From: Alphaproteobacteria bacterium
GTDB lineage: Bacteria; Pseudomonadota; Alphaproteobacteria; SMXS01
Assembly (NCBI GenBank): GCA_016124315.1
Contig: WGNW01000073.1
Location: forward strand, 1-64,000
Direction: 5' to 3'
Length of the DNA: 64,000 bases
The position numbers and the translations under genes were made by a program. This document shows, in pieces, positions 1 to 64,000 of this stretch (positions within the stretch are counted from its first letter, which is position 1; every line of letters starts with the position of its first letter). The notes under the pieces are model-generated. The model did not search any database. It saw nothing but the letters and a program-made list of their open reading frames with translations, and was not told where the DNA came from.

Positions 1-796
1 CGGCGCTGGACTCGTGCTGCTGGCGCAGTTCCTCGACCGCTTCCCTTTGCAGCCTGAAAAACTGCTCCCCGTCATCGAAGTACGATTCCTCCTTGGCGGC
101 GAACAGGTCGGTCGTGATGGTGCCGGTGTATTTCTCTACTCCGAAGATGGCGAGGGCCACGGTCGGGCGGTCATCCAGAAGATGGCCGCGAATGTCGTCG
201 GCGCTGTAATCGTAATCGGCCAGCCGCTCAAGGAGTCCCTGCTGCGCCTCGTCGCTGCCCAAGGTCAACGCCTCGGCCTGGGCCAGATTGATCTGGCCCT
301 TCGCCAGCGCCTGTTTTGCGTCCTTACACAGGTTGTTCAGCGCCAGCCGCCGCTTGATGATCGTCGCGCTCAGGCCGGTCTGCGCGACCACATCGTCGAG
401 CGCCGCGCCCTTGTGCACGAGTTTGGTCAGCGCCGCCGCTTCTTCGAGCGGCGTCAGGTTCTGGCGCTGCAAATTCTCGACGGTGGCGATACGCAGCGTA
501 TCGTCCTTGGACAAATCGTCCCTGATCTCGACCGCGACCGTGAAATCGGCGGGCAGTTCGCCGCGCTCCTGCAAGAGTTTCAGGGCCTCGAAGCGCCGCG
601 AGCCGCTGACGATCTGAAAGCGCTGCTTCCTGCCGGTCTTGGTCCCCTTTGGCCCGGTCGGCGTGACGACGAGGTTATGCAGGATGCCGTCGGTCCTGAT
701 GCTGGCGGCCAGCCCCTCGATGGCCGCCCGGTCGATCTTCCGGCGCGGGTTGGCGGCGGCGGGCTCTAAAGCGGCGAGTGATACGGATTGCAACAT
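1..796 (-). CDS. ParB/RepB/Spo0J-like partition protein (3' end beyond window)
   Basis: The minus-strand frame is open from an ATG at 796 to the left edge, giving about 265 residues, so the C-terminus is missing. The N-terminal third has the ParB nuclease-like fold signature, including the GSRRFEAL box near residue 70 and the ENLQRQNLTPLEEA segment. A helix-turn-helix follows (TGLSATIIKRRLALNNL, near residue 140). This is the plasmid/ICE-type ParB, which binds a centromere-like site or acts as a regulator. A good ribosome site (AAGGAG) lies 7 bases before the ATG. No ParA is visible. ParB genes of this kind are common in conjugative elements of alphaproteobacteria, which fits the context. Confidence 0.85.
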   Translation of the reverse strand, partial: MLQSVSLAALEPAAANPRRKIDRAAIEGLAASIRTDGILHNLVVTPTGPKGTKTGRKQRFQIVSGSRRFEALKLLQERGELPADFTVAVEIRDDLSKDDTLRIATVENLQRQNLTPLEEAAALTKLVHKGAALDDVVAQTGLSATIIKRRLALNNLCKDAKQALAKGQINLAQAEALTLGSDEAQQGLLERLADYDYSADDIRGHLLDDRPTVALAIFGVEKYTGTITTDLFAAKEESYFDDGEQFFRLQREAVEELRQQHESSA

Positions 797-1038
797 GGTT
801 TGACTCCTTACGTTCGATTGGATGCGCGAAGCCGCGACCACGCAGCCTTTCTCCCTTCTTCCTTTCTCTGGACAGACGGGTGCGCATGCACCCGATGCCC
901 TTCGGCGAGAACGGGGGTAGCAAGCGGAACGAAAAATCGACGGCGGGCGCACAAGCCGAAGGCGCGGAGCCTCGGGAGACCGACTATTTTTCGTGAAGCG
1001 CGCGAGGGAGGCCGCCCTTAGAAATTCGGCACGGACCG

Positions 1039-1055
1039 GTGAGCCGCAGGCTCAC
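1039..1055. repeat. Inverted repeat GTGAGCC-gca-GGCTCAC
   Basis: Perfect 7-bp stem with a 3-base gca loop. The same loop and GC-rich stem design recurs at 25153-25167 and 25187-25199, also upstream of a minus-strand gene of the element. Function unknown. Confidence 0.6.
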
Positions 1056-1150
1056 GCCATCACCCTTCGCGCAACGGATCGTCACCCGCACGGGCCGAGA
1101 CGCGGGGATGCGGCTCGGGAAGCGCCAAACGAGGCGCGCGTAGAGCCGGG

Positions 1151-1174
1151 CCGGCCCCGACAATAGTGGGCCGG
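1151..1174. repeat. Inverted repeat CCGGCCC-N10-GGGCCGG
   Basis: Perfect 7-bp inverted repeat between parB and the small membrane-protein gene. There is no T-run on either side, so a terminator role is not supported. Confidence 0.5.
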
Positions 1175-1262
1175 ATGCGCCCACACTTATTCTTGCCATA
1201 ACGCCAATCAGTCCGCGCTGGACTTCATAGCCCCGCCTGGCCCGCGTGATAGACTGCTTCAC

Positions 1263-1499
1263 ATGGATTCACTGACTCTATTTGGCCTTGTGGCTGTCAC
1301 CGCCATGCTGGTGACATATGCGCTCGAAGAGCGCGGCGCGTGGTACACGCTCGGCTTTGCGGCGGCCTGCGCCGCCGGCTCCGCTTACGGTTTTCTGCAA
1401 GGCGCATGGCCATTCGGGCTAGTGGAAGCCGTCTGGACGATTGTGGCGCTGCGCAAATGGCGGCTGCGCATGGCGGCAAAGACGACGGAACCGATCTGA
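1263..1499 (+). CDS. Small two-helix membrane protein, unknown function
   Basis: 78 residues. Two or three hydrophobic segments are visible (about residues 4-20, 28-45 and 50-63), with a positively charged C-terminal tail (RKWRLRMAAK). The layout is typical of small inner-membrane proteins encoded next to plasmid or ICE partition genes. No catalytic or binding motif is seen and no family is recognised. It is the only plus-strand gene in the first 11 kb, facing away from parB across a 466-bp gap. Confidence 0.6.
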   Translation: MDSLTLFGLVAVTAMLVTYALEERGAWYTLGFAAACAAGSAYGFLQGAWPFGLVEAVWTIVALRKWRLRMAAKTTEPI

Positions 1500-1526
1500 G
1501 TTCGCGCCCGTTTCGCCAGATGCGCC

Positions 1527-1856
1527 CTATGCCTTCTTCCTGCGAGTTGTCTTCGGTCGTGCTCTTCCGTTCTTCGCACGGTCCTTCGCGGTGACGAACG
1601 GCAGCATCGTGCCACGCCGCATCGGGTCACTCAAAAGGTCGAGCGCCTTCTCCACGGCCAGATCGTTGAACACGCCGCTGTCCGCCGCCAGAGAACCGAC
1701 AACCTGGTACGCCTCGGCGCAGCGCGACGAAAGCCGTTCCAGCATCGCGGCGATGCGCGTCAATTCTGCTTTGGCCAGAACAAGATCGGCTTTCGCTGCA
1801 CGTTCGCGAAGCGCAGCGGCCATATCATCGGGATGCGGTAATGGTTTCATTTGCAC
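1527..1856 (-). CDS. Hypothetical helical protein
   Basis: 109 residues, strongly helical and charged, with heptad-like leucines in residues 10-50 and a very basic C-terminus (residues 92-109). No domain is recognised. It lies 48 bp downstream of the short Argonaute gene on the same strand and could be a third member of that transcription unit, although the known SPARTA pair does not need one. The basic tail is compatible with nucleic-acid binding; this is inference only. Confidence 0.5.
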   Translation of the reverse strand: MQMKPLPHPDDMAAALRERAAKADLVLAKAELTRIAAMLERLSSRCAEAYQVVGSLAADSGVFNDLAVEKALDLLSDPMRRGTMLPFVTAKDRAKNGRARPKTTRRKKA

Positions 1857-1904
1857 AATCCGGTGCTGGCCCGCCAGGAGCGGGAGACGGTCAATACAAA
1901 GCGC

Positions 1905-3431
1905 TTAAATGTAATAGCGAAATGGCAGCGGCGGCGTGTTTTCTGAGGGCGCCGCCATCAGGATTTCGCCAACTGCATCGGCAAAGTTCAGCGTCACCGG
2001 CATGGACGCACCGTATTCGCAGGCGTTGTAATTGAGTTTCGTGAGTCCAAGGATGTCAGCCAGCACCGTTTCAATCTTGGCTTCACCGCGCACGATCTCG
2101 ATGAGAATCGGGTTCGGCGTCTCCCAGCCGGGATAGGTGTCGAGCCGCGGCACGTATCCTGTGCTCCATAGATAGGCGCGCGTATCCGATGCGCGGTACG
2201 CCAGCCCGCGCATGATGGGTAACGCGCCCGGACGAAACAATTTCAGGTCGGTGGAATGGCGAATGCGCACTCCTACAAGCTTTGTCGTCTCTGGCATTGC
2301 GGCGGAAAACCCGGCCCACTCAGCGTTATTGAAGGCAGCCTTGCCGTGAATGAAAAGCTCGCGCGGCGGAGCGCCGTGCCGCTTTTTATATTCGTCGATA
2401 ACGATACGGACGAGATCCTCGGCGGCTTCGCGCGACAGATGGCATTCCCTGCGGTCGGTGCTCCACCAAGGCCCCATCGCCCCGCGGAATACGACGCCGT
2501 CGCCTGAATCGAGAAACATCTGCGCGCCGCAACAGGCGTTCGGCCGGCCCGCATCTGTCGGGTCCAGCTTGAACACAAGTCCGATATAGCAGACGCCGTC
2601 CCGCACCGACGCCAGTTTCCAGGGCTTGCCCTCGCCCTTGAAGAACGCCGTCGTGCATAGATTCCACGCGATCGTCGGCGCATCCTGCGTCCCGCGCAGC
2701 GGCCTTCCGTTGCTTTTCTTGAAATCCTCCGGGGTCAGCGTTGTATCGCGCACCACCTGCACGGCGATCTTCTCGCGAAGAAGGCGCGCCTTAAGCTGAT
2801 TGTGAAAATTCTTGGCGTAGCGCTGCATCTCCGCGAATTGCCGGTCTTCGGGCAAGAGCAGTGTCTGTCCGCTTCGCGCACTGCGCCGAATCCAGTGCTT
2901 GCCGACCGGCGCCGTGCCACGCTCGCGTTCGCCTTTGGGCACTGACGATTGCGGACGCCCGAGCAGATAGACTTCCTCGGGAATGGCAACGAACCAGAAC
3001 GCGGGCTGCGCTTCTTCGCGCGCCCGGTACTCAAGAATGGGTTGCTCGAAGAGGTCCACCGCCTTGTAAATCGCCTCAGTCCTGTCTTCAATGCGAATGG
3101 TCTTGGACAGTTTTTCGGCATCGACGGTGAGTTCCGCAATGGGGCGGTCAGGCCACTGGCAGCGAAACGCCGCCTCAAAGCCGGGCCAGCCGAACATGTG
3201 CGCCTTGCCGGGATCGGGAGAGGGAATCGGGCCGCGAATGCGCGCGCTCCAGCGATGAAACCGTGCCAGGCAATCGGGCGTCCCGATGACACCGAAGCGC
3301 AGCTGCGCCGGATGCGCGCGGTCGTCGAGCGGCCCGAAAAGAAAGAGGCCGTCTTTGGGGTGTTCGAGTTCCTGCCCGTAGCAAAAGGCAAGGCGCGGCT
3401 CCGACACGGGTATGAGCGAGGTCATATTCAT
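1905..3431 (-). CDS. Short prokaryotic Argonaute (MID-PIWI), SPARTA subunit
   Basis: 508 residues, in the size range of short pAgos (about 450-510). The N-terminal half contains the MID-type region. The PIWI-type part runs from about residue 275 to the end: CYIGLVF strand (281-287), GVVFRGAMGPWW (312-323), LFIHGKAAFNNAEWAGF (359-375), and a hydrophobic C-terminus ending YYI. The first DEDX-type acidic residue is replaced (YIGLVF), as expected for catalytically inactive short pAgos, which bind a guide without slicing. The gene overlaps the TIR-APAZ stop by 4 bases (ATGA), so the two are translationally coupled. In SPARTA systems the pair uses RNA guides to sense invading DNA and triggers TIR NADase activity. 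Confidence 0.85.
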   Translation of the reverse strand: MNMTSLIPVSEPRLAFCYGQELEHPKDGLFLFGPLDDRAHPAQLRFGVIGTPDCLARFHRWSARIRGPIPSPDPGKAHMFGWPGFEAAFRCQWPDRPIAELTVDAEKLSKTIRIEDRTEAIYKAVDLFEQPILEYRAREEAQPAFWFVAIPEEVYLLGRPQSSVPKGERERGTAPVGKHWIRRSARSGQTLLLPEDRQFAEMQRYAKNFHNQLKARLLREKIAVQVVRDTTLTPEDFKKSNGRPLRGTQDAPTIAWNLCTTAFFKGEGKPWKLASVRDGVCYIGLVFKLDPTDAGRPNACCGAQMFLDSGDGVVFRGAMGPWWSTDRRECHLSREAAEDLVRIVIDEYKKRHGAPPRELFIHGKAAFNNAEWAGFSAAMPETTKLVGVRIRHSTDLKLFRPGALPIMRGLAYRASDTRAYLWSTGYVPRLDTYPGWETPNPILIEIVRGEAKIETVLADILGLTKLNYNACEYGASMPVTLNFADAVGEILMAAPSENTPPLPFRYYI

Positions 3432-4978
3432 GTCTCGTCCGTCCCGTCTTCCGGTTCGTCGTCGTCCGGATCGTCGTCATCCAGATCGGCATCGTCGGCA
3501 CCGCCGGCTGCTAGATCAGCGCCGCCGAGCGTTTCATCTTCCGGATCGCTTTCTTCCAGCGTCTCCTGCTCGGCGCCAGCATCGTGTCTTGCATAGGTGA
3601 GCGGAGAATGGAACGCGAGCGGCGCAGACCCGACAACCGCGGCGGCCTCGCCGCCCAAAGGCAGCCGGATCGTGGGCTGGCTATCGCTCAGATACGCCAT
3701 AAGCCCCAGGAGCCGGTCCCGGAAATCGTCATTCCACCATGATTTGCACAGCCACTTCCGCAGGCGCAACGCGCGCTTGGTGTCGGTTACAAGCGTCTTG
3801 GTGTCTTCGCTGAATACGGCGTGCGACCGGATCACCAGCCTGAACGGGTCCGTCAACGCGGGACGGGCGCTGACCGCATAATGCCAGCGAATCTTGCGCT
3901 TGCCGCGCAGACCGATCATCGCACGCCATCTGGCCTTGCCGTCCGCGTCCCGGAATCTGGCTTTGTCTTTTTCAAGCAAGCCTGAGGGGACGTACCAGCA
4001 CGCGCCGTGCGACATCTCGTGAGACTGGAGGCCGCGCTCAGCCGCAAACATCTCCCACGCCTGGCGCACGATGTCCGTGACGATGTTGCGCGCGTCGAAG
4101 GCTCTGACCTCCGGCCCGTCATGGCGGGCGCCGGACAGGAAATCCTGAGTGGGAATGCTGTATTCGAGCGTGACCGGAACGTCCGGTCCCGCCGCCGCCT
4201 GTACAGCTTCCAGCGGCGCAAAACTCACCATAAGGCGAAGCAAAGAGCGGCACGGCAACGACAAGCCGCCGATGGCGCGCTCCCAAACCTCTTTTGAGAC
4301 CGGCGAGCCGTAGAGATTGATGCGCGGAGGAAGGCTTTGAATCGGAAACCAGTTGCTTTGAAGGACTTCTTCCCGCTCAAGAACGGCGCCGGCAAGGGCG
4401 GCATGGCTTGCGGCCCATACGAGCATCGCGGATTGCTCGGGCGCGTCGCGCCGCGGGATGTCCGATTTGTCGAGACGCTCCAGCAGCCGCGCCAGCCCGT
4501 CGGCCCAGTTCGTCGCGAAATCGATGTAGTTGAGTTGAATAAGCTGCGCGGGGATTTCGGGAACGGGTTTCAGTCGAAGCGGGACGATGAAGTTGTCGAG
4601 CTTTTGCTCGCGGCGGACCGCGGTGGCGATAGCGATCTCGTTGTGCACGCCTTCCTTCGCAGGATCGATCGAAGCGGGCGACAGGATCGGCAGGAAGATG
4701 GCCGTATTCAGCCGGATCGCCTCGTTGATGTCCTTCCAGAACCGCTCGCCGCCGACGAGATGAAGAAGGTCCGACCAGACGGTGTATCCCGCCGCGGTCA
4801 ACCGCGCGCCAAGCCACTGCACAAACGCATTGTCCTCAGGGGTGGCGTGATTCAGAAAGACGACACGGCGGGTGGCAGGCGCGGTTGCCGCGCCGGCACG
4901 AGCGGGCGTTGTCGCCGCTGCGGTCCTTTCCGCAATCATGGCCGTGTTCTGGGCTTTCATGCGATTGCGGGCTGTCAC
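3428..4978 (-). CDS. TIR-APAZ effector of a SPARTA defence system
   Basis: 516 residues. Residues 38-165 form a TIR domain: VVFLNHATPEDN (39-50), GYTVWSD (64-70), GGERFWKDI (76-84), and the helix with the likely NADase glutamate E114 (GVHNEIAIA). Residues from about 190 to 470 match the position of an APAZ domain, the partner surface of short Argonautes. The last 45 residues are extremely acidic, which is unusual. The open frame starts with GTG at 4978; an ATG at 4960 is an alternative start. The gene precedes the short Argonaute and shares an ATGA overlap with it. In known systems, target recognition activates NAD(P)+ hydrolysis and cell death or dormancy. Confidence 0.85.
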   Translation of the reverse strand: MTARNRMKAQNTAMIAERTAAATTPARAGAATAPATRRVVFLNHATPEDNAFVQWLGARLTAAGYTVWSDLLHLVGGERFWKDINEAIRLNTAIFLPILSPASIDPAKEGVHNEIAIATAVRREQKLDNFIVPLRLKPVPEIPAQLIQLNYIDFATNWADGLARLLERLDKSDIPRRDAPEQSAMLVWAASHAALAGAVLEREEVLQSNWFPIQSLPPRINLYGSPVSKEVWERAIGGLSLPCRSLLRLMVSFAPLEAVQAAAGPDVPVTLEYSIPTQDFLSGARHDGPEVRAFDARNIVTDIVRQAWEMFAAERGLQSHEMSHGACWYVPSGLLEKDKARFRDADGKARWRAMIGLRGKRKIRWHYAVSARPALTDPFRLVIRSHAVFSEDTKTLVTDTKRALRLRKWLCKSWWNDDFRDRLLGLMAYLSDSQPTIRLPLGGEAAAVVGSAPLAFHSPLTYARHDAGAEQETLEESDPEDETLGGADLAAGGADDADLDDDDPDDDEPEDGTDET

Positions 4979-5009
4979 CCTCTATCTCGGTTCATTTATC
5001 CAGAGTTGT

Positions 5010-5037
5010 ACTATATCGAGTGCATCTCTCGAAACAA
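5010..5037 (-). promoter_or_regulatory. Likely promoter of the TIR-APAZ/Argonaute operon, with a dyad in the spacer
   Basis: Reading the minus strand, a TTGTTT -35 (5037-5032) and a TATAGT -10 (5015-5010) are separated by 16 bases. The spacer holds a perfect dyad TCGAG-N7-CTCGA (5016-5032), well placed for a repressor. The promoter sits 32 bp upstream of the TIR-APAZ start. Confidence 0.5.
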
Positions 5038-5066
5038 AGCGGGAACGGATTTTTATTAACAGCGGT

Positions 5067-5089
5067 GGGCCGCTTTATGAAAGCGGCCC
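5067..5089 (-). terminator. Stem-loop at the end of the HNH gene
   Basis: Perfect 10-bp stem (GGGCCGCTTT/AAAGCGGCCC) with a 3-base loop, overlapping the HNH stop codon. There is no long U-tract, so termination strength is uncertain. It separates the restriction operon from the Argonaute operon. Confidence 0.45.
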
Positions 5090-6090
5090 TAGAACCCCGG
5101 AATCCGGCGATAATGGTTGGCCCTTTCGATGAATTCCCGCCGCGGGCGCTGCTTCCGATCCTGCGGAAGGTGGATCGGGCGATCAAGGAGCGCCCGGAAC
5201 GTGTCCAGGCCGGCGTCAAGACCTTCGCTGACCAGCTGCTTGGCGCGCTGGGCGTTCAGGCGCATCACGAGATCGGGGTCGAGAAAGATGAGGCAGTTGT
5301 CGTAAGCGCGATGCAGCGTCGGGGACAAGGCGATGCCGTTGCTGACGTGATCGCTGCTGCCTTCCGCTGGGACCGGAAGGATATGCGCCGCCTCGACCAG
5401 TTTCATCTGCGCGCGGGTCACGGCGCATCTGTTGTCGTAGGCGTTCAAGACGGCCTTGCGGAAATTCGCGTTACGGCTGTAGCGGCTTACTTCGGTGACG
5501 ATCTTCTGCCGTTCGGCGCCAAGTTGGTCGATCGAAGGCAACGTCTTCGTCGGATCGGCCGCACGGTTAAGAAGCGCCGTGATGTCCGCCCCGGCGCCGT
5601 AGCGATGCAGAACCTCCGCTGAGACAATGTAATTCACAAGCTGGTCGGGCCGCACGCCGACAGCGATCTCGTCGTTGGTCTTGGTGTGAAACGACAAGCC
5701 CGTCTGCAACGCCTGATGCAGGGTGTTGATATCGATCTGAATGGAAGGCGAGCCCGTGGTGAAGATACGGTGCTTGGCCAGGTCGAAGCCCGCGAACATT
5801 TGCAGGTCCGGGTAATAGCCGAGCAAGGCCGTATGGCCCGAGGGATTCAGCGCAAGAGGCGAAGCAACCGATGTCATCTGAATGCGGAATTCGTCGGGGA
5901 GCGTCTGTCGCCCGCCATGCGTCAGCGTCCAGATATAAATCCACGCCGAAAAGGAACCACCGAGAAAATCCGCGACGAATTTGCGCGGCTGCCCCTGATT
6001 CATCTCCGAGACGAAATAGGCGGAAGCCCCGGATTGCTGAAATCCGTCGATGACGGCGCTGACAAGCGCGGAAGGGCTAACGGCGGGCAT
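5089..6090 (-). CDS. HNH endonuclease, restriction-associated
   Basis: 333 residues. The C-terminal part carries an HNH nuclease signature: an RCAVT turn (221-225), AAHILPV (234-240, with H236), N251 in SNGIALS and H260 in LHRAYD. This is the arrangement seen in many restriction-associated HNH enzymes. The N-terminal 190 residues are of unknown fold and may recognise DNA. The gene follows the methyltransferase by 9 bases, so it belongs to the same operon. With a second nuclease in the operon, it may act as an extra restriction activity or on modified DNA; this is inference. Confidence 0.8.
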   Translation of the reverse strand: MPAVSPSALVSAVIDGFQQSGASAYFVSEMNQGQPRKFVADFLGGSFSAWIYIWTLTHGGRQTLPDEFRIQMTSVASPLALNPSGHTALLGYYPDLQMFAGFDLAKHRIFTTGSPSIQIDINTLHQALQTGLSFHTKTNDEIAVGVRPDQLVNYIVSAEVLHRYGAGADITALLNRAADPTKTLPSIDQLGAERQKIVTEVSRYSRNANFRKAVLNAYDNRCAVTRAQMKLVEAAHILPVPAEGSSDHVSNGIALSPTLHRAYDNCLIFLDPDLVMRLNAQRAKQLVSEGLDAGLDTFRALLDRPIHLPQDRKQRPRREFIERANHYRRIPGF

Positions 6091-6099
6091 CGCTCATAT

Positions 6100-7212
6100 T
6101 CAGTCTTTCGCGGCCGCAGAGACGGCGGCGCGCGAAGAGCGCGCGTCGCCGTTTGATGCCGGCTTGCCGGTGTTTTTCTTTTTGGCGGTGCGCACCGAGG
6201 CCGGGCGCGTCTTGCCGCCATCGGCGGGCAACGGATCGCCGGCGGCGCCGTTCCACAGGATGCCGGGATGCGGCACGCGGTAGTAGTTGCCGTCATCGTC
6301 GGGGTCGCCCGCGTGCCGGTCGGTGCAGACGATTTCGCGCTCGAAGCGGCCAATGGCACCTTTCAGATAATCCTCGATCAGTTCGACGCAGACCCAGCGG
6401 CGTTTGAGCCGCTCGGAGACCTCTCCGGTGACGCAGCTTCCCGCGAAGGGATCGAAAACAAGATCGCCCGGATCGCTCAGCATGCGAATGAAATACTCCG
6501 GCAGTTCGGCGGGATAACGCGCGGGATGCGCGGTGAGTCCCTGTTCCTGACAATAGCGCAGATAGAAGCTGTTGCTCTCGGTGTTCGGAATCGCGATCAG
6601 ATTGGGCGGAATGGCAGCGCCATTATCCTTTTTGAACTTGTCGCTGATGTCGTGGCCGGAAGGGCGTTTCTTGGCCTTGTACCCGTTTTCCAGCAGGTCG
6701 CGCATGGCCTGGCTGTAAGGCTGGAGCACGCGGCGATTGCTCGCCTTCGGCCACGGCGTTTTCGACAGCCACCATACCGTGTTGACGGCATCCTTCACGC
6801 GCACGCGGCGCACCGTCACCCATTCGGCGGGCGTCGGCAGCTTCGACGGATTCCACCAGTAGAAATCCTGCGCCAGATGGAAGCCGTATTCCTCGCACAG
6901 CATGATGAGGAGTTTGAAGTGATAGAGATGACGCGTCGGCATGCCTTGATTCCACGCGCCGCCAATGTCGATGACCGCGCTGCCGTGATCGGCCAGCACG
7001 CGGTGGAACTGCTCGGCGAACGGGCGGAACCAGTCTATGTATTCGTCCGCCGCCACGTTGCCGTACTCTTTCTTGCGCACGAGGCCGAAGGGCGGACTGG
7101 TCATGATGAGATCGACCGATCCGGCTTTCAGGCTCTTGAGGACATCGAGACTGTCGCCCTGCACCATGCGGCCCGCCTTGGTGCTGAAATAGGTTTCCGG
7201 TTTTTTCGTCAT
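6100..7212 (-). CDS. Site-specific DNA methyltransferase (beta class, N4-cytosine type motif)
   Basis: 370 residues. The catalytic motif IV TSPPF (38-42) comes before the AdoMet-binding motif I (FDPFAGSC, 253-260), which is the beta-class order. SPPF rather than DPPY favours N4-cytosine methylation, although N6-adenine cannot be excluded. Residues 110-240 between them are the likely target-recognition region. The last 50 residues are low-complexity and basic. The start codon overlaps the stop of the upstream nuclease gene (ATGA). It should protect host DNA from the co-encoded nuclease. Confidence 0.9.
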   Translation of the reverse strand: MTKKPETYFSTKAGRMVQGDSLDVLKSLKAGSVDLIMTSPPFGLVRKKEYGNVAADEYIDWFRPFAEQFHRVLADHGSAVIDIGGAWNQGMPTRHLYHFKLLIMLCEEYGFHLAQDFYWWNPSKLPTPAEWVTVRRVRVKDAVNTVWWLSKTPWPKASNRRVLQPYSQAMRDLLENGYKAKKRPSGHDISDKFKKDNGAAIPPNLIAIPNTESNSFYLRYCQEQGLTAHPARYPAELPEYFIRMLSDPGDLVFDPFAGSCVTGEVSERLKRRWVCVELIEDYLKGAIGRFEREIVCTDRHAGDPDDDGNYYRVPHPGILWNGAAGDPLPADGGKTRPASVRTAKKKNTGKPASNGDARSSRAAVSAAAKD

Positions 7213-8606
7213 TGCAGCGCCTCCAGTGCTTTGAGGCGCATGGCAAAACGGGCCTCACGGTTGAACACGTCGATAATTGCGGGGGGATCGGCATTGATGG
7301 CGGCGAGGTCTGTGCCATCCACCATGACGATGGCCAGATTCGAATCCGTCATGATCTTGTTCGCATAGCGGCGGGCCTCCGGTCCGATTTCGCCGGTGGT
7401 GACGATCACGATAACGTTGCTTTTGAGGAAGTGCGTCAGCCCGACCTCCTTCGCCACGTCGTCGAGCGATACGCGCGCGGTGTTCTTGCACTGGATTTGC
7501 CAGCGCGAAAATACGAGCCGCGCCGACTCGAATATCAAATCCACCTCGGCGCCACCGGTATCGTCGCCGCGCAGGCGCGTCGCGACGTAAGTCATGTCAA
7601 GCAGGCGCATCAGCTTGAAGGCGAGCGCTTCCAGCGCGAGGCCGGCGACGTGCCGGTTGGCGGAGTTCAGTTCCGTTAGAATGTCGGCGAGATTCTTGCG
7701 CAGAAGCGGGCGCAAATCCGCGTGAACCTGCTGCTCAAGCTGCTCAAGCAAAGGCGTGGCGAGATCGGCAATCAGCTTGGCCGTTGGCTTGACAAAGAAC
7801 GGCTTCGCGCCCCTGCCGGCCTGCCGGGTGCCGCGCGTCAGTTCGATATAACCGGCCTCGGCGAGCGGGTACAAAACCTGTTTCGGAAGGTTCTTCTCGT
7901 CGAAATGCACGCCATAGGTCGCCGCCGCCAGCCGCGCGATGTCGTTCGACGGCCTTGCTTCGGTCTGCTCTGCGTTGGCCAGCGCCTTGAGGTAGGCTTT
8001 TTGCTCGCGGGTAAAGGCCGCGAGCACTTCAAGGTCTTCGATCGTCGTGCCGAGTATGTCCTGGAGACGCCCTTCGTCGATGCGCCATCCCGACACGAAG
8101 ACGCCCGCCTTTTCCAGCCAAAGCCGCATGATGCTCGGATGCTTGCCGCCCGACGGGAAAGCGATGCCGCGTTCGGACAGCCACTCGCGCAGCTTGTTGA
8201 GCGTCGCGGTCTCGCCGGACACCTGCATGTCCTGAATGCATTGAACGAGATTGAGGCCGTTCAGATTGAGAAGTACGTGCCGCGCCAACTCGGCATAGAG
8301 CTTCGGCTCGTCCTGCCTGATCTCGTAAAGATGCTGCCCGAACGCCGTCAGGTTGGCCGCGCGGTCGATGACGCCGTAGGCGATCATGCCGAGCTTGCAG
8401 TTGTTGGCGAGCTTGCCGCGATTGTAATCGCCGGCCTCGCCCTCGGCCGAGGCGGCGTGCGCCGTAAAATACCGCGCCAGAATGGCCGCTTCGAGCGCGT
8501 GCGGATCGCCGCCATGCTCCTGAGCGAATTCGAGCAGAGCCGGCAGTTCGATCTGCGAAGGCGAGAATTCGCTGCCGAAGGGAAGGTCGCTGGTGGCCCG
8601 GCTCAT
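7209..8606 (-). CDS. Mrr-like PD-(D/E)XK restriction endonuclease
   Basis: 465 residues. The C-terminal domain has the Mrr-type PD-(D/E)XK core: a helix with E326 (LALEALAFKLM), then D356 in GGAEVDLIF, then the QCK triplet at 372-374 in WQIQCKN. Residues 1-300 contain several predicted winged-helix segments and an RGTRQAGRGAKP linker, likely for DNA recognition. The ATGA overlap with the downstream methyltransferase links nuclease and methylase in one unit. The nuclease comes before the methylase, so timing control on entry into a new host may depend on the small regulator upstream. Confidence 0.85.
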   Translation of the reverse strand: MSRATSDLPFGSEFSPSQIELPALLEFAQEHGGDPHALEAAILARYFTAHAASAEGEAGDYNRGKLANNCKLGMIAYGVIDRAANLTAFGQHLYEIRQDEPKLYAELARHVLLNLNGLNLVQCIQDMQVSGETATLNKLREWLSERGIAFPSGGKHPSIMRLWLEKAGVFVSGWRIDEGRLQDILGTTIEDLEVLAAFTREQKAYLKALANAEQTEARPSNDIARLAAATYGVHFDEKNLPKQVLYPLAEAGYIELTRGTRQAGRGAKPFFVKPTAKLIADLATPLLEQLEQQVHADLRPLLRKNLADILTELNSANRHVAGLALEALAFKLMRLLDMTYVATRLRGDDTGGAEVDLIFESARLVFSRWQIQCKNTARVSLDDVAKEVGLTHFLKSNVIVIVTTGEIGPEARRYANKIMTDSNLAIVMVDGTDLAAINADPPAIIDVFNREARFAMRLKALEALQ

Positions 8607-8827
8607 CGTGCAACCCTCGGCGTCAGAGACGGGCGGCGTTCGAGCGGCAATTCCGGCTGGGTCTGGGATTCGGGATGACTCGCCAGGAATTCAGTGATGG
8701 CGCGGCGGATCAGCCACGCGACAGCGACATCCTCCTTGTGGGCAAAGCTTTGCAAAGCGGCATATTCCTGCGGTTCCAGGTTGACCGTGAGTCGGGCAGT
8801 TTTTGATCGTCCGCGGGGCCTTGCCAT
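8603..8827 (-). CDS. Ribbon-helix-helix (CopG-like) regulator of the restriction operon
   Basis: 74 residues. Residues 9-48 fit a ribbon-helix-helix fold: a strand TARLTVNLEPQEY, then helices AALQSFAHKE and VAWLIRRAITEFLASH. The basic start MARPRGRSK supports DNA binding. Its stop overlaps the nuclease start (ATGA), making it first gene of the operon. A role as autoregulator delaying nuclease synthesis is inferred from position, as for control proteins of restriction systems, but the fold differs from classical C proteins. Confidence 0.75.
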   Translation of the reverse strand: MARPRGRSKTARLTVNLEPQEYAALQSFAHKEDVAVAWLIRRAITEFLASHPESQTQPELPLERRPSLTPRVAR

Positions 8828-8945
8828 TCCGCATGTTTATTGCAGCACAAAACATGGCGCAACAGCAAATTATGGACTGTCCCCCACAAACTGACCATAT
8901 CAGCTCCGAGGCCGATTGAGAACAAAGAAAGAACTCTGAGATTCA

Positions 8946-10799
8946 CTACCGCCCCCGGTCGAGTCCTCTGTCGCGCCGCCGCCGTGGTGTCGGGTCGGTA
9001 TCCGGCGACGGATCGTCATCGCCACGCTCCCGGTCACGCCGGCGTCTGGCATTGCGTTCGGGCTCTTCCGACCGCTCCCGCGTGCGCTTGCGCCGCCGGA
9101 TTGTAACCTCCGCCTCGGGGGCCGGCTCCTGCGCCGTATCCCCCGATGCGCTGCCGCCGTCATCGCCGCCCCTGGATGCACGCTCGAACTCCGCCCCCAA
9201 CTGGATGGGTGCCTTCGCCCGCTCATTGAATGCGTCCGTATGCTTGCCTTCCTCCTGCACGGGATCACGCCCAGCGCCGCCGTCCTGCTCGCCCCGCCCG
9301 TCTGGCGCCGTCGCGGCACGGGTAAACGCCGCGCTGAGATCGATGGGTGCCTTCGCCGCCTCGTTGAATACATCCGTATGCGATCGGGACGGATCGGACG
9401 GCGTGAGCGCGCGGCCGTCGCGCTCACGTTCCTCGATTCGGTGGTCTTTCAGAAGCACCACTTCCAGTGATTTGCGCTCGCGCTGCTCGACCAGCTCCAG
9501 CGCCCGCAGCCGACGCTGCATGGCGAGGGCCTGTAGCTCCTGCTGCCGCTCGAACGTGGCCCGTTCGCGCTGCTGGCGCTCGGCCAGGTCCTTCTTCTGC
9601 GCGAGGAACGCCTTGAACCTTGTCGCGTCCCGGTACTGCTGAACCTTTTTCGTAATCAGTTCGACGCCGGTGACGCGGCCGAGGAAAGCCGCAAGACCTT
9701 TAGGGCGATGGGCGGCGCGCTCGATTTTGATGCGCCGGGCCTCCTGCAAATAGCCCTGCCGGAGTTGGCCCCTCGCTTCCTTCTGATGTTCGGCATGTTC
9801 ATGCCGGGCCTGCCGCTGGCGCTCGGATAGTGCCTTCGCCTCCTGCTCCACCGCCTGCCGGCGCGGCTGCTGGCGAAGCTGCAATTCAGCGCGGCGGTTG
9901 TTTTCGCGGGCTTCGCGCGCCGCCCGGGCCTCGCCGCTCGCGAACAATTCCATGGCGGCGCGGTGGGCGGATGCCAGCGCCCGCGCCTCGTCCACGCCTG
10001 GCAGGGAGTCGGTCGGGAATTCCTTTCCGAGGAAGGCGCGCACATCGCTGATGCGGACCTTTTTATCGTCGATCAGCCGGGGCAGCGATTTCATGACGCC
10101 GTTCAGATCGACCAGCAGGTAGTCCTTCCGGCCCGTGGCGAGGATATAGCCCATATCCTCCAGCTCGCGGACGAACGAACGCGCGGTATCGCGCCGGTCC
10201 CATGCCGCCGTCACCTGGCGCTTATGCTGCTCCAGCGAAAGCCCGCCCAGTTCCTCGGCCCGCTTGTCGTAAAGGCCCATCTGGTAGCCGCGACCCCGGC
10301 GGGCGCGGACCACGTCCTTGTTGTAGCCGTCGGGGAGCCGGAGGCCATGATCGCGCGCGAACTCGCGCGTGACGGTCATCAGCTTTTCATGGTCGAAGGC
10401 GACATGGCGGGCCTTGCCCTGTTCCACGTCGATGCGCGACCAGATGACATGGCAGTGCTCGCGCGGGATGCCCTGCCGGTCCTCCTTGACGTGGAACACG
10501 ACCGCGCGCGGCTGGCCAGCGAGCCCGAGCCGCTGCTCGGTGCGCTCGATGTAATCGAGATACTGCTCTCGCGTCAGCCGCCCCTGCCGCTGGTCGGGAT
10601 TGATCGAGAGGCTGTAGAGGTAATTGGTGCAGCGCGTCCGTGCATGCGCCTGCGCCTCCCATTCGGCGAAGGCGCCGTGCAGGTCGCGGGCGACGGCCCC
10701 GCGCACCTGCGCCACCTCCAGCCGCTCGTTGTCGTGCGCATTCAGCAAGTGCGTGGCGAGATCCTGCCCGTAGGCGCGCTGGCTGCCGAACGGGATCAC
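8946..10799 (-). CDS. Relaxase / mobilization nuclease (MobA/VirD2 type)
   Basis: 617 residues. The N-terminal 200 residues fit a relaxase domain: SQRAYGQDLATHLLN with a candidate catalytic tyrosine Y10, and the metal-binding motif EHCHVIWSRID near residue 117. The middle (about 280-450) is a long, charged coiled coil, and the tail is rich in acidic and arginine-rich low-complexity sequence, including two copies of an FNE.AKAPI segment (a tandem duplication around residues 475-535). It would nick oriT and lead the strand into the recipient. Its start overlaps the mobC stop (ATGA). Confidence 0.85.
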   Translation of the reverse strand: MIPFGSQRAYGQDLATHLLNAHDNERLEVAQVRGAVARDLHGAFAEWEAQAHARTRCTNYLYSLSINPDQRQGRLTREQYLDYIERTEQRLGLAGQPRAVVFHVKEDRQGIPREHCHVIWSRIDVEQGKARHVAFDHEKLMTVTREFARDHGLRLPDGYNKDVVRARRGRGYQMGLYDKRAEELGGLSLEQHKRQVTAAWDRRDTARSFVRELEDMGYILATGRKDYLLVDLNGVMKSLPRLIDDKKVRISDVRAFLGKEFPTDSLPGVDEARALASAHRAAMELFASGEARAAREARENNRRAELQLRQQPRRQAVEQEAKALSERQRQARHEHAEHQKEARGQLRQGYLQEARRIKIERAAHRPKGLAAFLGRVTGVELITKKVQQYRDATRFKAFLAQKKDLAERQQRERATFERQQELQALAMQRRLRALELVEQRERKSLEVVLLKDHRIEERERDGRALTPSDPSRSHTDVFNEAAKAPIDLSAAFTRAATAPDGRGEQDGGAGRDPVQEEGKHTDAFNERAKAPIQLGAEFERASRGGDDGGSASGDTAQEPAPEAEVTIRRRKRTRERSEEPERNARRRRDRERGDDDPSPDTDPTPRRRRDRGLDRGR

Positions 10800-11146
10800 G
10801 CCTCGCGCTCCATCAGCCGCAACAGCGCCACGCGGATCACGGTCAGTTCGTCACAGGCCGCCTTGATGGCCTCGGATGCTTCGGCGTCGTCGCCGGTGCG
10901 ATGGGCGGCGTCATCCAGAGCGTCGCGGATCGCGGCGGAGCGTCCGAGCAGATGCGCGAGCGTCTGTTTCTCGGCGTGCTGGGTGCGGGCGGCCCGCGGT
11001 GCATTCGCGCCAAAAATGCATTTCAGGATGTAGCCATTTTTGGAATAGCCCGACGCCTGCCACCCGCGCAGGAACGTCTCCCGCAAGTGACGGGGGATGC
11101 GGATGGAGATAGGAGCGTCGCGCTCGTTGCCAGTTTTCTTTTCCAT
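10796..11146 (-). CDS. MobC-like relaxosome accessory protein
   Basis: 116 residues. The N-terminal part (ISIRIPRHLRETFLRGW) fits a ribbon-helix-helix DNA-binding element, and the rest is helical. Proteins of this size directly upstream of, and overlapping, a relaxase gene are typically MobC-family factors that bind oriT and help the relaxase. The gene begins 45 bp from the hairpin array at 11191-11621, consistent with binding there. Confidence 0.75.
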   Translation of the reverse strand: MEKKTGNERDAPISIRIPRHLRETFLRGWQASGYSKNGYILKCIFGANAPRAARTQHAEKQTLAHLLGRSAAIRDALDDAAHRTGDDAEASEAIKAACDELTVIRVALLRLMEREA

Positions 11147-11190
11147 TCGCCAAAGCTAGGGCGCGGTAGTACCAGCCGCCTCGCGCCAAC

Positions 11191-11621
11191 CTCGCGCGCG
11201 AGCTTCGCGGGTTCCGGGGCCGCGCGTGCCCCGGTCGATGGGTGCCAAGGGAGAGCGAAGTCTCCCTTGCGGCATTGCCGCGTCATCGCCCACCGGGCGA
11301 TGGCGGTCGCGGGTCCCGGGGCGCGATGAGCCCCGGACGCCGGTTACAAGGGGCTGCGGTGGAGCCCTTTGTTTGATGGGGTCAGGGGAGAGCCGAAGTC
11401 TCCCCGACGCGCTGTAGAGCGCGTAATGCGCAACGGTACACGTTGCGCTCGGCCGGCATGGGCTCGATGCCCATGAGCGATTTGCGTCCGGCCGATCCAA
11501 CCCCTTAGCGGACGCGTCGCCAAACGGCGCGTGCGCTTAGGGGTTGCCGCAGGGGGTCGCACGGGGGACGCGCAGTCCCCCCGCAAGGTGCGCGCGGGAT
11601 GGTAATACCGCGCACACCTTG
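11191..11621. repeat. Array of about thirteen consecutive inverted repeats; candidate oriT region
   Basis: Perfect or near-perfect stems follow one another: palindrome 11191-11202; 11214-11234; 11247-11268; 11284-11302; 11316-11336; 11347-11371 (one mismatch); 11385-11405; 11407-11424; 11428-11448; nested pair 11449-11495 with 11457-11475 inside; 11498-11546 (12 of 13); 11563-11581; 11584-11621 (13 of 14). Loops of the 11247 and 11385 hairpins are related (gcgaag, gccgaag). The array starts 45 bp upstream of mobC, the usual place for oriT. No canonical nic sequence is recognised. The remaining 11622-11894 has no gene. Confidence 0.7.
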
Positions 11622-11894
11622 TACCCGTCGCTAATCTATCGGTTGACCCCATACTTTGATTGTACGGGAAAGTGCCGGAAGACGGTTATGAGCGGCGTCA
11701 CAATCGCGGGCCGCTTGTGATGTGCACCGCGAAGAGTATCGCGAGGTTCGCACGAGGAAAAGCGGAAAACCTCTTCTCCATCTTTGCGTTGTCGCCCGAC
11801 CAAATCATCAAGCTCCCTTGTAATGAGCATTCCAATTTTGTGATGCACATTCCAGAGCGAAACGGAGTCGGGCGGAGCGAAGCGGAGAACCCCG

Positions 11895-12608
11895 ATGTCC
11901 GACACCAACAATCCTGCCTTCCGTCCGACGCGCGAGACTTACGATCCGTTGCAGCAGGCATACGAGAATCTCAACCGCGCGCTGTTCGAGAATACCCTTC
12001 CCAACTGCCTTATCACCCTGCAACGCAGCAAGCGCAGCTACGGGTATTTCTGCGGCGATCGGTTCGCCCGGCCCGACGGGCAGCTCACCGACGAGATCGC
12101 CCTGAACCCCTCCCACTTCCGCGACCGGCCCCAGGAGGAAGTGCTCGCCACCCTCGCGCACGAGATGGTGCATCTGTGGCAGCACCATTTCGGCAAGCCG
12201 GGCCGGGGGCGTTATCACAACAGCGAATGGGCCGAGAAGATGATGGCCATCGGCCTTCATCCGTCCGCCACGGGCAAGGAAGGCGGCGCGGAGACCGGCG
12301 ATGTCATGGACCATTATATCGTCGCCGACGGCCCGTTCGAGCGTACCGTAAAGAAGATGCTGGCCAAGGGCTTCTCGCTCTCATGGACCGAAGAGCCCGA
12401 CCGCAGCCTCGATGCCTTGAGAGAGGCAAACGGAGAGAACCGGAGCGGCAAGCGCGTGCGCTATGTCTGCCCCTACGGCGACCAGAAGGCGTGGGCCAAG
12501 CACGAGGCCAAGCTCGTCTGCGGCGAGCATATGGAGCCGATGGTCCCCCACCAGCCGACGCCGCGCGGCTATATCGACATAACGCCGACAGCGGACGACG
12601 AGGAATAA
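11895..12608 (+). CDS. SprT-like zinc metalloprotein
   Basis: 237 residues. An SprT-like domain is visible: a helical start, then HEMVHLWQHHFG with the HExxH zinc motif at 89-93 and further histidines in the following helix. The C-terminal part has Cys residues (VRYVCPYGD, KLVCGEHM) spaced like a small zinc-binding module. SprT-like proteins on conjugative elements are widespread; their role is unknown, possibly proteolysis of DNA-bound proteins during entry. The gene is transcribed away from mobC, across the hairpin array. A rho-independent terminator follows. Confidence 0.85.
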   Translation: MSDTNNPAFRPTRETYDPLQQAYENLNRALFENTLPNCLITLQRSKRSYGYFCGDRFARPDGQLTDEIALNPSHFRDRPQEEVLATLAHEMVHLWQHHFGKPGRGRYHNSEWAEKMMAIGLHPSATGKEGGAETGDVMDHYIVADGPFERTVKKMLAKGFSLSWTEEPDRSLDALREANGENRSGKRVRYVCPYGDQKAWAKHEAKLVCGEHMEPMVPHQPTPRGYIDITPTADDEE

Positions 12609-12639
12609 ACCCAAGATCGGCAGGCAACAGACCAGCACG

Positions 12640-12676
12640 AGCGCCGGCTTCCTACAGGAAGACCGGCGCTTTCTTT
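12640..12676 (+). terminator. Rho-independent terminator after the SprT-like gene
   Basis: AGCGCCGG (12640-12647) pairs with CCGGCGCT (12663-12670), with an inner TTCC/GGAA stem, and is followed by TTCTTT. It lies 32 bp downstream of the stop codon. Confidence 0.75.
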
Positions 12677-12689
12677 GGGCGGCGGGCGG

Positions 12690-12836
12690 CTACGGCACGC
12701 CCTGCCGTAGCGCCAGCATCGCGATCAGCGCCTCGGCGATCGTCTCCAGCGCGATTACCCGCCGGTGTTCCAGTTCGGCGTTGTTCCGGCTGCCTTCGAT
12801 CATGGACTGCAATTTGTCGGCGGTCTTGACGCTCAT
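12690..12836 (-). CDS. Small helical hypothetical protein (48 aa)
   Basis: 48 residues beginning MSVKTADKLQ. The start at 12836 is chosen because AGGGGAACG lies just upstream; the frame is open further to 12905. The protein is a single amphipathic helical pair with an ALETIAEALIAMLAL hydrophobic face. Function unknown. Upstream, two CGTACG palindromes (12867-12872 and 12889-12894) lie 22 bp apart and could be operator half-sites. Confidence 0.55.
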   Translation of the reverse strand: MSVKTADKLQSMIEGSRNNAELEHRRVIALETIAEALIAMLALRQGVP

Positions 12837-13176
12837 GGTCGTTCCCCTTTTCTTGTTCTTGATTGCCGTACGGTGACAATAACTGAAACGTACGTCCAAA
12901 GACAAATTTTACGCGACGCAGAGTCTCGCGCCGATTTTTCGTGCGCAGAGCGTTAAAGCGCGAAGATCGTCTACTACCGGCCTTATGCTGTGCGGAGCGT
13001 CCCGGTATGCCGGCATCGACGGCGCAACCGCCTGCGGGCAACCGGCAATTCGTCACCGCATCGGGGGATTCAGGCGCGCCCGTGACGGCGGAGATTATGA
13101 GATGCGTATGACGAACGCGCGGCGCGGGCCTCCCGGCCCGCGCCTTGTCGCCGTGTGAAGGATTCGAGGTGGGGGA
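12837..13176. other. Intergenic region
   Basis: 340 bp without a supportable gene. It has paired CGTACG palindromes at 12867-12872 and 12889-12894 and otherwise nothing recognisable. Confidence 0.45.
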
Positions 13177-13455
13177 TTACGCCCCCGCCTCTTCGTTTGC
13201 CGGCACACCTTCGTCGGCGGGCGCGGCGTCGTCTTCGCTGCCGGCCTCAAGCTCGTAGAGCGTCAGCGCGCTGACCACCTGCGTTCCGGCCAGCTTCACG
13301 TAGAGCGAGCCGTCGTCGTTGCGCCAGGCAACCCCGATGCGCTCGTAGGTGGCCTTCTTGCCGTAGCCGTGGCGCACCTTGGCGACATGGGTCGGCAGCT
13401 TGGGAGCCTTGCCGTTGCGGGTGTTGGTTTCGGTCGATGTGTTCGTCGTCGTCAT
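13177..13455 (-). CDS. Hypothetical accessory protein (92 aa)
   Basis: 92 residues, beginning MTTTNTSTET; the start is set by GGAGAAG shortly upstream. A hydrophilic N-terminus is followed by a compact part (residues 20-72: KVRHGYGKKATYERIG, GSLYVKLAG, LTLYELE) that looks like a small beta-rich domain, then a short acidic tail. Small proteins of this pattern are common in alphaproteobacterial plasmids and ICEs. No function is known to me. Confidence 0.6.
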   Translation of the reverse strand: MTTTNTSTETNTRNGKAPKLPTHVAKVRHGYGKKATYERIGVAWRNDDGSLYVKLAGTQVVSALTLYELEAGSEDDAAPADEGVPANEEAGA

Positions 13456-13921
13456 GGGACTTCTCCATTTGTTGCGGGCTGGCTCATTCCAGCCGTACCC
13501 GCCCGGCAGCGGGCCGCCGGGGACGTGTCCGCCAACACGGGAGGCCCGAAGGGCCGAAGGGAGCGGGCCGGCGCAGGACACGCCGCCGAAGGCATCCCCG
13601 CCGGACTGCTAAGGGTATTGGGTCGAAGGCTGGATGAATAAGCAGCCCCGCGTGACAAGGGGAAAGGAAGCCCTGACCGATGAACCCGACAAGACACCTG
13701 CCCGCCTATTGGCGGCATCATCCAAGCGGCGACTGAACAGACGCTGCGCAGCGTCACGGCAGGCAGGACCACCGACCGCATCGCCGGGGCCGAAAGCAGG
13801 ACGGAGTTTCGGGATTTGCGAACGAAGTGGCGGACGCGAGGTCTGCGCGAGGAATTGCAGGGCACGCATGGACGACATGAACCGCGTACCGCCAATGAAG
13901 ACGGGCAAACGGAGATGCGGC
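13456..13921. other. Intergenic region upstream of the coupling-protein gene
   Basis: 466 bp between divergent genes. The frame of the coupling protein is open back to 13634, but codon use before 13922 is unlike the gene and no conserved residues are seen. A GGCCC-gaa-GGGCC hairpin lies near 13543-13555. Nothing else is recognised. Confidence 0.4.
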
Positions 13922-15472
13922 ATGAACGCGTTTTTCGAGGACTTCACCCGCGACATACCGCGCGGCCTGAGCACGCGCTATCTAAAGCAGCAAACGGCGC
14001 CGCAGGCGCGCTGGCAGTCGCCGGATGTCATATTCGAGCGCCGCGTTCTCGAATACGACCCGCGCAATCCCGGCGGCAAAATCCTCATAGGATCGCTCGG
14101 CCCCAAGCTCGTCGGCATCGAAGACAACCGGCACGTCCTGACCGTCGCCGGATCGCGCGCCGGTAAATCCGTCACGCTCATCAACAACCTGCTCTTCTAT
14201 CGTGGCAGCGTGCTCGCCACGGACCCGAAGGCCGAGCTGGCCAACATCACCGCCGCCCGGCGCGCGGCGCTGGGGCAGCAGGTCCATGTCCTCGATCCCT
14301 TCGAGTACACGTCGCCGCGCATCGCGCATCTGCGCAAATCCTATAACCCGATGGCGGTCCTCAAACCCGACAGCCAAACCATCATCGAGGATGCGGGCAT
14401 GATCGCCGATGCGCTTGTCGTGCGCAGCGGCAACGAGAAAGACCCGCATTGGGATGAAAGCGCGAAGAACTTCATCGAAGGCGTGATCCTGCATGTGGCG
14501 ACGGACGCCCGTTACGAGGGCCGCCGCAACCTGCTCACCGTGCGCGACCTGATCCGCACGGCGCTGGCGCAGGAGCCCGCGTCGCTCGTCGGCGAGGACG
14601 AAGAGCCGCTGTTTCTTCTCGAAAAGGAGATTCTGCAAAACGCTGCCCGGTTCGCGAAAAACCTCAACACCGAAGACCTCGCGGGAGCGCTCGAAGGCGC
14701 GGCCCGCGACTTCTATGAAAAAGGCGCGAACGAGCGTGCGGGCGTGCTCTCGACCGTGCGCCGCCATACGAAGTTCCTCGATTACACCGCCATGCGCCGC
14801 GTGCTCGCGGGCCATGATTTCGATCTCGCGGATTTGAAGCGCGATCCGAAGGGCGTGAGCGTCTATCTCTGCCTACCCGCCAGCCGCATGGGGCTTTGTA
14901 ACCGCTGGCTGCGCATATTCATCAACCAGCTATTGGATGCGATGGAGCGCGATAAATCAGCCCCGCCCGCACCCGTTCTGGTTTGTCTCGATGAATTCCC
15001 CGTGCTTGGTCATATGCGGCAGTTAGAGGACGCCGCCGGGCAGATCGCCTCGTTCGGCGTCAAGCTGTGGGTCGTTCTGCAGGACTGGGGCCAGGGCAAA
15101 GCGCTTTACAAGGAGCGCTGGGAAACCTTCGCCGGCAATGCCGGCATCCTCCAGTTCTTCGGCAACAACGATTTAGAGACGCTGGAATATGTCTCGCGGC
15201 GTCTCGGCAAGACGCGCATCGAAGTGGCGCGTCAGGGAGAGGTCGCGCCCGAACAGGCGCAATCGGGGCTGTCGGGGCGCAATAGCGCGATGGAGATGCA
15301 CGACCTGCTGGCGCCGGACGAAGTGAGCCGTCATTTCTCGCGAAGCGACCGGCTCAGGCGGCAGCTCGTGATCTGGGCCGGATATGATCCGATGATCCTG
15401 CAACGCGTGGAGTATTTCGATCAGGCAGGGCCGCATCGCGGCGTGTTCAAAGGTACTTATGCGCCAGAATGA
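13922..15472 (+). CDS. VirD4/TraG-type type IV coupling protein
   Basis: 516 residues from the chosen ATG (GGAG 7 bases upstream). Walker A AGSRAGKS lies at 76-83 and Walker B VLVCLDEFPVLG near residue 357. Other typical features are ATDPKAELANIT after Walker A and a helical all-alpha segment between the two. The N-terminal membrane segments of VirD4 are absent, so this is a short, soluble-type coupling protein, as in several ICE families. It would bring the relaxase-DNA complex to a type IV secretion channel, which is not encoded in the window. Confidence 0.88.
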   Translation: MNAFFEDFTRDIPRGLSTRYLKQQTAPQARWQSPDVIFERRVLEYDPRNPGGKILIGSLGPKLVGIEDNRHVLTVAGSRAGKSVTLINNLLFYRGSVLATDPKAELANITAARRAALGQQVHVLDPFEYTSPRIAHLRKSYNPMAVLKPDSQTIIEDAGMIADALVVRSGNEKDPHWDESAKNFIEGVILHVATDARYEGRRNLLTVRDLIRTALAQEPASLVGEDEEPLFLLEKEILQNAARFAKNLNTEDLAGALEGAARDFYEKGANERAGVLSTVRRHTKFLDYTAMRRVLAGHDFDLADLKRDPKGVSVYLCLPASRMGLCNRWLRIFINQLLDAMERDKSAPPAPVLVCLDEFPVLGHMRQLEDAAGQIASFGVKLWVVLQDWGQGKALYKERWETFAGNAGILQFFGNNDLETLEYVSRRLGKTRIEVARQGEVAPEQAQSGLSGRNSAMEMHDLLAPDEVSRHFSRSDRLRRQLVIWAGYDPMILQRVEYFDQAGPHRGVFKGTYAPE

Positions 15473-15591
15473 AGGCGCCCGCCGCGGCGTTCCCTCCGCA
15501 ACCGCCCGTCAACTAATTATTAACCAATCCTTAAGAGCGGTTGTCATAAAATGAAAAGAATAGGCGCTTCATGGTAACCCTGTTCGACAAA

Positions 15592-15618
15592 CTGCCCCGC
15601 GACGCGGGGCAGTTTTTT
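15592..15618 (+). terminator. Rho-independent terminator
   Basis: CTGCCCCGC-gac-GCGGGGCAG followed by six T. It lies 120 bp after the coupling-protein stop. The A-rich left flank means it may also stop transcription from the other strand. Confidence 0.85.
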
Positions 15619-15657
15619 GTTTGTGTGATTCACTTTGCGCGGCCCATCCCGATGCGG

Positions 15658-16071
15658 TCAGCCGCTCGCCATCTTCTTTTTCGCCTCGGTCAGCAGGAAG
15701 CTCTCAATCACATCTTCAAGCTCGGTCGTCGGCTGGGCCTGCGCATACTGGTCGATCATAACGGTCAACGACTCCGACTGATCTTTGGTCAGATGAGCGA
15801 CCATGCCGTCAACAATGTCCGCCAGCTTCCTGTCCCGGACGATCCGTTGCGGCGTCTTCTGCTTTCCGTCCGTGAATTTTTCATCGCGCAGACCGGCCAG
15901 GGTTCGTCCTATGGCTGTCGTATAGGCGTCCTTGAAAATCTGGGTTTGCTTTGCCGGGTCGCTGTCAGCCTGTTCGTACGCGCTCAACGTCACGGCCCGC
16001 GCGGCGAGCGGCGTCAGCAGGACCGCCGCGATAAAGCCCGCCGTCATCGTTTTCATCGTCCAATTCGTCAT
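15658..16071 (-). CDS. Secreted/periplasmic hypothetical protein
   Basis: 137 residues. A signal peptide is clear: MTNWTMK, hydrophobic AGFIAAVLL, and an AARA cleavage site near residue 26. The start at 16071 is picked for the GGAGG 10 bases upstream; the frame continues open to 16200. The mature part is helical and charged (an ADIVDGMVAHL segment and an LEDVIESFLL tail). No family recognised. Exported small proteins next to conjugation genes may act at the cell surface, but nothing in the sequence proves this. Confidence 0.65.
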   Translation of the reverse strand: MTNWTMKTMTAGFIAAVLLTPLAARAVTLSAYEQADSDPAKQTQIFKDAYTTAIGRTLAGLRDEKFTDGKQKTPQRIVRDRKLADIVDGMVAHLTKDQSESLTVMIDQYAQAQPTTELEDVIESFLLTEAKKKMASG

Positions 16072-16221
16072 GCGCAAGCCCCCTCCAAGCCGTCTCCCTA
16101 GCGTCCGCATTGCCTGACGGTATTGTGCAGGTGACAGTGAAGAAACGCAAATATCGCGGATTTTATTAGGTAAAATTCCGGGCTCTTCCGGCAGCGGCAT
16201 CGGCGCGCGCCATGATGGCTG

Positions 16222-17451
16222 TCAGGGGGCTGTTACGGACGCGGTGCGGTCGCGGTTCGGCGAAGCGGTGTTCGCCGGCGCGGGATCGGCCTCCGGCGAC
16301 GCCGGAGAGGCGGCGGCGTTGAAAGTCGTCGTCGCGTTCACGCCGGCCTGGATGCCCTGACCGTCGGCGTTGGCGAAGCTCGCGGACGGGCCGGCTGACG
16401 GCGCCGCATCCTCATCATCATCGCCCGCCAGCGTCAGCTTGGGCAGCGGCGCGGGCTTCTGGTCCTGGCCGGGCGTCGGCGAGTCCTGCGTCGCCGTCGC
16501 GGCTTTGTATTTCTTCGCGACGTCGGGGGCGTTCTGCTCAAGATCGCGTTGCGCCGCCGCAAGGCGGGCGGTCTCCTGATCGAGGCTCTTGCGATCCGCC
16601 GCGATCTTCTCCCGCGCGCGTTTGATCTCTTCCGGATCGGTGATCTCGCCTTTTCTGATCTTCTCGGCCAGGTCGCGGTCGGCGGCATCGATCGCCTCAA
16701 GGCGTTTTTTGTCCTCGGCGGCCTGCCGCGCCAGTTCTTCCTGCTTCGCTTTGAACTCGTTTAGCTGCCTTTGCTGTTCTGTTTGTCGTCTTGCTTCCTT
16801 ATCGATTTCGTCACTGGCCTCTTGCCGCTTTTTGTCAGCCTCCGCCGCCTGATCGCGCGATGCGGCCTGGCCGTTGTCATCGCGCCATATGCCGTCCTTG
16901 CCGCGATGCAGCCGCGTGCCGTCATCGAGTATCTGGTCGTCGAGCGCCTTGCGCCGGCGTTCCAGCGCCGCCGCTTCCTCATCGAGCTTTTTCTGCGCTT
17001 CGTCGATGGCCTTTCGCCACGCTTCCATGTTCTTCTGGAACGCGTTGTAGCTGTCCCCGTATTTTTGATAGCTGTCGTCGTAGGCGTCGAATTCACGATC
17101 GAACGCGACCGTTTCCTGTTGCACCAGCCGCCAGCGCCGTTCTTCCTCTTCCTTGTGCTGCGCGCGTTCCTGCGGCGTCAGGCCGTCCACGCCCTGCACA
17201 TATTGCTCGACGATATCGGGACGGCGGGTGATGTTGCCGTTGATGAAGAAGTTGGCGGCGTCGGTGCTCCAGACCGCGTCTTCGCGGCTGAACCCGTTGT
17301 CCTCGCCTTCGGAGTCGGCGCCGCCCGTGGGAGCGGCTTCGCCCCGCGTGGCAGGGCGTTTTTTCACCTCAAAATCCACTATTTGCGGCCTCGCCCTTTT
17401 TATTGCTCTTGTCGTTCCTGGGGCCGCCCGGCGGCGCTTTGCCGGGCGCAT
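16222..17451 (-). CDS. Large coiled-coil protein, unknown function
   Basis: 409 residues. The N-terminal 70 residues are basic then acidic. Residues about 85-310 are almost entirely charged coiled coil (repeats of EEERRW, KKLDEEAAALERRR, DRDLAEKIRKGE), and the last 90 are alanine/proline/aspartate-rich and disordered. No membrane segment or signal peptide. A tryptophan-containing turn (HRGKDGIWRDDNGQ, near residue 190) interrupts the coil. It may be structural or an assembly factor. The function is not recognised. Confidence 0.65.
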   Translation of the reverse strand: MRPAKRRRAAPGTTRAIKRARPQIVDFEVKKRPATRGEAAPTGGADSEGEDNGFSREDAVWSTDAANFFINGNITRRPDIVEQYVQGVDGLTPQERAQHKEEEERRWRLVQQETVAFDREFDAYDDSYQKYGDSYNAFQKNMEAWRKAIDEAQKKLDEEAAALERRRKALDDQILDDGTRLHRGKDGIWRDDNGQAASRDQAAEADKKRQEASDEIDKEARRQTEQQRQLNEFKAKQEELARQAAEDKKRLEAIDAADRDLAEKIRKGEITDPEEIKRAREKIAADRKSLDQETARLAAAQRDLEQNAPDVAKKYKAATATQDSPTPGQDQKPAPLPKLTLAGDDDEDAAPSAGPSASFANADGQGIQAGVNATTTFNAAASPASPEADPAPANTASPNRDRTASVTAP

Positions 17452-17562
17452 GCCTTATGATCTCGTATCCGGCTTAAGCTTCGATAAATTTCTCAAGGTA
17501 TTTTAAGTAATTTTGTTTCGTTCCGATTCCGCCACCCTCTGCGTGGCCGCTTCGCTGTCGGT

Positions 17563-18216
17563 TCAGATCGTGATCGAACCGTCGATCAGCGCCTCGGCGC
17601 ACGCGTAATGCCAGTTCGTGCGCGTCGTGGTGTCAAAGCGCCGGAATTTGCATCGATCCGCGCGGGGGATGTCCCTAGAATTGTAAAACACGACGCGCCT
17701 GCTGGCGACGCCGTCGGTCAGCTTGTAGAACAGCGGCAGGTAGTCCTTGCCGCCGAGAAAGACAACGTCGTCTTTTCGGTCGCGCGGCAGCATCCGGAAG
17801 TCATCATACATGTCGTCCGCCAAACGTCTCTTGTAGGGCTCTACATTGGCGCTGAAAGTGATGTCGTAATTCGGGGTGAGGAAGTCGGCGGGGATCAGGC
17901 CCCATCCCGCCGACAGGACATAGACGTTTGACATGCCGAACCGGCCGACCAGACGCCGGTAGACGCCTCTCTCATACAACACGCAGGCGGGACAAAGGCG
18001 AAAAGGGTTATAATCCGGCGTTTTATTGTATTCAGCGACAAGCTGCCGCCACGACTTTCCGCCGCCGGCATAGTCGTCGGGCCGCGCGTAAATCCGGCCG
18101 TCGTTGAAAAGCATCATCTTCGGATTGGCCACGAACATCACGGGTCTGCCATCGGGCGCGATCATGTGGCCGGCATCGCGCTGTTTGCGGGCGGCGCATT
18201 GTATGACCACGATCAT
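17563..18216 (-). CDS. DUF6884/YaaA-like protein in a two-gene cassette
   Basis: 217 residues. It starts with a strand and Cys/Lys turn, VVIQCAARKQ (3-12). A central VYVLSAGWGLIPADF (98-112) is followed by TPNYDITFS (114-122), and FLGGKDYLPLF lies near 152. This order resembles DUF6884-like proteins, which have an 'LSA-GLI-P' signature; similarity is by eye only. Cys74 and Cys77 (CPACV) could bind metal. The start overlaps the stop of the upstream GIY-YIG-like gene by 4 bases, so the two work together. Function unknown. Confidence 0.6.
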   Translation of the reverse strand: MIVVIQCAARKQRDAGHMIAPDGRPVMFVANPKMMLFNDGRIYARPDDYAGGGKSWRQLVAEYNKTPDYNPFRLCPACVLYERGVYRRLVGRFGMSNVYVLSAGWGLIPADFLTPNYDITFSANVEPYKRRLADDMYDDFRMLPRDRKDDVVFLGGKDYLPLFYKLTDGVASRRVVFYNSRDIPRADRCKFRRFDTTTRTNWHYACAEALIDGSITI

Positions 18217-18920
18217 GGCCAGGCCTCCGTCCGGGCAACCAGATCCTTCAATGCGTCAAGGAAAGCGGGATCGTAGGTTTCCTCGACGTGGTTCTGGTTC
18301 CACAGCCCCGAGTTCCTGACACGCGCCCGGTCAGAATGAAGTCCGAGCCAGCGCGGGGAAGGCGGATCAAGTATCGGCTTGCCGCTGTTGCTCAGCAGCG
18401 CGATCGCATTGCGCTCGATATAGCCGCGCCGGCTATCGGGACCGGCCTCGTCGAGAACGGGCAGCCAGAGAAAGGTCATGTCGCCGAGGATTTGGCTGAC
18501 TGCGTGTTCCAGCGTCAGTTCGGCGGTGCGCATGTCCGCCCTGGCCGTATTATCCTTGCCCCATGTCGGGCAATAGAGACCGTCGCGGCGGATCAGCGCC
18601 GCGCCGACAATCAGCCGGAAGATCGATCCCCGGTGATGGCCGCCGCCGGTATGCGCGTGGCCCTTGTGTTGGGACAGGCGTTTCCACAGGCTGGTTTGAG
18701 AATTTTCCTTGAGCGCGTGCGTGCCGACGCGGACGATGCGCGGCCCTTCGCCGGTGTCACTGCGCTGCTCGCCCGGCTCACGAAAGAAATAAACACCGCG
18801 CTGCGGCCATCGCATGTGGCGCACGCAATCCGCAAGCCGGCGCGCGCCGCCGAGCTTGTATTCGAGGCGGTTCAGGATGGAATAGAATTGGACCAAATGT
18901 GCGCGTCGTTCGGAATCCAT
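18213..18920 (-). CDS. GIY-YIG-like nuclease-fold protein
   Basis: 235 residues. A GIY-YIG-like pattern can be traced: RGVYFF (41-46, the GIY strand), RIVRVGTHAL (61-70, the YIG strand), SLWKRLSQHKG (77-87, helix with Arg81 and His85), and YIERNAIALLSN (167-178, with Glu169 and Asn171 at the expected metal-binding helix). Long insertions lie between these. It is first in a two-gene unit with the DUF6884-like protein (ATGA overlap). A DNA or RNA nuclease role in defence is plausible but unproven. Confidence 0.6.
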   Translation of the reverse strand: MDSERRAHLVQFYSILNRLEYKLGGARRLADCVRHMRWPQRGVYFFREPGEQRSDTGEGPRIVRVGTHALKENSQTSLWKRLSQHKGHAHTGGGHHRGSIFRLIVGAALIRRDGLYCPTWGKDNTARADMRTAELTLEHAVSQILGDMTFLWLPVLDEAGPDSRRGYIERNAIALLSNSGKPILDPPSPRWLGLHSDRARVRNSGLWNQNHVEETYDPAFLDALKDLVARTEAWP

Positions 18921-19014
18921 TTTTTACATATAATTGGAAGGCGACGGGCCTTCCTAAATAGCGATACACAGCGCAAGGCGACAGCTCAAGAATGAACGAT
19001 GTTTGGGGCCATTT

Positions 19015-19644
19015 CTACGGTCGATAAGCATAAACCCGGCGCGCAACAGGGCGGCCCGTGGCGAGGGCGTCTTTGCGTTCCTTGATGCCGAGCAGGTGCG
19101 CCATCGCCGGGTCTTCGCCGTAGAGATAGGCAAGCTCCGAGGCGAGCCGTCCCCGCCGGTCGCGTATCAGAAAATCCGGCCAGTGCTGCACGAGCACGCG
19201 GATCGCGGGCCGCGCCCGCGATCCGGCGGCGGCGTGCAGGGCCGTCTCGCGGTTGCGGTCCTCCGACCAGGCCATCGGGAACCCCTCTTCCATGAAGGCG
19301 CGGACAAGATCGCCGTCGCCGTCGCGCGCCGCCTCGATAAATTCACGCCCCAGCCGCACTTGCGCGCGCCGGAAGACGCGCGCGAGGGTTTCTTCCTCCG
19401 CCGTCAGCTCGTGCGATGGCGCCCTGAATATATTGGGCAGATCGTCGTCCCTTATGCGCAGATCGCCGAACACCGCCGCGTCGAACATCGCTTTTATGAA
19501 TTCCTTGCTCTCCGGCGGCGGCTCTGCCAGCGCGAAACGCTTTTCGCGCGGGCGCGATTCGATGGCGATCCGCCGCCGCTCGATGCGCGCACGATAGGAC
19601 GCGACATGATCGGGGATGTTTTCGACGGTGAACACCGTGGCCAT
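19015..19644 (-). CDS. Ankyrin-repeat protein
   Basis: 209 residues. The C-terminal half has two to three ankyrin-like repeats (EFIEAARDGDGDLVRAFMEEG, split as 101-121; RETALHAAAG, near 133-142; RRGRLASELAYLYG, near 162-175). The N-terminal 90 residues are charged and helical with no known domain. Its ATG overlaps the stop of the upstream gene by one base, so the two genes are co-translated. Ankyrin proteins usually bind a protein partner; here the upstream product is the obvious candidate. Confidence 0.65.
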   Translation of the reverse strand: MATVFTVENIPDHVASYRARIERRRIAIESRPREKRFALAEPPPESKEFIKAMFDAAVFGDLRIRDDDLPNIFRAPSHELTAEEETLARVFRRAQVRLGREFIEAARDGDGDLVRAFMEEGFPMAWSEDRNRETALHAAAGSRARPAIRVLVQHWPDFLIRDRRGRLASELAYLYGEDPAMAHLLGIKERKDALATGRPVARRVYAYRP

Positions 19645-20483
19645 CAGGCAACCCTCCTGAACACGACGATGTTCTCTCCGGTCTGCTCCAGGATCGCGCC
19701 GCGAACGTCGTCCTCGATGCGGTTCGCGGCTTCCGTCTGGATGGGATAATCGTGTCTCAACAGGAATAGCCGCCCGGCGTGGGTCTGCGGGGCATACCAG
19801 TCAGCCGCAAGCGTGAACTGGTACAGGTTCTTGCCGTTCCCGGCTTCTTTCAAGAACACCATCACATTGTCCTCGGGCGTGAATATCGCCCAGCCCGCAT
19901 AGACGGTGCGCTTGCGGCAATGGCGGCGTCGCTCCTCCGGGTCCCACCCGTCGATCTTATCGAGAAGATTTCTGTCGAACGCCTCTTCGGTGTGCGTGAC
20001 CGGCATCATGCCGGGCTCGCGCGAGCGATGAAGCGTGAGATCGAATTCCCGGACCACGCGTTGTTCCACAACACGCGCCTTGTACCGGCCATCGAACATG
20101 ACCGGCGTGATGACGCGCACCCGGTCGTTCCTCGTGTCGAGATATTCGAGCAGGCGCTGCGGCGCATGAAATGACGGCGCCGGCTCCTCCAGCTCTTCGG
20201 GCACGAGCAGGCGCAGCTTCATCGCGAACGCGACCACATGCTCCAGGGACTCAGGTTTCAGCGTCCCGAACTTGCGCATCGCGCCGTCCTTGCCGCGGTT
20301 GCCTTCCACGAACTGGCGCAGGCGCTCGGCGGAAACCGGAAGATCGTCCCGGTCAAGCTCTATGGCGATCGCTTCGGCGACCGAATTCCAGTTGAAGTCC
20401 TCTTTCAGCGACCGGCCGCCGTGGTCGTGATACGCGCGCAGCGCGTCACGCAAACGGTTCAGTTGCCAGTCCGAATAGGCCAT
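19644..20483 (-). CDS. Hypothetical protein with HTH-like N-terminus, paired with ankyrin protein
   Basis: 279 residues. Residues 1-65 (SDWQLNRLRDALRAYH, SVAEAIAIEL, VSAERLRQFVEG) have the look of a helix-turn-helix domain tied to a fixed-length linker. Residues 105-279 form a mixed alpha/beta domain with many aromatic residues (VYAGWAIFTP, FTLAADWYAP) of no recognised family. It might sense a ligand. Coupled to the downstream ankyrin gene by a one-base overlap. The role is not known to me. Confidence 0.6.
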   Translation of the reverse strand: MAYSDWQLNRLRDALRAYHDHGGRSLKEDFNWNSVAEAIAIELDRDDLPVSAERLRQFVEGNRGKDGAMRKFGTLKPESLEHVVAFAMKLRLLVPEELEEPAPSFHAPQRLLEYLDTRNDRVRVITPVMFDGRYKARVVEQRVVREFDLTLHRSREPGMMPVTHTEEAFDRNLLDKIDGWDPEERRRHCRKRTVYAGWAIFTPEDNVMVFLKEAGNGKNLYQFTLAADWYAPQTHAGRLFLLRHDYPIQTEAANRIEDDVRGAILEQTGENIVVFRRVA

Positions 20484-20614
20484 CCCGCCATAAGTCCCGA
20501 GATGCGCGCCGGGGCGCCATGCGCCCGCGAGGTTCGCGCGAGGAATCCTGTCAGGCCGTCATTCTACATAAGACGCGTCGGCAGCAACAACGCCGACAGA
20601 ACAGGAGAGATGAA

Positions 20615-20770
20615 ATGAGCAATTCAGACGCCGCGTGGAAGAAAGGCTATCAGGCCGCGCAGTCCGGCAAGGGTATGCCGAACACCTACGGCAAGCCGGA
20701 CGTGGTCTCGAAGGCCGTCGTGTCTGGCTATCAGGCAGCCAAGAACAACTCCGGTAAGTCCGGAAAGTAA
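20615..20770 (+). CDS. Small hypothetical protein (51 aa)
   Basis: 51 residues, starting MSNSDAAWKKGYQA. AGGAGAG lies 8 bases before the ATG. The sequence contains two related segments, KGYQAAQSGKG (10-20) and SGYQAAKNNSGK (37-48), suggesting an internal duplication. Basic and soluble. It heads a plus-strand run of three genes. Function unknown. Confidence 0.6.
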   Translation: MSNSDAAWKKGYQAAQSGKGMPNTYGKPDVVSKAVVSGYQAAKNNSGKSGK

Positions 20771-20843
20771 CGGCTTAAGCGGCCCGGTCCCCCCTGGTCC
20801 CTTGGCCGGGCCGGGCCGATTTCCTGCCGAAAGGAGCATTCCC

Positions 20844-21536
20844 ATGACACAGAAGACACGTTCCCCCTTTGCCGGAAAGCCGACGACCTGGCAGGTCACC
20901 GACCGTAACGGCAATCCCGCCTTCCGGATCGAACCCCGCGTGTTGACGCCCCTGCGTCATTCGCTGGTTCGCCTTGTCGGCGGTCTCGGCACGCTGGGCC
21001 TGTTTGGCCTTAGCCTCGCCTCCCTCGCCGGGGCCAATAACCCTGACGGCAGCGCGGTTATAGCATCTCTCGCCGTCCCGGCGGTCGGCGGCATCGTCCT
21101 GCACCAGATGCTCGGCGCGCTTTTCCGCAAGCGCGTGGAGATCATGATGACGCTGGAGCAGTTCAGTGTACGGACATTGTTTGGCTGGAAGCGTTACGAC
21201 CGGCTGCTGCCGCACCGTTTCGCCGTCCTGCCGCATGACTGGACGCAGGCCGAGCATGACGGACAGGAGTATCGGATGCAGCGCGCGCAGTTGCAAAAGC
21301 AGCCGATGAAGAAGCAACGGCTCTACTCCAACTCCTTCCATATCTCGTTCGACTATCTCGGTCAGCGCAACGACGTGGTTACGGTGTTCGGCCAGAAGGA
21401 AGCGGTCGCCATCGCCATGCGCCTGAAAGCCTGTGACGAGGTGCTGGACGCCCTCGCCCGGCGCGGACAGGGAACGCCGCTTTCGCCCGAGGACGAATGG
21501 GGCGATCAGCCGGGCGCTATCCCGGAGACGGTGTAG
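20844..21536 (+). CDS. Membrane-anchored hypothetical protein
   Basis: 230 residues from the ATG at 20844 (AAGGAG 8 bases upstream). Two membrane segments lie at about 40-60 (GGLGTLGLFGLSLASLAG) and 68-88 (VIASLAVPAVGGIVLHQM). The remaining 140 residues are cytoplasmic and mixed, with a GWKRYDRLLPHRFAVLPHD stretch. No family recognised. It is followed 18 bp later by a coiled-coil gene, so the pair is probably one operon. Confidence 0.65.
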   Translation: MTQKTRSPFAGKPTTWQVTDRNGNPAFRIEPRVLTPLRHSLVRLVGGLGTLGLFGLSLASLAGANNPDGSAVIASLAVPAVGGIVLHQMLGALFRKRVEIMMTLEQFSVRTLFGWKRYDRLLPHRFAVLPHDWTQAEHDGQEYRMQRAQLQKQPMKKQRLYSNSFHISFDYLGQRNDVVTVFGQKEAVAIAMRLKACDEVLDALARRGQGTPLSPEDEWGDQPGAIPETV

Positions 21537-21554
21537 CCAAGGAAAGGCCAGGCC

Positions 21555-22142
21555 ATGCCCCGCGAACCCTATCTCGATCTGCGGCAGGAGGCCGAACGCC
21601 GGGTGGAACAGCGCTTCGCGCAGCAGTGCGAGGCGCTGTTCGCCCAGCACCGGGAGCAGCGCGAGCGCGACCAGCGCGCACAAGCGCAGGCCGTCGAGCG
21701 CGTGGCGAAAGAGCAGGCCCGGCTTGCCGAACAGAAGCGCCAGTCATTGGAGGCGCATGAGCTTAAGTGGGACGAGATGCGCAACCGGATCGCCTACAAA
21801 CCCGCGCCAGCCCCGTCCTTCGGGTTCGGCCCCACGCGCGACATCGAGCGCGAATACCGCGAGATGCGCCGCCAGTGGATCGACGTGCGCGATACCATCG
21901 AACAGGGCTTCAACGAGCGTATCGAGAAATGCCAGAGCGCGCAGGACGATCTGCGCTTCGCTTTCGACGCGGCGAACGAGATTCAGGCCCAGCGCGACCG
22001 CGAGTCCTATGAACGGCTGACGGAATCGCAGGACCGCACGCGTGAAAGCGCGATCACGCGCGAGGAATCGAGGATCGAGCAATCCGTCGCGCGTGAATTT
22101 GGGGAACGCAGCCGCAATGCAGGAGCCGAGCGCGAGATATAG
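21555..22142 (+). CDS. Coiled-coil hypothetical protein
   Basis: 195 residues, nearly all charged helix (repeats such as REQRERDQRAQAQAVERV), with one proline-rich break at about 79-92 (KPAPAPSFGFGPTRD). No membrane segment. Ribosome site GGAAAGG upstream. It follows the membrane protein gene and may be its cytoplasmic partner. Its last codons lie in a 25-bp sequence repeated exactly at 22927-22951, where the same frame would also end after two more codons. Confidence 0.6.
   Translation: MPREPYLDLRQEAERRVEQRFAQQCEALFAQHREQRERDQRAQAQAVERVAKEQARLAEQKRQSLEAHELKWDEMRNRIAYKPAPAPSFGFGPTRDIEREYREMRRQWIDVRDTIEQGFNERIEKCQSAQDDLRFAFDAANEIQAQRDRESYERLTESQDRTRESAITREESRIEQSVAREFGERSRNAGAEREI
22110..22134. 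repeat. 25-bp direct repeat, left copy
   Basis: Identical to 22927-22951 in the same orientation. It lies in the 3' end of the coiled-coil gene. The two copies flank a 792-bp segment that contains an AT-rich promoter, a 59-codon gene and a terminator, so they look like the boundaries of an insertion. Confidence 0.8.
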
Positions 22143-22447
22143 AAGGATGATGTGACATGCCGAAAACAGCCCGGACCCAAGCTTCCGGCAGGGGCCATGA
22201 CGATAGCGAAGGCGATCGCAGCGCTACGTGGTGAGGCTCGCTTGGCAAGCCGCTCCTGAGAGCGCATGAGATTCCCCCTCGGACGGGAACGCAAAGATAT
22301 TATTTATAATCAATAAGTTAGGCTATTATCATTGACATAACACAAAGTCTCAAGTAATGTTCACGCAATATTATTGTAGTATTGAAGTAATAATTGGCGT
22401 GGCCAGCCGGGCGCAAAACACCGATAACGACAACAGGAGACAGTATT
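22143..22447. other. AT-rich intergenic region
   Basis: From about 22295 to 22400 the base composition falls sharply compared with the rest of the element. It holds a strong promoter (22332-22360) and AT-rich imperfect dyads such as ATTATT/AATAAT near 22371-22395. No gene is seen. Confidence 0.5.
22332..22360 (+). promoter_or_regulatory. Consensus-like promoter for the 59-aa gene
   Basis: TTGACA (22332-22337), a 17-base spacer, and TAATGT (22355-22360). It is the best sigma-70-type promoter in the element, 88 bp upstream of the small gene at 22448. Confidence 0.65.
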
Positions 22448-22627
22448 ATGGGGAGAAAAAATGAATTTAACGAAGTTGTGGCGGAACGAGCGGTGAAAGA
22501 CGACCGGCCCGCCCGCGCCCAGGAAACCTTGCGCAGCGATGTCTCTCATAGAGTTGTGATTAAATCGACCAAACCCAGATTGCAGTTTGCCGCGACGCGG
22601 AATCCTGTTGGCTTTGTGTTGTTATAA
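22448..22627 (+). CDS. Small basic protein in an AT-rich insert (59 aa)
   Basis: 59 residues from an ATG preceded by CAGGAGA at good distance. The start is hydrophilic and charged (MGRKNEFNEVVAERAVKDD) and the end is basic then hydrophobic (RNPVGFVLL). No domain recognised. It has its own strong promoter and a downstream terminator at 22740-22770 and sits between 25-bp direct repeats, so it looks like an independent cassette. It could be an antitoxin, an inhibitor or a fortuitous frame. Confidence 0.45.
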   Translation: MGRKNEFNEVVAERAVKDDRPARAQETLRSDVSHRVVIKSTKPRLQFAATRNPVGFVLL

Positions 22628-22739
22628 AGTTGACGCACGATGGCGGTCTGAAAACCGCGTGCGGGAAAACCGCAAGCGTGGTTTGACGAGAGGCCGTTGA
22701 GCAGATGACCTTCAAACCAGGGGCTACTCTACGAAAAGC

Positions 22740-22770
22740 ACCGGCGCGGCCATGGGCCAGCGCCGGTTTT
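22740..22770 (+). terminator. Rho-independent terminator
   Basis: ACCGGCGC (22740-22747) pairs with GCGCCGGT (22760-22767), with an inner GGCC/GGCC stem, and ends in TTTT. Confidence 0.7.
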
Positions 22771-22884
22771 GTATTTAGGGAGTGCGGCATCGCGCTTGCG
22801 TAACGCGGCGCGACGCGATTTCGCGTCTTACCGTCCTTCGGCGTCGGGATGACGCGCACGACAGCGGCGCATACGCCGCGCCAT

Positions 22885-22932
22885 CGCGCCGTTCAAGTCA
22901 GATCATAGTGGGTAAACGGGAGCGCTAGCCGC
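22885..22932. repeat. Dispersed 46-48 bp intergenic repeat, copy 1
   Basis: Starts CGCGCCGTTCA and ends GAGCGCTAGCCGC. It resembles 23601-23646 with a few substitutions and a 2-base gap. Both copies lie at or just after the 3' ends of minus-strand genes. Confidence 0.65.
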
Positions 22933-22951
22933 AATGCAGGAGCCGAGCGCG
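22927..22951. repeat. 25-bp direct repeat, right copy
   Basis: Identical to 22110-22134 in the same orientation; overlaps the end of the 48-bp dispersed repeat. Confidence 0.8.
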
Positions 22952-22980
22952 CGCTTTAGATCGCGCTCGGCGTCTATGCG

Positions 22981-23343
22981 TCAGGCGCGGATCGCGCCGT
23001 GCTTCGACGCTTCCTCGGCGTAAGCCGAAAGCGTCTTGTCGGCCTCGAACGAGAGGTCGCGCTCGATGGGAAGCCCAAGCCGCCCGCGCATGGATTCGAG
23101 TTCCGAGACGCTGACAGTGCCGAGTTCGGGACAGCCCATGCCGAGATCGCACAGGCCGAAAGCGATGTCCGGCTCTTCCGGGTCGAGTTCGGTCAGCAGC
23201 CATGTGCAGCCCGCATCGGGCGTGAACAGCTTGACCACCGGCTTGTGGTCGATGGCCTCTTCGAGCGGCCAGCCGTTCTCGTCGCGGTTGGCGCGTCCGT
23301 TGGCGAGCAGTTGCTCACGGATGTCTTTGGTCAAGAGTTTCAT
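22981..23343 (-). CDS. DUF2958-family protein
   Basis: 120 residues. The pattern PVVKLFTPDAGCTWLLTEL (35-53), then DPEEPDIAFGLCDLGMGCPELG (split as 54-75), then VSVSELESMRG is characteristic of DUF2958 proteins. These are common beside ArdC-like genes on conjugative elements and have no established function. Ribosome site AAGGAGAC lies upstream. It is separated by 295 bp from the next gene on the same strand. Confidence 0.8.
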   Translation of the reverse strand: MKLLTKDIREQLLANGRANRDENGWPLEEAIDHKPVVKLFTPDAGCTWLLTELDPEEPDIAFGLCDLGMGCPELGTVSVSELESMRGRLGLPIERDLSFEADKTLSAYAEEASKHGAIRA

Positions 23344-23600
23344 AGGTGTCTCCTTTCGCTAGGGTTTCTCAAGACGCGAAAAGGGACAGGCCGGGCGGGA
23401 TGAGCGCCGGGGTCACCCAAGATTGTCTTCGTTTCGGGAGGGCTCCCTCCGGGATGCCCGCAAACGAAACAATCTCTGGATTGATGACGGCGCGCGCCCG
23501 GCCAGATTGAAGCGTCGATGCTTGAGGAACACGGCTAGCGAAAGGAACGCCGGTGTTGGCCGAAGACACCCGCCGCGCATACGATGGTATGCAGCGCCGA

Positions 23601-23646
23601 CGCGCCGTTCAGGTCAGAGCATTGCGGGCAAAAGAGCGCTAGCCGC
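23601..23646. repeat. Dispersed 46-48 bp intergenic repeat, copy 2
   Basis: Counterpart of 22885-22932. This copy overlaps the stop codon of the gene at 23639-23851. The rest of 23344-23600 holds no gene that I can support. Confidence 0.65.
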
Positions 23647-23851
23647 GCAGGCGGGCGAGCAGCGCCTCGAACTCGGCCTCGGAAATCGTCCGGGCCTCGC
23701 GGCCATCGAAGAATATATCGGCCTCGATCTCGGTGTTCTCGACGAGTTCCTTGCGCGCGCGGTCCCATACTTCCGTGCGTTCGGGAAGCTCCTTGTCGTC
23801 CAGCGTCATGCGGACGGGACGGCCCTGATAATCGAAATACCGGAATGTCAT
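23639..23851 (-). CDS. Hypothetical accessory protein (70 aa)
   Basis: 70 residues. It looks like a small beta-then-alpha protein: MTFRYFDYQGRPVRMTLDDK, an acidic centre (VENTEIEADIFF) and a helical C-terminus (ISEAEFEALLARLRG). It follows the 71-aa gene at 23861 by 9 bp, so it belongs to the ardC operon. Unknown function. Confidence 0.6.
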   Translation of the reverse strand: MTFRYFDYQGRPVRMTLDDKELPERTEVWDRARKELVENTEIEADIFFDGREARTISEAEFEALLARLRG

Positions 23852-23860
23852 TGCGCTATC

Positions 23861-24076
23861 CTATCCCTCGCGCATGCGGTCAAGCAAACTCGGCTCCAGA
23901 AACCGCCCGACGGCGGTACGCGCGGCCTTCGGGCGGGCATCGTCGATCAGCGCGAACAAGGCCGGTTGGTCCGGCCTTGCCGCCTTCCACGCCGCGATCT
24001 GGGCACGGCGCATTTCCAGAATGTCGCGCCAGCGGTAGGCGCGACCGCCGATAACGATGGTGTCGGGGCGACTCAT
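23861..24076 (-). CDS. Hypothetical protein in ardC operon (71 aa)
   Basis: 71 residues from an ATG that overlaps the ardC stop by 4 bases (ATGA). Begins MSRPDTIVIGGRAYRWRDIL; the remainder is a basic helical segment (MRRAQIAAWKAAR) and a C-terminus ending LDRMREG. No family recognised. The tight coupling to ardC suggests a shared role early after transfer. Confidence 0.6.
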   Translation of the reverse strand: MSRPDTIVIGGRAYRWRDILEMRRAQIAAWKAARPDQPALFALIDDARPKAARTAVGRFLEPSLLDRMREG

Positions 24077-25002
24077 TCCGCCGCCTCCTGCACCGCGCCC
24101 GGCTGCAAGCCGTGCAGATAATCGGCGGCGCGCTGCGCATGGGCGGCGGCGCTGAAGATGGCCCGCTTGTCGCCCTTCAGCACCTTGAGCCAAGAGGCGA
24201 TATAGGACGCGTGGTCCTCACGCGGCTCCGGCGTCAGATCGAGGTCGGCAGACAGGAAGGCCGAGCCGAGTTCGGCGACAAGTTCTTCCATCGCGTAGCC
24301 TTCATCGCCCCAGCGCTTGCGCCCGAATTCGCGCTCAAGGCGTTTCGGGTGGCGCGTCCAGTGGGTGATCTCGTGCGCCAGCGTGGCGTAATAGCTTTCC
24401 GCGTCCTGAAATGTCTCGAAGGGCGGCATCTGCACGCGGTCGTCGGCCATCGCATAGTAAGCCTGATTGCCGCCGTGCTTGATGGCGGCACCCGTCGCGG
24501 CAAAGAACGTCTCCGCATGCTCGATGCGCGGGACGCTCTCAAGCCGGGGTGCGGGCTTGGCGTAGAAATGTTCGGGCAAGCCGTCGATCTGCTCGACGTT
24601 GAACACGGTATCTCCCTTCATAAAGGGAATGTCGCGCTCTACCTCGCCGCCGCTGTCGCCGTCGATCTCGGTGCGCGTGATCTTCGACGCATAAACGACA
24701 AGGCTGCCCTTCTCGCCCTTGCGGACACAGGCGTTCAATTCCAGCGCCTGCTTGAACGTCAGCCACATCGGCGCGGCGTAGCCTTTGGCCATCGCTTCGG
24801 CCCAAAGCATCAGCACATTGATGCCCCGGTAAGGGATGCCGTTGCCGCGCAGGGGCCGCGTGATTCGCCCTGCTGCGTGTTCGGCGTTCCAAGGCTTGAA
24901 CCAAGGACGGACTCCCTGCTCAAGTTCACTGACAATCCGGGCGGTGATCCGCTCATAAACATCTGCTTTCACTTTCTTCCTCCTAATCTTTGGTTTGCGC
25001 AT
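24073..25002 (-). CDS. ardC: ArdC-like antirestriction protein
   Basis: 309 residues. The N-terminal ArdC domain is recognisable (VYERITARIVSELEQG, PWFKPWNA, RPLRGNGIPYRGINVLML, split within 15-66). The C-terminal zincin-like domain carries HEITH (210-214), with a downstream acidic helix YAMEELVAELGSAFL (236-250) for the third zinc ligand. ArdC proteins bind single-stranded DNA and shield incoming conjugative DNA from restriction. Here it heads a three-gene minus-strand operon. It is notable that the same element also carries restriction enzymes. Confidence 0.88.
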   Translation of the reverse strand: MRKPKIRRKKVKADVYERITARIVSELEQGVRPWFKPWNAEHAAGRITRPLRGNGIPYRGINVLMLWAEAMAKGYAAPMWLTFKQALELNACVRKGEKGSLVVYASKITRTEIDGDSGGEVERDIPFMKGDTVFNVEQIDGLPEHFYAKPAPRLESVPRIEHAETFFAATGAAIKHGGNQAYYAMADDRVQMPPFETFQDAESYYATLAHEITHWTRHPKRLEREFGRKRWGDEGYAMEELVAELGSAFLSADLDLTPEPREDHASYIASWLKVLKGDKRAIFSAAAHAQRAADYLHGLQPGAVQEAAE

Positions 25003-25412
25003 GCAAACCAGCTAGGCACCCGCCAATGAGGGGGTCGGCTGTCACAGGCCGCCGGCGGGGTGAGGGGGATCACCCGGTCTGCACGACCAGCGGGAGGAAG
25101 AGCGGGGATACGCCCCGCAGGCGCCCCTGAAGGGCTTGGCCTTGACAGCCAGGGGGCCGCAGGCCCCGAACGAAACGGAAGGAAGTCAGCCGCAGGCTGG
25201 CCGAATTATTTTGCTTCGCTGAAATTCAATTTACGGCACATCGTGACGCGGCTCACGTTCGATCACGGCAACGCACGGCACCGAAAGCAAGATGAGGAAT
25301 CGTGATGCGCGCTATCAATCGAAGATTGCTGCGACGCACGTTCAGCAACCTTTAACTTCGGTTAAGCTACAATGAAGATACAAAGAATATTTTAAGCGAT
25401 ATTCGAACGACG
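25003..25412. other. Intergenic region between ardC and divergent genes, with hairpins
   Basis: 410 bp. The ORF-like stretch 25060-25305 has no ribosome site or plausible protein. Hairpins lie at 25102-25118 (GCGGGG/CCCCGC), 25153-25167 and 25187-25199, and a small TTAAC-ttcg-GTTAA stem at 25352-25365. The right half (25300-25410) is AT-rich and may hold the promoter of the rightward genes. Confidence 0.5.
25153..25167. repeat. Inverted repeat GGGGCC-gca-GGCCCC
   Basis: Perfect 6-bp stem with gca loop; followed by CAGCC-gca-GGCTG at 25187-25199. Same design as 1039-1055. Confidence 0.6.
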
Positions 25413-25694
25413 ATGGCGAAGAGGGACAAGGATAGAACCGGCAACGAGCTGACGATCACCTATCAGAGCCTCGGCACGATCACGCTGGACGAACAGAAGC
25501 AGGCGATCTGGGAAGACATCCAGGCCCTCAGCGACGAATTCGGCGTCTCGTATCTCAACAGCGTCGAACTTGTCATTCGTGCCACCAACGAATTCGGCGA
25601 CCCCGTGCAAATTCGCAGGCTCTCGACCGGCGCAACCGTCCGCCGGCTCGACACGCATCACTACCGGCCCGCCTGCCTCGATTACAAGCTATAG
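25413..25694 (+). CDS. Hypothetical protein upstream of integrase module
   Basis: 93 residues. Hydrophilic start (MAKRDKDRTGNELTITYQ), a helical middle (EQKQAIWEDIQALSDEFG) and a C-terminus with histidines (LDTHHYRPACLDYKL). No domain recognised. It precedes the next gene by 12 bp, so it belongs to the same operon as the possible excisionase and the integrase. Confidence 0.55.
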   Translation: MAKRDKDRTGNELTITYQSLGTITLDEQKQAIWEDIQALSDEFGVSYLNSVELVIRATNEFGDPVQIRRLSTGATVRRLDTHHYRPACLDYKL

Positions 25695-25706
25695 GGAGGC
25701 CGCGCG

Positions 25707-25943
25707 ATGAAACAGCCCTGCTATCTCGATCTCGAAGAAGCCCGCCAGGTGCTTGCGGGAATGGGCATCGAACTGAGCGAGCGGCAGATGCAGCGTGCCG
25801 CCGAGCAGGATGCGCAAGGGCGGCGCAAGCTGCCCTTCTTTGTCGATCCGATCCAGAACAGGCTTTTGATAGAGAAGAACGATCTGCTGAGCGCGTACTT
25901 CAAACGGCAAGTCGAAGCGCAAAGAAACCTGCGCCCAAATTGA
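25707..25943 (+). CDS. Possible excisionase / recombination directionality factor
   Basis: 78 residues. A LDLEEARQVLAGMGIELS helix pair followed by ERQMQRAAEQDAQGRRK and a strand-like LPFFVDPIQNRLLIEK resembles small winged-helix factors of the Xis/AlpA kind. This is a pattern judgement, not a firm match. Ribosome site GGGAGG upstream. Its place 58 bp before the integrase start codon is where directionality factors usually lie. Confidence 0.5.
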   Translation: MKQPCYLDLEEARQVLAGMGIELSERQMQRAAEQDAQGRRKLPFFVDPIQNRLLIEKNDLLSAYFKRQVEAQRNLRPN

Positions 25944-26000
25944 CGAAAATCCGCATAATTACTTGCTTTTTTTGACTTCCGTCATGCATGATTCGGGTGA

Positions 26001-27178
26001 ATGGCCGACATAAGAAAAAGAACTGGCAGTAAAGGGACGACATACCAAGTCAGATACCCAACCAAGGCATCCCCCAACGATATGCTTACAAGACCTTTTC
26101 GACGCTGAAAGAAGCGCGTGACTTCCGTGAAGACTCTGCCGCTCGCGCGAAAAGCGCACCGTTATCCACGGAAATCCGGACTGTCGAGCAGGGACTCCAG
26201 AAATGGCTGGATGTTTGTGCGAACGAAGGTCGAAACGGGCGTGATCCCGTCACGGCCGGAACAATGGAGAATTACGAGTATCGTGCGGCGATCATTAGGC
26301 GCTACGAGTGGCAAAAGCCTCTCCACGAACTCACAGCCCCCGACATCGTTGAATTTCGGTCATGGCTTCTGCGGAACCATAGCCGTGCCGTTGCGCGCAA
26401 GGCGCTTACGTCTCTTCACTCTATGGTCCGGGAGTTGATGACGCGGGGAATCCTCGCGCATGATTTTGTATCGGGTGTGACGATTCAAAATAGCTCTCGA
26501 TACGACGAACCAGTGACGATACCAAGCGAGGCCGACATACATGCGTTGCTCGCAGCCGCTGACCGGCTAGCCAACTCGAAAAATCCGAAAATCCAGCGCT
26601 CGTGGCGCCGCTACCGGCCTATGCTGTACTTGGCAGTTGATTCTGGTATGCGACCGCAGGAATACGTGGTCCTGCCGCAAGAAAACATCTTGGACAACGG
26701 CGTCAAGGTTGACCGCGCGCTTGAGCGGATGGGCGAAATTTCGGTGACAAAGACTCCTGCGGGTCGCCGGTTTATCGAACTCAGTGCCGGTACTCTGGAC
26801 ATGGTCCGTCATTACGCCAAGCACCATGCCGTGCCTAACAAGTACGATCTTGTATTCCCGACCGAAACGGGACGGTGGATTGAGCCGCTGGCTTGGCTAA
26901 GGCGTGGTTTCTATAACGCTTGCATTGAGGCGGGGCTCGTGACAGAGAGCGAGGAAGATGGAGAGATAATAGTGCGCCCGAAATACCGGGCCTATGACCT
27001 GCGCCATTTCTTTGCGTCGATGCTCATAGAGCAACGCGTAAGTCTAAAGCGCCTACAGTACCTCATGGGCCATGAAGATATTCGCACAACGCTCAACGTC
27101 TATGGGCATCTGATTGAGCGCATGGAGGCAAAGGCAGAACCGACGCCGGGCCTCTTGGCAGCTATCGGCGCAAATTGA
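26001..27178 (+). pseudogene. Tyrosine recombinase (integrase), frameshifted near its 5' end
   Basis: The frame from ATG 26001 reads MADIRKRTGSKGTTYQVRYP, a typical integrase start, but hits a stop at about 26106. The remaining integrase lies in another frame, open from about 26033 to 27178. The change falls at the CCCCC run 26071-26075; one extra C would join TKASP to QRYAYKTFSTLKEARDF. The rest is complete: arm/core DNA-binding region, SGMRPQE (catalytic Arg), YDLRHFFAS, LMGHEDIRTT and the nucleophile tyrosine in NVYGHL. An internal ATG at 26264 gives 304 residues without the N-terminal arm-binding part. A real mutation or a sequencing error are both possible. Confidence 0.75.
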
Positions 27179-27233
27179 TGTGGCGAGTCTGTGGCGCAGA
27201 CGCACTAACTAACTAATCTATCAGTGTTTGAAA

Positions 27234-27282
27234 TTGCTTCGGGAGCAAGAGGTCGCAGGTTCGAATCCTGTCGCCCCGACCA
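27234..27282 (+). other. Attachment site: 3' fragment of tRNA-Pro(CGG)
   Basis: The sequence matches a tRNA-Pro from the anticodon stem to the CCA end: stem TTGC/GCAA around loop TTCGGGA (anticodon CGG), T-arm GCAGG-TTCGAAT-CCTGT, acceptor CGCCCCG, A, CCA. The 5' half (D-arm) is missing. A tRNA 3' fragment beside an integrase is the signature of a chromosome-element junction, here the right end of the element. The intact tRNA should lie left of the window. Confidence 0.85.
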
Positions 27283-27320
27283 TTTGAAAATCAATACGTT
27301 GGCTAAAGACTATGGAAAGA

Positions 27321-27343
27321 AACGGCCCGAAAGGGCCGTTTTT
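27321..27343 (+). terminator. Rho-independent terminator after the tRNA-Pro fragment
   Basis: AACGGCCC-gaaa-GGGCCGTT then TTT. It is probably the original tRNA-Pro terminator of the host. Confidence 0.8.
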
Positions 27344-27735
27344 CTTGCCACACGGCACCCCCTCTGAAACCCGCATGAATCCTAGCTTTTCCGCCGCGCC
27401 CTGAATCGCTCTGTGGCGCGTTTGTGGCGAGTTTCGGTTCGCATCCCTTGCTCATGTATTGCCGCCGCTGATGATTCGATCTGCCTTTGCGTGATCGGCC
27501 TGCGGCTGCGCCGGGCGTTGCTGCCTCATGTGTTCTTCCGTCCTTTCCAGAATCTTTTGCGTTGATCCCTGACGGTCTTGCCGCGCCGCCATCGAAGGCG
27601 CGTGGCCGTCTTTCTCCTCTCCTTGTCCTTGATCGCGTCCGCCGCCCATGCGGGGGCCGTCCTGCTGCTGATTGTGACCTCGGGACCGCATGCGGCCCCG
27701 ATGGTCGGGGCCGCGAGGACAACGAGGAGACATTC
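27344..27735. other. Intergenic region
   Basis: 392 bp with no supportable gene. The overlapping long frames on both strands have no ribosome sites and no recognisable protein pattern. It may be decayed element DNA. Confidence 0.4.
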
Positions 27736-27933
27736 ATGTCCACGGTCTTGACGATAGCGACACTGCAATCCCGCAGCGATCTTGAGCTGCAAAACCTTCT
27801 GCGGAAGGCCCGGTACGATCTGGCCTGCACCGCCACCGGCTCCGCCGAACAGCGCGACACGCTGGCGACGATCGACAACATCACCCGCGTCATGCGCCAG
27901 CGCACGATGCGCCCGCGCCCGCCGGGCTTCTGA
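27736..27933 (+). CDS. Small hypothetical protein (65 aa)
   Basis: 65 residues from ATG at 27736, preceded by GAGGAGA at good spacing. Two helices are visible (SRSDLELQNLLRKARYDL and AEQRDTLATIDNITRVMRQR) with a proline-arginine tail. It resembles small genes that precede serine-recombinase modules in alphaproteobacteria. Function unknown. Confidence 0.55.
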   Translation: MSTVLTIATLQSRSDLELQNLLRKARYDLACTATGSAEQRDTLATIDNITRVMRQRTMRPRPPGF

Positions 27934-28014
27934 AAGCCCGGTCTCGCCGGCCCGGCTCCCAGCCGGGCCGGTTGGCTTTTCCCGCGCGAGGTTGACGCGA
28001 GGAAGACTTGCGGG

Positions 28015-28266
28015 GTGTACATCCAGATTGCTGTCATGGAACGGGACATCCATGACAGGCTGCGCGGGCGGGAATGGCCCGCAGAAAGGGCGGCAGACGA
28101 TGCCGGTCCCGGCTTGTCTGCGCCATCCCGGAAGGCTAGGCGCCATAGTGCCGATGATTACACCGTCATCGTCGATCTGCCCGATCCGCTGCCGATCACG
28201 GAAGCCGAGATCGAATTGCTGGAGTCGGAACTGGCGGATTTCATTGCCGAGTTGCTGAAGAAGTAG
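28015..28266 (+). CDS. Hypothetical protein upstream of the serine recombinase
   Basis: 83 residues using GTG at 28015 (AGGAAG upstream), or 76 from the ATG at 28036. The middle is basic (PSRKARRHSADD) and the C-terminal part is acidic and helical (ITEAEIELLESELADFIAELL). It ends 33 bp before the recombinase start, so it is probably co-transcribed. It could assist the recombinase; no family recognised. Confidence 0.55.
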   Translation: MYIQIAVMERDIHDRLRGREWPAERAADDAGPGLSAPSRKARRHSADDYTVIVDLPDPLPITEAEIELLESELADFIAELLKK

Positions 28267-28299
28267 GAAGATTCGTTACGTCAAATATCGGGTGCGGAT

Positions 28300-29941
<1,642 letters not shown>

Positions 29942-30045
29942 GTCACCAAGGCGGCGGTTTATACAAAAATGACTCCGCCGTGTCGACAGGGAAACCGCAG
30001 AAAATTTTCCCCGCCGGCGCATCCCGCCCGCGCTGCAGCCGGGCG

Positions 30046-30891
30046 TCACGGAGCGGCCGGGGGCGCGCCCTCGGGCGGCGTCTCCCCGATCGACGCCTCC
30101 CCGGGCGGCGCCCCGCGGCGCGGCGGGCGCTTGCGGTCCCAGCGTGTGCCCAGCAGGGTGTCGCACAGGCCGGGGCTGCCGAAGCCGTCGCTGAAGCTGA
30201 CGTCGGCGAAGCGGTGGTGCTGGCCGTGGGCGTGGCTGCTGGCGAGCGGCGCCGCCGCGCGGGCGAGCCGCGCCAGCAGACCCCTTCCGCCCACGCCGGC
30301 CAGCGCCGGGGCGAAGTCGTAGCCGGAATGCTCGTAGAGGCCGCCCACCGCCCCCAGGCTCACGGTCAGCAGGTGGAACGCCACGTCGGCGCCGCCGCCG
30401 CCCACCAGCACCAGCGGCACCAGGTAAGGCAGCACGATCTGGAACACGAAGTCGGCCGGGTGCATGTAGCAGGCGCTCACCGCCCGGCTCGCGCCGGTGC
30501 CGTGGTGGACGCGGTGGCCGAGGAAGCGCAGGCCGAGGCGGTGCATGGCGGCGTGGCCGGCATACTGCACCACGTCGTGGCCGATGCCCATCAGCGGCAG
30601 GCAGGCGACGAACCATACCGGGTTCAGGTGGCGCGGGCCGGCATAGGCGAGGCCGGCGCGCTCCAGCAGCAGCATGGCGGGCAGCAGGATGCAGCACTGG
30701 TTGAACAGCACCAGCGGCAGCAGCGCCCGCCAGCCCCGTCGTTCGGGCCGCCGGACGCGGAAGCGGCGCAGCCGGCCGCTGCGGTCCAGCGCCTCGAAGC
30801 CCAGGGCGACGCCGTGGTAGACGACCATGTGGAACGCCCAAACGAAGAGCGACAGGCTCCCGAAGGGAAAGAACATGTCGGATGGCGCCAT
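30046..30891 (-). CDS. Sterol desaturase / fatty acid hydroxylase family protein
   Basis: 281 residues. Membrane protein with the di-iron histidine boxes of the family: HAAMH (113-117), HRVHH (126-130) and a C-terminal HAHGQHH box (about 230-237) followed by FSDGFGSPGLCDTLLGT. About four membrane segments lie around them. Such enzymes oxidise lipids, for example hydroxylating fatty acyl or hopanoid-type substrates; the substrate cannot be told from the sequence. The last 30 residues are proline-rich. First chromosomal gene after tRNA-Lys. Confidence 0.85.
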   Translation of the reverse strand: MAPSDMFFPFGSLSLFVWAFHMVVYHGVALGFEALDRSGRLRRFRVRRPERRGWRALLPLVLFNQCCILLPAMLLLERAGLAYAGPRHLNPVWFVACLPLMGIGHDVVQYAGHAAMHRLGLRFLGHRVHHGTGASRAVSACYMHPADFVFQIVLPYLVPLVLVGGGGADVAFHLLTVSLGAVGGLYEHSGYDFAPALAGVGGRGLLARLARAAAPLASSHAHGQHHRFADVSFSDGFGSPGLCDTLLGTRWDRKRPPRRGAPPGEASIGETPPEGAPPAAP

Positions 30892-30989
30892 GGCGGCACG
30901 TCTCTGCAGCGAGGATGGCGCAGGGTATCACAACGCCGCGCCGGCGGCAGGCCCAACCTGCAGCGCGACGGGGCCGAGCGCCGATCACC

Positions 30990-32129
30990 CTAGCGCACCG
31001 TCCCCTGGCGCGACAGCACCACGCCGCGGTGGACGTAGACGTTCATCAGCAGGCCCATGCCGATCAGCAGGGTCATCATCGCCGAGCCGCCGAACGAGAC
31101 CAGCGGCAGCGGCACGCCCACCACCGGGATCAGCCCCATCACCATGGCGATGTTGATGAACACGTAGAGGAAGAAGGTGCTGGTGACGCCGATCGCCAGC
31201 AGCCGGGCGAAGTGGCTGCGCGCCGACAGGGCGATCATGAAGCCGTAGGCGATCAGCACCGCGTAGAGCATCAGCAGGGTCACCCCGCCGATGAAGCCGA
31301 ACTCCTCGGCCAGCGCGGTGAAGATGAAGTCGGTCTGCTTCTCGGGCAGGAAGTCCAGGTGCGACTGGGTGCCCTGCATGAAGCCCTTGCCGGTCACCCC
31401 GCCCGAGCCCAGCGCGATCTTCGACTGCTGGATGTGATAGCCGGTGCCGAGCGGGTCGCTTTCCGGGTTGAGGAAGGTGAACACACGGTCGCGCTGGTAC
31501 TCGTGCAGCTGGTAGAAGCCGGCCACCGCGCCGACGCAGGCCAGCACCGCGCCGATGGCGAACACCTTGCGCGGCACGCCGGCGACGAACAGCATCACCG
31601 CCGCGGCCGCCGCCAGCAGCATCATCGTCCCCAGGTCGGGCTGGCGCAGCACCAGCAGCGCCGGCATGCCCACCAGGATGGCCGGCACGATCAGCGTCCG
31701 GTAGGTCTTCACCTCGTCGAGGGTGAGGCCGTGATAGTAGCGGGCCAGCGCCATCACCAAGCCGATCTTCATGATCTCCGAGGGCTGCAGGCGGATGATC
31801 CCCAGGTCGAGCCAGCGCTGGGCGCCGCCGCCGATGTCGCCGATCACCTCCACGGCGATCAGCATCGCCAGCCCGACGCCGTAGACGACGTAGGAGAGCT
31901 TCCACCACCATTTCAGGTGCACCAGCGCGGCGCCCACCATGCAGCCGAAGCCGACCACGAACACCAGCATCTGGCGGCCGGCCAGCGCGCCGAAATCGCC
32001 GCCGGAGACCGAATAGAGCATGCCGAAGCCGATGGTCGCGATGCACAGCAGCACGATCATCATGGTGCCGTGCAGGTCCATGATCTTGCCCAGCAGCGCC
32101 GTGCGCCCGCGAGCCCCGGTCTCAGCCAT
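30990..32129 (-). CDS. rodA: Peptidoglycan glycosyltransferase RodA
   Basis: 379 residues with about ten membrane segments (SEDS family). Signatures: AQRWLDLGIIRLQPSEIMKI (105-124), RQPDLGTMM, and VTGKGFMQGTQSHLDFLPEK (near 265), which includes the conserved TG.G and FLPE elements. RodA polymerises glycan strands for cell elongation together with PBP2, the gene just upstream, which it overlaps by 8 bases. Last gene of the mreB-mreC-mreD-mrdA-rodA operon. Confidence 0.95.
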   Translation of the reverse strand: MAETGARGRTALLGKIMDLHGTMMIVLLCIATIGFGMLYSVSGGDFGALAGRQMLVFVVGFGCMVGAALVHLKWWWKLSYVVYGVGLAMLIAVEVIGDIGGGAQRWLDLGIIRLQPSEIMKIGLVMALARYYHGLTLDEVKTYRTLIVPAILVGMPALLVLRQPDLGTMMLLAAAAAVMLFVAGVPRKVFAIGAVLACVGAVAGFYQLHEYQRDRVFTFLNPESDPLGTGYHIQQSKIALGSGGVTGKGFMQGTQSHLDFLPEKQTDFIFTALAEEFGFIGGVTLLMLYAVLIAYGFMIALSARSHFARLLAIGVTSTFFLYVFINIAMVMGLIPVVGVPLPLVSFGGSAMMTLLIGMGLLMNVYVHRGVVLSRQGTVR

Positions 32130-33996
32130 CCGCCTCTCCCATCGCCATGTAGGGCGTGCCGCCGGTCAGGCCGCACGGGTCCCGGATCAGCGCCTCGCGC
32201 AGGATGTCGCGGGCGATGGGCGCCGCTACCGCCGAGCCGCCGCCACCGTGCTCGACGATCACCGAGATGGCGTAGGACGGCTTGTCCACCGGGCCGAAGG
32301 CGACGAACAGCGCATGGTCGCGCTCCTCCCACGGCCGGTTCTCGTTGCGGGGCACGCCGCCGGCGCGCTGGGCGGCGGTGATGGTCCGCACCTGGGAGGT
32401 GCCGGTCTTGCCGGCGATGCCGCGCGGCCAGTCACGGATGCGGGCGCCTCGGGCCGTACCGCGGCCGCCCTCGACCACGGCGATCATGCCGTCGCGCGCC
32501 ACCTGGACGATCTCGGGCGACACGCCCAGCGGCGCGAACCGCCGGGGCCAGCCCGCGTCGACCTTCTCCTTCATCAGCGTCGGCTCCACGGCGTGGCCGC
32601 CATTGGCGATGCGCGAGGCCATCACTGCAAGCTGCAGCGGCGTCGCCAGCATGTAGCCCTGGCCAATGGCGACGCTCAGCGTCTCGCCGTCGTGCCACCG
32701 CGGATCGCGCCGGTTGTGGCGCTTCCAGGCCCGCGTCGGCACCAGCCCCGCCGCCTCGTGGTCCAGCTCGATGTCGTGGGCGTGGCCGAGGCCGAACCGG
32801 TTGGCCATGGCGGCGATGGTGTCGACGTTCAGCCGGCGCCCCATCTCGTAGAAGTAGACATCGCAGGACTGCTCGAGGGCGCCGCGCATGTCCACGTTGC
32901 CGTGGCCGCCATGCTTCCAGCAGTGGAACAGGCGGTTGCCGTAGGCCATGTAGCCGGGGCAGAACACGGTTGCCGTCGGGTCGATCACCCCGGCCTCCAG
33001 CGCCGCCATGGCGACCACCGGCTTGAAGGTGGAGCCCGGCGGGAACTGGCCCTGCACCGCCTTGTTGAGCAGCGGTTTGCGCGGATCCTTGAGCAGCGCC
33101 CGCCAGACGTCGGGCTTGATGCCGAAATTGAAGTCGTTGGGGTTGAACCCGGGCGACGAGGCCATCACCAGCACCTCGCCGGAATGGGCGTTCATCAGCA
33201 CCGCCGCGGCGCTCTCCTCGCCCACCCGCTCCATGGCGAAGCGCTGCAGGTCGCCGTCGATGGTGGTGACCAGGTCCTTGCCGGGAACGCTGTCGACGCG
33301 CGCCAGCTCGCGGATCTCCCGGCCCAGCGCATTGACCTCCACCCGCCGCAGCCCGGCGACGCCGCGCAGGCTCTGATCGTGGTAGGCCTCCAGGCCGCGC
33401 TTGCCGATGCGGAACTCGGGCAGCATGAACAGCGGATCGTCGGGCAGCTTCTTGAGCTCGTCCTCCGTCACCTGGCCGACGTAGCCGGCAAGCAGGGCGA
33501 AATCGGCGGGATAGGGATAGAAACGGCTGCGGCCGGCGTCGGGCTGCACGCCGGGCAGCTCGGGCACGATGCTGTTGACCCGGGCGAACTCGTCCCATGT
33601 CAGGTTGTCGGACACGGTGACCGGCAGGAACCGCCGCGACCGGTGTGCCTGGCGGATCACCGCCTCGATTTTCTCCTCCGGCAGCGGGATCAGCTCCGAG
33701 AGGCGCACCAGGGTGCTGCGGAAGTCCTTGGCCTGCTCGGGGATCACCGACACCCGGTAGTTGAGCTGGTTGTTGGCGATCTCCAGGCCGCGCCGGTCCA
33801 GGATGCGGCCGCGCAGCGGGCTGATCAGCCGCAGGTCGATGCGGTTGTCCTCGGCCAGCATCTTGTACTGGTCGGCGTCGAGGATCTGCAGCTGGACCAT
33901 CCGCGCCACCAGCGCGCTCAGCGCCACGGCCTGGCCGGCGCCCAGGATCATGGCGCGGCGCGTCAGGGTGCGGTAGCGGTCGCCCTTGATGTCCAT
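32122..33996 (-). CDS. mrdA: Penicillin-binding protein 2, elongasome transpeptidase
   Basis: 624 residues. One N-terminal membrane anchor (MILGAGQAVALSALVARM, about 15-35), the class B pedestal (LRLISPLRGRILDRRG), and the transpeptidase motifs STFK near residue 323, SCD near 373 and KTGTS near 528. It cross-links peptidoglycan made by RodA during elongation. Starts 5 bp from the mreD stop and overlaps rodA by 8 bases. Confidence 0.95.
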   Translation of the reverse strand: MDIKGDRYRTLTRRAMILGAGQAVALSALVARMVQLQILDADQYKMLAEDNRIDLRLISPLRGRILDRRGLEIANNQLNYRVSVIPEQAKDFRSTLVRLSELIPLPEEKIEAVIRQAHRSRRFLPVTVSDNLTWDEFARVNSIVPELPGVQPDAGRSRFYPYPADFALLAGYVGQVTEDELKKLPDDPLFMLPEFRIGKRGLEAYHDQSLRGVAGLRRVEVNALGREIRELARVDSVPGKDLVTTIDGDLQRFAMERVGEESAAAVLMNAHSGEVLVMASSPGFNPNDFNFGIKPDVWRALLKDPRKPLLNKAVQGQFPPGSTFKPVVAMAALEAGVIDPTATVFCPGYMAYGNRLFHCWKHGGHGNVDMRGALEQSCDVYFYEMGRRLNVDTIAAMANRFGLGHAHDIELDHEAAGLVPTRAWKRHNRRDPRWHDGETLSVAIGQGYMLATPLQLAVMASRIANGGHAVEPTLMKEKVDAGWPRRFAPLGVSPEIVQVARDGMIAVVEGGRGTARGARIRDWPRGIAGKTGTSQVRTITAAQRAGGVPRNENRPWEERDHALFVAFGPVDKPSYAISVIVEHGGGGSAVAAPIARDILREALIRDPCGLTGGTPYMAMGEADG

Positions 33997-34000
33997 CCGC

Positions 34001-34513
34001 TCAGGCCTGCTCGTACAGCAGCTGGTCGAGCCGGCGGAAGCCCATGGCCAGCGGCACGTAGACGGCGACGCCGAGCCCCCAGTGGACGAAGAACGGCATC
34101 ACCGCGAAGGCGTGGTTCCACCATAGGCCGGCGACGACCCAGGCCAGCGCGGTGAGCAGGCCCGATGCCACGGCGAAGACCAGCCAGACGATGGCGAACG
34201 ACTGGGTCAGCAGCACCTGGCGCTGGTTGTCCACCAAGCCGCGGGCGAGCACCAGCAGCAGCGCCATCAGGCCCAGCGAACCGCCCACCAGGATGTCCTG
34301 CCACAGGCCGATGACGAAAGCCGCCCAGAACGGCATCGCCTCCGGCCGGTGCAGCGACCAGTAGAACACCAGCGGCAGGGTGAGCGACGGCATGACGATG
34401 CTGAGATCCGGCGAGCCGTAGGGCACGAAGGACAGCACGGCCAGCACCAGCCCCAGCAGGAAGGGGACGGCGAGGCGGGTGGCGATCAGCGCACGGTGCA
34501 GGGCCTGGGCCAT
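34001..34513 (-). CDS. mreD: Rod shape-determining protein MreD
   Basis: 170 residues, about five membrane segments (PFLLGLVLAVLSFVPYG, LTLPLVFYWSLHRPE, FVIGLWQDILVGGSLGL and later). The LWQDILVGGSLGL segment is typical of MreD, as are size and place between mreC and mrdA. It helps anchor the MreB filament complex in the inner membrane. Its start overlaps the mreC stop by one base. Confidence 0.92.
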   Translation of the reverse strand: MAQALHRALIATRLAVPFLLGLVLAVLSFVPYGSPDLSIVMPSLTLPLVFYWSLHRPEAMPFWAAFVIGLWQDILVGGSLGLMALLLVLARGLVDNQRQVLLTQSFAIVWLVFAVASGLLTALAWVVAGLWWNHAFAVMPFFVHWGLGVAVYVPLAMGFRRLDQLLYEQA

Positions 34514-35571
34514 CAGGTGCCTCCCTCCCCCGCGCCCGCCGCTTCGGGAGCGGGCGTCGCGTCCGGCACCGGCGTCGGCGCGGCGCGCTGTGGTGGCAGC
34601 GGCGACGGGCTGGGCAGCACGGGCGGGGCCACCGGCGGCGCTACGCGGACCTGCGGCCCCCGCTCGGCGACCTGCGCCGCGGTGCCGTCCGCGGGCGGCG
34701 CCGGGATGTCGGCAATTCCCGGCGCGGCCTCGGGCCGCTCGACCGGCTCGTAGGCCAGCACGTTGACGAAGTCGAGCCGTGCCAGGTCGGCGGCCAGGCG
34801 CACCCGCACGGTGCTGCCCCGCACATAGTCCACCACGCCGACCGGCAGCTTGGCGGGGAACACGCCGCCGTCGCCGGAGGTCAGCACCTCGTCGCCCACC
34901 TTCACCGACGATTCCATGGGCAGGTAGGCGAGCCGCGGCCGGTCGCTATTGTCGCCCACCAGGATCGCCCGGTCGCCGGTGCGGCGGATGAACACGGGCA
35001 CGCGGCTGTTGAGGTCGGTCAACAGCAGCGCCCGCGCCGAATGACGGCCGACGGTGACAATCCGGCCCACCACGCCGGCGGGGTCCATCACCGGCTGGAA
35101 CTTGCTGATGCCCTTGGCGCCACCGGAATCCAGGATGATCGCCCTCACGAAGGGACCGCCCGGGTCGCTGATCACCCGGGTGGTGACGGCGGGAATCTTG
35201 GTCTCGTCGCTCAGCCGCATCAGCGAACGGAGCTGGGCGTTCTCGCTGTCGAGCCGCAGCGCCACGTCGCGCCAGCGCTTGAGGCGCTCGTTCTGGGCGC
35301 GCAGCGCCTCCACCCGGTCGGCGCCGTCCAGGGTGTCCGCCACCCGTCCGCCGAAGCTGCGAAAGGCCAGCACCGGCTCGCCCAGCACGTCGACCACAGG
35401 GGCCGCGACGTCGATGAGCACGCCCTGAACCTGTTCCGTAAGGGTCGGATAGAGCTTGGTCACCAGCAGCAGGCCGAGCGAAACGGCGACGAACACGGCG
35501 AACGACGCCCGCTGCGCCATGTTGCGCTCGGGATTGGAATTGCGCGCGGCACGGCCGTTGGACCGTCTCAC
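34513..35571 (-). CDS. mreC: Rod shape-determining protein MreC
   Basis: 352 residues. One membrane segment (SFAVFVAVSLGLLLVTK, about 22-40), a coiled coil (RVEALRAQNERLKRWRDVALR), and the double beta-barrel periplasmic domain (AIILDSGGAKGISKFQPV, VPVFIRRTGDRAILVGD). The C-terminal 75 residues are proline-rich and disordered. Connects MreB to PBP2. The first 17 residues may be an artefact; an ATG at residue 18 (MAQRASF) would fit the family better. Confidence 0.93.
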   Translation of the reverse strand: MRRSNGRAARNSNPERNMAQRASFAVFVAVSLGLLLVTKLYPTLTEQVQGVLIDVAAPVVDVLGEPVLAFRSFGGRVADTLDGADRVEALRAQNERLKRWRDVALRLDSENAQLRSLMRLSDETKIPAVTTRVISDPGGPFVRAIILDSGGAKGISKFQPVMDPAGVVGRIVTVGRHSARALLLTDLNSRVPVFIRRTGDRAILVGDNSDRPRLAYLPMESSVKVGDEVLTSGDGGVFPAKLPVGVVDYVRGSTVRVRLAADLARLDFVNVLAYEPVERPEAAPGIADIPAPPADGTAAQVAERGPQVRVAPPVAPPVLPSPSPLPPQRAAPTPVPDATPAPEAAGAGEGGT

Positions 35572-35636
35572 GAACCGGCTCTCCCAGTGTTGACGCCCGG
35601 CGGACCTCGCGGTCGCTTCCGGCCGGGGGCCCTACC

Positions 35637-36951
<1,315 letters not shown>

Positions 36952-38550
36952 TCAGGCGAGCCGCTCGCCCAGCGGCAGGTTCAGCAGGTCCGGTTTGCGC
37001 ACCTTGGTGGCCGACATCGGCCATTCGGTCACGAACCGCACGTAGCGCGGGATCTTGTAGCTGGCGATCTGGCCCCTGCAATGGGCGATGACGCCCGCCC
37101 CGTCGAGGGCGCCGCCCGGCGCCAGCTCGATGAAGGCGGCCGGCACCTCGCCCAGCCGCTCGTCCGCCACGCCGACCACCTGGGCCAGCTTCACCGCCGG
37201 GTGGGCCATCAGGAAGCTCTCGATCTCGACGGCCGCCACGTTCTCGCCGCCCACCTTGAGCATGTCCTTTACCCGCCCGTGGAACCGCACACGGCCGCCC
37301 TCGTCGAGCGAGCATAGGTCGCCAGTATGGAGCCAGCCGTCCCGCAGCGTCTCGGCGGATTTCGCCGGGTCCTTGTAGTAGCCCGAGAAGATCGCTCCCG
37401 AGCGGATCAGCAATTCGCCCTTCTCGCCCGGACCCAGCGTCTCGCCTGTTTCCCTGTCGACCACGCGCAGCTCGACACCGGGCAGCGCCCGGCCGTTGGT
37501 GGTCAGCCGCTCCTCCAGGCCGTCCTCCGGCATGCCGGCGCAGACGATGCCGCAGGATTCCGTCAGCCCGTAGGCGGCGGTCTGTACGGCGCCCGGAAAC
37601 GCCTCCTGGAAGCGCTGCAGCAGCCCCCTGCCCCCGACGGCGTTGATGCGCTTCACCGAGCTTAGGTCGCGCCTCGGAAAATCCGCGTGGTTCATCAGGT
37701 CGGCGCAGATTGCCTCGAAGCTGGGCCAGATCCAGGTCGCGCACTCCCGCTCGATCAGCATCAGCGCCTCGCCGGCGTCGAAATGCCGTTGGGAGACCAT
37801 CGCGCCGCCGCCGCAGAATACGCACATCAGGGGCAGCAGGAACGAGATGTGGAAGGCGGGCAGCGGGTTCCACATGCGGTCGTCCGGCCCGATAGCGTAG
37901 CGGTAGCGCCACAGGTCGACCGCGCTGCCGACGAGGGCGTGATGCGGCACCAGGCAGCCCTTGGGGTTGGCGGTGGTGCCCGAGGTGTACATGATGATGC
38001 CGGTGTCATCCGAATCGACCGGGACCGGCAATGCCAGGTCCGGATCCGTCATGGCCTCGAAGGCGGCCTGGCCGACGAACCCCTCGCCGGCGCCCGCCCC
38101 GAAGATCACGACGGACCGCAGCCGGGGCGCGCCCGCCGGATGCAGCGCCATCGGATCGCCGCCGAGGCCCGGCAGCGCGTCCCGCAGCAGCGCCTCGAAG
38201 TCCACGTGCGGCTTCATGGCGTCCGAGGTCAGCAGCACCGAGACGTCGGCGTTCTCCAGCACGTATCGCAGTTCGCGGGCCTTGTAGCGGACGTTGACCG
38301 GAACCAGCACCGCGCCCAGCAGGGCGATCGCCCACACCAGCTCGACGAACTCGATGCCGTTCGGCATCAGCAGGCCCACATGGTCGCCCCGGCCGACGCC
38401 CAGCGCGGCGAGGCTGCGCGCGCGCCCCGCGGCGCCCTGCCGCAGCGCCGCATAGGTCCGTCGTCCGTCCGGAAACACCAGCGCGTCGCTGTCCGGCCAC
38501 AGCGCCGCCGCCCGCTCGAAAAGCCCGGCGGCGGTCCTGATCTCGTCCAT
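36952..38550 (-). CDS. AMP-dependent acyl-CoA synthetase/ligase
   Basis: 532 residues from ATG 38550. A TTG at 38559 is nearer to the GGAGG and may be the real start. ANL-family motifs: the phosphate loop MYTSGTTANPKG (about 178-189), AYGLTESCGIV (near 317), GWLHTGDLCSLDE (near 395) and a C-terminal domain with VKDMLKVGGENVAAVEIE (413-430). Activates a carboxylic acid to its CoA ester; the substrate is not evident. It ends 277 bp from mreB and is followed upstream by the ilvC terminator, so it has its own transcription unit. Confidence 0.9.
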   Translation of the reverse strand: MDEIRTAAGLFERAAALWPDSDALVFPDGRRTYAALRQGAAGRARSLAALGVGRGDHVGLLMPNGIEFVELVWAIALLGAVLVPVNVRYKARELRYVLENADVSVLLTSDAMKPHVDFEALLRDALPGLGGDPMALHPAGAPRLRSVVIFGAGAGEGFVGQAAFEAMTDPDLALPVPVDSDDTGIIMYTSGTTANPKGCLVPHHALVGSAVDLWRYRYAIGPDDRMWNPLPAFHISFLLPLMCVFCGGGAMVSQRHFDAGEALMLIERECATWIWPSFEAICADLMNHADFPRRDLSSVKRINAVGGRGLLQRFQEAFPGAVQTAAYGLTESCGIVCAGMPEDGLEERLTTNGRALPGVELRVVDRETGETLGPGEKGELLIRSGAIFSGYYKDPAKSAETLRDGWLHTGDLCSLDEGGRVRFHGRVKDMLKVGGENVAAVEIESFLMAHPAVKLAQVVGVADERLGEVPAAFIELAPGGALDGAGVIAHCRGQIASYKIPRYVRFVTEWPMSATKVRKPDLLNLPLGERLA

Positions 38551-38640
38551 GTCTACCAAGGCGTCCTCCCTCGCCGGCCGAACGTTAGGCCATCCCGGCG
38601 ACAAGGAAAACGAGGATCGGCCGTCTGCCCAAAGCGAAAG

Positions 38641-38663
38641 ACCCCCGCTCGAGGGCGGGGGCC
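38641..38663 (-). terminator. Rho-independent terminator of ilvC
   Basis: On the minus strand a GCCCCCGCC-ctcga-GCGGGGGT stem is followed by a T-rich stretch (TCTTTCGCTTT). It lies about 30 bp after the ilvC stop. Confidence 0.7.
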
Positions 38664-38690
38664 TTGGATTTCGGCAGTGGCTTGAGCCGC

Positions 38691-39761
<1,071 letters not shown>

Positions 39762-39802
39762 TTAACGCCCGAGGGCCGATTGCGCAAGGTTAAGAAGTGA
39801 GG

Positions 39803-40315
39803 CTACATGCCCTCCGCGCCGCGCCGGATGGCGACCACGCCGGTGCGCGACACGTCGACGAGGCCCAGCGGCTTCATCAGGTCGACGAAGGCGTCGATCT
39901 TGTCCGAATTGCCGGTGATCTCGAAGGTGAAGGAGCCCGTGGTGGTGTCGATCACCCGCGCGCGGAACGCATCCGCCAGTCGGAGGCTCTCGACCCGGGC
40001 CTCGCCCGTGGCGGCCACCTTGACCAGCGCCAGTTCGCGCTCCACCGACGGGCCTTCCACGGTCAGGTCCGAGACCTTGTGCACCGGCACCAGCCGGTCG
40101 AGCTGGGCCTTGATCTGCTCGATCACCATCGGCGTGCCGCGCGTCACCACGGTGATGCGCGACAGGCCCTCGGCGTGGTTGGTCTCGGCCACGGTCAGGC
40201 TCTCGATGTTGTAACCCCGGCCCGAGAACAGGCCGATGACGCGGGCGAGAACGCCCGCCTCGTTGTCGACGATCACGGCCATGGTGTGCCGTTCGATCGG
40301 TTGCTGCGGTCGCAT
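39803..40315 (-). CDS. ilvN: Acetolactate synthase small (regulatory) subunit
   Basis: 170 residues from ATG 40315, the normal length. N-terminal ACT domain (VIVDNEAGVLARVIGLFSGR, 14-33, then GYNIESLTVAETNHAEGLSR) and a C-terminal IlvN regulatory domain (LMKPLGLVDVSRTGVVAIRR). Binds the catalytic subunit and mediates feedback inhibition by valine. Starts 34 bp after ilvB. Confidence 0.96.
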   Translation of the reverse strand: MRPQQPIERHTMAVIVDNEAGVLARVIGLFSGRGYNIESLTVAETNHAEGLSRITVVTRGTPMVIEQIKAQLDRLVPVHKVSDLTVEGPSVERELALVKVAATGEARVESLRLADAFRARVIDTTTGSFTFEITGNSDKIDAFVDLMKPLGLVDVSRTGVVAIRRGAEGM

Positions 40316-40349
40316 GATCGGCCTCTTCTTGCCGGAGACTTCGGGAAAG

Positions 40350-42116
40350 CTAGACGAGGGCAAGGTCGTCGCTGCGCACCAGCCCCGCATCCTTGGCGTT
40401 GAGCAGGATCTCGTTGTGCGCGGCGCCCGACGGCATCATCGGGAAGCAGTTCTCCAGCTTCGCCACCTGGCAATCGACGATGACCGGCCGCTTGACCGAC
40501 ATCATCTCCTCGATGACGCCGTCCACCTCCTCGGGCTTGGTCGCCCGCAGGCCGACGCCGTGCATCGCCTCGGCCAGCTTGACGAAGTCAGGCAGCGACG
40601 CCGAGTAGGAGTGGGCGTAGCGCCCCTCGTAGTTGATGTCCTGCCACTGGCGCACCATCCCCATGTACTCGTTGTTGAGGATGAACACCTTGACCGGCAG
40701 CTCGTGCTGCACGGCGGTGCTGAATTCCTGGATGTTCATCAGGATCGACGCCTCGCCCGCCACGTCGACGACCAGCGCGTCGGGATGGGCGAGCTGGACG
40801 CCGATGGCCGACGGCAGGCCGTAGCCCATGGTGCCCAGGCCGCCCGAGGTCATCCAGTGATTGGGATCCTCGAAGCCCAGAAACTGGGCCGCCCACATCT
40901 GGTGCTGGCCCACCTCGGTGGTGAAATAGGGCTTCCGGTCCTTGGTGAGGGCGTGCAGCCGCTGCAGCGCGTATTGCGGCATGATCACGTCCTGCCGGTT
41001 CTCGTATTTCAGGCAGTCCACGTCGCGCCACTTGTCGATCTGCGCCCACCACGCGGCCAGCGCCTGCTTGTCGGGCCGGTGCACCCCGGCCTTCCAGACC
41101 TTGATCATGTCCTCGAGCACGTGGCCGGCGTCGCCGACGATGCCGATGTCCACGTGGACGTTCTTGTTGATGCTCGAGCGGTCGATGTCGACGTGGATCT
41201 TCTTCGAGCCCGGCGAGAACGCGTCCAGCCGGCCGGTGATCCGGTCGTCGAACCGCGCGCCGATGTTGATCATCAGGTCGCAGTCGTGCATCGCCAGGTT
41301 GGCCTCGTAGGTGCCGTGCATGCCCAGCATGCCGAGCCACTGCCTGTCGGTGCTGGGATAGGCGCCCAGCCCCATCAGCGTGCTGGTGATGGGATAGCCG
41401 GTCATGTGCACGAACTCGCGCAGCAGCTGCGCCGCGGCCGGGCCCGAATTGATGATGCCGCCGCCGGTGTAGAACACCGGCCGCTTCGCCGCGGCGATCA
41501 GCTCCACGGCCTGCTTGATGGCCTTGAGATCGCCCTTCACCTGCGGCTGGTAGCTGCGGTGCTTGGTCTGTGGCGAGCCCGTATAGGGCCCCTCCTCCAC
41601 CTGGATGTCCTTGGGCAGGTCGACCACGACCGGGCCGGGCCGGCCATGGGTGGCGACGTAGAACGCCTCGTGGATCACCCGTCCGACGTCGGCGACGTTC
41701 TTGACCAGGTAGTTGTGCTTGGTGGCGGCCCGGGTGATGCCGACCGTGTCGGCCTCCTGGAACGCGTCGCTGCCGATCAGGTGGGTCGGCACCTGCCCGG
41801 TCAGGCAGACGATCGGGATCGAATCCATCAGCGCGTCGACCAGGCCGGTGACCGCGTTGGTCGCGCCGGGGCCGGAAGTGACCAGCACCACGCCGGGCTT
41901 GCCCGTGGAGCGGGCATAGCCTTCCGCCGCGTGCACGGCGCCCTGCTCGTGGCGCACCAGGATGTGGCGGATGTGGTTCTGCTTGAAGATCGCATCATAG
42001 ATCGGCAGCACGGCGCCGCCCGGATACCCGAAGATGGTATCGACGCCCTGCTCCTTGAGGGCGCGCAGGATCATGTCCGCGCCCGTCATGATGTTGCCCT
42101 GTGCTTCCGGCGGCAT
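40350..42116 (-). CDS. ilvB: Acetolactate synthase large (catalytic) subunit
   Basis: 588 residues from ATG 42116, which has AAGGAGAAGG upstream. Thiamine-diphosphate enzyme: FGYPGGAVLPIYDAIF (25-40), the ThDP-activating glutamate in RHEQGAVHAAEGYAR, and the metal-binding VVDVAGEASILMNIQEF with NNEYMGMVRQWQ near the C-terminus. Condenses pyruvate to acetolactate. First gene of ilvB-ilvN-ilvC. Confidence 0.96.
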   Translation of the reverse strand: MPPEAQGNIMTGADMILRALKEQGVDTIFGYPGGAVLPIYDAIFKQNHIRHILVRHEQGAVHAAEGYARSTGKPGVVLVTSGPGATNAVTGLVDALMDSIPIVCLTGQVPTHLIGSDAFQEADTVGITRAATKHNYLVKNVADVGRVIHEAFYVATHGRPGPVVVDLPKDIQVEEGPYTGSPQTKHRSYQPQVKGDLKAIKQAVELIAAAKRPVFYTGGGIINSGPAAAQLLREFVHMTGYPITSTLMGLGAYPSTDRQWLGMLGMHGTYEANLAMHDCDLMINIGARFDDRITGRLDAFSPGSKKIHVDIDRSSINKNVHVDIGIVGDAGHVLEDMIKVWKAGVHRPDKQALAAWWAQIDKWRDVDCLKYENRQDVIMPQYALQRLHALTKDRKPYFTTEVGQHQMWAAQFLGFEDPNHWMTSGGLGTMGYGLPSAIGVQLAHPDALVVDVAGEASILMNIQEFSTAVQHELPVKVFILNNEYMGMVRQWQDINYEGRYAHSYSASLPDFVKLAEAMHGVGLRATKPEEVDGVIEEMMSVKRPVIVDCQVAKLENCFPMMPSGAAHNEILLNAKDAGLVRSDDLALV

Positions 42117-42219
42117 GTTCGTTCCTTCTCCTTCGGAGGCCTGCGGGGACGGTTGCAATAGCATCGCAGCCCAGGGCGCGCAACGCCCTCACCCGCGCCC
42201 CGAGGCACGAGAGGGGCGC

Positions 42220-42248
42220 ACCCTACTGGCGGAATATTGCCCCGTCAA
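42220..42248 (-). promoter_or_regulatory. Promoter and structured leader of ilvBN(C)
   Basis: On the minus strand, TTGACG (42248-42243), 17 bases, TAGGGT (42225-42220). It lies just after the miaA stop. The leader before ilvB holds two hairpins (GCGCCCC/GGGGCGC at about 42196-42219, and an AGGGCG/CGCCCT stem about 42174-42192), which suggests attenuation. No leader peptide with clustered Ile/Val/Leu codons is seen. Confidence 0.5.
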
Positions 42249-42254
42249 GCCCCG

Positions 42255-43196
42255 TCATATAATTTCTGGAAAGACCAAATCGACAATTCTTTCCAATTGT
42301 TGCTCTTCGATCATGGCCCAGTCGGCGCACTGGTTGCGGAACCAGGTGGCCTGGCGCTTGGCGTACTGGCGGGTCGCCGCCTTCGCCGCCGCGACCGCCT
42401 CGTCCAGCGGGAGCTGGCCCGCCAGCGCCGCCCGCAGCTGGGGAATGCCCAGCGCCTTGAGGGCCGGCAGGTCCGGGTCGTGGGGCGGCAACGCCGCCAC
42501 CTCCTCCAGGGCGCCCGCCTCCAGCATGACATCGAAGCGCGCGTCGCAGCGGGCGCGCAGCCAGTCCCGCGGCGGCATCAGCACCAGCCGGGCGACGGCG
42601 CCGGCCGCAATGTCTTGCGCCAGCGGGCCGGCCGCGTCGGCCGCCTGCCATTCCGCCAGCGACCGCCCGGTGGAGCGAGCCACCTCCAGGGCGCGGGCGA
42701 TCCGCTGGGAGTCGCCGGGCCGCAGCCGCGCAGCCATCGCGGGGTCCTCGCGCGCCAGCAGCCGGTGCGCCGCCTCGGCGCCTTCCGCGGCCACCAGGCC
42801 GCGCACCTCGCGGCGGATGCCGGGATCGATGGCGGGCACCTCGGACAGGCCCTCGAGCAGCGCCCTGAAATAGAGGCCGGTGCCGCCGGTCACGATCGGG
42901 AGGCGGCCACGCGCCCTCACCTCGCCGATCGCACCGGCCGCGAGATCGAGCCAACGGGCGACGGAAAACGGCTCGCGCACCGAAGCGACGCCGTAGAGGT
43001 GATGCGGCACCCGCACCCTGTCGGCGGCCGTCGGCGCGGCGCTCAGCACCGGCAGCTCCCGGTAGAGCTGCATGCTGTCGGCGTTGACGATCTCGCCGTC
43101 GGCGCGGGCCGCCAGAGCCAGCGCGAGCGCCGATTTGCCGCTTGCGGTCGGCCCGGCAATAAGCATAACTTGAGGCCGCGTCTCGGGTGTCATCAC
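42255..43196 (-). CDS. miaA: tRNA dimethylallyltransferase
   Basis: 313 residues. P-loop AGPTASGKS (14-22); NADSMQLYRELPVLS (38-52), PHHLYG, GGTGLYFRALLEGL; and tRNA-binding ATRQYAKRQATWFRNQ (near 280). Transfers a dimethylallyl group to A37 of tRNAs reading UNN codons. Length is normal. Divergent from the serB-region genes, with about 98 bp between. Confidence 0.95.
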   Translation of the reverse strand: MMTPETRPQVMLIAGPTASGKSALALALAARADGEIVNADSMQLYRELPVLSAAPTAADRVRVPHHLYGVASVREPFSVARWLDLAAGAIGEVRARGRLPIVTGGTGLYFRALLEGLSEVPAIDPGIRREVRGLVAAEGAEAAHRLLAREDPAMAARLRPGDSQRIARALEVARSTGRSLAEWQAADAAGPLAQDIAAGAVARLVLMPPRDWLRARCDARFDVMLEAGALEEVAALPPHDPDLPALKALGIPQLRAALAGQLPLDEAVAAAKAATRQYAKRQATWFRNQCADWAMIEEQQLERIVDLVFPEII

Positions 43197-43294
43197 ACCA
43201 TACTTCGGTAAATACTGAACGGGGACAAGCTGCTGAAGACGAGTGCAGGGAATCGCTCAGGAGCCCCCGGTCCCAAGAGGAGAGGACATCAACA

Positions 43295-43537
43295 ATGTCG
43301 AAGATACTGACCTTCCAGGCCACCCCTGGGATCGCCAGGCTGACGCCGGTGCACCTTGAGCTGGTTTCGGCTGCGCTGAAGCGTGCCGGAGCCGCGGGCC
43401 TGAAGCCCAGGTGGATCACCAAGCACGTCCAGGCCGAGTTGCGCTACGAAGGCATCGGCGAGGACGAGGCCATCGAGGTCGCCAACGGCGCCGTGAAGGG
43501 CTCCGGCCTCAAGATCGAGAACAAAGTCGACGCCTAG
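43295..43537 (+). CDS. Probable detached N-terminal domain of phosphoserine phosphatase
   Basis: 80 residues from an ATG with AGGAGAGG upstream. The sequence ILTFQATPG...LTPVHLELVSAALKRAG...PRWITKHVQAEL follows the pattern of the N-terminal domain of full-length alphaproteobacterial SerB proteins. It ends TAG, and the G overlaps the GTG start of the phosphatase gene (TAGTG). The two are in different frames. This looks like a serB split by a frame change with translational coupling, or a sequence error. Another possibility is an independent small protein. Confidence 0.6.
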   Translation: MSKILTFQATPGIARLTPVHLELVSAALKRAGAAGLKPRWITKHVQAELRYEGIGEDEAIEVANGAVKGSGLKIENKVDA

Positions 43538-44175
43538 TGTCCGTTCGCCTGCTGATCGCGGACATGGACTCCACGATCATCGAGAACGAGTGCATCGACG
43601 AACTCGCCGACGCCATCGGGATCAAGGACAAGGTCGCCGCCATCACCGAACGGGCGATGCGCGGCGATCTCGATTTCGAGGCGGCGTTGCGCGAGCGCGT
43701 CGCCATGCTGCGCGGCCTGTCCGAGGACGCCCTGCAGCAGGTCTATGACGGCCGCATCCGGCTGACCCGCGGCGCCCGCGAGATGACCGACGCGCTGCAC
43801 CGGCACGGCGTGAAGTGCGTCCTGGTGTCGGGCGGCTTCACCTTCTTCACCAGCCGCATCGCCGAGGCCGCCGGCTTCGACGCCCACCACGCCAATACGC
43901 TGGAGATCGAGGACGGCAAGCTGACCGGCCGGGTCGCCGAGCCGATCCTCGGCGCCGACGCCAAGCTCGCGACCCTGCGGCGCTACGCTCGAGAACTCGG
44001 CATCGGCACCGACCAGATCGCGGCCGTCGGCGACGGCGCCAACGACCTGCCCATGATCCGCGAGGCCGGATTCGGCATCGGCTTCTGCGCTAAGCCCAGG
44101 GTGGCCGAGGCGGCCGGTTACCGCATCGACGAGCGCGACCTGACCAAGGTCCTCGACATCGTCGGCCTCGCCTGA
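43537..44175 (+). CDS. serB: Phosphoserine phosphatase (HAD domain)
   Basis: 212 residues from GTG 43537, which overlaps the preceding stop; the next in-frame ATG lies within the catalytic motif, so GTG is favoured. HAD motifs: ADMDST (8-13, nucleophile Asp), LVSGGFTFFTS (near 97), K at IK.K, and VGDGANDLPMI (near 167). Catalyses the last step of serine synthesis. Most alphaproteobacterial SerB proteins are near 290 residues, and the missing part matches the upstream 80-aa gene. Confidence 0.9.
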   Translation: MSVRLLIADMDSTIIENECIDELADAIGIKDKVAAITERAMRGDLDFEAALRERVAMLRGLSEDALQQVYDGRIRLTRGAREMTDALHRHGVKCVLVSGGFTFFTSRIAEAAGFDAHHANTLEIEDGKLTGRVAEPILGADAKLATLRRYARELGIGTDQIAAVGDGANDLPMIREAGFGIGFCAKPRVAEAAGYRIDERDLTKVLDIVGLA

Positions 44176-44211
44176 CCGCGCGCCCTTCGGCGGCGATCTC
44201 ACGATGCCCTT

Positions 44212-45468
44212 CTATCCGCTTTCCTGGCGTCTGCGATTGGGCTGACCGCCAAGATGGGCGCTCGCCCGGTAGACGAACGACAGGGGATCGGCGCCGACCT
44301 TGAAGGAGGAAAGGTAGTACATCCGTGCCACGATGGCGGCGAACAGTCCAAAGATCCCCCACTGCAACGGCGACGCCGCCCACTCCGTCGCCCTCACGCC
44401 GATGTCGAGAGCCTTGAGCAGCAGCACCACGAGCAGCAGCCCCGCGACCATGCCGAGGAACGACCGGGATCGCGGCGGGGGCCGGCTAACCGCGAACGCC
44501 AGGAACGGAAGCGTGCCCGGCAGGAGCATGAGAATGATCCTTCGCTGCAATTCGGCATGGACGAAGTGGCGGAGCGCTCGACCTCGCGAACGATCGCCCC
44601 ACTCGCGCGCCAGCTGCGGCAATGTCATCTCCTCTTCGGCCGTCGTGCCCGGGCGAAAGCCCAAAGACCGCGGCACGACGACCGGAACGTCGTACTGATC
44701 GAAGTCGATCACCTGCATATCTTCCATCCGGTTCTTCTTGATGACCGCGCGCCCGTTGCGCAGCCGAAGGAGGATGCCCCGCGTTCGGGGAACCTTGATG
44801 AATTGGCCCTCTTGCGCAGTGGCGACAAACGACCTTTTGCCCGCAACCGCCGACTGTAGGAACATTCCCGTCATTTTGCCGGACCCCGCGTTCATGGTGT
44901 CCATGCGCAGCGTGACGTCGTCGGCCAGCCGATTGAAAACGCCGACCTGCATCGGAAGCCCGAACGCACCGGTTTGCACCAGATATCCGAGCCGGTAGTA
45001 GGCAGTCGTGCTGAGCGGCTGGACGAACCCGAGCATGAGGAAGCTGAGGCACGAGATCGCGGCGGCATAGATCATCGGAACCCGCAGCAGTCTCACCGGG
45101 CTGGCGCCCGTCGCCGTCAGCGCCTCCATTTCCTGGTCGAGAACGAGCCTGCGGAAGGCGAGCAGTACGCCGAGAAACAGGCCTATGGGAAGCCCCAGAT
45201 CCAGATATTCGGGGATCAGCAGGTCGAGCATCTTCCAAGCGACGTGCATCCCGCCGCTCTCCTGGATGATCCGGTAGAACAGAACCGGCATGTACTGGAG
45301 AAACATCAGGGCGACTGTGATCAGGATCACCGAGAACAACGGCACGGCGATGAGCCGGATGAGGTAGGCGTCGATCCTCGACGGGCGACACGACGTCAGT
45401 CGGCCGACAATGCTTCCGCGACGCCATCCGGCCCCGAACGGTGAGCGAACCACGCTCCGCGCCCGCAT
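44212..45468 (-). CDS. LptF/LptG-family permease
   Basis: 418 residues from ATG 45468. A GTG at 45486 overlaps the preceding stop (GTGA) and may be the real start. Layout of the family: DAYLIRLIAVPLFSVILITV at the N-terminus, PIGLFLGVLLAFRRLVLDQE (split), LTATGASP (the E-to-T-A-G-S turn), a periplasmic jelly-roll domain, and three C-terminal membrane segments (FLGMVAGLLLVVLLLKALD). LptF and LptG form the lipopolysaccharide export ABC permease; which one this is cannot be told. Only one copy is here, so its partner must be elsewhere. Confidence 0.8.
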   Translation of the reverse strand: MRARSVVRSPFGAGWRRGSIVGRLTSCRPSRIDAYLIRLIAVPLFSVILITVALMFLQYMPVLFYRIIQESGGMHVAWKMLDLLIPEYLDLGLPIGLFLGVLLAFRRLVLDQEMEALTATGASPVRLLRVPMIYAAAISCLSFLMLGFVQPLSTTAYYRLGYLVQTGAFGLPMQVGVFNRLADDVTLRMDTMNAGSGKMTGMFLQSAVAGKRSFVATAQEGQFIKVPRTRGILLRLRNGRAVIKKNRMEDMQVIDFDQYDVPVVVPRSLGFRPGTTAEEEMTLPQLAREWGDRSRGRALRHFVHAELQRRIILMLLPGTLPFLAFAVSRPPPRSRSFLGMVAGLLLVVLLLKALDIGVRATEWAASPLQWGIFGLFAAIVARMYYLSSFKVGADPLSFVYRASAHLGGQPNRRRQESG

Positions 45469-45482
45469 GATCCATTCGGGAT

Positions 45483-46232
45483 TCACGACCGTGCGGTCGA
45501 CAGGGGGCTGGGTTGTCCGTCGCCGCCCAGGGATGCATCCGTGAGCGACTTCCAGAGGATACTGAACACGAGCCGGGAGTCCCGCCGCATCGGATGGCCG
45601 CCGGGCACGGCGACACGCCGCACATTGGCCTGCGGCAGCAACGGGCAGAGGCTGTTCCTTTCCTCCCTCCCGTGCACGCACAGCACCGGCACCCAGTCGA
45701 GTTCGCGGGCCGTCGGCATGGCGGGGACAGAGGGCTCGCCGCCGTTGAAGAGCGCCGAGGGCGAGGCCCGGTACTGAAATGTGTCTCCGGGCACGATCAG
45801 CGCCACGAACATCACCCGGGATCGTAACGCCGCCGGCAGCGCGGCAAGCCCGGCTTGCAGCACGTCGGCGCCAAACGACTGGCCGATCAGCGCGACCCGT
45901 TCCACCCCGGGCATCGCCAATGCCCGTTGGACCGAAGCGCGGATGAGCGCCCGGTTCTCGTCCGGCGAGCGGCGACGGCGGAAGAAGGTCAGGGAATTCA
46001 CCGTCAGCAGCGGAACGCCGTTCCTCACCAGCTGCTTGCCGACGTCGCGCCCCATCCCGACGCGCAGCCCCAGGTCGCCTGAGAACAGCACCGCGCCGAC
46101 GCCCCGCATGGTCGCCGGCGGCCTGGTCCTCGGGGAAAACGCCGTGTAGACCGGCCCCCCGAAATAGCCGACGAACCCCAGGAATGCCGCGATGGAAGCG
46201 ACGAGCACCAGGAGGGCAAGCAGCAGCTTCAT
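45483..46232 (-). CDS. VirJ/AcvB-like alpha/beta hydrolase
   Basis: 249 residues from ATG 46232 (GGAGG upstream). N-terminal membrane or signal segment (MKLLLALLVLVASIAAFLG). Then VLFSGDLGLRVGMGRDVGKQL (split 48-68), the nucleophile elbow ALIGQSFGADVLQAGL (near 117-132) and VLCVHGREERNSLCPLLP. VirJ/AcvB proteins are periplasmic and in Agrobacterium AcvB cleaves lysyl-phosphatidylglycerol. Here it is upstream of an envelope permease, not of a secretion system, suggesting a lipid role. Confidence 0.75.
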   Translation of the reverse strand: MKLLLALLVLVASIAAFLGFVGYFGGPVYTAFSPRTRPPATMRGVGAVLFSGDLGLRVGMGRDVGKQLVRNGVPLLTVNSLTFFRRRRSPDENRALIRASVQRALAMPGVERVALIGQSFGADVLQAGLAALPAALRSRVMFVALIVPGDTFQYRASPSALFNGGEPSVPAMPTARELDWVPVLCVHGREERNSLCPLLPQANVRRVAVPGGHPMRRDSRLVFSILWKSLTDASLGGDGQPSPLSTARS

Positions 46233-46347
46233 GGTCTTTCCTCCAGCACACACTGGAACGCCCTTCGAGGGAACGGCACGTCTCGAATGCTCAGGCCTGC
46301 CGGAGCGGCCGATCCTGCGAGGCGACCGGTCGCGGCATTGCGCAAAT

Positions 46348-46734
46348 CTATTTGACTGCCTTCGTGACCGCATCGAACGCGCCCAGCGGACACGGACCGT
46401 AAATCGAGCCGCCCCCTTCAATGGGCGTAATGGAATCCCCATGGCAGAGCTTGTTAAGCGCCTGCAACGTATAGCTGAAGCCGTTCTCGAACTTCAGGCC
46501 GACACACCGCCGCGGCAGGTGATTGAGGTAATATCCGTGAGCCGTCCGAAAGAGGACAGTCTGGTCGTCGATGACCTTGGCCTCCTCGATGGCCGGCGCG
46601 TCCAGACAATCGACCGTCTTCCCCGTCGGGAGATAGCGAGGCGTCTTGCCGGATTGGGCCAGACAGGCCTCCGGCAACATGAAAGAGGCTGCCACTGCAA
46701 ACGCAATGGTGGCGGGGAGACCGACCGATTTCAT
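46348..46734 (-). CDS. Exported DUF6491-like protein
   Basis: 128 residues with a signal peptide (MKSVGLPATIAFAVAASFML, AQS cleavage near 27). The mature part has the pattern DCLDAPAIEEAKVIDDQTVLF (split), YYLNHLPRRCVGL and LCHGDSITP seen in DUF6491 proteins, including three or four Cys that may form disulfides. Function unknown; acts outside the cytoplasm. Confidence 0.65.
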   Translation of the reverse strand: MKSVGLPATIAFAVAASFMLPEACLAQSGKTPRYLPTGKTVDCLDAPAIEEAKVIDDQTVLFRTAHGYYLNHLPRRCVGLKFENGFSYTLQALNKLCHGDSITPIEGGGSIYGPCPLGAFDAVTKAVK

Positions 46735-47051
46735 TGGAGCCCACTTTCCTGGGTGGCTGACGATTGAGATGTAAATGCCGCCCAGTCTTGCGCAAGTATC
46801 CACCAAACAAAAGAAGCGCCTTGTTTGAGTAAGCCTCGGGCGCCCCTCTTGCGAGTAGTGCGTCAACGGCCAATATTCTTGTCGTTCGCCGGTGGGTCTG
46901 GCCGCCACCGCCGGACGCGGCCCGGTGGGTCGCTGCGCGACGCCACGTTCACAGTGCCCCAGCGCGATCGGCCTCCTCGGCGCCGGTTTACGTCGCGGTC
47001 GTTTGGGGCCATGCTGCGACCGCAAGACGAGCCCAGGGAAACCGCGAGTCA

Positions 47052-47591
47052 ATGTCCTCCATCCATCAGATGCGCGTCGAGTTCATTCCGCCGGAAGACC
47101 GGCTGCTGCTGTCGGTGATCTCCCGCGACGGCATGGAGGTGAAGCTGTGGCTGACCCGCCGCTTCGTGCGCCTGCTCTGGCCGAACCTGCTGAAGCTCGC
47201 GGAATCGACGCCCGAGGCGGCCGCCCAGCAATCGCCCGAGGCGAAAAGCAGCATCATGCGCTTCCAGCACGAAAAGGCGCTGGCCGAGGCGCGGTTCGGC
47301 AAGAAATACGATGGCGACAAGGTGGTCGACCGCCCGTTCGGGGAAGCGCCGCTGCTGGTCACCAAGGGGCAGATCCGGCGGGTGAGCGAGCCAAAGGTCG
47401 GCAATCGCCTCGCCTTCGTCTCCCAGGACGACAAGCCGATCACGCTCACCCTGGACGACGTGCTGCTGCATTCTCTGTGCCGCCTGATCCGGGAGGCAGC
47501 GCGCAAGGCGGAGTGGGACCTGGGCCTGGGCGGACTTTCGGCCGAGTCCGGCGCGCCGGGCAGCGCCAGGCCGGGCGCGGCCATCAACTAG
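47052..47591 (+). CDS. Hypothetical conserved protein (179 aa)
   Basis: 179 residues. Hydrophilic alpha/beta protein. The N-terminus pairs strands (MRVEFIPPEDRLLLSVISR) with MEVKLWLTRRFVRLLWPNL. The core includes RPFGEAPLLVTKGQIRR and a final helix with LDDVLLHSLCRLIREAARKA. The end is glycine/alanine-rich. No membrane segment. It is a single gene facing the arsenic operon. No function is recognised. Confidence 0.65.
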   Translation: MSSIHQMRVEFIPPEDRLLLSVISRDGMEVKLWLTRRFVRLLWPNLLKLAESTPEAAAQQSPEAKSSIMRFQHEKALAEARFGKKYDGDKVVDRPFGEAPLLVTKGQIRRVSEPKVGNRLAFVSQDDKPITLTLDDVLLHSLCRLIREAARKAEWDLGLGGLSAESGAPGSARPGAAIN

Positions 47592-47666
47592 GACACCGTC
47601 GCCGCGCCGATTCCCCCGCTTCATCCGACGACCATGTCGTTCAGGGGGAATGGGTCGGACCGAAGG

Positions 47667-48896
47667 TCAACCCGATTCAGGCTGCGACCGGTTGCCGGTG
47701 CCGACGAGCGGTCCCGTCAAAAGGACCGCGGCGGCCATGAGGCCGGCGGCCGCCCATAGCGTGCCCTGCAGGCCGGAAAGCTGGAAGATCACGCCCGACA
47801 GTAGCGTTCCGGTAAGGCGACCGATGGCGTTGGCCATATAGTAGAAGCCCACGTTGAGCACCACTCGATCGCTGTCCGAATACGCGACGATCAGGAAGGA
47901 ATGAACTGCCGAGTTGACGGCGAAGATGATCCCGAACAGCAGTAGACCGCCGATCAGGAGCACGGCAGAGGGCGTGATGGTCATCGCGAGGGCAAGGAGG
48001 CCTGTCGTGCCCGTCAACAGCAAGCCCCAGCTGAGCGCGGCGCGCGCGCCGGTCTCCGGGCTGTCGGTCGTTCGCAGAAGACGGGGGGCGCCAGCCTGCA
48101 CGACGCCGTATCCGATGACCCAGAGCGCCATGAACGCGCCGACGCGGTCAAACGACCAGCCCAGCTGATCGTAGAGGAAGATCGGCACCGCCACGACGAA
48201 CCAGACGTCGCGGCTGGCGAACAGGAAGATCCGCGCGGCCGAAAGCCAGTTGATTTCGCGCGTCTTCGAAAACAGCTCCGACCGCCTGACCTTTGTCTTC
48301 GCCTTGCCCAGGTCCTCGTTCAGCAATGCGATCAGCGCCGCGAGAATGACGGCCAGGGCGCCCGCCATGGCCAGCAACGCCCCTTGAAAGCCGATGCCGG
48401 CGAGCAGCGCGCCGCCGAGGAAGAAGCCGACTCCCTTCAACGCGTTCTTGGAACCGGTCAGCAAGGCCACCCACCGGAACAGCAGGCTGTGTCCCTCTTC
48501 CTGGACGACGACCTTGATGGCCGACTTCGAGGACATCTTGGTCAGGTCCTTGGCGACGCCGGACAGCGCTTGCGACGCCATGACATAGGCAACGGACAGG
48601 GCGACCGACCAGTCGGGCTGGGTGAAGGACAACATGGTCAGGGCGACGATCTGAACGCCCAAGCCGCTTAGCAGCGTCAGGCGAAGGCCGAAGCGCGCGC
48701 CGATCCAGCCGCCGAAGAGGTTGGTCAGCACGCCCATGAATTCGTAAAGCAGGAACAGGAACGCCAGGTCGACGGGCGAAAAGCCAAGCCTGTAGAAGTG
48801 CAGCAGCACCAGCATGCGCAGGGCGCCGTCCGTCAGCGTGAACGCCCAGTAGGCGGCGGTGACGGCGGCGTAGTTCTTGATGTCGCGGCGCGCCAT
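47667..48896 (-). CDS. arsJ: ArsJ, organoarsenical (1-arseno-3-phosphoglycerate) efflux MFS transporter
   Basis: 409 residues, about 12 membrane segments, MFS type. Signatures of ArsJ include an N-terminal YAAVTAAYWAFTLTDGALRM (split 9-28), VAKDLTKMSSKSAIK (about 129-143) and TGSKNALKGVGFFLGG. It starts 7 bp after a GAPDH gene. Together these form the known detox pair: GAPDH makes 1-arseno-3-phosphoglycerate from arsenate and ArsJ exports it. The pairing is the main evidence. Confidence 0.85.
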   Translation of the reverse strand: MARRDIKNYAAVTAAYWAFTLTDGALRMLVLLHFYRLGFSPVDLAFLFLLYEFMGVLTNLFGGWIGARFGLRLTLLSGLGVQIVALTMLSFTQPDWSVALSVAYVMASQALSGVAKDLTKMSSKSAIKVVVQEEGHSLLFRWVALLTGSKNALKGVGFFLGGALLAGIGFQGALLAMAGALAVILAALIALLNEDLGKAKTKVRRSELFSKTREINWLSAARIFLFASRDVWFVVAVPIFLYDQLGWSFDRVGAFMALWVIGYGVVQAGAPRLLRTTDSPETGARAALSWGLLLTGTTGLLALAMTITPSAVLLIGGLLLFGIIFAVNSAVHSFLIVAYSDSDRVVLNVGFYYMANAIGRLTGTLLSGVIFQLSGLQGTLWAAAGLMAAAVLLTGPLVGTGNRSQPESG

Positions 48897-48903
48897 GATC
48901 CGT

Positions 48904-49926
48904 TCAGAGGCTCGCGGCCACTTTCGCCGCAAGTTCCGCCATCCGGTGGACATAACCCCACTCGTTGTCATACCAGGCGTAGACCTTCACTTGACGCCCA
49001 TCCACGACCATTGTCGAGGGCGCGTCGATGATCGACGAGTGCAGATCGTTGACGAAATCCGCGGAAACCAGCGGACGCTCCTCATAGGCCAGAATTCCCT
49101 TCAGGAAGCCATCCGCCGCCGCCTTGAACAGCCCGTTCACCTCCTCGACCGTCGTGTCTCTCGACACTTCGAAGACGCAATCGGTCAGGGAGGCGTTCAG
49201 CAGCGGCACGCGGACGGCATGCCCGTTCAGCTTTCCCTTGAGCTCCGGGTAGATCAGCGCAATCGCCGTCGCCGAGCCCGTCGTGGTCGGTATGAGCGAG
49301 TTCAGGCCCGAGCGCGCGCGGCGCAGATCCTTGTGGGGCGCGTCGACCATGACCTGCGTATTGGTGACGTCATGGATCGTCGTGATGGCGCCGTGAACGA
49401 TCCGCAGATTGTCGTGTATGACCCTGACGACAGGCGCCAGGCAGTTGGTCGTGCACGACGCCGCCGTAAGCAGGTGATGCCGGTCGGGCTCGTAGAGATC
49501 GTCGTTGATCCCCATCACCACATTCAGGGCGCGGTCGTCCTTCACCGGCGCCGCGACAATCACCTTCTTGATGCCGGCGGCGAAATAGGCCTGGAGGGAT
49601 TCTGGCGTTCTGAATTTGCCGGAGCATTCCAGGACAATGTCGACCGTCTCGCCGGACCATCCGGTTGCATCGGGCGCTGCAGCCTCCGAAAACCGAATGC
49701 GCGTGTCGTCGATGTGGAGCGCGCCGTTGCCGGCGCTTACGCGGTGCCCGGTCCAACGGCCGTGGACCGAGTCGAACTCCAGCAGGTGCGCGGCCGTTTC
49801 AGGCCCTCCCGCAATTTCGTTCACGGCGACCAGGTTCAGCCCTGGCAGGTCCCCGCGATCGAGCAGAGCCCGGGTAACGAGGCGCCCCATGCGACCGAAG
49901 CCGTTGACTGCAATGCGTGAGGCCAT
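48904..49926 (-). CDS. ArsJ-associated glyceraldehyde-3-phosphate dehydrogenase
   Basis: 340 residues from ATG 49926. NAD-binding [18 protein letters not shown] (7-24), catalytic Cys in [11 protein letters not shown] (about 156), and [13 protein letters not shown] at the end. It diverges from housekeeping GAPDH, as in the arsJ-linked subfamily. It uses arsenate in place of phosphate to make an unstable arseno-product for ArsJ. It is first in the two-gene operon; a 180-bp leader separates it from the promoter. Confidence 0.88.
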
Positions 49927-50328
49927 ATTGGAATTGTCTCCACTGCACCAGGTGTTCAAAGTCTTCCAGTGATGCCGGCGACACGACGATATCTCGCCCG
50001 GCGTCGCCGCTGCTGCCATACCGTCACCCGCGGCCGGACCACCTTCGATGTTCGTGTGCCTGGCGGAGCAGCGAACGGCAGCGACAATAACTTCTATCTT
50101 TCCAGGATAATAGAATTATAGGGTTTGGCAATCCAAACCGCCCCATTCGGGCGGCCCGTCGCCTGGCTTGACTGTGGTCGAGATCGTCGGCTGCGTCGGC
50201 AGGACGCAGAGCATGCCGATCGCCGCAATCATGGCTTTGCCGCAACCGCTCGCGGGTTCTTCTAGACGCAGTCCAGACAAGCCCCTCAAGCGAAAGCCAT
50301 GCGCGACCGGCAGGTATTTGGAGTTGGA
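49927..50328. other. Intergenic region between the arsenic operon and tRNA-Thr
   Basis: 402 bp. It holds the promoter-operator at about 50092-50139 and otherwise nothing recognised; no arsR gene is present. Confidence 0.5.
50092..50139 (-). promoter_or_regulatory. Promoter with two dyads upstream of the arsenic operon
   Basis: On the minus strand TTGGAT (50136-50131), 18 bases, TATTAT (50112-50107). A perfect dyad GGTTTGG-CAAT-CCAAACC (50122-50139) overlaps the -35, and TTCTAT/ATAGAA (50092-50097, 50110-50115) spans the -10. Such placing suits a repressor, perhaps ArsR family, encoded elsewhere. Confidence 0.5.
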
Positions 50329-50403
<75 letters not shown>

Positions 50404-50518
50404 GCTGGCCGGGCTTATGCCAAGGAAGCCGGGCCGTTGCAAGTTGTTTTGCCCGGCTTCCGCCGATGACGGGTTTCAAGCCGCCAGGCCTTGCCACGAG
50501 GCGCCCTGAGACACCGAT

Positions 50519-51130
50519 TCAGGGGTACTTCACCGAGCAGCCATAGGCCTTGGTGAGCGGCGTTCCGACCGGCTCGCCCGCGGCCACCGCCGCCAGCGCG
50601 TCGCGCACGAAGTTGTCGGCCTTCGGGATGTCCTCGATCCGCGCCGAAGGGATGCTGTCGATGGCCCCCATATAGGCGATGGTCTGGTCGGGGCGGATGA
50701 CGACCATCGTCGGCGTCGCGCCGGCGCCGTACAGCCGGCCGATGGTGCCGGTCTCGTCGAGGATGACGTGGGCGGGCGCCGCGCCGCGCGAGGCAGTCAG
50801 TGCATTGGCCTCCTTGGCGGTCACGTGGCCCTGTTTGCCGGGCGCCGAAGAGACGATGGTCAGCCACACGGCGCCCTGATTGGCCGCCTCGCGCTGCAGG
50901 CGCTGCATGTTGCCGCTTTCATAGTGCTTGCGCACGAACGGACACTCGTGATTGGTCCATTCCAGCACCACCGTGCGGCCGGTGAAGTCGGCAAGGCTGA
51001 TCGCGCGGCCCTGCGTATCGTGGCCGCCGAATGCAGGGGCCGGTCCGCCGATCGTCGGCGCGGCGCGCGCGGGCGAAACGCCGGCCAGAACCGTGATCAT
51101 GAGCAACAGCAGGACAACGCGACCGGTCAT
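50519..51130 (-). CDS. Periplasmic redoxin (thioredoxin-like) protein
   Basis: 203 residues with a signal peptide (MTGRVVLLLLMITVLAGVSP, ARA). Thioredoxin-like fold: LADFTGRTVVLEWTNHECPFVRKHY with Cys in the ECPF position, then TVVDETG-type VILDETGTIGRLYGAGATP. Only one of the usual two active-site cysteines is in the motif, as in AhpC/TSA-type redoxins. GGGAGGGAG ribosome site. It follows the DsbD-like gene by 44 bp and is probably its substrate or partner. Confidence 0.82.
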   Translation of the reverse strand: MTGRVVLLLLMITVLAGVSPARAAPTIGGPAPAFGGHDTQGRAISLADFTGRTVVLEWTNHECPFVRKHYESGNMQRLQREAANQGAVWLTIVSSAPGKQGHVTAKEANALTASRGAAPAHVILDETGTIGRLYGAGATPTMVVIRPDQTIAYMGAIDSIPSARIEDIPKADNFVRDALAAVAAGEPVGTPLTKAYGCSVKYP

Positions 51131-51174
51131 CGACTTCTCCCTCCGGGTCGGCCCGGCCGGCGAGAGGCGGCGCC

Positions 51175-53334
51175 TCAGCCGGAACGCGCCTGCGCGTCGG
51201 CCTTGTCCATCGCCCCGATCACCGTCTCGGGCGTCAGCAGCTGGGGCAGCACCACGGCCTCGTCGCTGCCCGGCGCGAAATACAGGTAGAGCGGAACGCC
51301 GCTGCGGCCATAGGCGGCGAGCGTCCGGGTGATCTCGGGGTCCCGCCGCGTCCAGTCGCCCTTCAGGTATTTCACCGCCCCTTCCCGGAACCGGTGGGCG
51401 ACGGCGGCGCTCGACAGCGCCACCCGCTCGTTGGCGAGGCAGGTGATGCACCACGCGGCGGTGAAGTTGACGAACACCGGGTCGCCCGCCGCCCGGTAGG
51501 AAGCCAGCGTCTGCGGATCGAACGGCTCGGCCGCCACGGCGTCGCCGGCAGTCGTGCCGCCGGCCGGTCCGGGAGCGCCGGTGGACCACACCAGCCATCC
51601 GGCCGCCACCAGGGCCAGCACGGCCAACGTCCGGGCGACGGCCCGGCCCGGCCCGCCGGCGCCGCCGCCGACTTGCCACAGCCAGAGGGCGAAGACGATC
51701 AGCAGCAGCACGGCGAGCAGCGCCGCCACCGCCTCGATTCCCGCCTGCTGCCCGAGCACCGTCACCAGCCAGACTGCCGTGGCGAACACCGGGAACGCCA
51801 GGAACTGGCGGAACCTCTCCATCCAAGGCCCCGGCCGCGGCAGCAGCCGGCCGATGGCCGGAATCTCGCTGATCAGCAGCATGGGAAAGGCGAGCCCCAG
51901 CCCGAGGGCGAGGAAGATCGCCAGGGCGCCGGCCGGCGGCAGCAGCATCGCCGCCCCCAGCGCCGTCGCCATGAAGGGTGCGGTGCACGGCGTCGCCACC
52001 ACCGTTGCCAGCACGCCGGTGGCGAAGGCGCCGAGCGCCCCGCCGCGGTCGATCAGGCCCTGGCCCAGGCCGGTGAAGCTGCCGGCCAGTTCGAAATAGC
52101 CGGAGAGCGACAGGCCCACGGTGAACAGGATGGCCGCCAGCAGCGCCACCATCTCCGGAGACTGGAGCTGGAAGCCCCAGCCCACCGCCGCGCCGCCCGC
52201 CCGGAACGCCAGCAGCGCGCCGGCCAGCACCAGGAAGCTCAGCACCACCCCGGCCGCATAGAGCAAGCCTTCGGTCCGCTTCTGCCGCAGGCTGAGGCCG
52301 GACGCCTTCACCACGGCCAGCGCCTTGAGCGACAGCACCGGAAAGACGCAGGGCATGAGATTGAGCAGGATGCCGCCGACGAAAGCGAACAGCGCGGCCT
52401 TCCAGACCGGCAGGGAACCAGCGGCCTGGGCGCTGCCCGGCGGCGCGGACGCGGCGCTTCCGCCGCCCGGCTTGGGCGTCTGGGCGGCCACGGCTGGCAC
52501 CGCGAAATCGCCCGGCACGGCCTTGATCTCCCAGGCGTGGCCGCCTCCCTCGATCACCCCTGACACCGTATCCCCGGTCTTGCCGCCGCCCATGGGCACG
52601 GCGAGGACGACCCCGTCGCCGCTCGGGCGCGCGGTCTGCGGCGCCTCGTAGCGGATCAGCGTCTCGTCATAGGGAAAGAACCGCGGCGATTCACCCACCG
52701 GCGCGCCCGTCAGCCGCAGCCCGAGCACGCCGTTCTCCACATGGAACGCGGCCTTGCCCGGAAACGGCGCCGGCACGGCCGCGCGCGCCTTGCGGAACCC
52801 CGACGTCTGACGCGGATCGCGTACCGGCGCACCGGCGACGGGCAGGTCGAGCGTCAGGTCGGCGCCTTCGGGAATGCAGATGTCCTCGCACACCAGCCAA
52901 TCGGCCCGCACCCGGATGGTCACCGAACTCGCCTTCAGCGACTCCGGCGGCGTGATCGTCACCAGCAGCCAGTGCTCGCCGTCGTAGCCGTAATTGATCA
53001 GTGGCCCATAAGGCATTACCTCGGGCGCCGGCCAGGCGATGTCGCCGACAGAAAATCCATCGGGCAAGCTCCAGTCCAGCGTCGTCGCCATCCCGGAATC
53101 GCCGGGATTGCGCCAGTAGGTGTGCCAGCCCTTCATCGGGGTGATCTTGACCGCCGCCTGGAACGGCTTGCCGGGGGCGATGGCCGCATCGGCCGCAACC
53201 AGTTCGGCCGTGGTATGGGGCGTCTGCACCGGCACGGCGGACGCGGGCCCGGCCCCGACGGCCGCGACCATGAGCAAGGCGGCGGCCGCCCAGTTGAGCA
53301 GGGGTCCGGTCCTCAGGCAAAATTTCATCGGCAT
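51175..53334 (-). CDS. DsbD/ScsB-like thiol:disulfide interchange protein
   Basis: 719 residues. Signal peptide, then an N-terminal DsbD-type periplasmic domain (VKITPMKGWHTYWRNPGDSG; DWLVCEDICIPEGADL with a Cys pair). The middle has about eight membrane segments with LMPCVFPVLSLKALAVV and TPCTAPFMATALG, the paired cysteines of the electron-transfer channel. The C-terminal thioredoxin domain has WCITC (near residue 630). Passes electrons from cytoplasmic thioredoxin to periplasmic proteins. ScsB-like, since the N-terminal domain is long. Confidence 0.88.
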   Translation of the reverse strand: MPMKFCLRTGPLLNWAAAALLMVAAVGAGPASAVPVQTPHTTAELVAADAAIAPGKPFQAAVKITPMKGWHTYWRNPGDSGMATTLDWSLPDGFSVGDIAWPAPEVMPYGPLINYGYDGEHWLLVTITPPESLKASSVTIRVRADWLVCEDICIPEGADLTLDLPVAGAPVRDPRQTSGFRKARAAVPAPFPGKAAFHVENGVLGLRLTGAPVGESPRFFPYDETLIRYEAPQTARPSGDGVVLAVPMGGGKTGDTVSGVIEGGGHAWEIKAVPGDFAVPAVAAQTPKPGGGSAASAPPGSAQAAGSLPVWKAALFAFVGGILLNLMPCVFPVLSLKALAVVKASGLSLRQKRTEGLLYAAGVVLSFLVLAGALLAFRAGGAAVGWGFQLQSPEMVALLAAILFTVGLSLSGYFELAGSFTGLGQGLIDRGGALGAFATGVLATVVATPCTAPFMATALGAAMLLPPAGALAIFLALGLGLAFPMLLISEIPAIGRLLPRPGPWMERFRQFLAFPVFATAVWLVTVLGQQAGIEAVAALLAVLLLIVFALWLWQVGGGAGGPGRAVARTLAVLALVAAGWLVWSTGAPGPAGGTTAGDAVAAEPFDPQTLASYRAAGDPVFVNFTAAWCITCLANERVALSSAAVAHRFREGAVKYLKGDWTRRDPEITRTLAAYGRSGVPLYLYFAPGSDEAVVLPQLLTPETVIGAMDKADAQARSG

Positions 53335-53442
53335 CCTGCTCCGTTGCGTGCGCCACCATCCTTCCGGTTGCGGGGCGTCCTATCCATAATATTGTACGCG
53401 GCGCAGGTCCATTCAGGTTACGGACGGCCACGAGGGGATGCC

Positions 53443-54255
53443 ATGAGCGATTTCGACCGGTACGCCATCAAGGGAGGCCTCAGCGGCCGCGCCCGCCTCA
53501 CCCTGCTCACCCGCATCTTCACGCCGTCCACGTCGCGGCTCCTGGACGAGGCCGGAGTGCCGCCCGGGGCAGCCTGTCTCGACGCCGGCTGCGGCGGCGG
53601 CGACGTCGCCCGCGACCTGGCCGTCCGCGCCGGTCCCGGCGGACGGGTGGTCGGCATCGACCTGGACCGCGCCAAGCTCGCCGTCGCCCGCAAGGAAGCC
53701 GAAGCCGCCGGGCTCGCCATCGAGTATCGGACCGGCGACATCCTCGATCCGCTCGGCGAGCCCTTCGACGTGATCTACATGCGCTTCCTCCTCTCCCACC
53801 TGAGGACGCCGGCCACCGCCCTCGCCCACGCGGCCGAAGCCCTCAGGCCCGGCGGCGCGATCATCCTCGAGGACGTGGATTTCAGCGGCCATTTCAGCTA
53901 CCCGGACAGTCCGGCGCTGCGGCGCTACGTGGACCTCTACACCGCCACCGTCGCCGGCCGCGGCGGCGACGCCAACATCGGGCCGCGCCTGCCCTCGCTG
54001 CTCGCCGCCGCCGGCTTCAACGACATCCGCGTCAACGTGGTCTGCCTCGCCGCCACGGACGACAAGCTCAAGCTGCTCAACCCGGTCACCATGGAGGCGA
54101 TCGCCGACGCGGTGGTGGCCGATGGCCTCGCCCCGGTCGACGAGGTCCGGCGGCTGATCGACGATCTCTACGAGGAGGCCCACGACCCTGGAACGCTGAC
54201 GAGCCTGACCCGTGTGGTCCAGTGCTGGGCGCGCCGGCCGGACGATCTTATCTGA
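53443..54255 (+). CDS. SAM-dependent methyltransferase
   Basis: 270 residues. Class I fold: CLDAGCGGGDVARDLAV (45-61, AdoMet motif I), VVGIDLDRAKLAVARKEAE (split), TGDILDP, FDVIYMRFLLSHLRTP and LRPGGAIILEDVDF. Small-molecule methyltransferase; the substrate is unknown. Ribosome site GAGGGG upstream. It is followed 8 bp later by a 50-codon gene. Confidence 0.85.
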   Translation: MSDFDRYAIKGGLSGRARLTLLTRIFTPSTSRLLDEAGVPPGAACLDAGCGGGDVARDLAVRAGPGGRVVGIDLDRAKLAVARKEAEAAGLAIEYRTGDILDPLGEPFDVIYMRFLLSHLRTPATALAHAAEALRPGGAIILEDVDFSGHFSYPDSPALRRYVDLYTATVAGRGGDANIGPRLPSLLAAAGFNDIRVNVVCLAATDDKLKLLNPVTMEAIADAVVADGLAPVDEVRRLIDDLYEEAHDPGTLTSLTRVVQCWARRPDDLI

Positions 54256-54263
54256 ACCCCGTC

Positions 54264-54416
54264 ATGACCGAACGCGATGCACCCAAATCCCAGCCCCGGA
54301 AGGACGAGCACCGCCGCCGTGCGGCCGAAGCGCTGCGCGAGAACCTGCGCCGCCGCAAGGAGCAGCAGCGGAAGGACCGGCAGCCGGACGATTCCGCGCC
54401 GGAGCACCAGGACTGA
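54264..54416 (+). CDS. Small, highly charged protein (50 aa)
   Basis: 50 residues, almost wholly charged (EHRRRAAEALRENLRRRKEQ), one helix with a basic centre and an acidic end. Typical of small alphaproteobacterial proteins annotated as hypothetical. Coupled by position to the methyltransferase gene. Function unknown. Confidence 0.6.
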   Translation: MTERDAPKSQPRKDEHRRRAAEALRENLRRRKEQQRKDRQPDDSAPEHQD

Positions 54417-54445
54417 ACGGGCCACGCGGCGGCCGGAGCGCCCGC

Positions 54446-54694
54446 CTAGTGGGATGTCGCCACATAGGCCAGGACGAAGGCCGTGGCGCCGATCCCGGCG
54501 GTGCACAGGCTCGCCACGGTGATCCCCGCGTCGCCGATCGCCAGCAATTGTTGGGCCAGGAAGGCGCCCAATGCGGCGCCCACGACGCCCAAGATGGCCG
54601 CTGAAAGGGGCCTCACCGCATGCTTGCCCGGAAACAGGAAACAGATAACAAGGCCAACCATCAGGCCCACGGCCAGCTTCGACAACCACACCAT
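54446..54694 (-). CDS. Small membrane protein, GlsB/YeaQ/YmgE-like
   Basis: 82 residues with three glycine-rich membrane segments (LAVGLMVGLVICFLFPG, AAILGVVGAALGAFLAQQL, VASLCTAGIGATAFVLAYV). The GVVGAALGAFLAQ turn resembles the GlsB/YeaQ/YmgE stress family, which it may belong to. Converges with the 50-aa gene. Confidence 0.65.
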   Translation of the reverse strand: MVWLSKLAVGLMVGLVICFLFPGKHAVRPLSAAILGVVGAALGAFLAQQLLAIGDAGITVASLCTAGIGATAFVLAYVATSH

Positions 54695-54884
54695 CCCAGA
54701 CTTCCCTCAGGGTCTCAGACATTGTTCGTTGTTGGCCGACATGATTCTGCCACATCTTGCACAAAATACCAGCATTCATGTCGGTATGACTTGCCGCCCC
54801 CTTGGGACGGCACGGCAATCGTTGAGCCCGGCCCGTCTCTCCATTAAGAAGTGAACAGTCCGAACGCCGGGAGAGAGACGCTTC

Positions 54885-55439
54885 ATGGCCATCATGTCCG
54901 ACCTGTGGATCCGCGATCAGGCCCTCGCAAACGGGATGATCGAGCCGTTCGTGGAGAAGCAGCAGCGCCAGGGAGTGATTTCCTACGGGCTGTCATCCTA
55001 CGGCTATGACGCCCGGGTCTCCGACGAGTTCAAGGTGTTCACCAACGTGGATTCGGTGATCGTCGATCCAAAGGAATTCTCCAAGCAGAGCTTTGTCGAC
55101 CGCTCAGGCGACGTCTGCGTGATCCCGCCCAATTCCTTCGCCCTGGCGAGCACGGTCGAGTATTTCCGCATCCCGCGCGACGTGCTGGTGATCTGCCTGG
55201 GCAAGAGCACCTACGCCCGCTGCGGCATCATCGTCAACGTGACGCCCCTCGAGCCCGAATGGGAAGGCCACGTGACCCTCGAGTTCTCCAACACCACGCC
55301 GCTGCCCGCCAAGATCTACGCCAACGAAGGCGCCTGCCAGTTCCTGTTCCTCAAGGGCAACGAGCCCTGCGAGACCTCTTACAAGGACAAGTCGGGCAAA
55401 TACATGGGTCAGCGGGGCGTTACCCTGCCGAAGCTCTGA
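54885..55439 (+). CDS. dcd: dCTP deaminase
   Basis: 184 residues, standard length. Motifs: [20 protein letters not shown] (32-51), [20 protein letters not shown] (near 111-130, with the catalytic Arg and Glu region), and [11 protein letters not shown]. Converts dCTP to dUTP for thymidylate synthesis. An ATG three codons later (54894) is an alternative start. It is followed by murA with no gap (1 bp). Confidence 0.95.
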
Positions 55440-55440
55440 C

Positions 55441-56733
55441 ATGGACCAGCTCGTCATCCGCGGCGGCAAGCCGCTGCGCGGCACCATCCCGATCAGCGGC
55501 GCCAAGAACGCGGCGCTGCCGCTCATGGTCGCCAGCCTGCTGACCGAGGACAGCCTCACCCTCTCCAACGTCCCCGCGCTCGACGACATCGTCACCATGT
55601 CCGAGCTGCTGAAGAACCACGGCGTCGCCGTGGAGGACGTGCCCGGCGCCAACCGGGGACGGACCCTGCGCCTGACGGCCGCGCCGCCCGTCTCCACCGT
55701 CGCGCCCTACGAGATCGTCAACCGCATCCGCGCCTCGGTGCTGGTGCTGGGCGCCCTGCTGGCGCGTACCGGCGAGGCCACCGTCTCCATGCCCGGCGGC
55801 GACGCCATCGGCATCCGGCCCATCGACCAGCACCTCAAGGGCCTCGAGGCCATGGGCGCGAAGATCGAGCTCAAGGGCGGCAACGTCATCGCCAGCGCGC
55901 CGGGCGGCCTGAGGGGCGCCACCATCCGGTTTCCCTTCGTGTCGGTGGGCGCGACCGAGAACCTGCTGATGGCCGCGGCGCTGGCCAAGGGCACCACCAT
56001 CCTGGAGAACGCCGCCCGGGAGCCGGAAGTCACCGACCTCGCCCACTGCCTCAATGCCATGGGCGCGACGATCCATGGCATCGGCACCGAATGCCTGGTG
56101 GTGCAGGGCGTCGAGGCGCTGCACGGCGCCGAGCACGCGGTCGTCCCGGACCGCATCGAGGCCGGCACCTATGCGGTCGCCGCCGCCATCACCGGTGGCG
56201 AGCTGGTGCTAGACGGCGCGCGCACGGACCATTTGGGCGCGGTGTTCGAGACGATGGGCAAGGCCGGCGTCAACGTCTCCAACGGCCTGGGCAAGGTGCG
56301 CGTCTCCCATCCCACGGGACGCTGCCGCGGCTTCGACGTGATCACCCATCCCTACCCCGGATTTCCCACCGACATGCAGGCCCAGTTCATGGCGCTGATG
56401 GCGGTCGCGGACGGCGCCTCGCTGATCACCGAGACGATCTTCGAGAACCGCTTCATGCACGCGCCCGAGCTGTCGCGCATGGGCGCCGACATCACCGTCC
56501 ACGGCTCCTCGGCCATGGTGCGGGGCAACCCGCGCCTGCGCGGCGCGCCGGTCATGGCCACCGACCTGCGCGCCTCGGTCTGCCTGGTGCTGGCCGGGAT
56601 GGCGGCCGAGGGCGAGACCGTGGTGAACGGCGTCTACCACCTGGACCGCGGCTATGAGCGGCTGGAGGAGAAGCTGCGCGCCGTGGGCGCCGACATCAGG
56701 CGCACCCAGGACGACAGGGCGATCGTGCCGTGA
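55441..56733 (+). CDS. murA: UDP-N-acetylglucosamine 1-carboxyvinyltransferase with Asp at the fosfomycin-target position
   Basis: 430 residues. EPSP-synthase fold: [20 protein letters not shown] (7-26), [28 protein letters not shown]. First committed step of peptidoglycan synthesis. In the loop that normally reads PGGCxIGxRP this protein has [10 protein letters not shown] (residues about 118-127), so the catalytic/fosfomycin-binding Cys (Cys115 in E. coli) is Asp. This substitution occurs naturally in some other bacteria and keeps activity while removing fosfomycin alkylation. Between dcd and DUF2948. Confidence 0.95.
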
Positions 56734-57146
56734 GCCTGAAGCTGCGCGCCGAAAGCCCGGAGGACGTGATCGTGATCGGCGGCTATCTGCAGGATGCCGC
56801 CATCAAGGTTGCCGACATCGCCTGGCTGCCGACGGCGCGCCGTTTTGCCCTGGTCGGCAACCGCTTCATGTGGGAGCGCGAAGGGCCGCCCCATTTCCGC
56901 ACCCGCGCCGGCCTGCATTTCGAGACGGTCACCGCCGCCAGGATCCGCGGCATCTCCCAGGATCAGGAGGACCAGGTGCTGGAGCTGCTGACCATCCACG
57001 CCGTCGAGCGGGACGGCCGCGCGCTCGTCACCCTCAGCTTCTGCGGCGGCGGCGACATCCGCCTTGAGGCCGAGCTCATCGAAGCCGGCATGGACGATCT
57101 GGGCGAGCCCTGGGAGACCACCCACCTGCCCCGTCACGAGACCTGA
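56730..57146 (+). CDS. DUF2948-family protein
   Basis: 138 residues from GTG 56730, overlapping the murA stop by 4 bases. The pattern [21 protein letters not shown] (split 3-23), [12 protein letters not shown] and [18 protein letters not shown] is that of DUF2948, which commonly follows murA in alphaproteobacteria. Unknown function. Its stop meets the citrate-synthase stop with no gap. Confidence 0.85.
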
Positions 57147-58295
57147 TCATTCCGCGCTCAGCGGCCCCCTGTAACGGGCGCGCGGCCGGATCAGCACGCC
57201 TGTCTCCACCTGCTCGATCGCATGGGCGATCCAGCCCGCCGAGCGCCCCAGGGCGAAGATGGCGAAGGCCTGCTCCGGCGACAGGCGGAGCGTGTGGGCC
57301 AGCGCCGCCAGCGCACCGTCGACGTTGAGCCGCATCGCCCACACCGTCTCGGCGGCGTCGATGACGTCGCGCAGCCGGTCGTCGAGGTCCATCCGGCCGA
57401 TCAACGCCTGGGCGCGCATGTCGCCTTCCGGATAGAGCGGATGGCTCAGCCCCTCCAGCCGCTCTCCCCGCGCCAGCCGCGCGGCGAAGAATGCCGCCGC
57501 GTCTTCCGCCTCCATCGCGGCTTCGAACATGGCGATGGCGCGCGGCGTGGCGCCGCCATGGATCGGCCCCGAAAGTGCGGCAAGTCCTGCCGCCAGGGCC
57601 GCCGGCAGCGTCGCGCCCGTCGAGGCGACGATGCGGACGGCGAAGGTCGACGCGTTCAGTTCGTGGTCGGCGAGCAGCACCATCGCGCGGCGCACAAGGT
57701 CGCCTCCCGCCGGCGACAGGTCCCAGGAAGCGGCCGCCATCTCGTGAGCCGGACCGCCGGCATGGCCGCCGAGCAACACCCCGGCCAGCCCCTTCAGCAG
57801 CGCGGCGCCTTCGGCCGCGATCGCCTGGCGGCTGCGCCCGAACATCGGCGGCGCGCCGGCCAGGGCGCGCGCCAGCAAGCCGACGGCACCCGCGATGCCC
57901 GACGACTCGCCCGTCGGCATGCGCGGCGGTTCCTCGTCGGGCCAGTCCTCCACGCCCGACAGCAGCGCCGCGGTTTCCTCCAGGGTCGCGTTCTCGGACC
58001 AGTCCGCCGCGTCCTCGCCGCGGTAGATGAGCCGGCCCCGCCTGACCGTGGAGATGCTGGTCTCCAGCACGGGATCGCCCCAGTCGATCGCGCGGGCGGC
58101 CACCGCGGGACGGCTGCGGCCCGCCACCTTGCGCGCCGCCATGCCGTCCACGTCGGTCCTGCGATAGAGACTGCGCCGGGAATCCGCCGGATCCGCCACG
58201 GCGTCCAGCAGGCCGCGGCTGACATAGGCATAGAGCGTCTGCGGTCGGATTCCGAGACGGTCGCAGGCTTCTTCGGCGGTGATCAGGTCGCTCAT
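57147..58295 (-). CDS. Citrate synthase fused to N-terminal helix-turn-helix domain
   Basis: 382 residues from ATG 58295. Residues 1-50 form a MerR/excisionase-like helix-turn-helix (ITAEEACDRLGIRPQTLYAYV, split, then YRRTDVD). The rest is a citrate synthase: RGEDAADWSENATLEETAALL (split), ADHELNASTFAVRIVAS with the first active-site His, GPIHGGATPRAIAMFE with the second, and a late Asp (NVDGALAALAHTLR). Likely citrate or methylcitrate synthase; the DNA-binding part suggests regulation or a moonlighting role. Confidence 0.82.
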   Translation of the reverse strand: MSDLITAEEACDRLGIRPQTLYAYVSRGLLDAVADPADSRRSLYRRTDVDGMAARKVAGRSRPAVAARAIDWGDPVLETSISTVRRGRLIYRGEDAADWSENATLEETAALLSGVEDWPDEEPPRMPTGESSGIAGAVGLLARALAGAPPMFGRSRQAIAAEGAALLKGLAGVLLGGHAGGPAHEMAAASWDLSPAGGDLVRRAMVLLADHELNASTFAVRIVASTGATLPAALAAGLAALSGPIHGGATPRAIAMFEAAMEAEDAAAFFAARLARGERLEGLSHPLYPEGDMRAQALIGRMDLDDRLRDVIDAAETVWAMRLNVDGALAALAHTLRLSPEQAFAIFALGRSAGWIAHAIEQVETGVLIRPRARYRGPLSAE

Positions 58296-58372
58296 ATGTT
58301 GATTATATTGATCGATATTGACTAGCACAATCGATTGCCACCACATATCGGGGAGGAAGAAGGAGACCGCAG

Positions 58373-58858
58373 ATGACCGCGAAGATCGACATCGATGCCC
58401 TCAGTGCCGTCGTCGGGACCCGCTATCCCGCCCCTTTCGACACGCCGTGCCGGGCGCGCGAGCGCAGGCGGCTGGGCGATGCGGCGGGGCTGACCCAGTT
58501 CGGCGTCAACCTGACCCGCCTGCCGCCGGGCACCTGGTCGAGCCAGCGCCACTGGCATACGAGTGCCGACGAGTTCGTCTGCGTCCTGGAGGGCGAACTG
58601 GTCCTCGTCACCGACGCCGGCCGGGAGATCCTGCGCCCCGGCGACTATGTCGGCTTCCCCGCCGGCAGGGCCGACGGCCACCAGCTGCGCAACGAGGGGT
58701 CGGCGGACGCGGTGATCCTGGAGATCGGCACCCGCGGCCCGGACGACGCGGCCCATTACAGCGACATCGACATGGTGGCGCCGGCGCACGAGACCCCGTC
58801 GGTCTACACCCGCCGGGACGGCACCCCCTATCCGGCCGGTCCGAGGACCGGACCGTGA
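58373..58858 (+). CDS. Cupin-domain protein
   Basis: 161 residues. Cupin core: RHWHTSADEFVCVLEGELVL (59-78: HxH and E metal ligands), then REILRPGDYVGFPAG and HQLRN with the third His. A small metal-binding beta-barrel; substrate unknown. Its stop overlaps the next GTG start (GTGA). Divergent from the citrate synthase, 77 bp away. Confidence 0.85.
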   Translation: MTAKIDIDALSAVVGTRYPAPFDTPCRARERRRLGDAAGLTQFGVNLTRLPPGTWSSQRHWHTSADEFVCVLEGELVLVTDAGREILRPGDYVGFPAGRADGHQLRNEGSADAVILEIGTRGPDDAAHYSDIDMVAPAHETPSVYTRRDGTPYPAGPRTGP

Positions 58859-59904
58859 ATGACCTGGAGGCCGCGTTCGCCCACCAGGCGGCAGGCTGCG
58901 ACCTCCTCGGCTCACCGCTCACCGCGTGCCTGCTGCGCGGCCTCCTGGACGACTACCGGAACGGCGGCGCCAGCCGCGATCTGCTGGCGCCCTGGGAGGC
59001 CGGCGACCCCATGAAGGACGCCGTCGCGCTGCGCCTGGCCGGCGCGCTCCACTGCCTGGTGCTTTCGGGCCGCGCGCCGGCGCTCGCCGACTACTACCCT
59101 TCGGCCGGCGGCCGCTTCCGCGAGGACGGGCTCGCGGGCGCCGCAACGGCGGTGCTGCACGCCGAGCATGCCTTTGTCGCATCCTTCCTGCGCAACACCC
59201 CGCAGACCAACGAGGTCGGCCGCTCCGGCGTTCTGATCGGCGGGTTCCTCGCCGTCGCGGGGGAAACCGGCCTGCCGCTCCGCTGCCTGGAGGTGGGCGC
59301 CAGCGCCGGACTCAACCTGCTGTGGGACCGCTTCCGCTATGACTTCGGCTCGGCTCAGTGGGGCGACCCGGCAAGCCCGGTGCCGGTCACCACCCGCTGG
59401 ACCGGCCAGGCGCCCGACACCGGCATGTCCGCTGTCGTGACGGAGCGTATGGGCTGCGACCTCAGCCCCGTCGATCTGTCGAGCCCCGAGGCGGCCCTGC
59501 GCCTGAGGTCCTATGTCTGGCCCGACCAGCCGGCCCGATTCCGCGCCGTCGACGGCGCCCTCGCCCAGTGGCGGCGAACCCCGGTGACCGTCGAGCGCGC
59601 CGACGCCGGTCAGTGGATCCGCCGGCGTCTTGCCGAACCCGTTTCCGGCGCGGCCACCGTGGTCTACCATTCCATCGCCGCCCAGTATTTCCCGCCGGAG
59701 ACCAGGACCATGTTCGAGACCGCCATCCGCGAAGCCGGAAGCCGGGCAAGCGCCGCGGCGCCCGTCGCCTGGCTGCGGCTCGAGGCGCCCGACATCAGGA
59801 GCTATCCGGAACTCCGCCTCACCCTCTGGCCCGGCGGCGCGGAACGGCTGCTGGCCACCGCCCATCCCCACGGCGCCTTTGCCGACTGGACGGCGCGGGC
59901 ATGA
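58855..59904 (+). CDS. DUF2332-family protein
   Basis: 349 residues from GTG 58855. DUF2332 features: NEVGRSGVLIGGF (about 118), LEVGASAGLNLLWDRFRYDF (about 143-162), SSPEAALRLRSYVWPDQ and VVYHSIAAQYFPPE. The LEVGASAGLN stretch resembles an AdoMet-binding motif, so a methyltransferase-like fold is possible. Coupled to the cupin gene. Confidence 0.8.
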   Translation: MNDLEAAFAHQAAGCDLLGSPLTACLLRGLLDDYRNGGASRDLLAPWEAGDPMKDAVALRLAGALHCLVLSGRAPALADYYPSAGGRFREDGLAGAATAVLHAEHAFVASFLRNTPQTNEVGRSGVLIGGFLAVAGETGLPLRCLEVGASAGLNLLWDRFRYDFGSAQWGDPASPVPVTTRWTGQAPDTGMSAVVTERMGCDLSPVDLSSPEAALRLRSYVWPDQPARFRAVDGALAQWRRTPVTVERADAGQWIRRRLAEPVSGAATVVYHSIAAQYFPPETRTMFETAIREAGSRASAAAPVAWLRLEAPDIRSYPELRLTLWPGGAERLLATAHPHGAFADWTARA

Positions 59905-60060
59905 TCCTGGAAGCGGCGCGCCTTACGATGCTTAGAGCGCTGCGATTCAGCACGCGCTGGCGGGTGTAGATTGTGGCTGTAGGTCCCGGCGTTCGAAAGT
60001 AGATTCCTGAAGGTTCGGGTCCGAAAAAATCGAACGAAGGTTACTCCGTCGTACGGCCCA
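59905..60060. other. Intergenic region
   Basis: Short gap with no recognised feature, except that the base composition begins to fall towards the next gene. Confidence 0.35.
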
Positions 60061-60948
60061 TTATCGTGAGAAGCGCTTTGCGATCCTTCCGCTAAAAATT
60101 GCCAACGTGACGGCGACGAGACCAAGGAACAACCACATCAAGTCGAAAGCTAGGTAGGCCGCCTCTCGTGCTTCCTCGGGGGGATCTCGCAGATAATATA
60201 GCTTTGCTTCGCTCCCCAACTTATAGATCCCGTTTCCTTGAATGGAGGTCAGGTGATAGCGGCGACCATTCACGGAGTACGCTAGAACGCCTTGGTCATT
60301 GCGGTCGCCGACGACTCCCGTGTGGCCGTCGAATACACCGACTGTCTCTACACCCTCGCGTCGGTACCGAACATCGTCAGGCAACTCTGATAATGCCGCC
60401 GCGAGGGCGGCAGTGCCCCACACCCCCATGAACACCCTGAAGAACGTGAGCCTGTACTTCCGACGTGGCTTTTCTGAAGAGGTGACAGCCCGGTCGCCTC
60501 CGACCTGTGCATGGCTACCGAGACTGTCAATGAAGCCGCGCTCATCGTTCAAGCGCAACTCAATCGGCGCGAGATCGCCCGAGTTAAATGAAATCCGCAA
60601 TGCACTGCCCCAGAATTGCCGCATGGGTTCGACACGGGCAATTGAGGCCGTCGAAACACGTATGTCCAAGCCGTAGATTTCAGGCAAAAACATCAGTGTG
60701 AAAGGGAACCTCGGCGAGACAACGAGTTGGCCGTTTGAAATGTAAACAAGCAAGCAATTGCGAGCGCCCCCGACGCGAGTAAGGCCATTCCGGAGTGACC
60801 GGCCGGAACACCAGTCTTCGCAAAATGCCGCATTTCGTGGCTTCTGAGGTATGATGGGCTTGCCGCGGGCGCGACGAAACCAGATGGATGCCGCTATCCA
60901 CCCACCAAGCCAAAGCAGCGGCAGCAGGAATACAGTTGGGCTCACCAT
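60061..60948 (-). CDS. Membrane protein with DUF3592-like C-terminal region
   Basis: 295 residues, lower GC than its neighbours. One N-terminal membrane segment (VFLLPLLWLGGWIAASIWF), a soluble middle domain (IARVEPMRQFWGSALRISF), a second segment (VFMGVWGTAALAAALSEL), then VLAYSVNGRRYHLTSIQG and LYYLRDPPEEAREAAYL, which look like DUF3592, and a last membrane segment. Possibly acquired DNA. Function unknown. Confidence 0.65.
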   Translation of the reverse strand: MVSPTVFLLPLLWLGGWIAASIWFRRARGKPIIPQKPRNAAFCEDWCSGRSLRNGLTRVGGARNCLLVYISNGQLVVSPRFPFTLMFLPEIYGLDIRVSTASIARVEPMRQFWGSALRISFNSGDLAPIELRLNDERGFIDSLGSHAQVGGDRAVTSSEKPRRKYRLTFFRVFMGVWGTAALAAALSELPDDVRYRREGVETVGVFDGHTGVVGDRNDQGVLAYSVNGRRYHLTSIQGNGIYKLGSEAKLYYLRDPPEEAREAAYLAFDLMWLFLGLVAVTLAIFSGRIAKRFSR

Positions 60949-61275
60949 TTTCCTCAGGATCGGGACGCGAAAGGCGCCGCAAATGCGGCTAGAGCGGCAC
61001 TCGAATCATCCAGATCACCCCCGCCGAAGCGATAATAAACTAACGTTTAGATTAGATGTCACAAGTTTCTCCTCCACTCCATTTGACGATGGCTATTTCG
61101 TCCCCGTTCCCGAACAAAGCTGGCACAACGGGGGCGAATGACCTTTCGATTTTCGCCAAGTTCGGGCCGCTCGAATGCCGCGTTTAGGCGCGAAATCCGC
61201 GCAAGTCCAAGGCCATGCTTTCGGCGAAGATGGTGCAGAATTGCCGGCTTAGGGCATACAGCCTAAAACCGGCTT
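60949..61275. other. Intergenic region
   Basis: 327 bp of mixed composition with no supportable gene or signal. Confidence 0.4.
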
Positions 61276-61562
61276 GACCGGCGCGCCTCACCGTCCGCCC
61301 CGGCATGGAAGCCGCCTTCGAGGCGGCCATGCGCCAGGCCCGGCCGCTGATCGAGGCTTCCGCCGGTTTCGCGGGCATGGAGGTGCGCCGCTGCATCGAG
61401 CGGCCGAACCTTTATCTGCTGCTAGTGCACTGGGAGTCGCTCGAGGCGCACACCGAAGGCTTCAGGGGCTCCGAGCGCTACCAGGAATGGAAAGCGCTGC
61501 TGCATCGTTTCTACGATCCCTTTCCGTTGGTGGAGCATTTCGGGGCATCCTTCCTGCCCTGA
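61276..61562 (+). pseudogene. Antibiotic-biosynthesis-monooxygenase (ABM)-like domain, 5'-truncated
   Basis: An in-frame stop at 61275 precedes PARLTVRPGMEAAFEAAM, so the first strand of the domain (normally about ten residues before the 'RPG' turn) has no start. The first ATG (61305) begins inside the first helix and has no clear ribosome site. The rest is well preserved: EVRRCIERPNLYLLLVHWES, HTEGFRGSERYQEWKALLH, FYDPFPLVEHF. Either a decaying gene or one using an unusual start near 61284. Confidence 0.55.
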
Positions 61563-61634
61563 GATGCGAAAACCTGATGGCGAGCGTCGCGCCGGATGCT
61601 AGTTCATAGCGGGTAGGTCGACCGGGAGAGTTCC

Positions 61635-62348
61635 GTGCCCAAACCCATATCGTCGCTTGCCATCGCGCTGCTGGGCTGCCTGGCGCTTGCCGCCTGTTCG
61701 TCGGGGCCGCGGCCCCACGGCTCCCTGCCCCGCGACCGCAATGCCGTCGACCGCATGAGCGACGCCTATGTTCGCGCCGTCGAGTTGCAAAACGCGGGTA
61801 AGTGCGACGAGGCGGTCAAGCTGCTGCGGCGCGCCGCCGAGCAGGGGCCCGGCTACGAGGACGCCCAGCGGCGCCTGGGGGAATGCCTGATCCAGCTCTC
61901 CAACGGCGACAAGGAAAAATATGCCGAAGGCCTGCTCTGGCTGAAGCGCGCCGCCGAGGCCGGCTGGCCCGAGGCCGAGGGCGCCCTCGCCTACGAATAC
62001 GTCACCGGCCCCGAGCCGAACCTGATCGCCGCCGCCAAATGGCTCACCCTCTACGACACCAACCCGCGCAAGAAGCGCGTCGCCTTCACCCCGATGCTGC
62101 CGTCCCGGGTCGACCGCATCCGCGCCGCCCTGACGCCCGAGACACTGGCCGAGGGCCGGGCGGCCGCCGCCGGGTTCGTCCCGACGGTCTGGGAGCCGCC
62201 GCCCGAAGAATCCCGCAAGGCCCGCAGCGACCGGGATGACGACGAGGACGACGGCGAACGGCCGCGTTTCCATCACCGCCCGCCGAACGACGACGATGAC
62301 GACGGCGACCGCCCCGTCGGCGGCAAGTTCCCGCAGCCTTCCGAATAG
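61635..62348 (+). CDS. Sel1-repeat lipoprotein
   Basis: 237 residues from GTG 61635. Lipoprotein signal with lipobox LAAC (Cys21). TPR/Sel1-like repeats: CDEAVKLLRRAAEQGPGYEDA, YAEGLLWLKRAAEAGWPEAE, AAAKWLTLYD. The C-terminal 50 residues are Asp/Arg-rich (DDDEDDGERP, NDDDDDGDRP) and disordered. Probably an envelope protein mediating protein contacts. Confidence 0.75.
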   Translation: MPKPISSLAIALLGCLALAACSSGPRPHGSLPRDRNAVDRMSDAYVRAVELQNAGKCDEAVKLLRRAAEQGPGYEDAQRRLGECLIQLSNGDKEKYAEGLLWLKRAAEAGWPEAEGALAYEYVTGPEPNLIAAAKWLTLYDTNPRKKRVAFTPMLPSRVDRIRAALTPETLAEGRAAAAGFVPTVWEPPPEESRKARSDRDDDEDDGERPRFHHRPPNDDDDDGDRPVGGKFPQPSE

Positions 62349-62366
62349 ACGCTGCGCCGATAGAAG

Positions 62367-63158
62367 CTAGCGGAAGACCGGCGCCCGCTTCTCCAGGAAC
62401 GCCGCGACCGCTTCCTTGTGCTCGGCCGAGACGTAGCATTCGTTGAGCAGTTCGCCCTCGCGCCGCTGCACCGCCGACATGTCCGCCGCCGGCCCGTGAT
62501 CGCGTAGCAGGCCCTTGATCAGCCGGAGCTGCCGGTCCGGATTGGCGGCCATCTCGCGGCCCAGCGCCTTGGCCCGGTCCAGCAGGTCGCCGGCCGGCAC
62601 GACGTGGTCGGCAAGCCGCAGCCGCCCTGCCTCCTGCGCGTCGATCAGCCGCGCCGTCAGGCACAGCTCGTTGGCCGCGCCGAAACCGACGCGGCGCTCG
62701 AGGAAGTGCGACGATGCCAGTTCGGGCACCAGGCCCATCTTCACGAAGAACATGCCGAAGCGCGCTTCCTCGGAGGCGATGATGACGTCGAACGGCAGGA
62801 TCATGGTCGCCCCGACGCCCACCGAGGCGCCGTTCACCGCGGCGATCAGCGGCTTGGAGCGGCGGCACAGGTCGGCCCAATCGGTGCCGCCGGGCATGCC
62901 GGTCTCCTCCTCCTGCGCATCGGCCGCGCCGTCCATCCGCGCCTTGAAGGCGTCCTTGATGTCGGCGCCGGCGCAGAAGCCCTTGCCCGCACCGGTGAGC
63001 ACGATGGCGCCGACCGCCCTATCGCCGTTGGCCCGCTCGAACGCGTTCACCAGCTCGCGGGACATCTGCCGGGTCCAGGCGTTGCGCTTCTCCGGCCGGT
63101 TGAGCGTGACGACCGCCACCGGGCCGTCGGTTTCGTAGATGATGGTTTCGTACGACAT
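62367..63158 (-). CDS. Enoyl-CoA hydratase/isomerase family protein
   Basis: 263 residues from ATG 63158 (GGGGAGCAGG upstream). Crotonase motifs: GAGKGFCAGADIKDAF (about 58-73, oxyanion hole), VNGASVGVGATMILPFDVII (near 109-128), and FVKMGLVPELASSHFL (near 140). Position of the catalytic glutamates suggests a hydratase or isomerase, probably in fatty acid oxidation; exact substrate unknown. Only gene of its unit in the window. Confidence 0.88.
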   Translation of the reverse strand: MSYETIIYETDGPVAVVTLNRPEKRNAWTRQMSRELVNAFERANGDRAVGAIVLTGAGKGFCAGADIKDAFKARMDGAADAQEEETGMPGGTDWADLCRRSKPLIAAVNGASVGVGATMILPFDVIIASEEARFGMFFVKMGLVPELASSHFLERRVGFGAANELCLTARLIDAQEAGRLRLADHVVPAGDLLDRAKALGREMAANPDRQLRLIKGLLRDHGPAADMSAVQRREGELLNECYVSAEHKEAVAAFLEKRAPVFR

Positions 63159-63286
63159 CCTGCTCCCCTGTTCTGAAACCGCGACATTAGGAGGCGTCCG
63201 GGCGAGGTGCAATGAAGTCGCTCGCTCGCGGACCATCAATGGCGCATGATCCCGGAATTCAATTGTCGCCGCGCGGAGAGTGACCC

Positions 63287-64000
63287 ATGCCGAAGCGTGT
63301 CGTAGCCGCCCTGTCCTTCCTCCTCTTTTCGACGGGTATCGCCGCGGCGGCTGTCCCCATGCTGCCGCCCGACTTCGCCACCACGACGGTTCACACCCCG
63401 GCGGATGCCGACATCTACGTCCGCTACGGCGGCACGGGCCCGGTGGTGGTGCTGCTGCACGGCTACGGCGACACCGGCGACATGTGGGGACCCCTGGCTG
63501 CCGACCTGGTCCGCGACCACACGGTCATCGTCCCCGACCTCCGCGGCATCGGCCACTCCTCCCATCCGGAAGGCGGCTACGACAAGAAGACCCAGGCGAC
63601 GGACATCCGCGCCGTCGTAACCGCCCTGGGACACGACAAGGCGGCCGTCGTCGCCCACGACATCGGCAACATGGTCGCCTATGCCTATGCGGCGCAGTTT
63701 CCGGACAAGGTGGAGAAGCTGGTGGTGATCGACGCGCCCCTGCCGGGGATTCCGCCATGGGACGACATCGTGCGGGATCCGCGCCTCTGGCACTTCAACT
63801 TCCACGGACCCGACGCCGAACGCCTCGTCGCCGGCCGCGAGCGCATCTACCTCGACCGCATCTGGAACGATTTCGCCGCCGACCCCTCGAAGATCGACGA
63901 CGAGACCCGCGACCACTACGCCGCCTTCTATGCCCTGCCGGGCGCCATGCGCGCCGGCTTCGCCCAGTTCACCGCCTTTCGGCAGGATGCCCAGGACAAT
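63287..64000 (+). CDS. Alpha/beta hydrolase, epoxide-hydrolase-like (3' end beyond window)
   Basis: 238 codons up to the right edge. Signal peptide (MPKRVVAALSFLLFSTGIAAA). Oxyanion motif VVLLHGYGDTGDMW (52-65), then VIVPDLRGIGHSSHPEGGYD, and the nucleophile elbow VVAHDIGNMVAYAYA with Asp instead of Ser, as in epoxide hydrolases and haloalkane dehalogenases. Secreted. The rest of the cap domain and catalytic residues lie outside the window. Confidence 0.85.
   Translation, partial: MPKRVVAALSFLLFSTGIAAAAVPMLPPDFATTTVHTPADADIYVRYGGTGPVVVLLHGYGDTGDMWGPLAADLVRDHTVIVPDLRGIGHSSHPEGGYDKKTQATDIRAVVTALGHDKAAVVAHDIGNMVAYAYAAQFPDKVEKLVVIDAPLPGIPPWDDIVRDPRLWHFNFHGPDAERLVAGRERIYLDRIWNDFAADPSKIDDETRDHYAAFYALPGAMRAGFAQFTAFRQDAQDN

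Follow-up and report, generated by a model that had tools for sequence, protein, structure and literature searches.

The window analysed here is a stretch of 64,000 nucleotides of alphaproteobacterial DNA. On its plus strand, thirteen hairpins form an array of about 430 bases (11214-11621) that adjoins DNA-transfer genes. It is flanked by a mobC-like gene and its relaxase gene, both on the minus strand, and by a SprT-like gene on the plus strand. The mobC-like gene (10796..11146, minus) has no Pfam or NCBIfam match and was named from its position and homologues; the relaxase gene (8946..10799, minus) matches PF03432, the SprT-like metalloprotease is encoded at 11895..12608 (plus) and a T4SS coupling protein (T4CP) at 13634..15472 (plus). 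To the left lies restriction and defence cargo, with HNH, TIR and Mrr genes and an N6/N4 DNA methylase gene (6100..7212, minus, the same strand as mobC). To the right are a gene for an ArdC anti-restriction protein, which reads toward the array (24073..25002, minus), and a gene for a large serine recombinase, the probable integrase of the element (28300..29907, plus). This gene content resembles that of an integrative mobilizable element. Immediately past the serine recombinase gene, at about 30 kb, the third-position GC of the ORFs rises from about 0.78 to 0.95, which suggests that the chromosome resumes there and that this is the probable end of the element.

The sequence-only reading had claimed thirteen inverted repeats for 11191-11621; this was confirmed, the hairpins lying within 11214-11621. 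An extra weak hairpin is present to the left of the array (11180-11202). Perfect stems of at least 7 bp numbered 9 in 11191-11621, compared with a mean of 0.56 and a maximum of 4 in 300 dinucleotide shuffles, and perfect stems of at least 6 bp numbered 10, compared with 1.69 in dinucleotide shuffles. Hairpin density was 10 in the 450-bp stretch of the array versus a mean of 0.79 per 450 bp over the 64-kb window. Folding of the single strand in both orientations, a check that had been proposed with that claim, gave energies below those of dinucleotide shuffles on plus and on minus: for 11150-11700, RNA fold energy was 8.2 sd (plus) and 6.2 sd (minus) below the shuffles, and DNA fold energy 9.5 sd (plus) and 8.4 sd (minus) below them.

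Homologous arrays keep the order of the whole array (11214..11621, plus being the inferred folding strand). Hairpin 1 (11214-11234) is followed by hairpin 2 (11246..11269, plus), CAAGGGAGA-GCGAAG-TCTCCCTTG, whose S. meliloti counterpart (L004:8966-8994) has a GCCGAAG loop. The relatedness of these two loops, noticed in the initial reading, is real, and both recur across the whole array family. Hairpins 3 (about 11269-11281), 4 (11284-11302) and 5 (11316-11336) precede hairpin 6 (11346..11372, plus; ACAAGGGGC..GCCCTTTGT), which carries a conserved G.T wobble; its counterpart has the G.T in most loci, and the wobble pair is G.T in 9 of the 10 rows of a ten-sequence alignment. Hairpin A (11385..11405, plus; GGGGAGA-GCCGAAG-TCTCCCC) is helix 5 of the covariation test described below, and a further hairpin (11407-11424) lies between it and hairpin B (11428..11448, plus; GCGCAACG..CGTTGCGC; helix 6). 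Hairpin C (11449..11495, plus; helices 7-8) has two storeys, with an inner stem at 11457-11475 and a GGGCTCGATGCCC apex, in which the ten-sequence covariation test found compensatory changes at all five pairs. The long stem of hairpin D (11498..11546, plus; AACCCCTTAG..CTTAGGGGTT), present in the mobC-linked form only, occurs as AACCCC/GGGGTT, CATCCG/CGGATG and TCTCCC/GGGAGA in different alignment rows. Hairpin E (11563..11581, plus; GGGGGAC..GTCCCCC; helix 9) and the terminal hairpin F (11584..11621, plus; CAAGGTG..GGTAATACC..CACCTTG) belong to covariance model R1; F, for which covariation was assessed with 60 sequences, is the most conserved part of the array. The window copy of hairpin F (11584-11621) has an additional 5-nt insertion (GCGCGGgatGG) that is absent from the other aligned form 1 copies.

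The first relative, found by blastn, was in an S. meliloti pSymB island (CP140937) with the gene order of the window; its array contains most window hairpins in matching order, with different stem sequences. A class-wide DNA search gave three further relatives. Covariance model R1, which represents the last two hairpins of the array, matched 11 of 385 genomes of the class, and a 25-base hairpin F pattern matched at least 119 stretches in genome_contigs and 4 in viral_contigs, nearly all of them backed by R1. By DNA pattern and covariance model, the family numbers at least about 120 distinct loci, a few loci or contigs being entered under two records. The hosts are mostly Alphaproteobacteria, and also Pseudomonas, Nitrosomonas/Nitrosospira, Nitrospirales and others, some of which are metagenome bins that may be mis-binned. 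A protein search for MobC in genome_contigs gave no match, and the relatives came by DNA patterns. Some weak BLAST matches to single hairpins (L022, L023, L024, L025 and L028) matched neither the window mob genes nor R1 and were dropped; another such match, L026, later matched R1. Rfam gave no match at threshold for the window array or the relatives tested, and no paper describing the array was found in searches of open-licence literature. The array is a new, widespread family that is real, conserved and without Rfam match at threshold, with a putative function.

The initial reading had made its case depend on conservation of the stems in relatives; the stems proved to be conserved and to covary. 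In A7, an alignment of ten sequences that was not fitted to structure, pairing holds in 93.3% of cells, and compensation, with changes on both sides, is seen at 20 of 60 pairs, versus 7.5 in shuffles, 0 of 500 of which reached 20. With the partner slid by one column, pairing was 44-46%, a control that flatters the result because the structure came partly from the alignment's consensus. For hairpin F, 60 sequences gave 78 compensated cells versus 27, with pair splits such as CG:29/UA:29 and GC:33/UA:27. Taken by itself, hairpin F might also be a palindrome of double-stranded DNA; the differing stems of hairpins A-E argue for folding.

Single non-Watson-Crick stem positions, read on the plus strand, were G.T in 42 cases versus A.C in 9, a ratio that overstates independence, many G.T positions representing one homologous pair. 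For this reason the loop count is a stronger strand sign than the G.T count: GA(A/T) purine loops numbered 129 on plus versus 9 on minus. The RNAalifold consensus fold had an energy of -78 kcal/mol on plus versus -60 kcal/mol on minus. These signs say that the plus strand, opposite to the mobC mRNA, is the folding strand.

The family occurs in two forms. In form 1, hairpin F ends CACACCTTGTAC or -TGC and hairpin D is usually present. Form 1 lies just upstream of mobC-relaxase in 14 of 14 complete copies having flanking DNA, with T4CP on its right side wherever the contig reaches; mobC-linked arrays are always directly upstream of mobC-relaxase (window, Sinorhizobium, Pseudomonas, small plasmids). 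Related arrays occupy the same place in the small plasmids pTF4.1 of A. ferrooxidans, pSREG01 of Sphingopyxis and pcai42B of Frigidibacter, the last being weak by the model (13.8 bits) and clear by eye, and Bradyrhizobium pCC829_1 has an array upstream of its relaxase. The P. veronii array L115 (NZ_JYLL01000016, 5714-5921) is cut by the contig end; only its last hairpins match L094, and from mid-hairpin D leftward the two have nothing in common, as if the array had been broken there. SprT was found in only 5 of the 14 mobC-linked copies; its absence from the other 9 led us to reject the array as a SprT leader. An attP of the serine recombinase was also rejected, as the recombinase gene is far from the array or not found in most copies.

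In form 2, hairpin F ends CTTGCG and the array borders defence cargo in integrative elements. The array, first noticed upstream of mobC, is not private to that gene, as about 100 listed copies have defence cargo, T4CP or recombinase genes as neighbours instead. Among the matches listed, the left gene is on minus in 11 of 13 mobC-linked copies and in 65 of 100 form 2 copies, and on plus in 35 of the 100. Twenty-four of the 65 minus-strand left genes of form 2 are methylases of four clusters (MmeI-type 9, HsdM 8, C5 4, N6/N4 3); one further left gene is a single Eco57I-type, and others encode ArdA, Fic, OLD-like, reverse transcriptase, TIR, AIPR and ABC-3C proteins. No DNA methylase was found among ten plus-strand left genes of form 2 that were scanned. 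The right side of form 2 has genes for serine recombinases and coupling proteins, most of them on plus; when the contig also carries the relaxase gene, this is mostly found 5-21 kb to the left, on plus. L045 and L046 are intermediates, with form 2-like arrays adjoining mobC-relaxase. The array may be directly upstream of ArdA (L064, L065), of ArdC (L164) or of methylases. The left cargo of form 2 is diverse (L051, L103, L117, L063, L133, L055 and others), with MmeI, HsdM, C5 methylase, OLD-like, TIR, SAVED, reverse transcriptase and Fic.

Anti-defence genes and methylases of the leading region are exclusively on the T-strand (Samuel et al., PMC11541004). Relative to the array set on plus, ArdC was on minus in 19 of 19 cases (same contig within about 32 kb, or one fetched locus) and ArdA in 9 of 9; contigs not tied to the array by an R1 match (e.g. 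L058, L077, L118) and G436, where the Ard gene is about 90 kb from the array, were left out of these counts. The combined 28 of 28 mappable cases on minus do not amount to 28 independent tests, since Ard and methylase orientations are inherited with synteny. Methylase clusters were on minus in 30 of 31 cases, against a general minus bias of about 62% among genes neighbouring the array. ArdC is mostly to the right of the array in form 1 and mostly to the left in form 2, with its strand unchanged. From these gene orientations and the leading-region rule (PMC11541004), rather than from a nick map, we infer that plus is the T-strand.

A candidate -10 box (TACAAT on minus, 11659..11664) would mark a leftward promoter, probably for mobC-relaxase, and a -10-like motif is present about 29-36 nt right of hairpin F in most mobC-linked copies (z 4.2, minus only). 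A flank scan found no sigma-70 promoter beside defence-linked arrays, and no -35/-10 was seen by eye inside the hairpins. Both forms conserve a short TTA/TAA motif, 9-12 nt to the right of the hairpin F arm; the array showed no recognisable match to an established nic consensus. The F apex, GGTANTACC or TGTANTACA, recurs to the right of F as separate 9-bp palindromes (e.g. L056, L144, L048; first 150 nt), of which 122 near windows contained 29 and 285 control windows 1; in 28 of 29 cases the flavour agreed with that of the F apex at the locus. This recurrence beside F with matching flavour suggests that one sequence-specific protein probably reads both hairpin F and the nearby palindromes in double-stranded DNA. 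Hairpin F would then probably also have a double-stranded role.

Of the possibilities first raised from the sequence, which are partly supported, the best fit is a putative single-strand origin or promoter that would act on incoming DNA, since folding is on the predicted transferred strand. A fixed strand sense combined with a varying relaxase position is expected of an sso/ssi site, and a fixed strand sense with early-needed genes directly downstream on minus looks like a single-strand promoter or priming site. The reading that we tentatively prefer, and which may well be right, is that the non-coding array acts in a folded, single-stranded DNA form on the plus strand, the one transferred, as a promoter or primer site similar to Frpo, ssi or sso, perhaps fused to oriT. 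During or after conjugative transfer, the plus strand would fold into a row of hairpins with purine loops of the GNA/GNNA type, and the folded strand would be recognised by a polymerase, a primase or a protein of the element. Recognition would start an RNA leftward from the F end, which would serve as primer for the complementary strand and/or allow the minus-strand genes to the left to be expressed early: mobC-relaxase in the window and methylases or ArdA/ArdC elsewhere. In mobC-adjoining copies, hairpin F and the right flank may also belong to oriT. We infer both that the fold is one of DNA rather than RNA and that a promoter or primer step is involved. Counting against this reading are the missing sigma-70 signal at defence-linked arrays and the absence of a recognised -10/-35 within F, the limited independence of the wobble and orientation counts, and the probable double-stranded role of F.

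Several known systems resemble the array. The Frpo/ssi single-stranded DNA promoters of F-type plasmids (PMC11541004, PMC9849209) fold on the transferred strand, as the array is predicted to do, and precede anti-restriction or methylase genes that this strand encodes, and the array sits before ArdA, ArdC or methylases as Frpo sits before ssb; however, Frpo has its -35/-10 in a hairpin duplex, whereas the array has ten to thirteen short GC-rich hairpins and no recognised -35/-10. The sso, for example sso1 of ICEBs1 (PMC4595007), is likewise hairpin-rich, strand-specific and carried by integrative mobile elements; sso1 has three stem-loops and the array thirteen, and the two are likened by description, not by sequence. 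The array shares with sso conserved hairpins in the single-stranded form and a fixed strand sense, which holds relative to ArdA/ArdC at all mappable loci. The STAXI motif (Weinberg 2010, PMC2864571, RF01728) also has tandem structured units near antirestriction and integrase genes, and the DNA-or-RNA question was raised there too (PMC2864571); it consists of repeated pseudoknots with UUCG loops in Enterobacteriales, whereas the array has no Rfam match at threshold.

It is unlikely that the array is a structured non-coding RNA made from the plus strand, divergent from mobC, such as a regulator of transfer or of defence cargo. G.U wobbles and GNRA/GNNA-like loops on plus and a stable fold would agree with such an RNA, as would a weak Rfam match to sbcD RNA (RF01757; 11400-11545 plus, 26.4 bits, E 0.011), which is below the cut-off of 40. 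However, sbcD RNA was described from Burkholderiales and was not matched at threshold in array relatives, which are without any Rfam match at threshold; there is no plus promoter signal left of the array (z 1.4 and -2.2) and no U run after hairpin F, and in the mobC form the leftward promoter reads antisense through the array. That leftward -10 box right of F, together with the minus-strand left genes (11/13 and 65/100 copies among the matches listed), would suit a structured 5' leader of a leftward mRNA (mobC-relaxase or methylase cargo), acting for example in antitermination or translational control. Yet wobbles and loop types mark plus, not minus, as the folding strand, and the left gene is on plus in 35 of 100 defence-linked copies (matches listed); as plus folds while the mobC transcript is minus, a leader-RNA role is very improbable.

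An extended oriT, also proposed in the sequence-only reading, fits the copies that adjoin mobC-relaxase, including those of 4-28 kb mobilizable plasmids, and is hard to reconcile with the many copies that are 5-21 kb from an oppositely reading relaxase. Here F would be the inverted repeat beside nic, cleavage of plus would occur some 10 nt past F on its right side, and the remaining hairpins would bind relaxosome proteins or serve termination. The position upstream of mobC and/or relaxase in pTF4.1, pcai42B, pSREG01 and pCC829_1, the high conservation of hairpin F and the TTA/TAA motif right of its arm in both forms agree with this, and the mobC-linked array resembles the oriT of RP4 or RSF1010 in preceding mobC-relaxase and in having a conserved inverted repeat at its edge. 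In an ordinary oriT of such mobilizable plasmids, the repeats number one to three and nic has been mapped. Thirteen hairpins are more than an oriT needs, no established nic consensus was recognised, and many array copies are far from any relaxase: adjacency to relaxase/mobC, present in the mobC-linked form and the small plasmids, is absent in the defence-linked form, whose nearest same-contig relaxase is mostly 5-21 kb off and in opposite reading. An extended oriT is quite unlikely as an account of the array; an oriT role is attractive for form 1, where oriT and single-strand initiation may both be present.

It is possible, though we hold this with less confidence, that the array represents a previously undescribed class of initiation element activated by single-stranded DNA, modular with about ten hairpins. 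Within integrative mobilizable elements, in Alphaproteobacteria and in other bacteria, it would switch on methylase and anti-restriction genes from the strand that enters. For ICEs, virtually nothing was known, as of 2015, about the first RNA or primer on incoming single-stranded DNA (PMC4595007). Outside the F family this step is mostly unexplained, and the array may bear on it. The array is abundant, a simple covariance model suffices to recognise it, and its position shows where mobile defence cargo has its edge; as form 2 arrays border very diverse defence cargo, they could be used to probe for mobile defence islands. If the proposed role is true, the array would be a handle on early methylase and anti-restriction expression during establishment, and a marker for finding such mobile elements.
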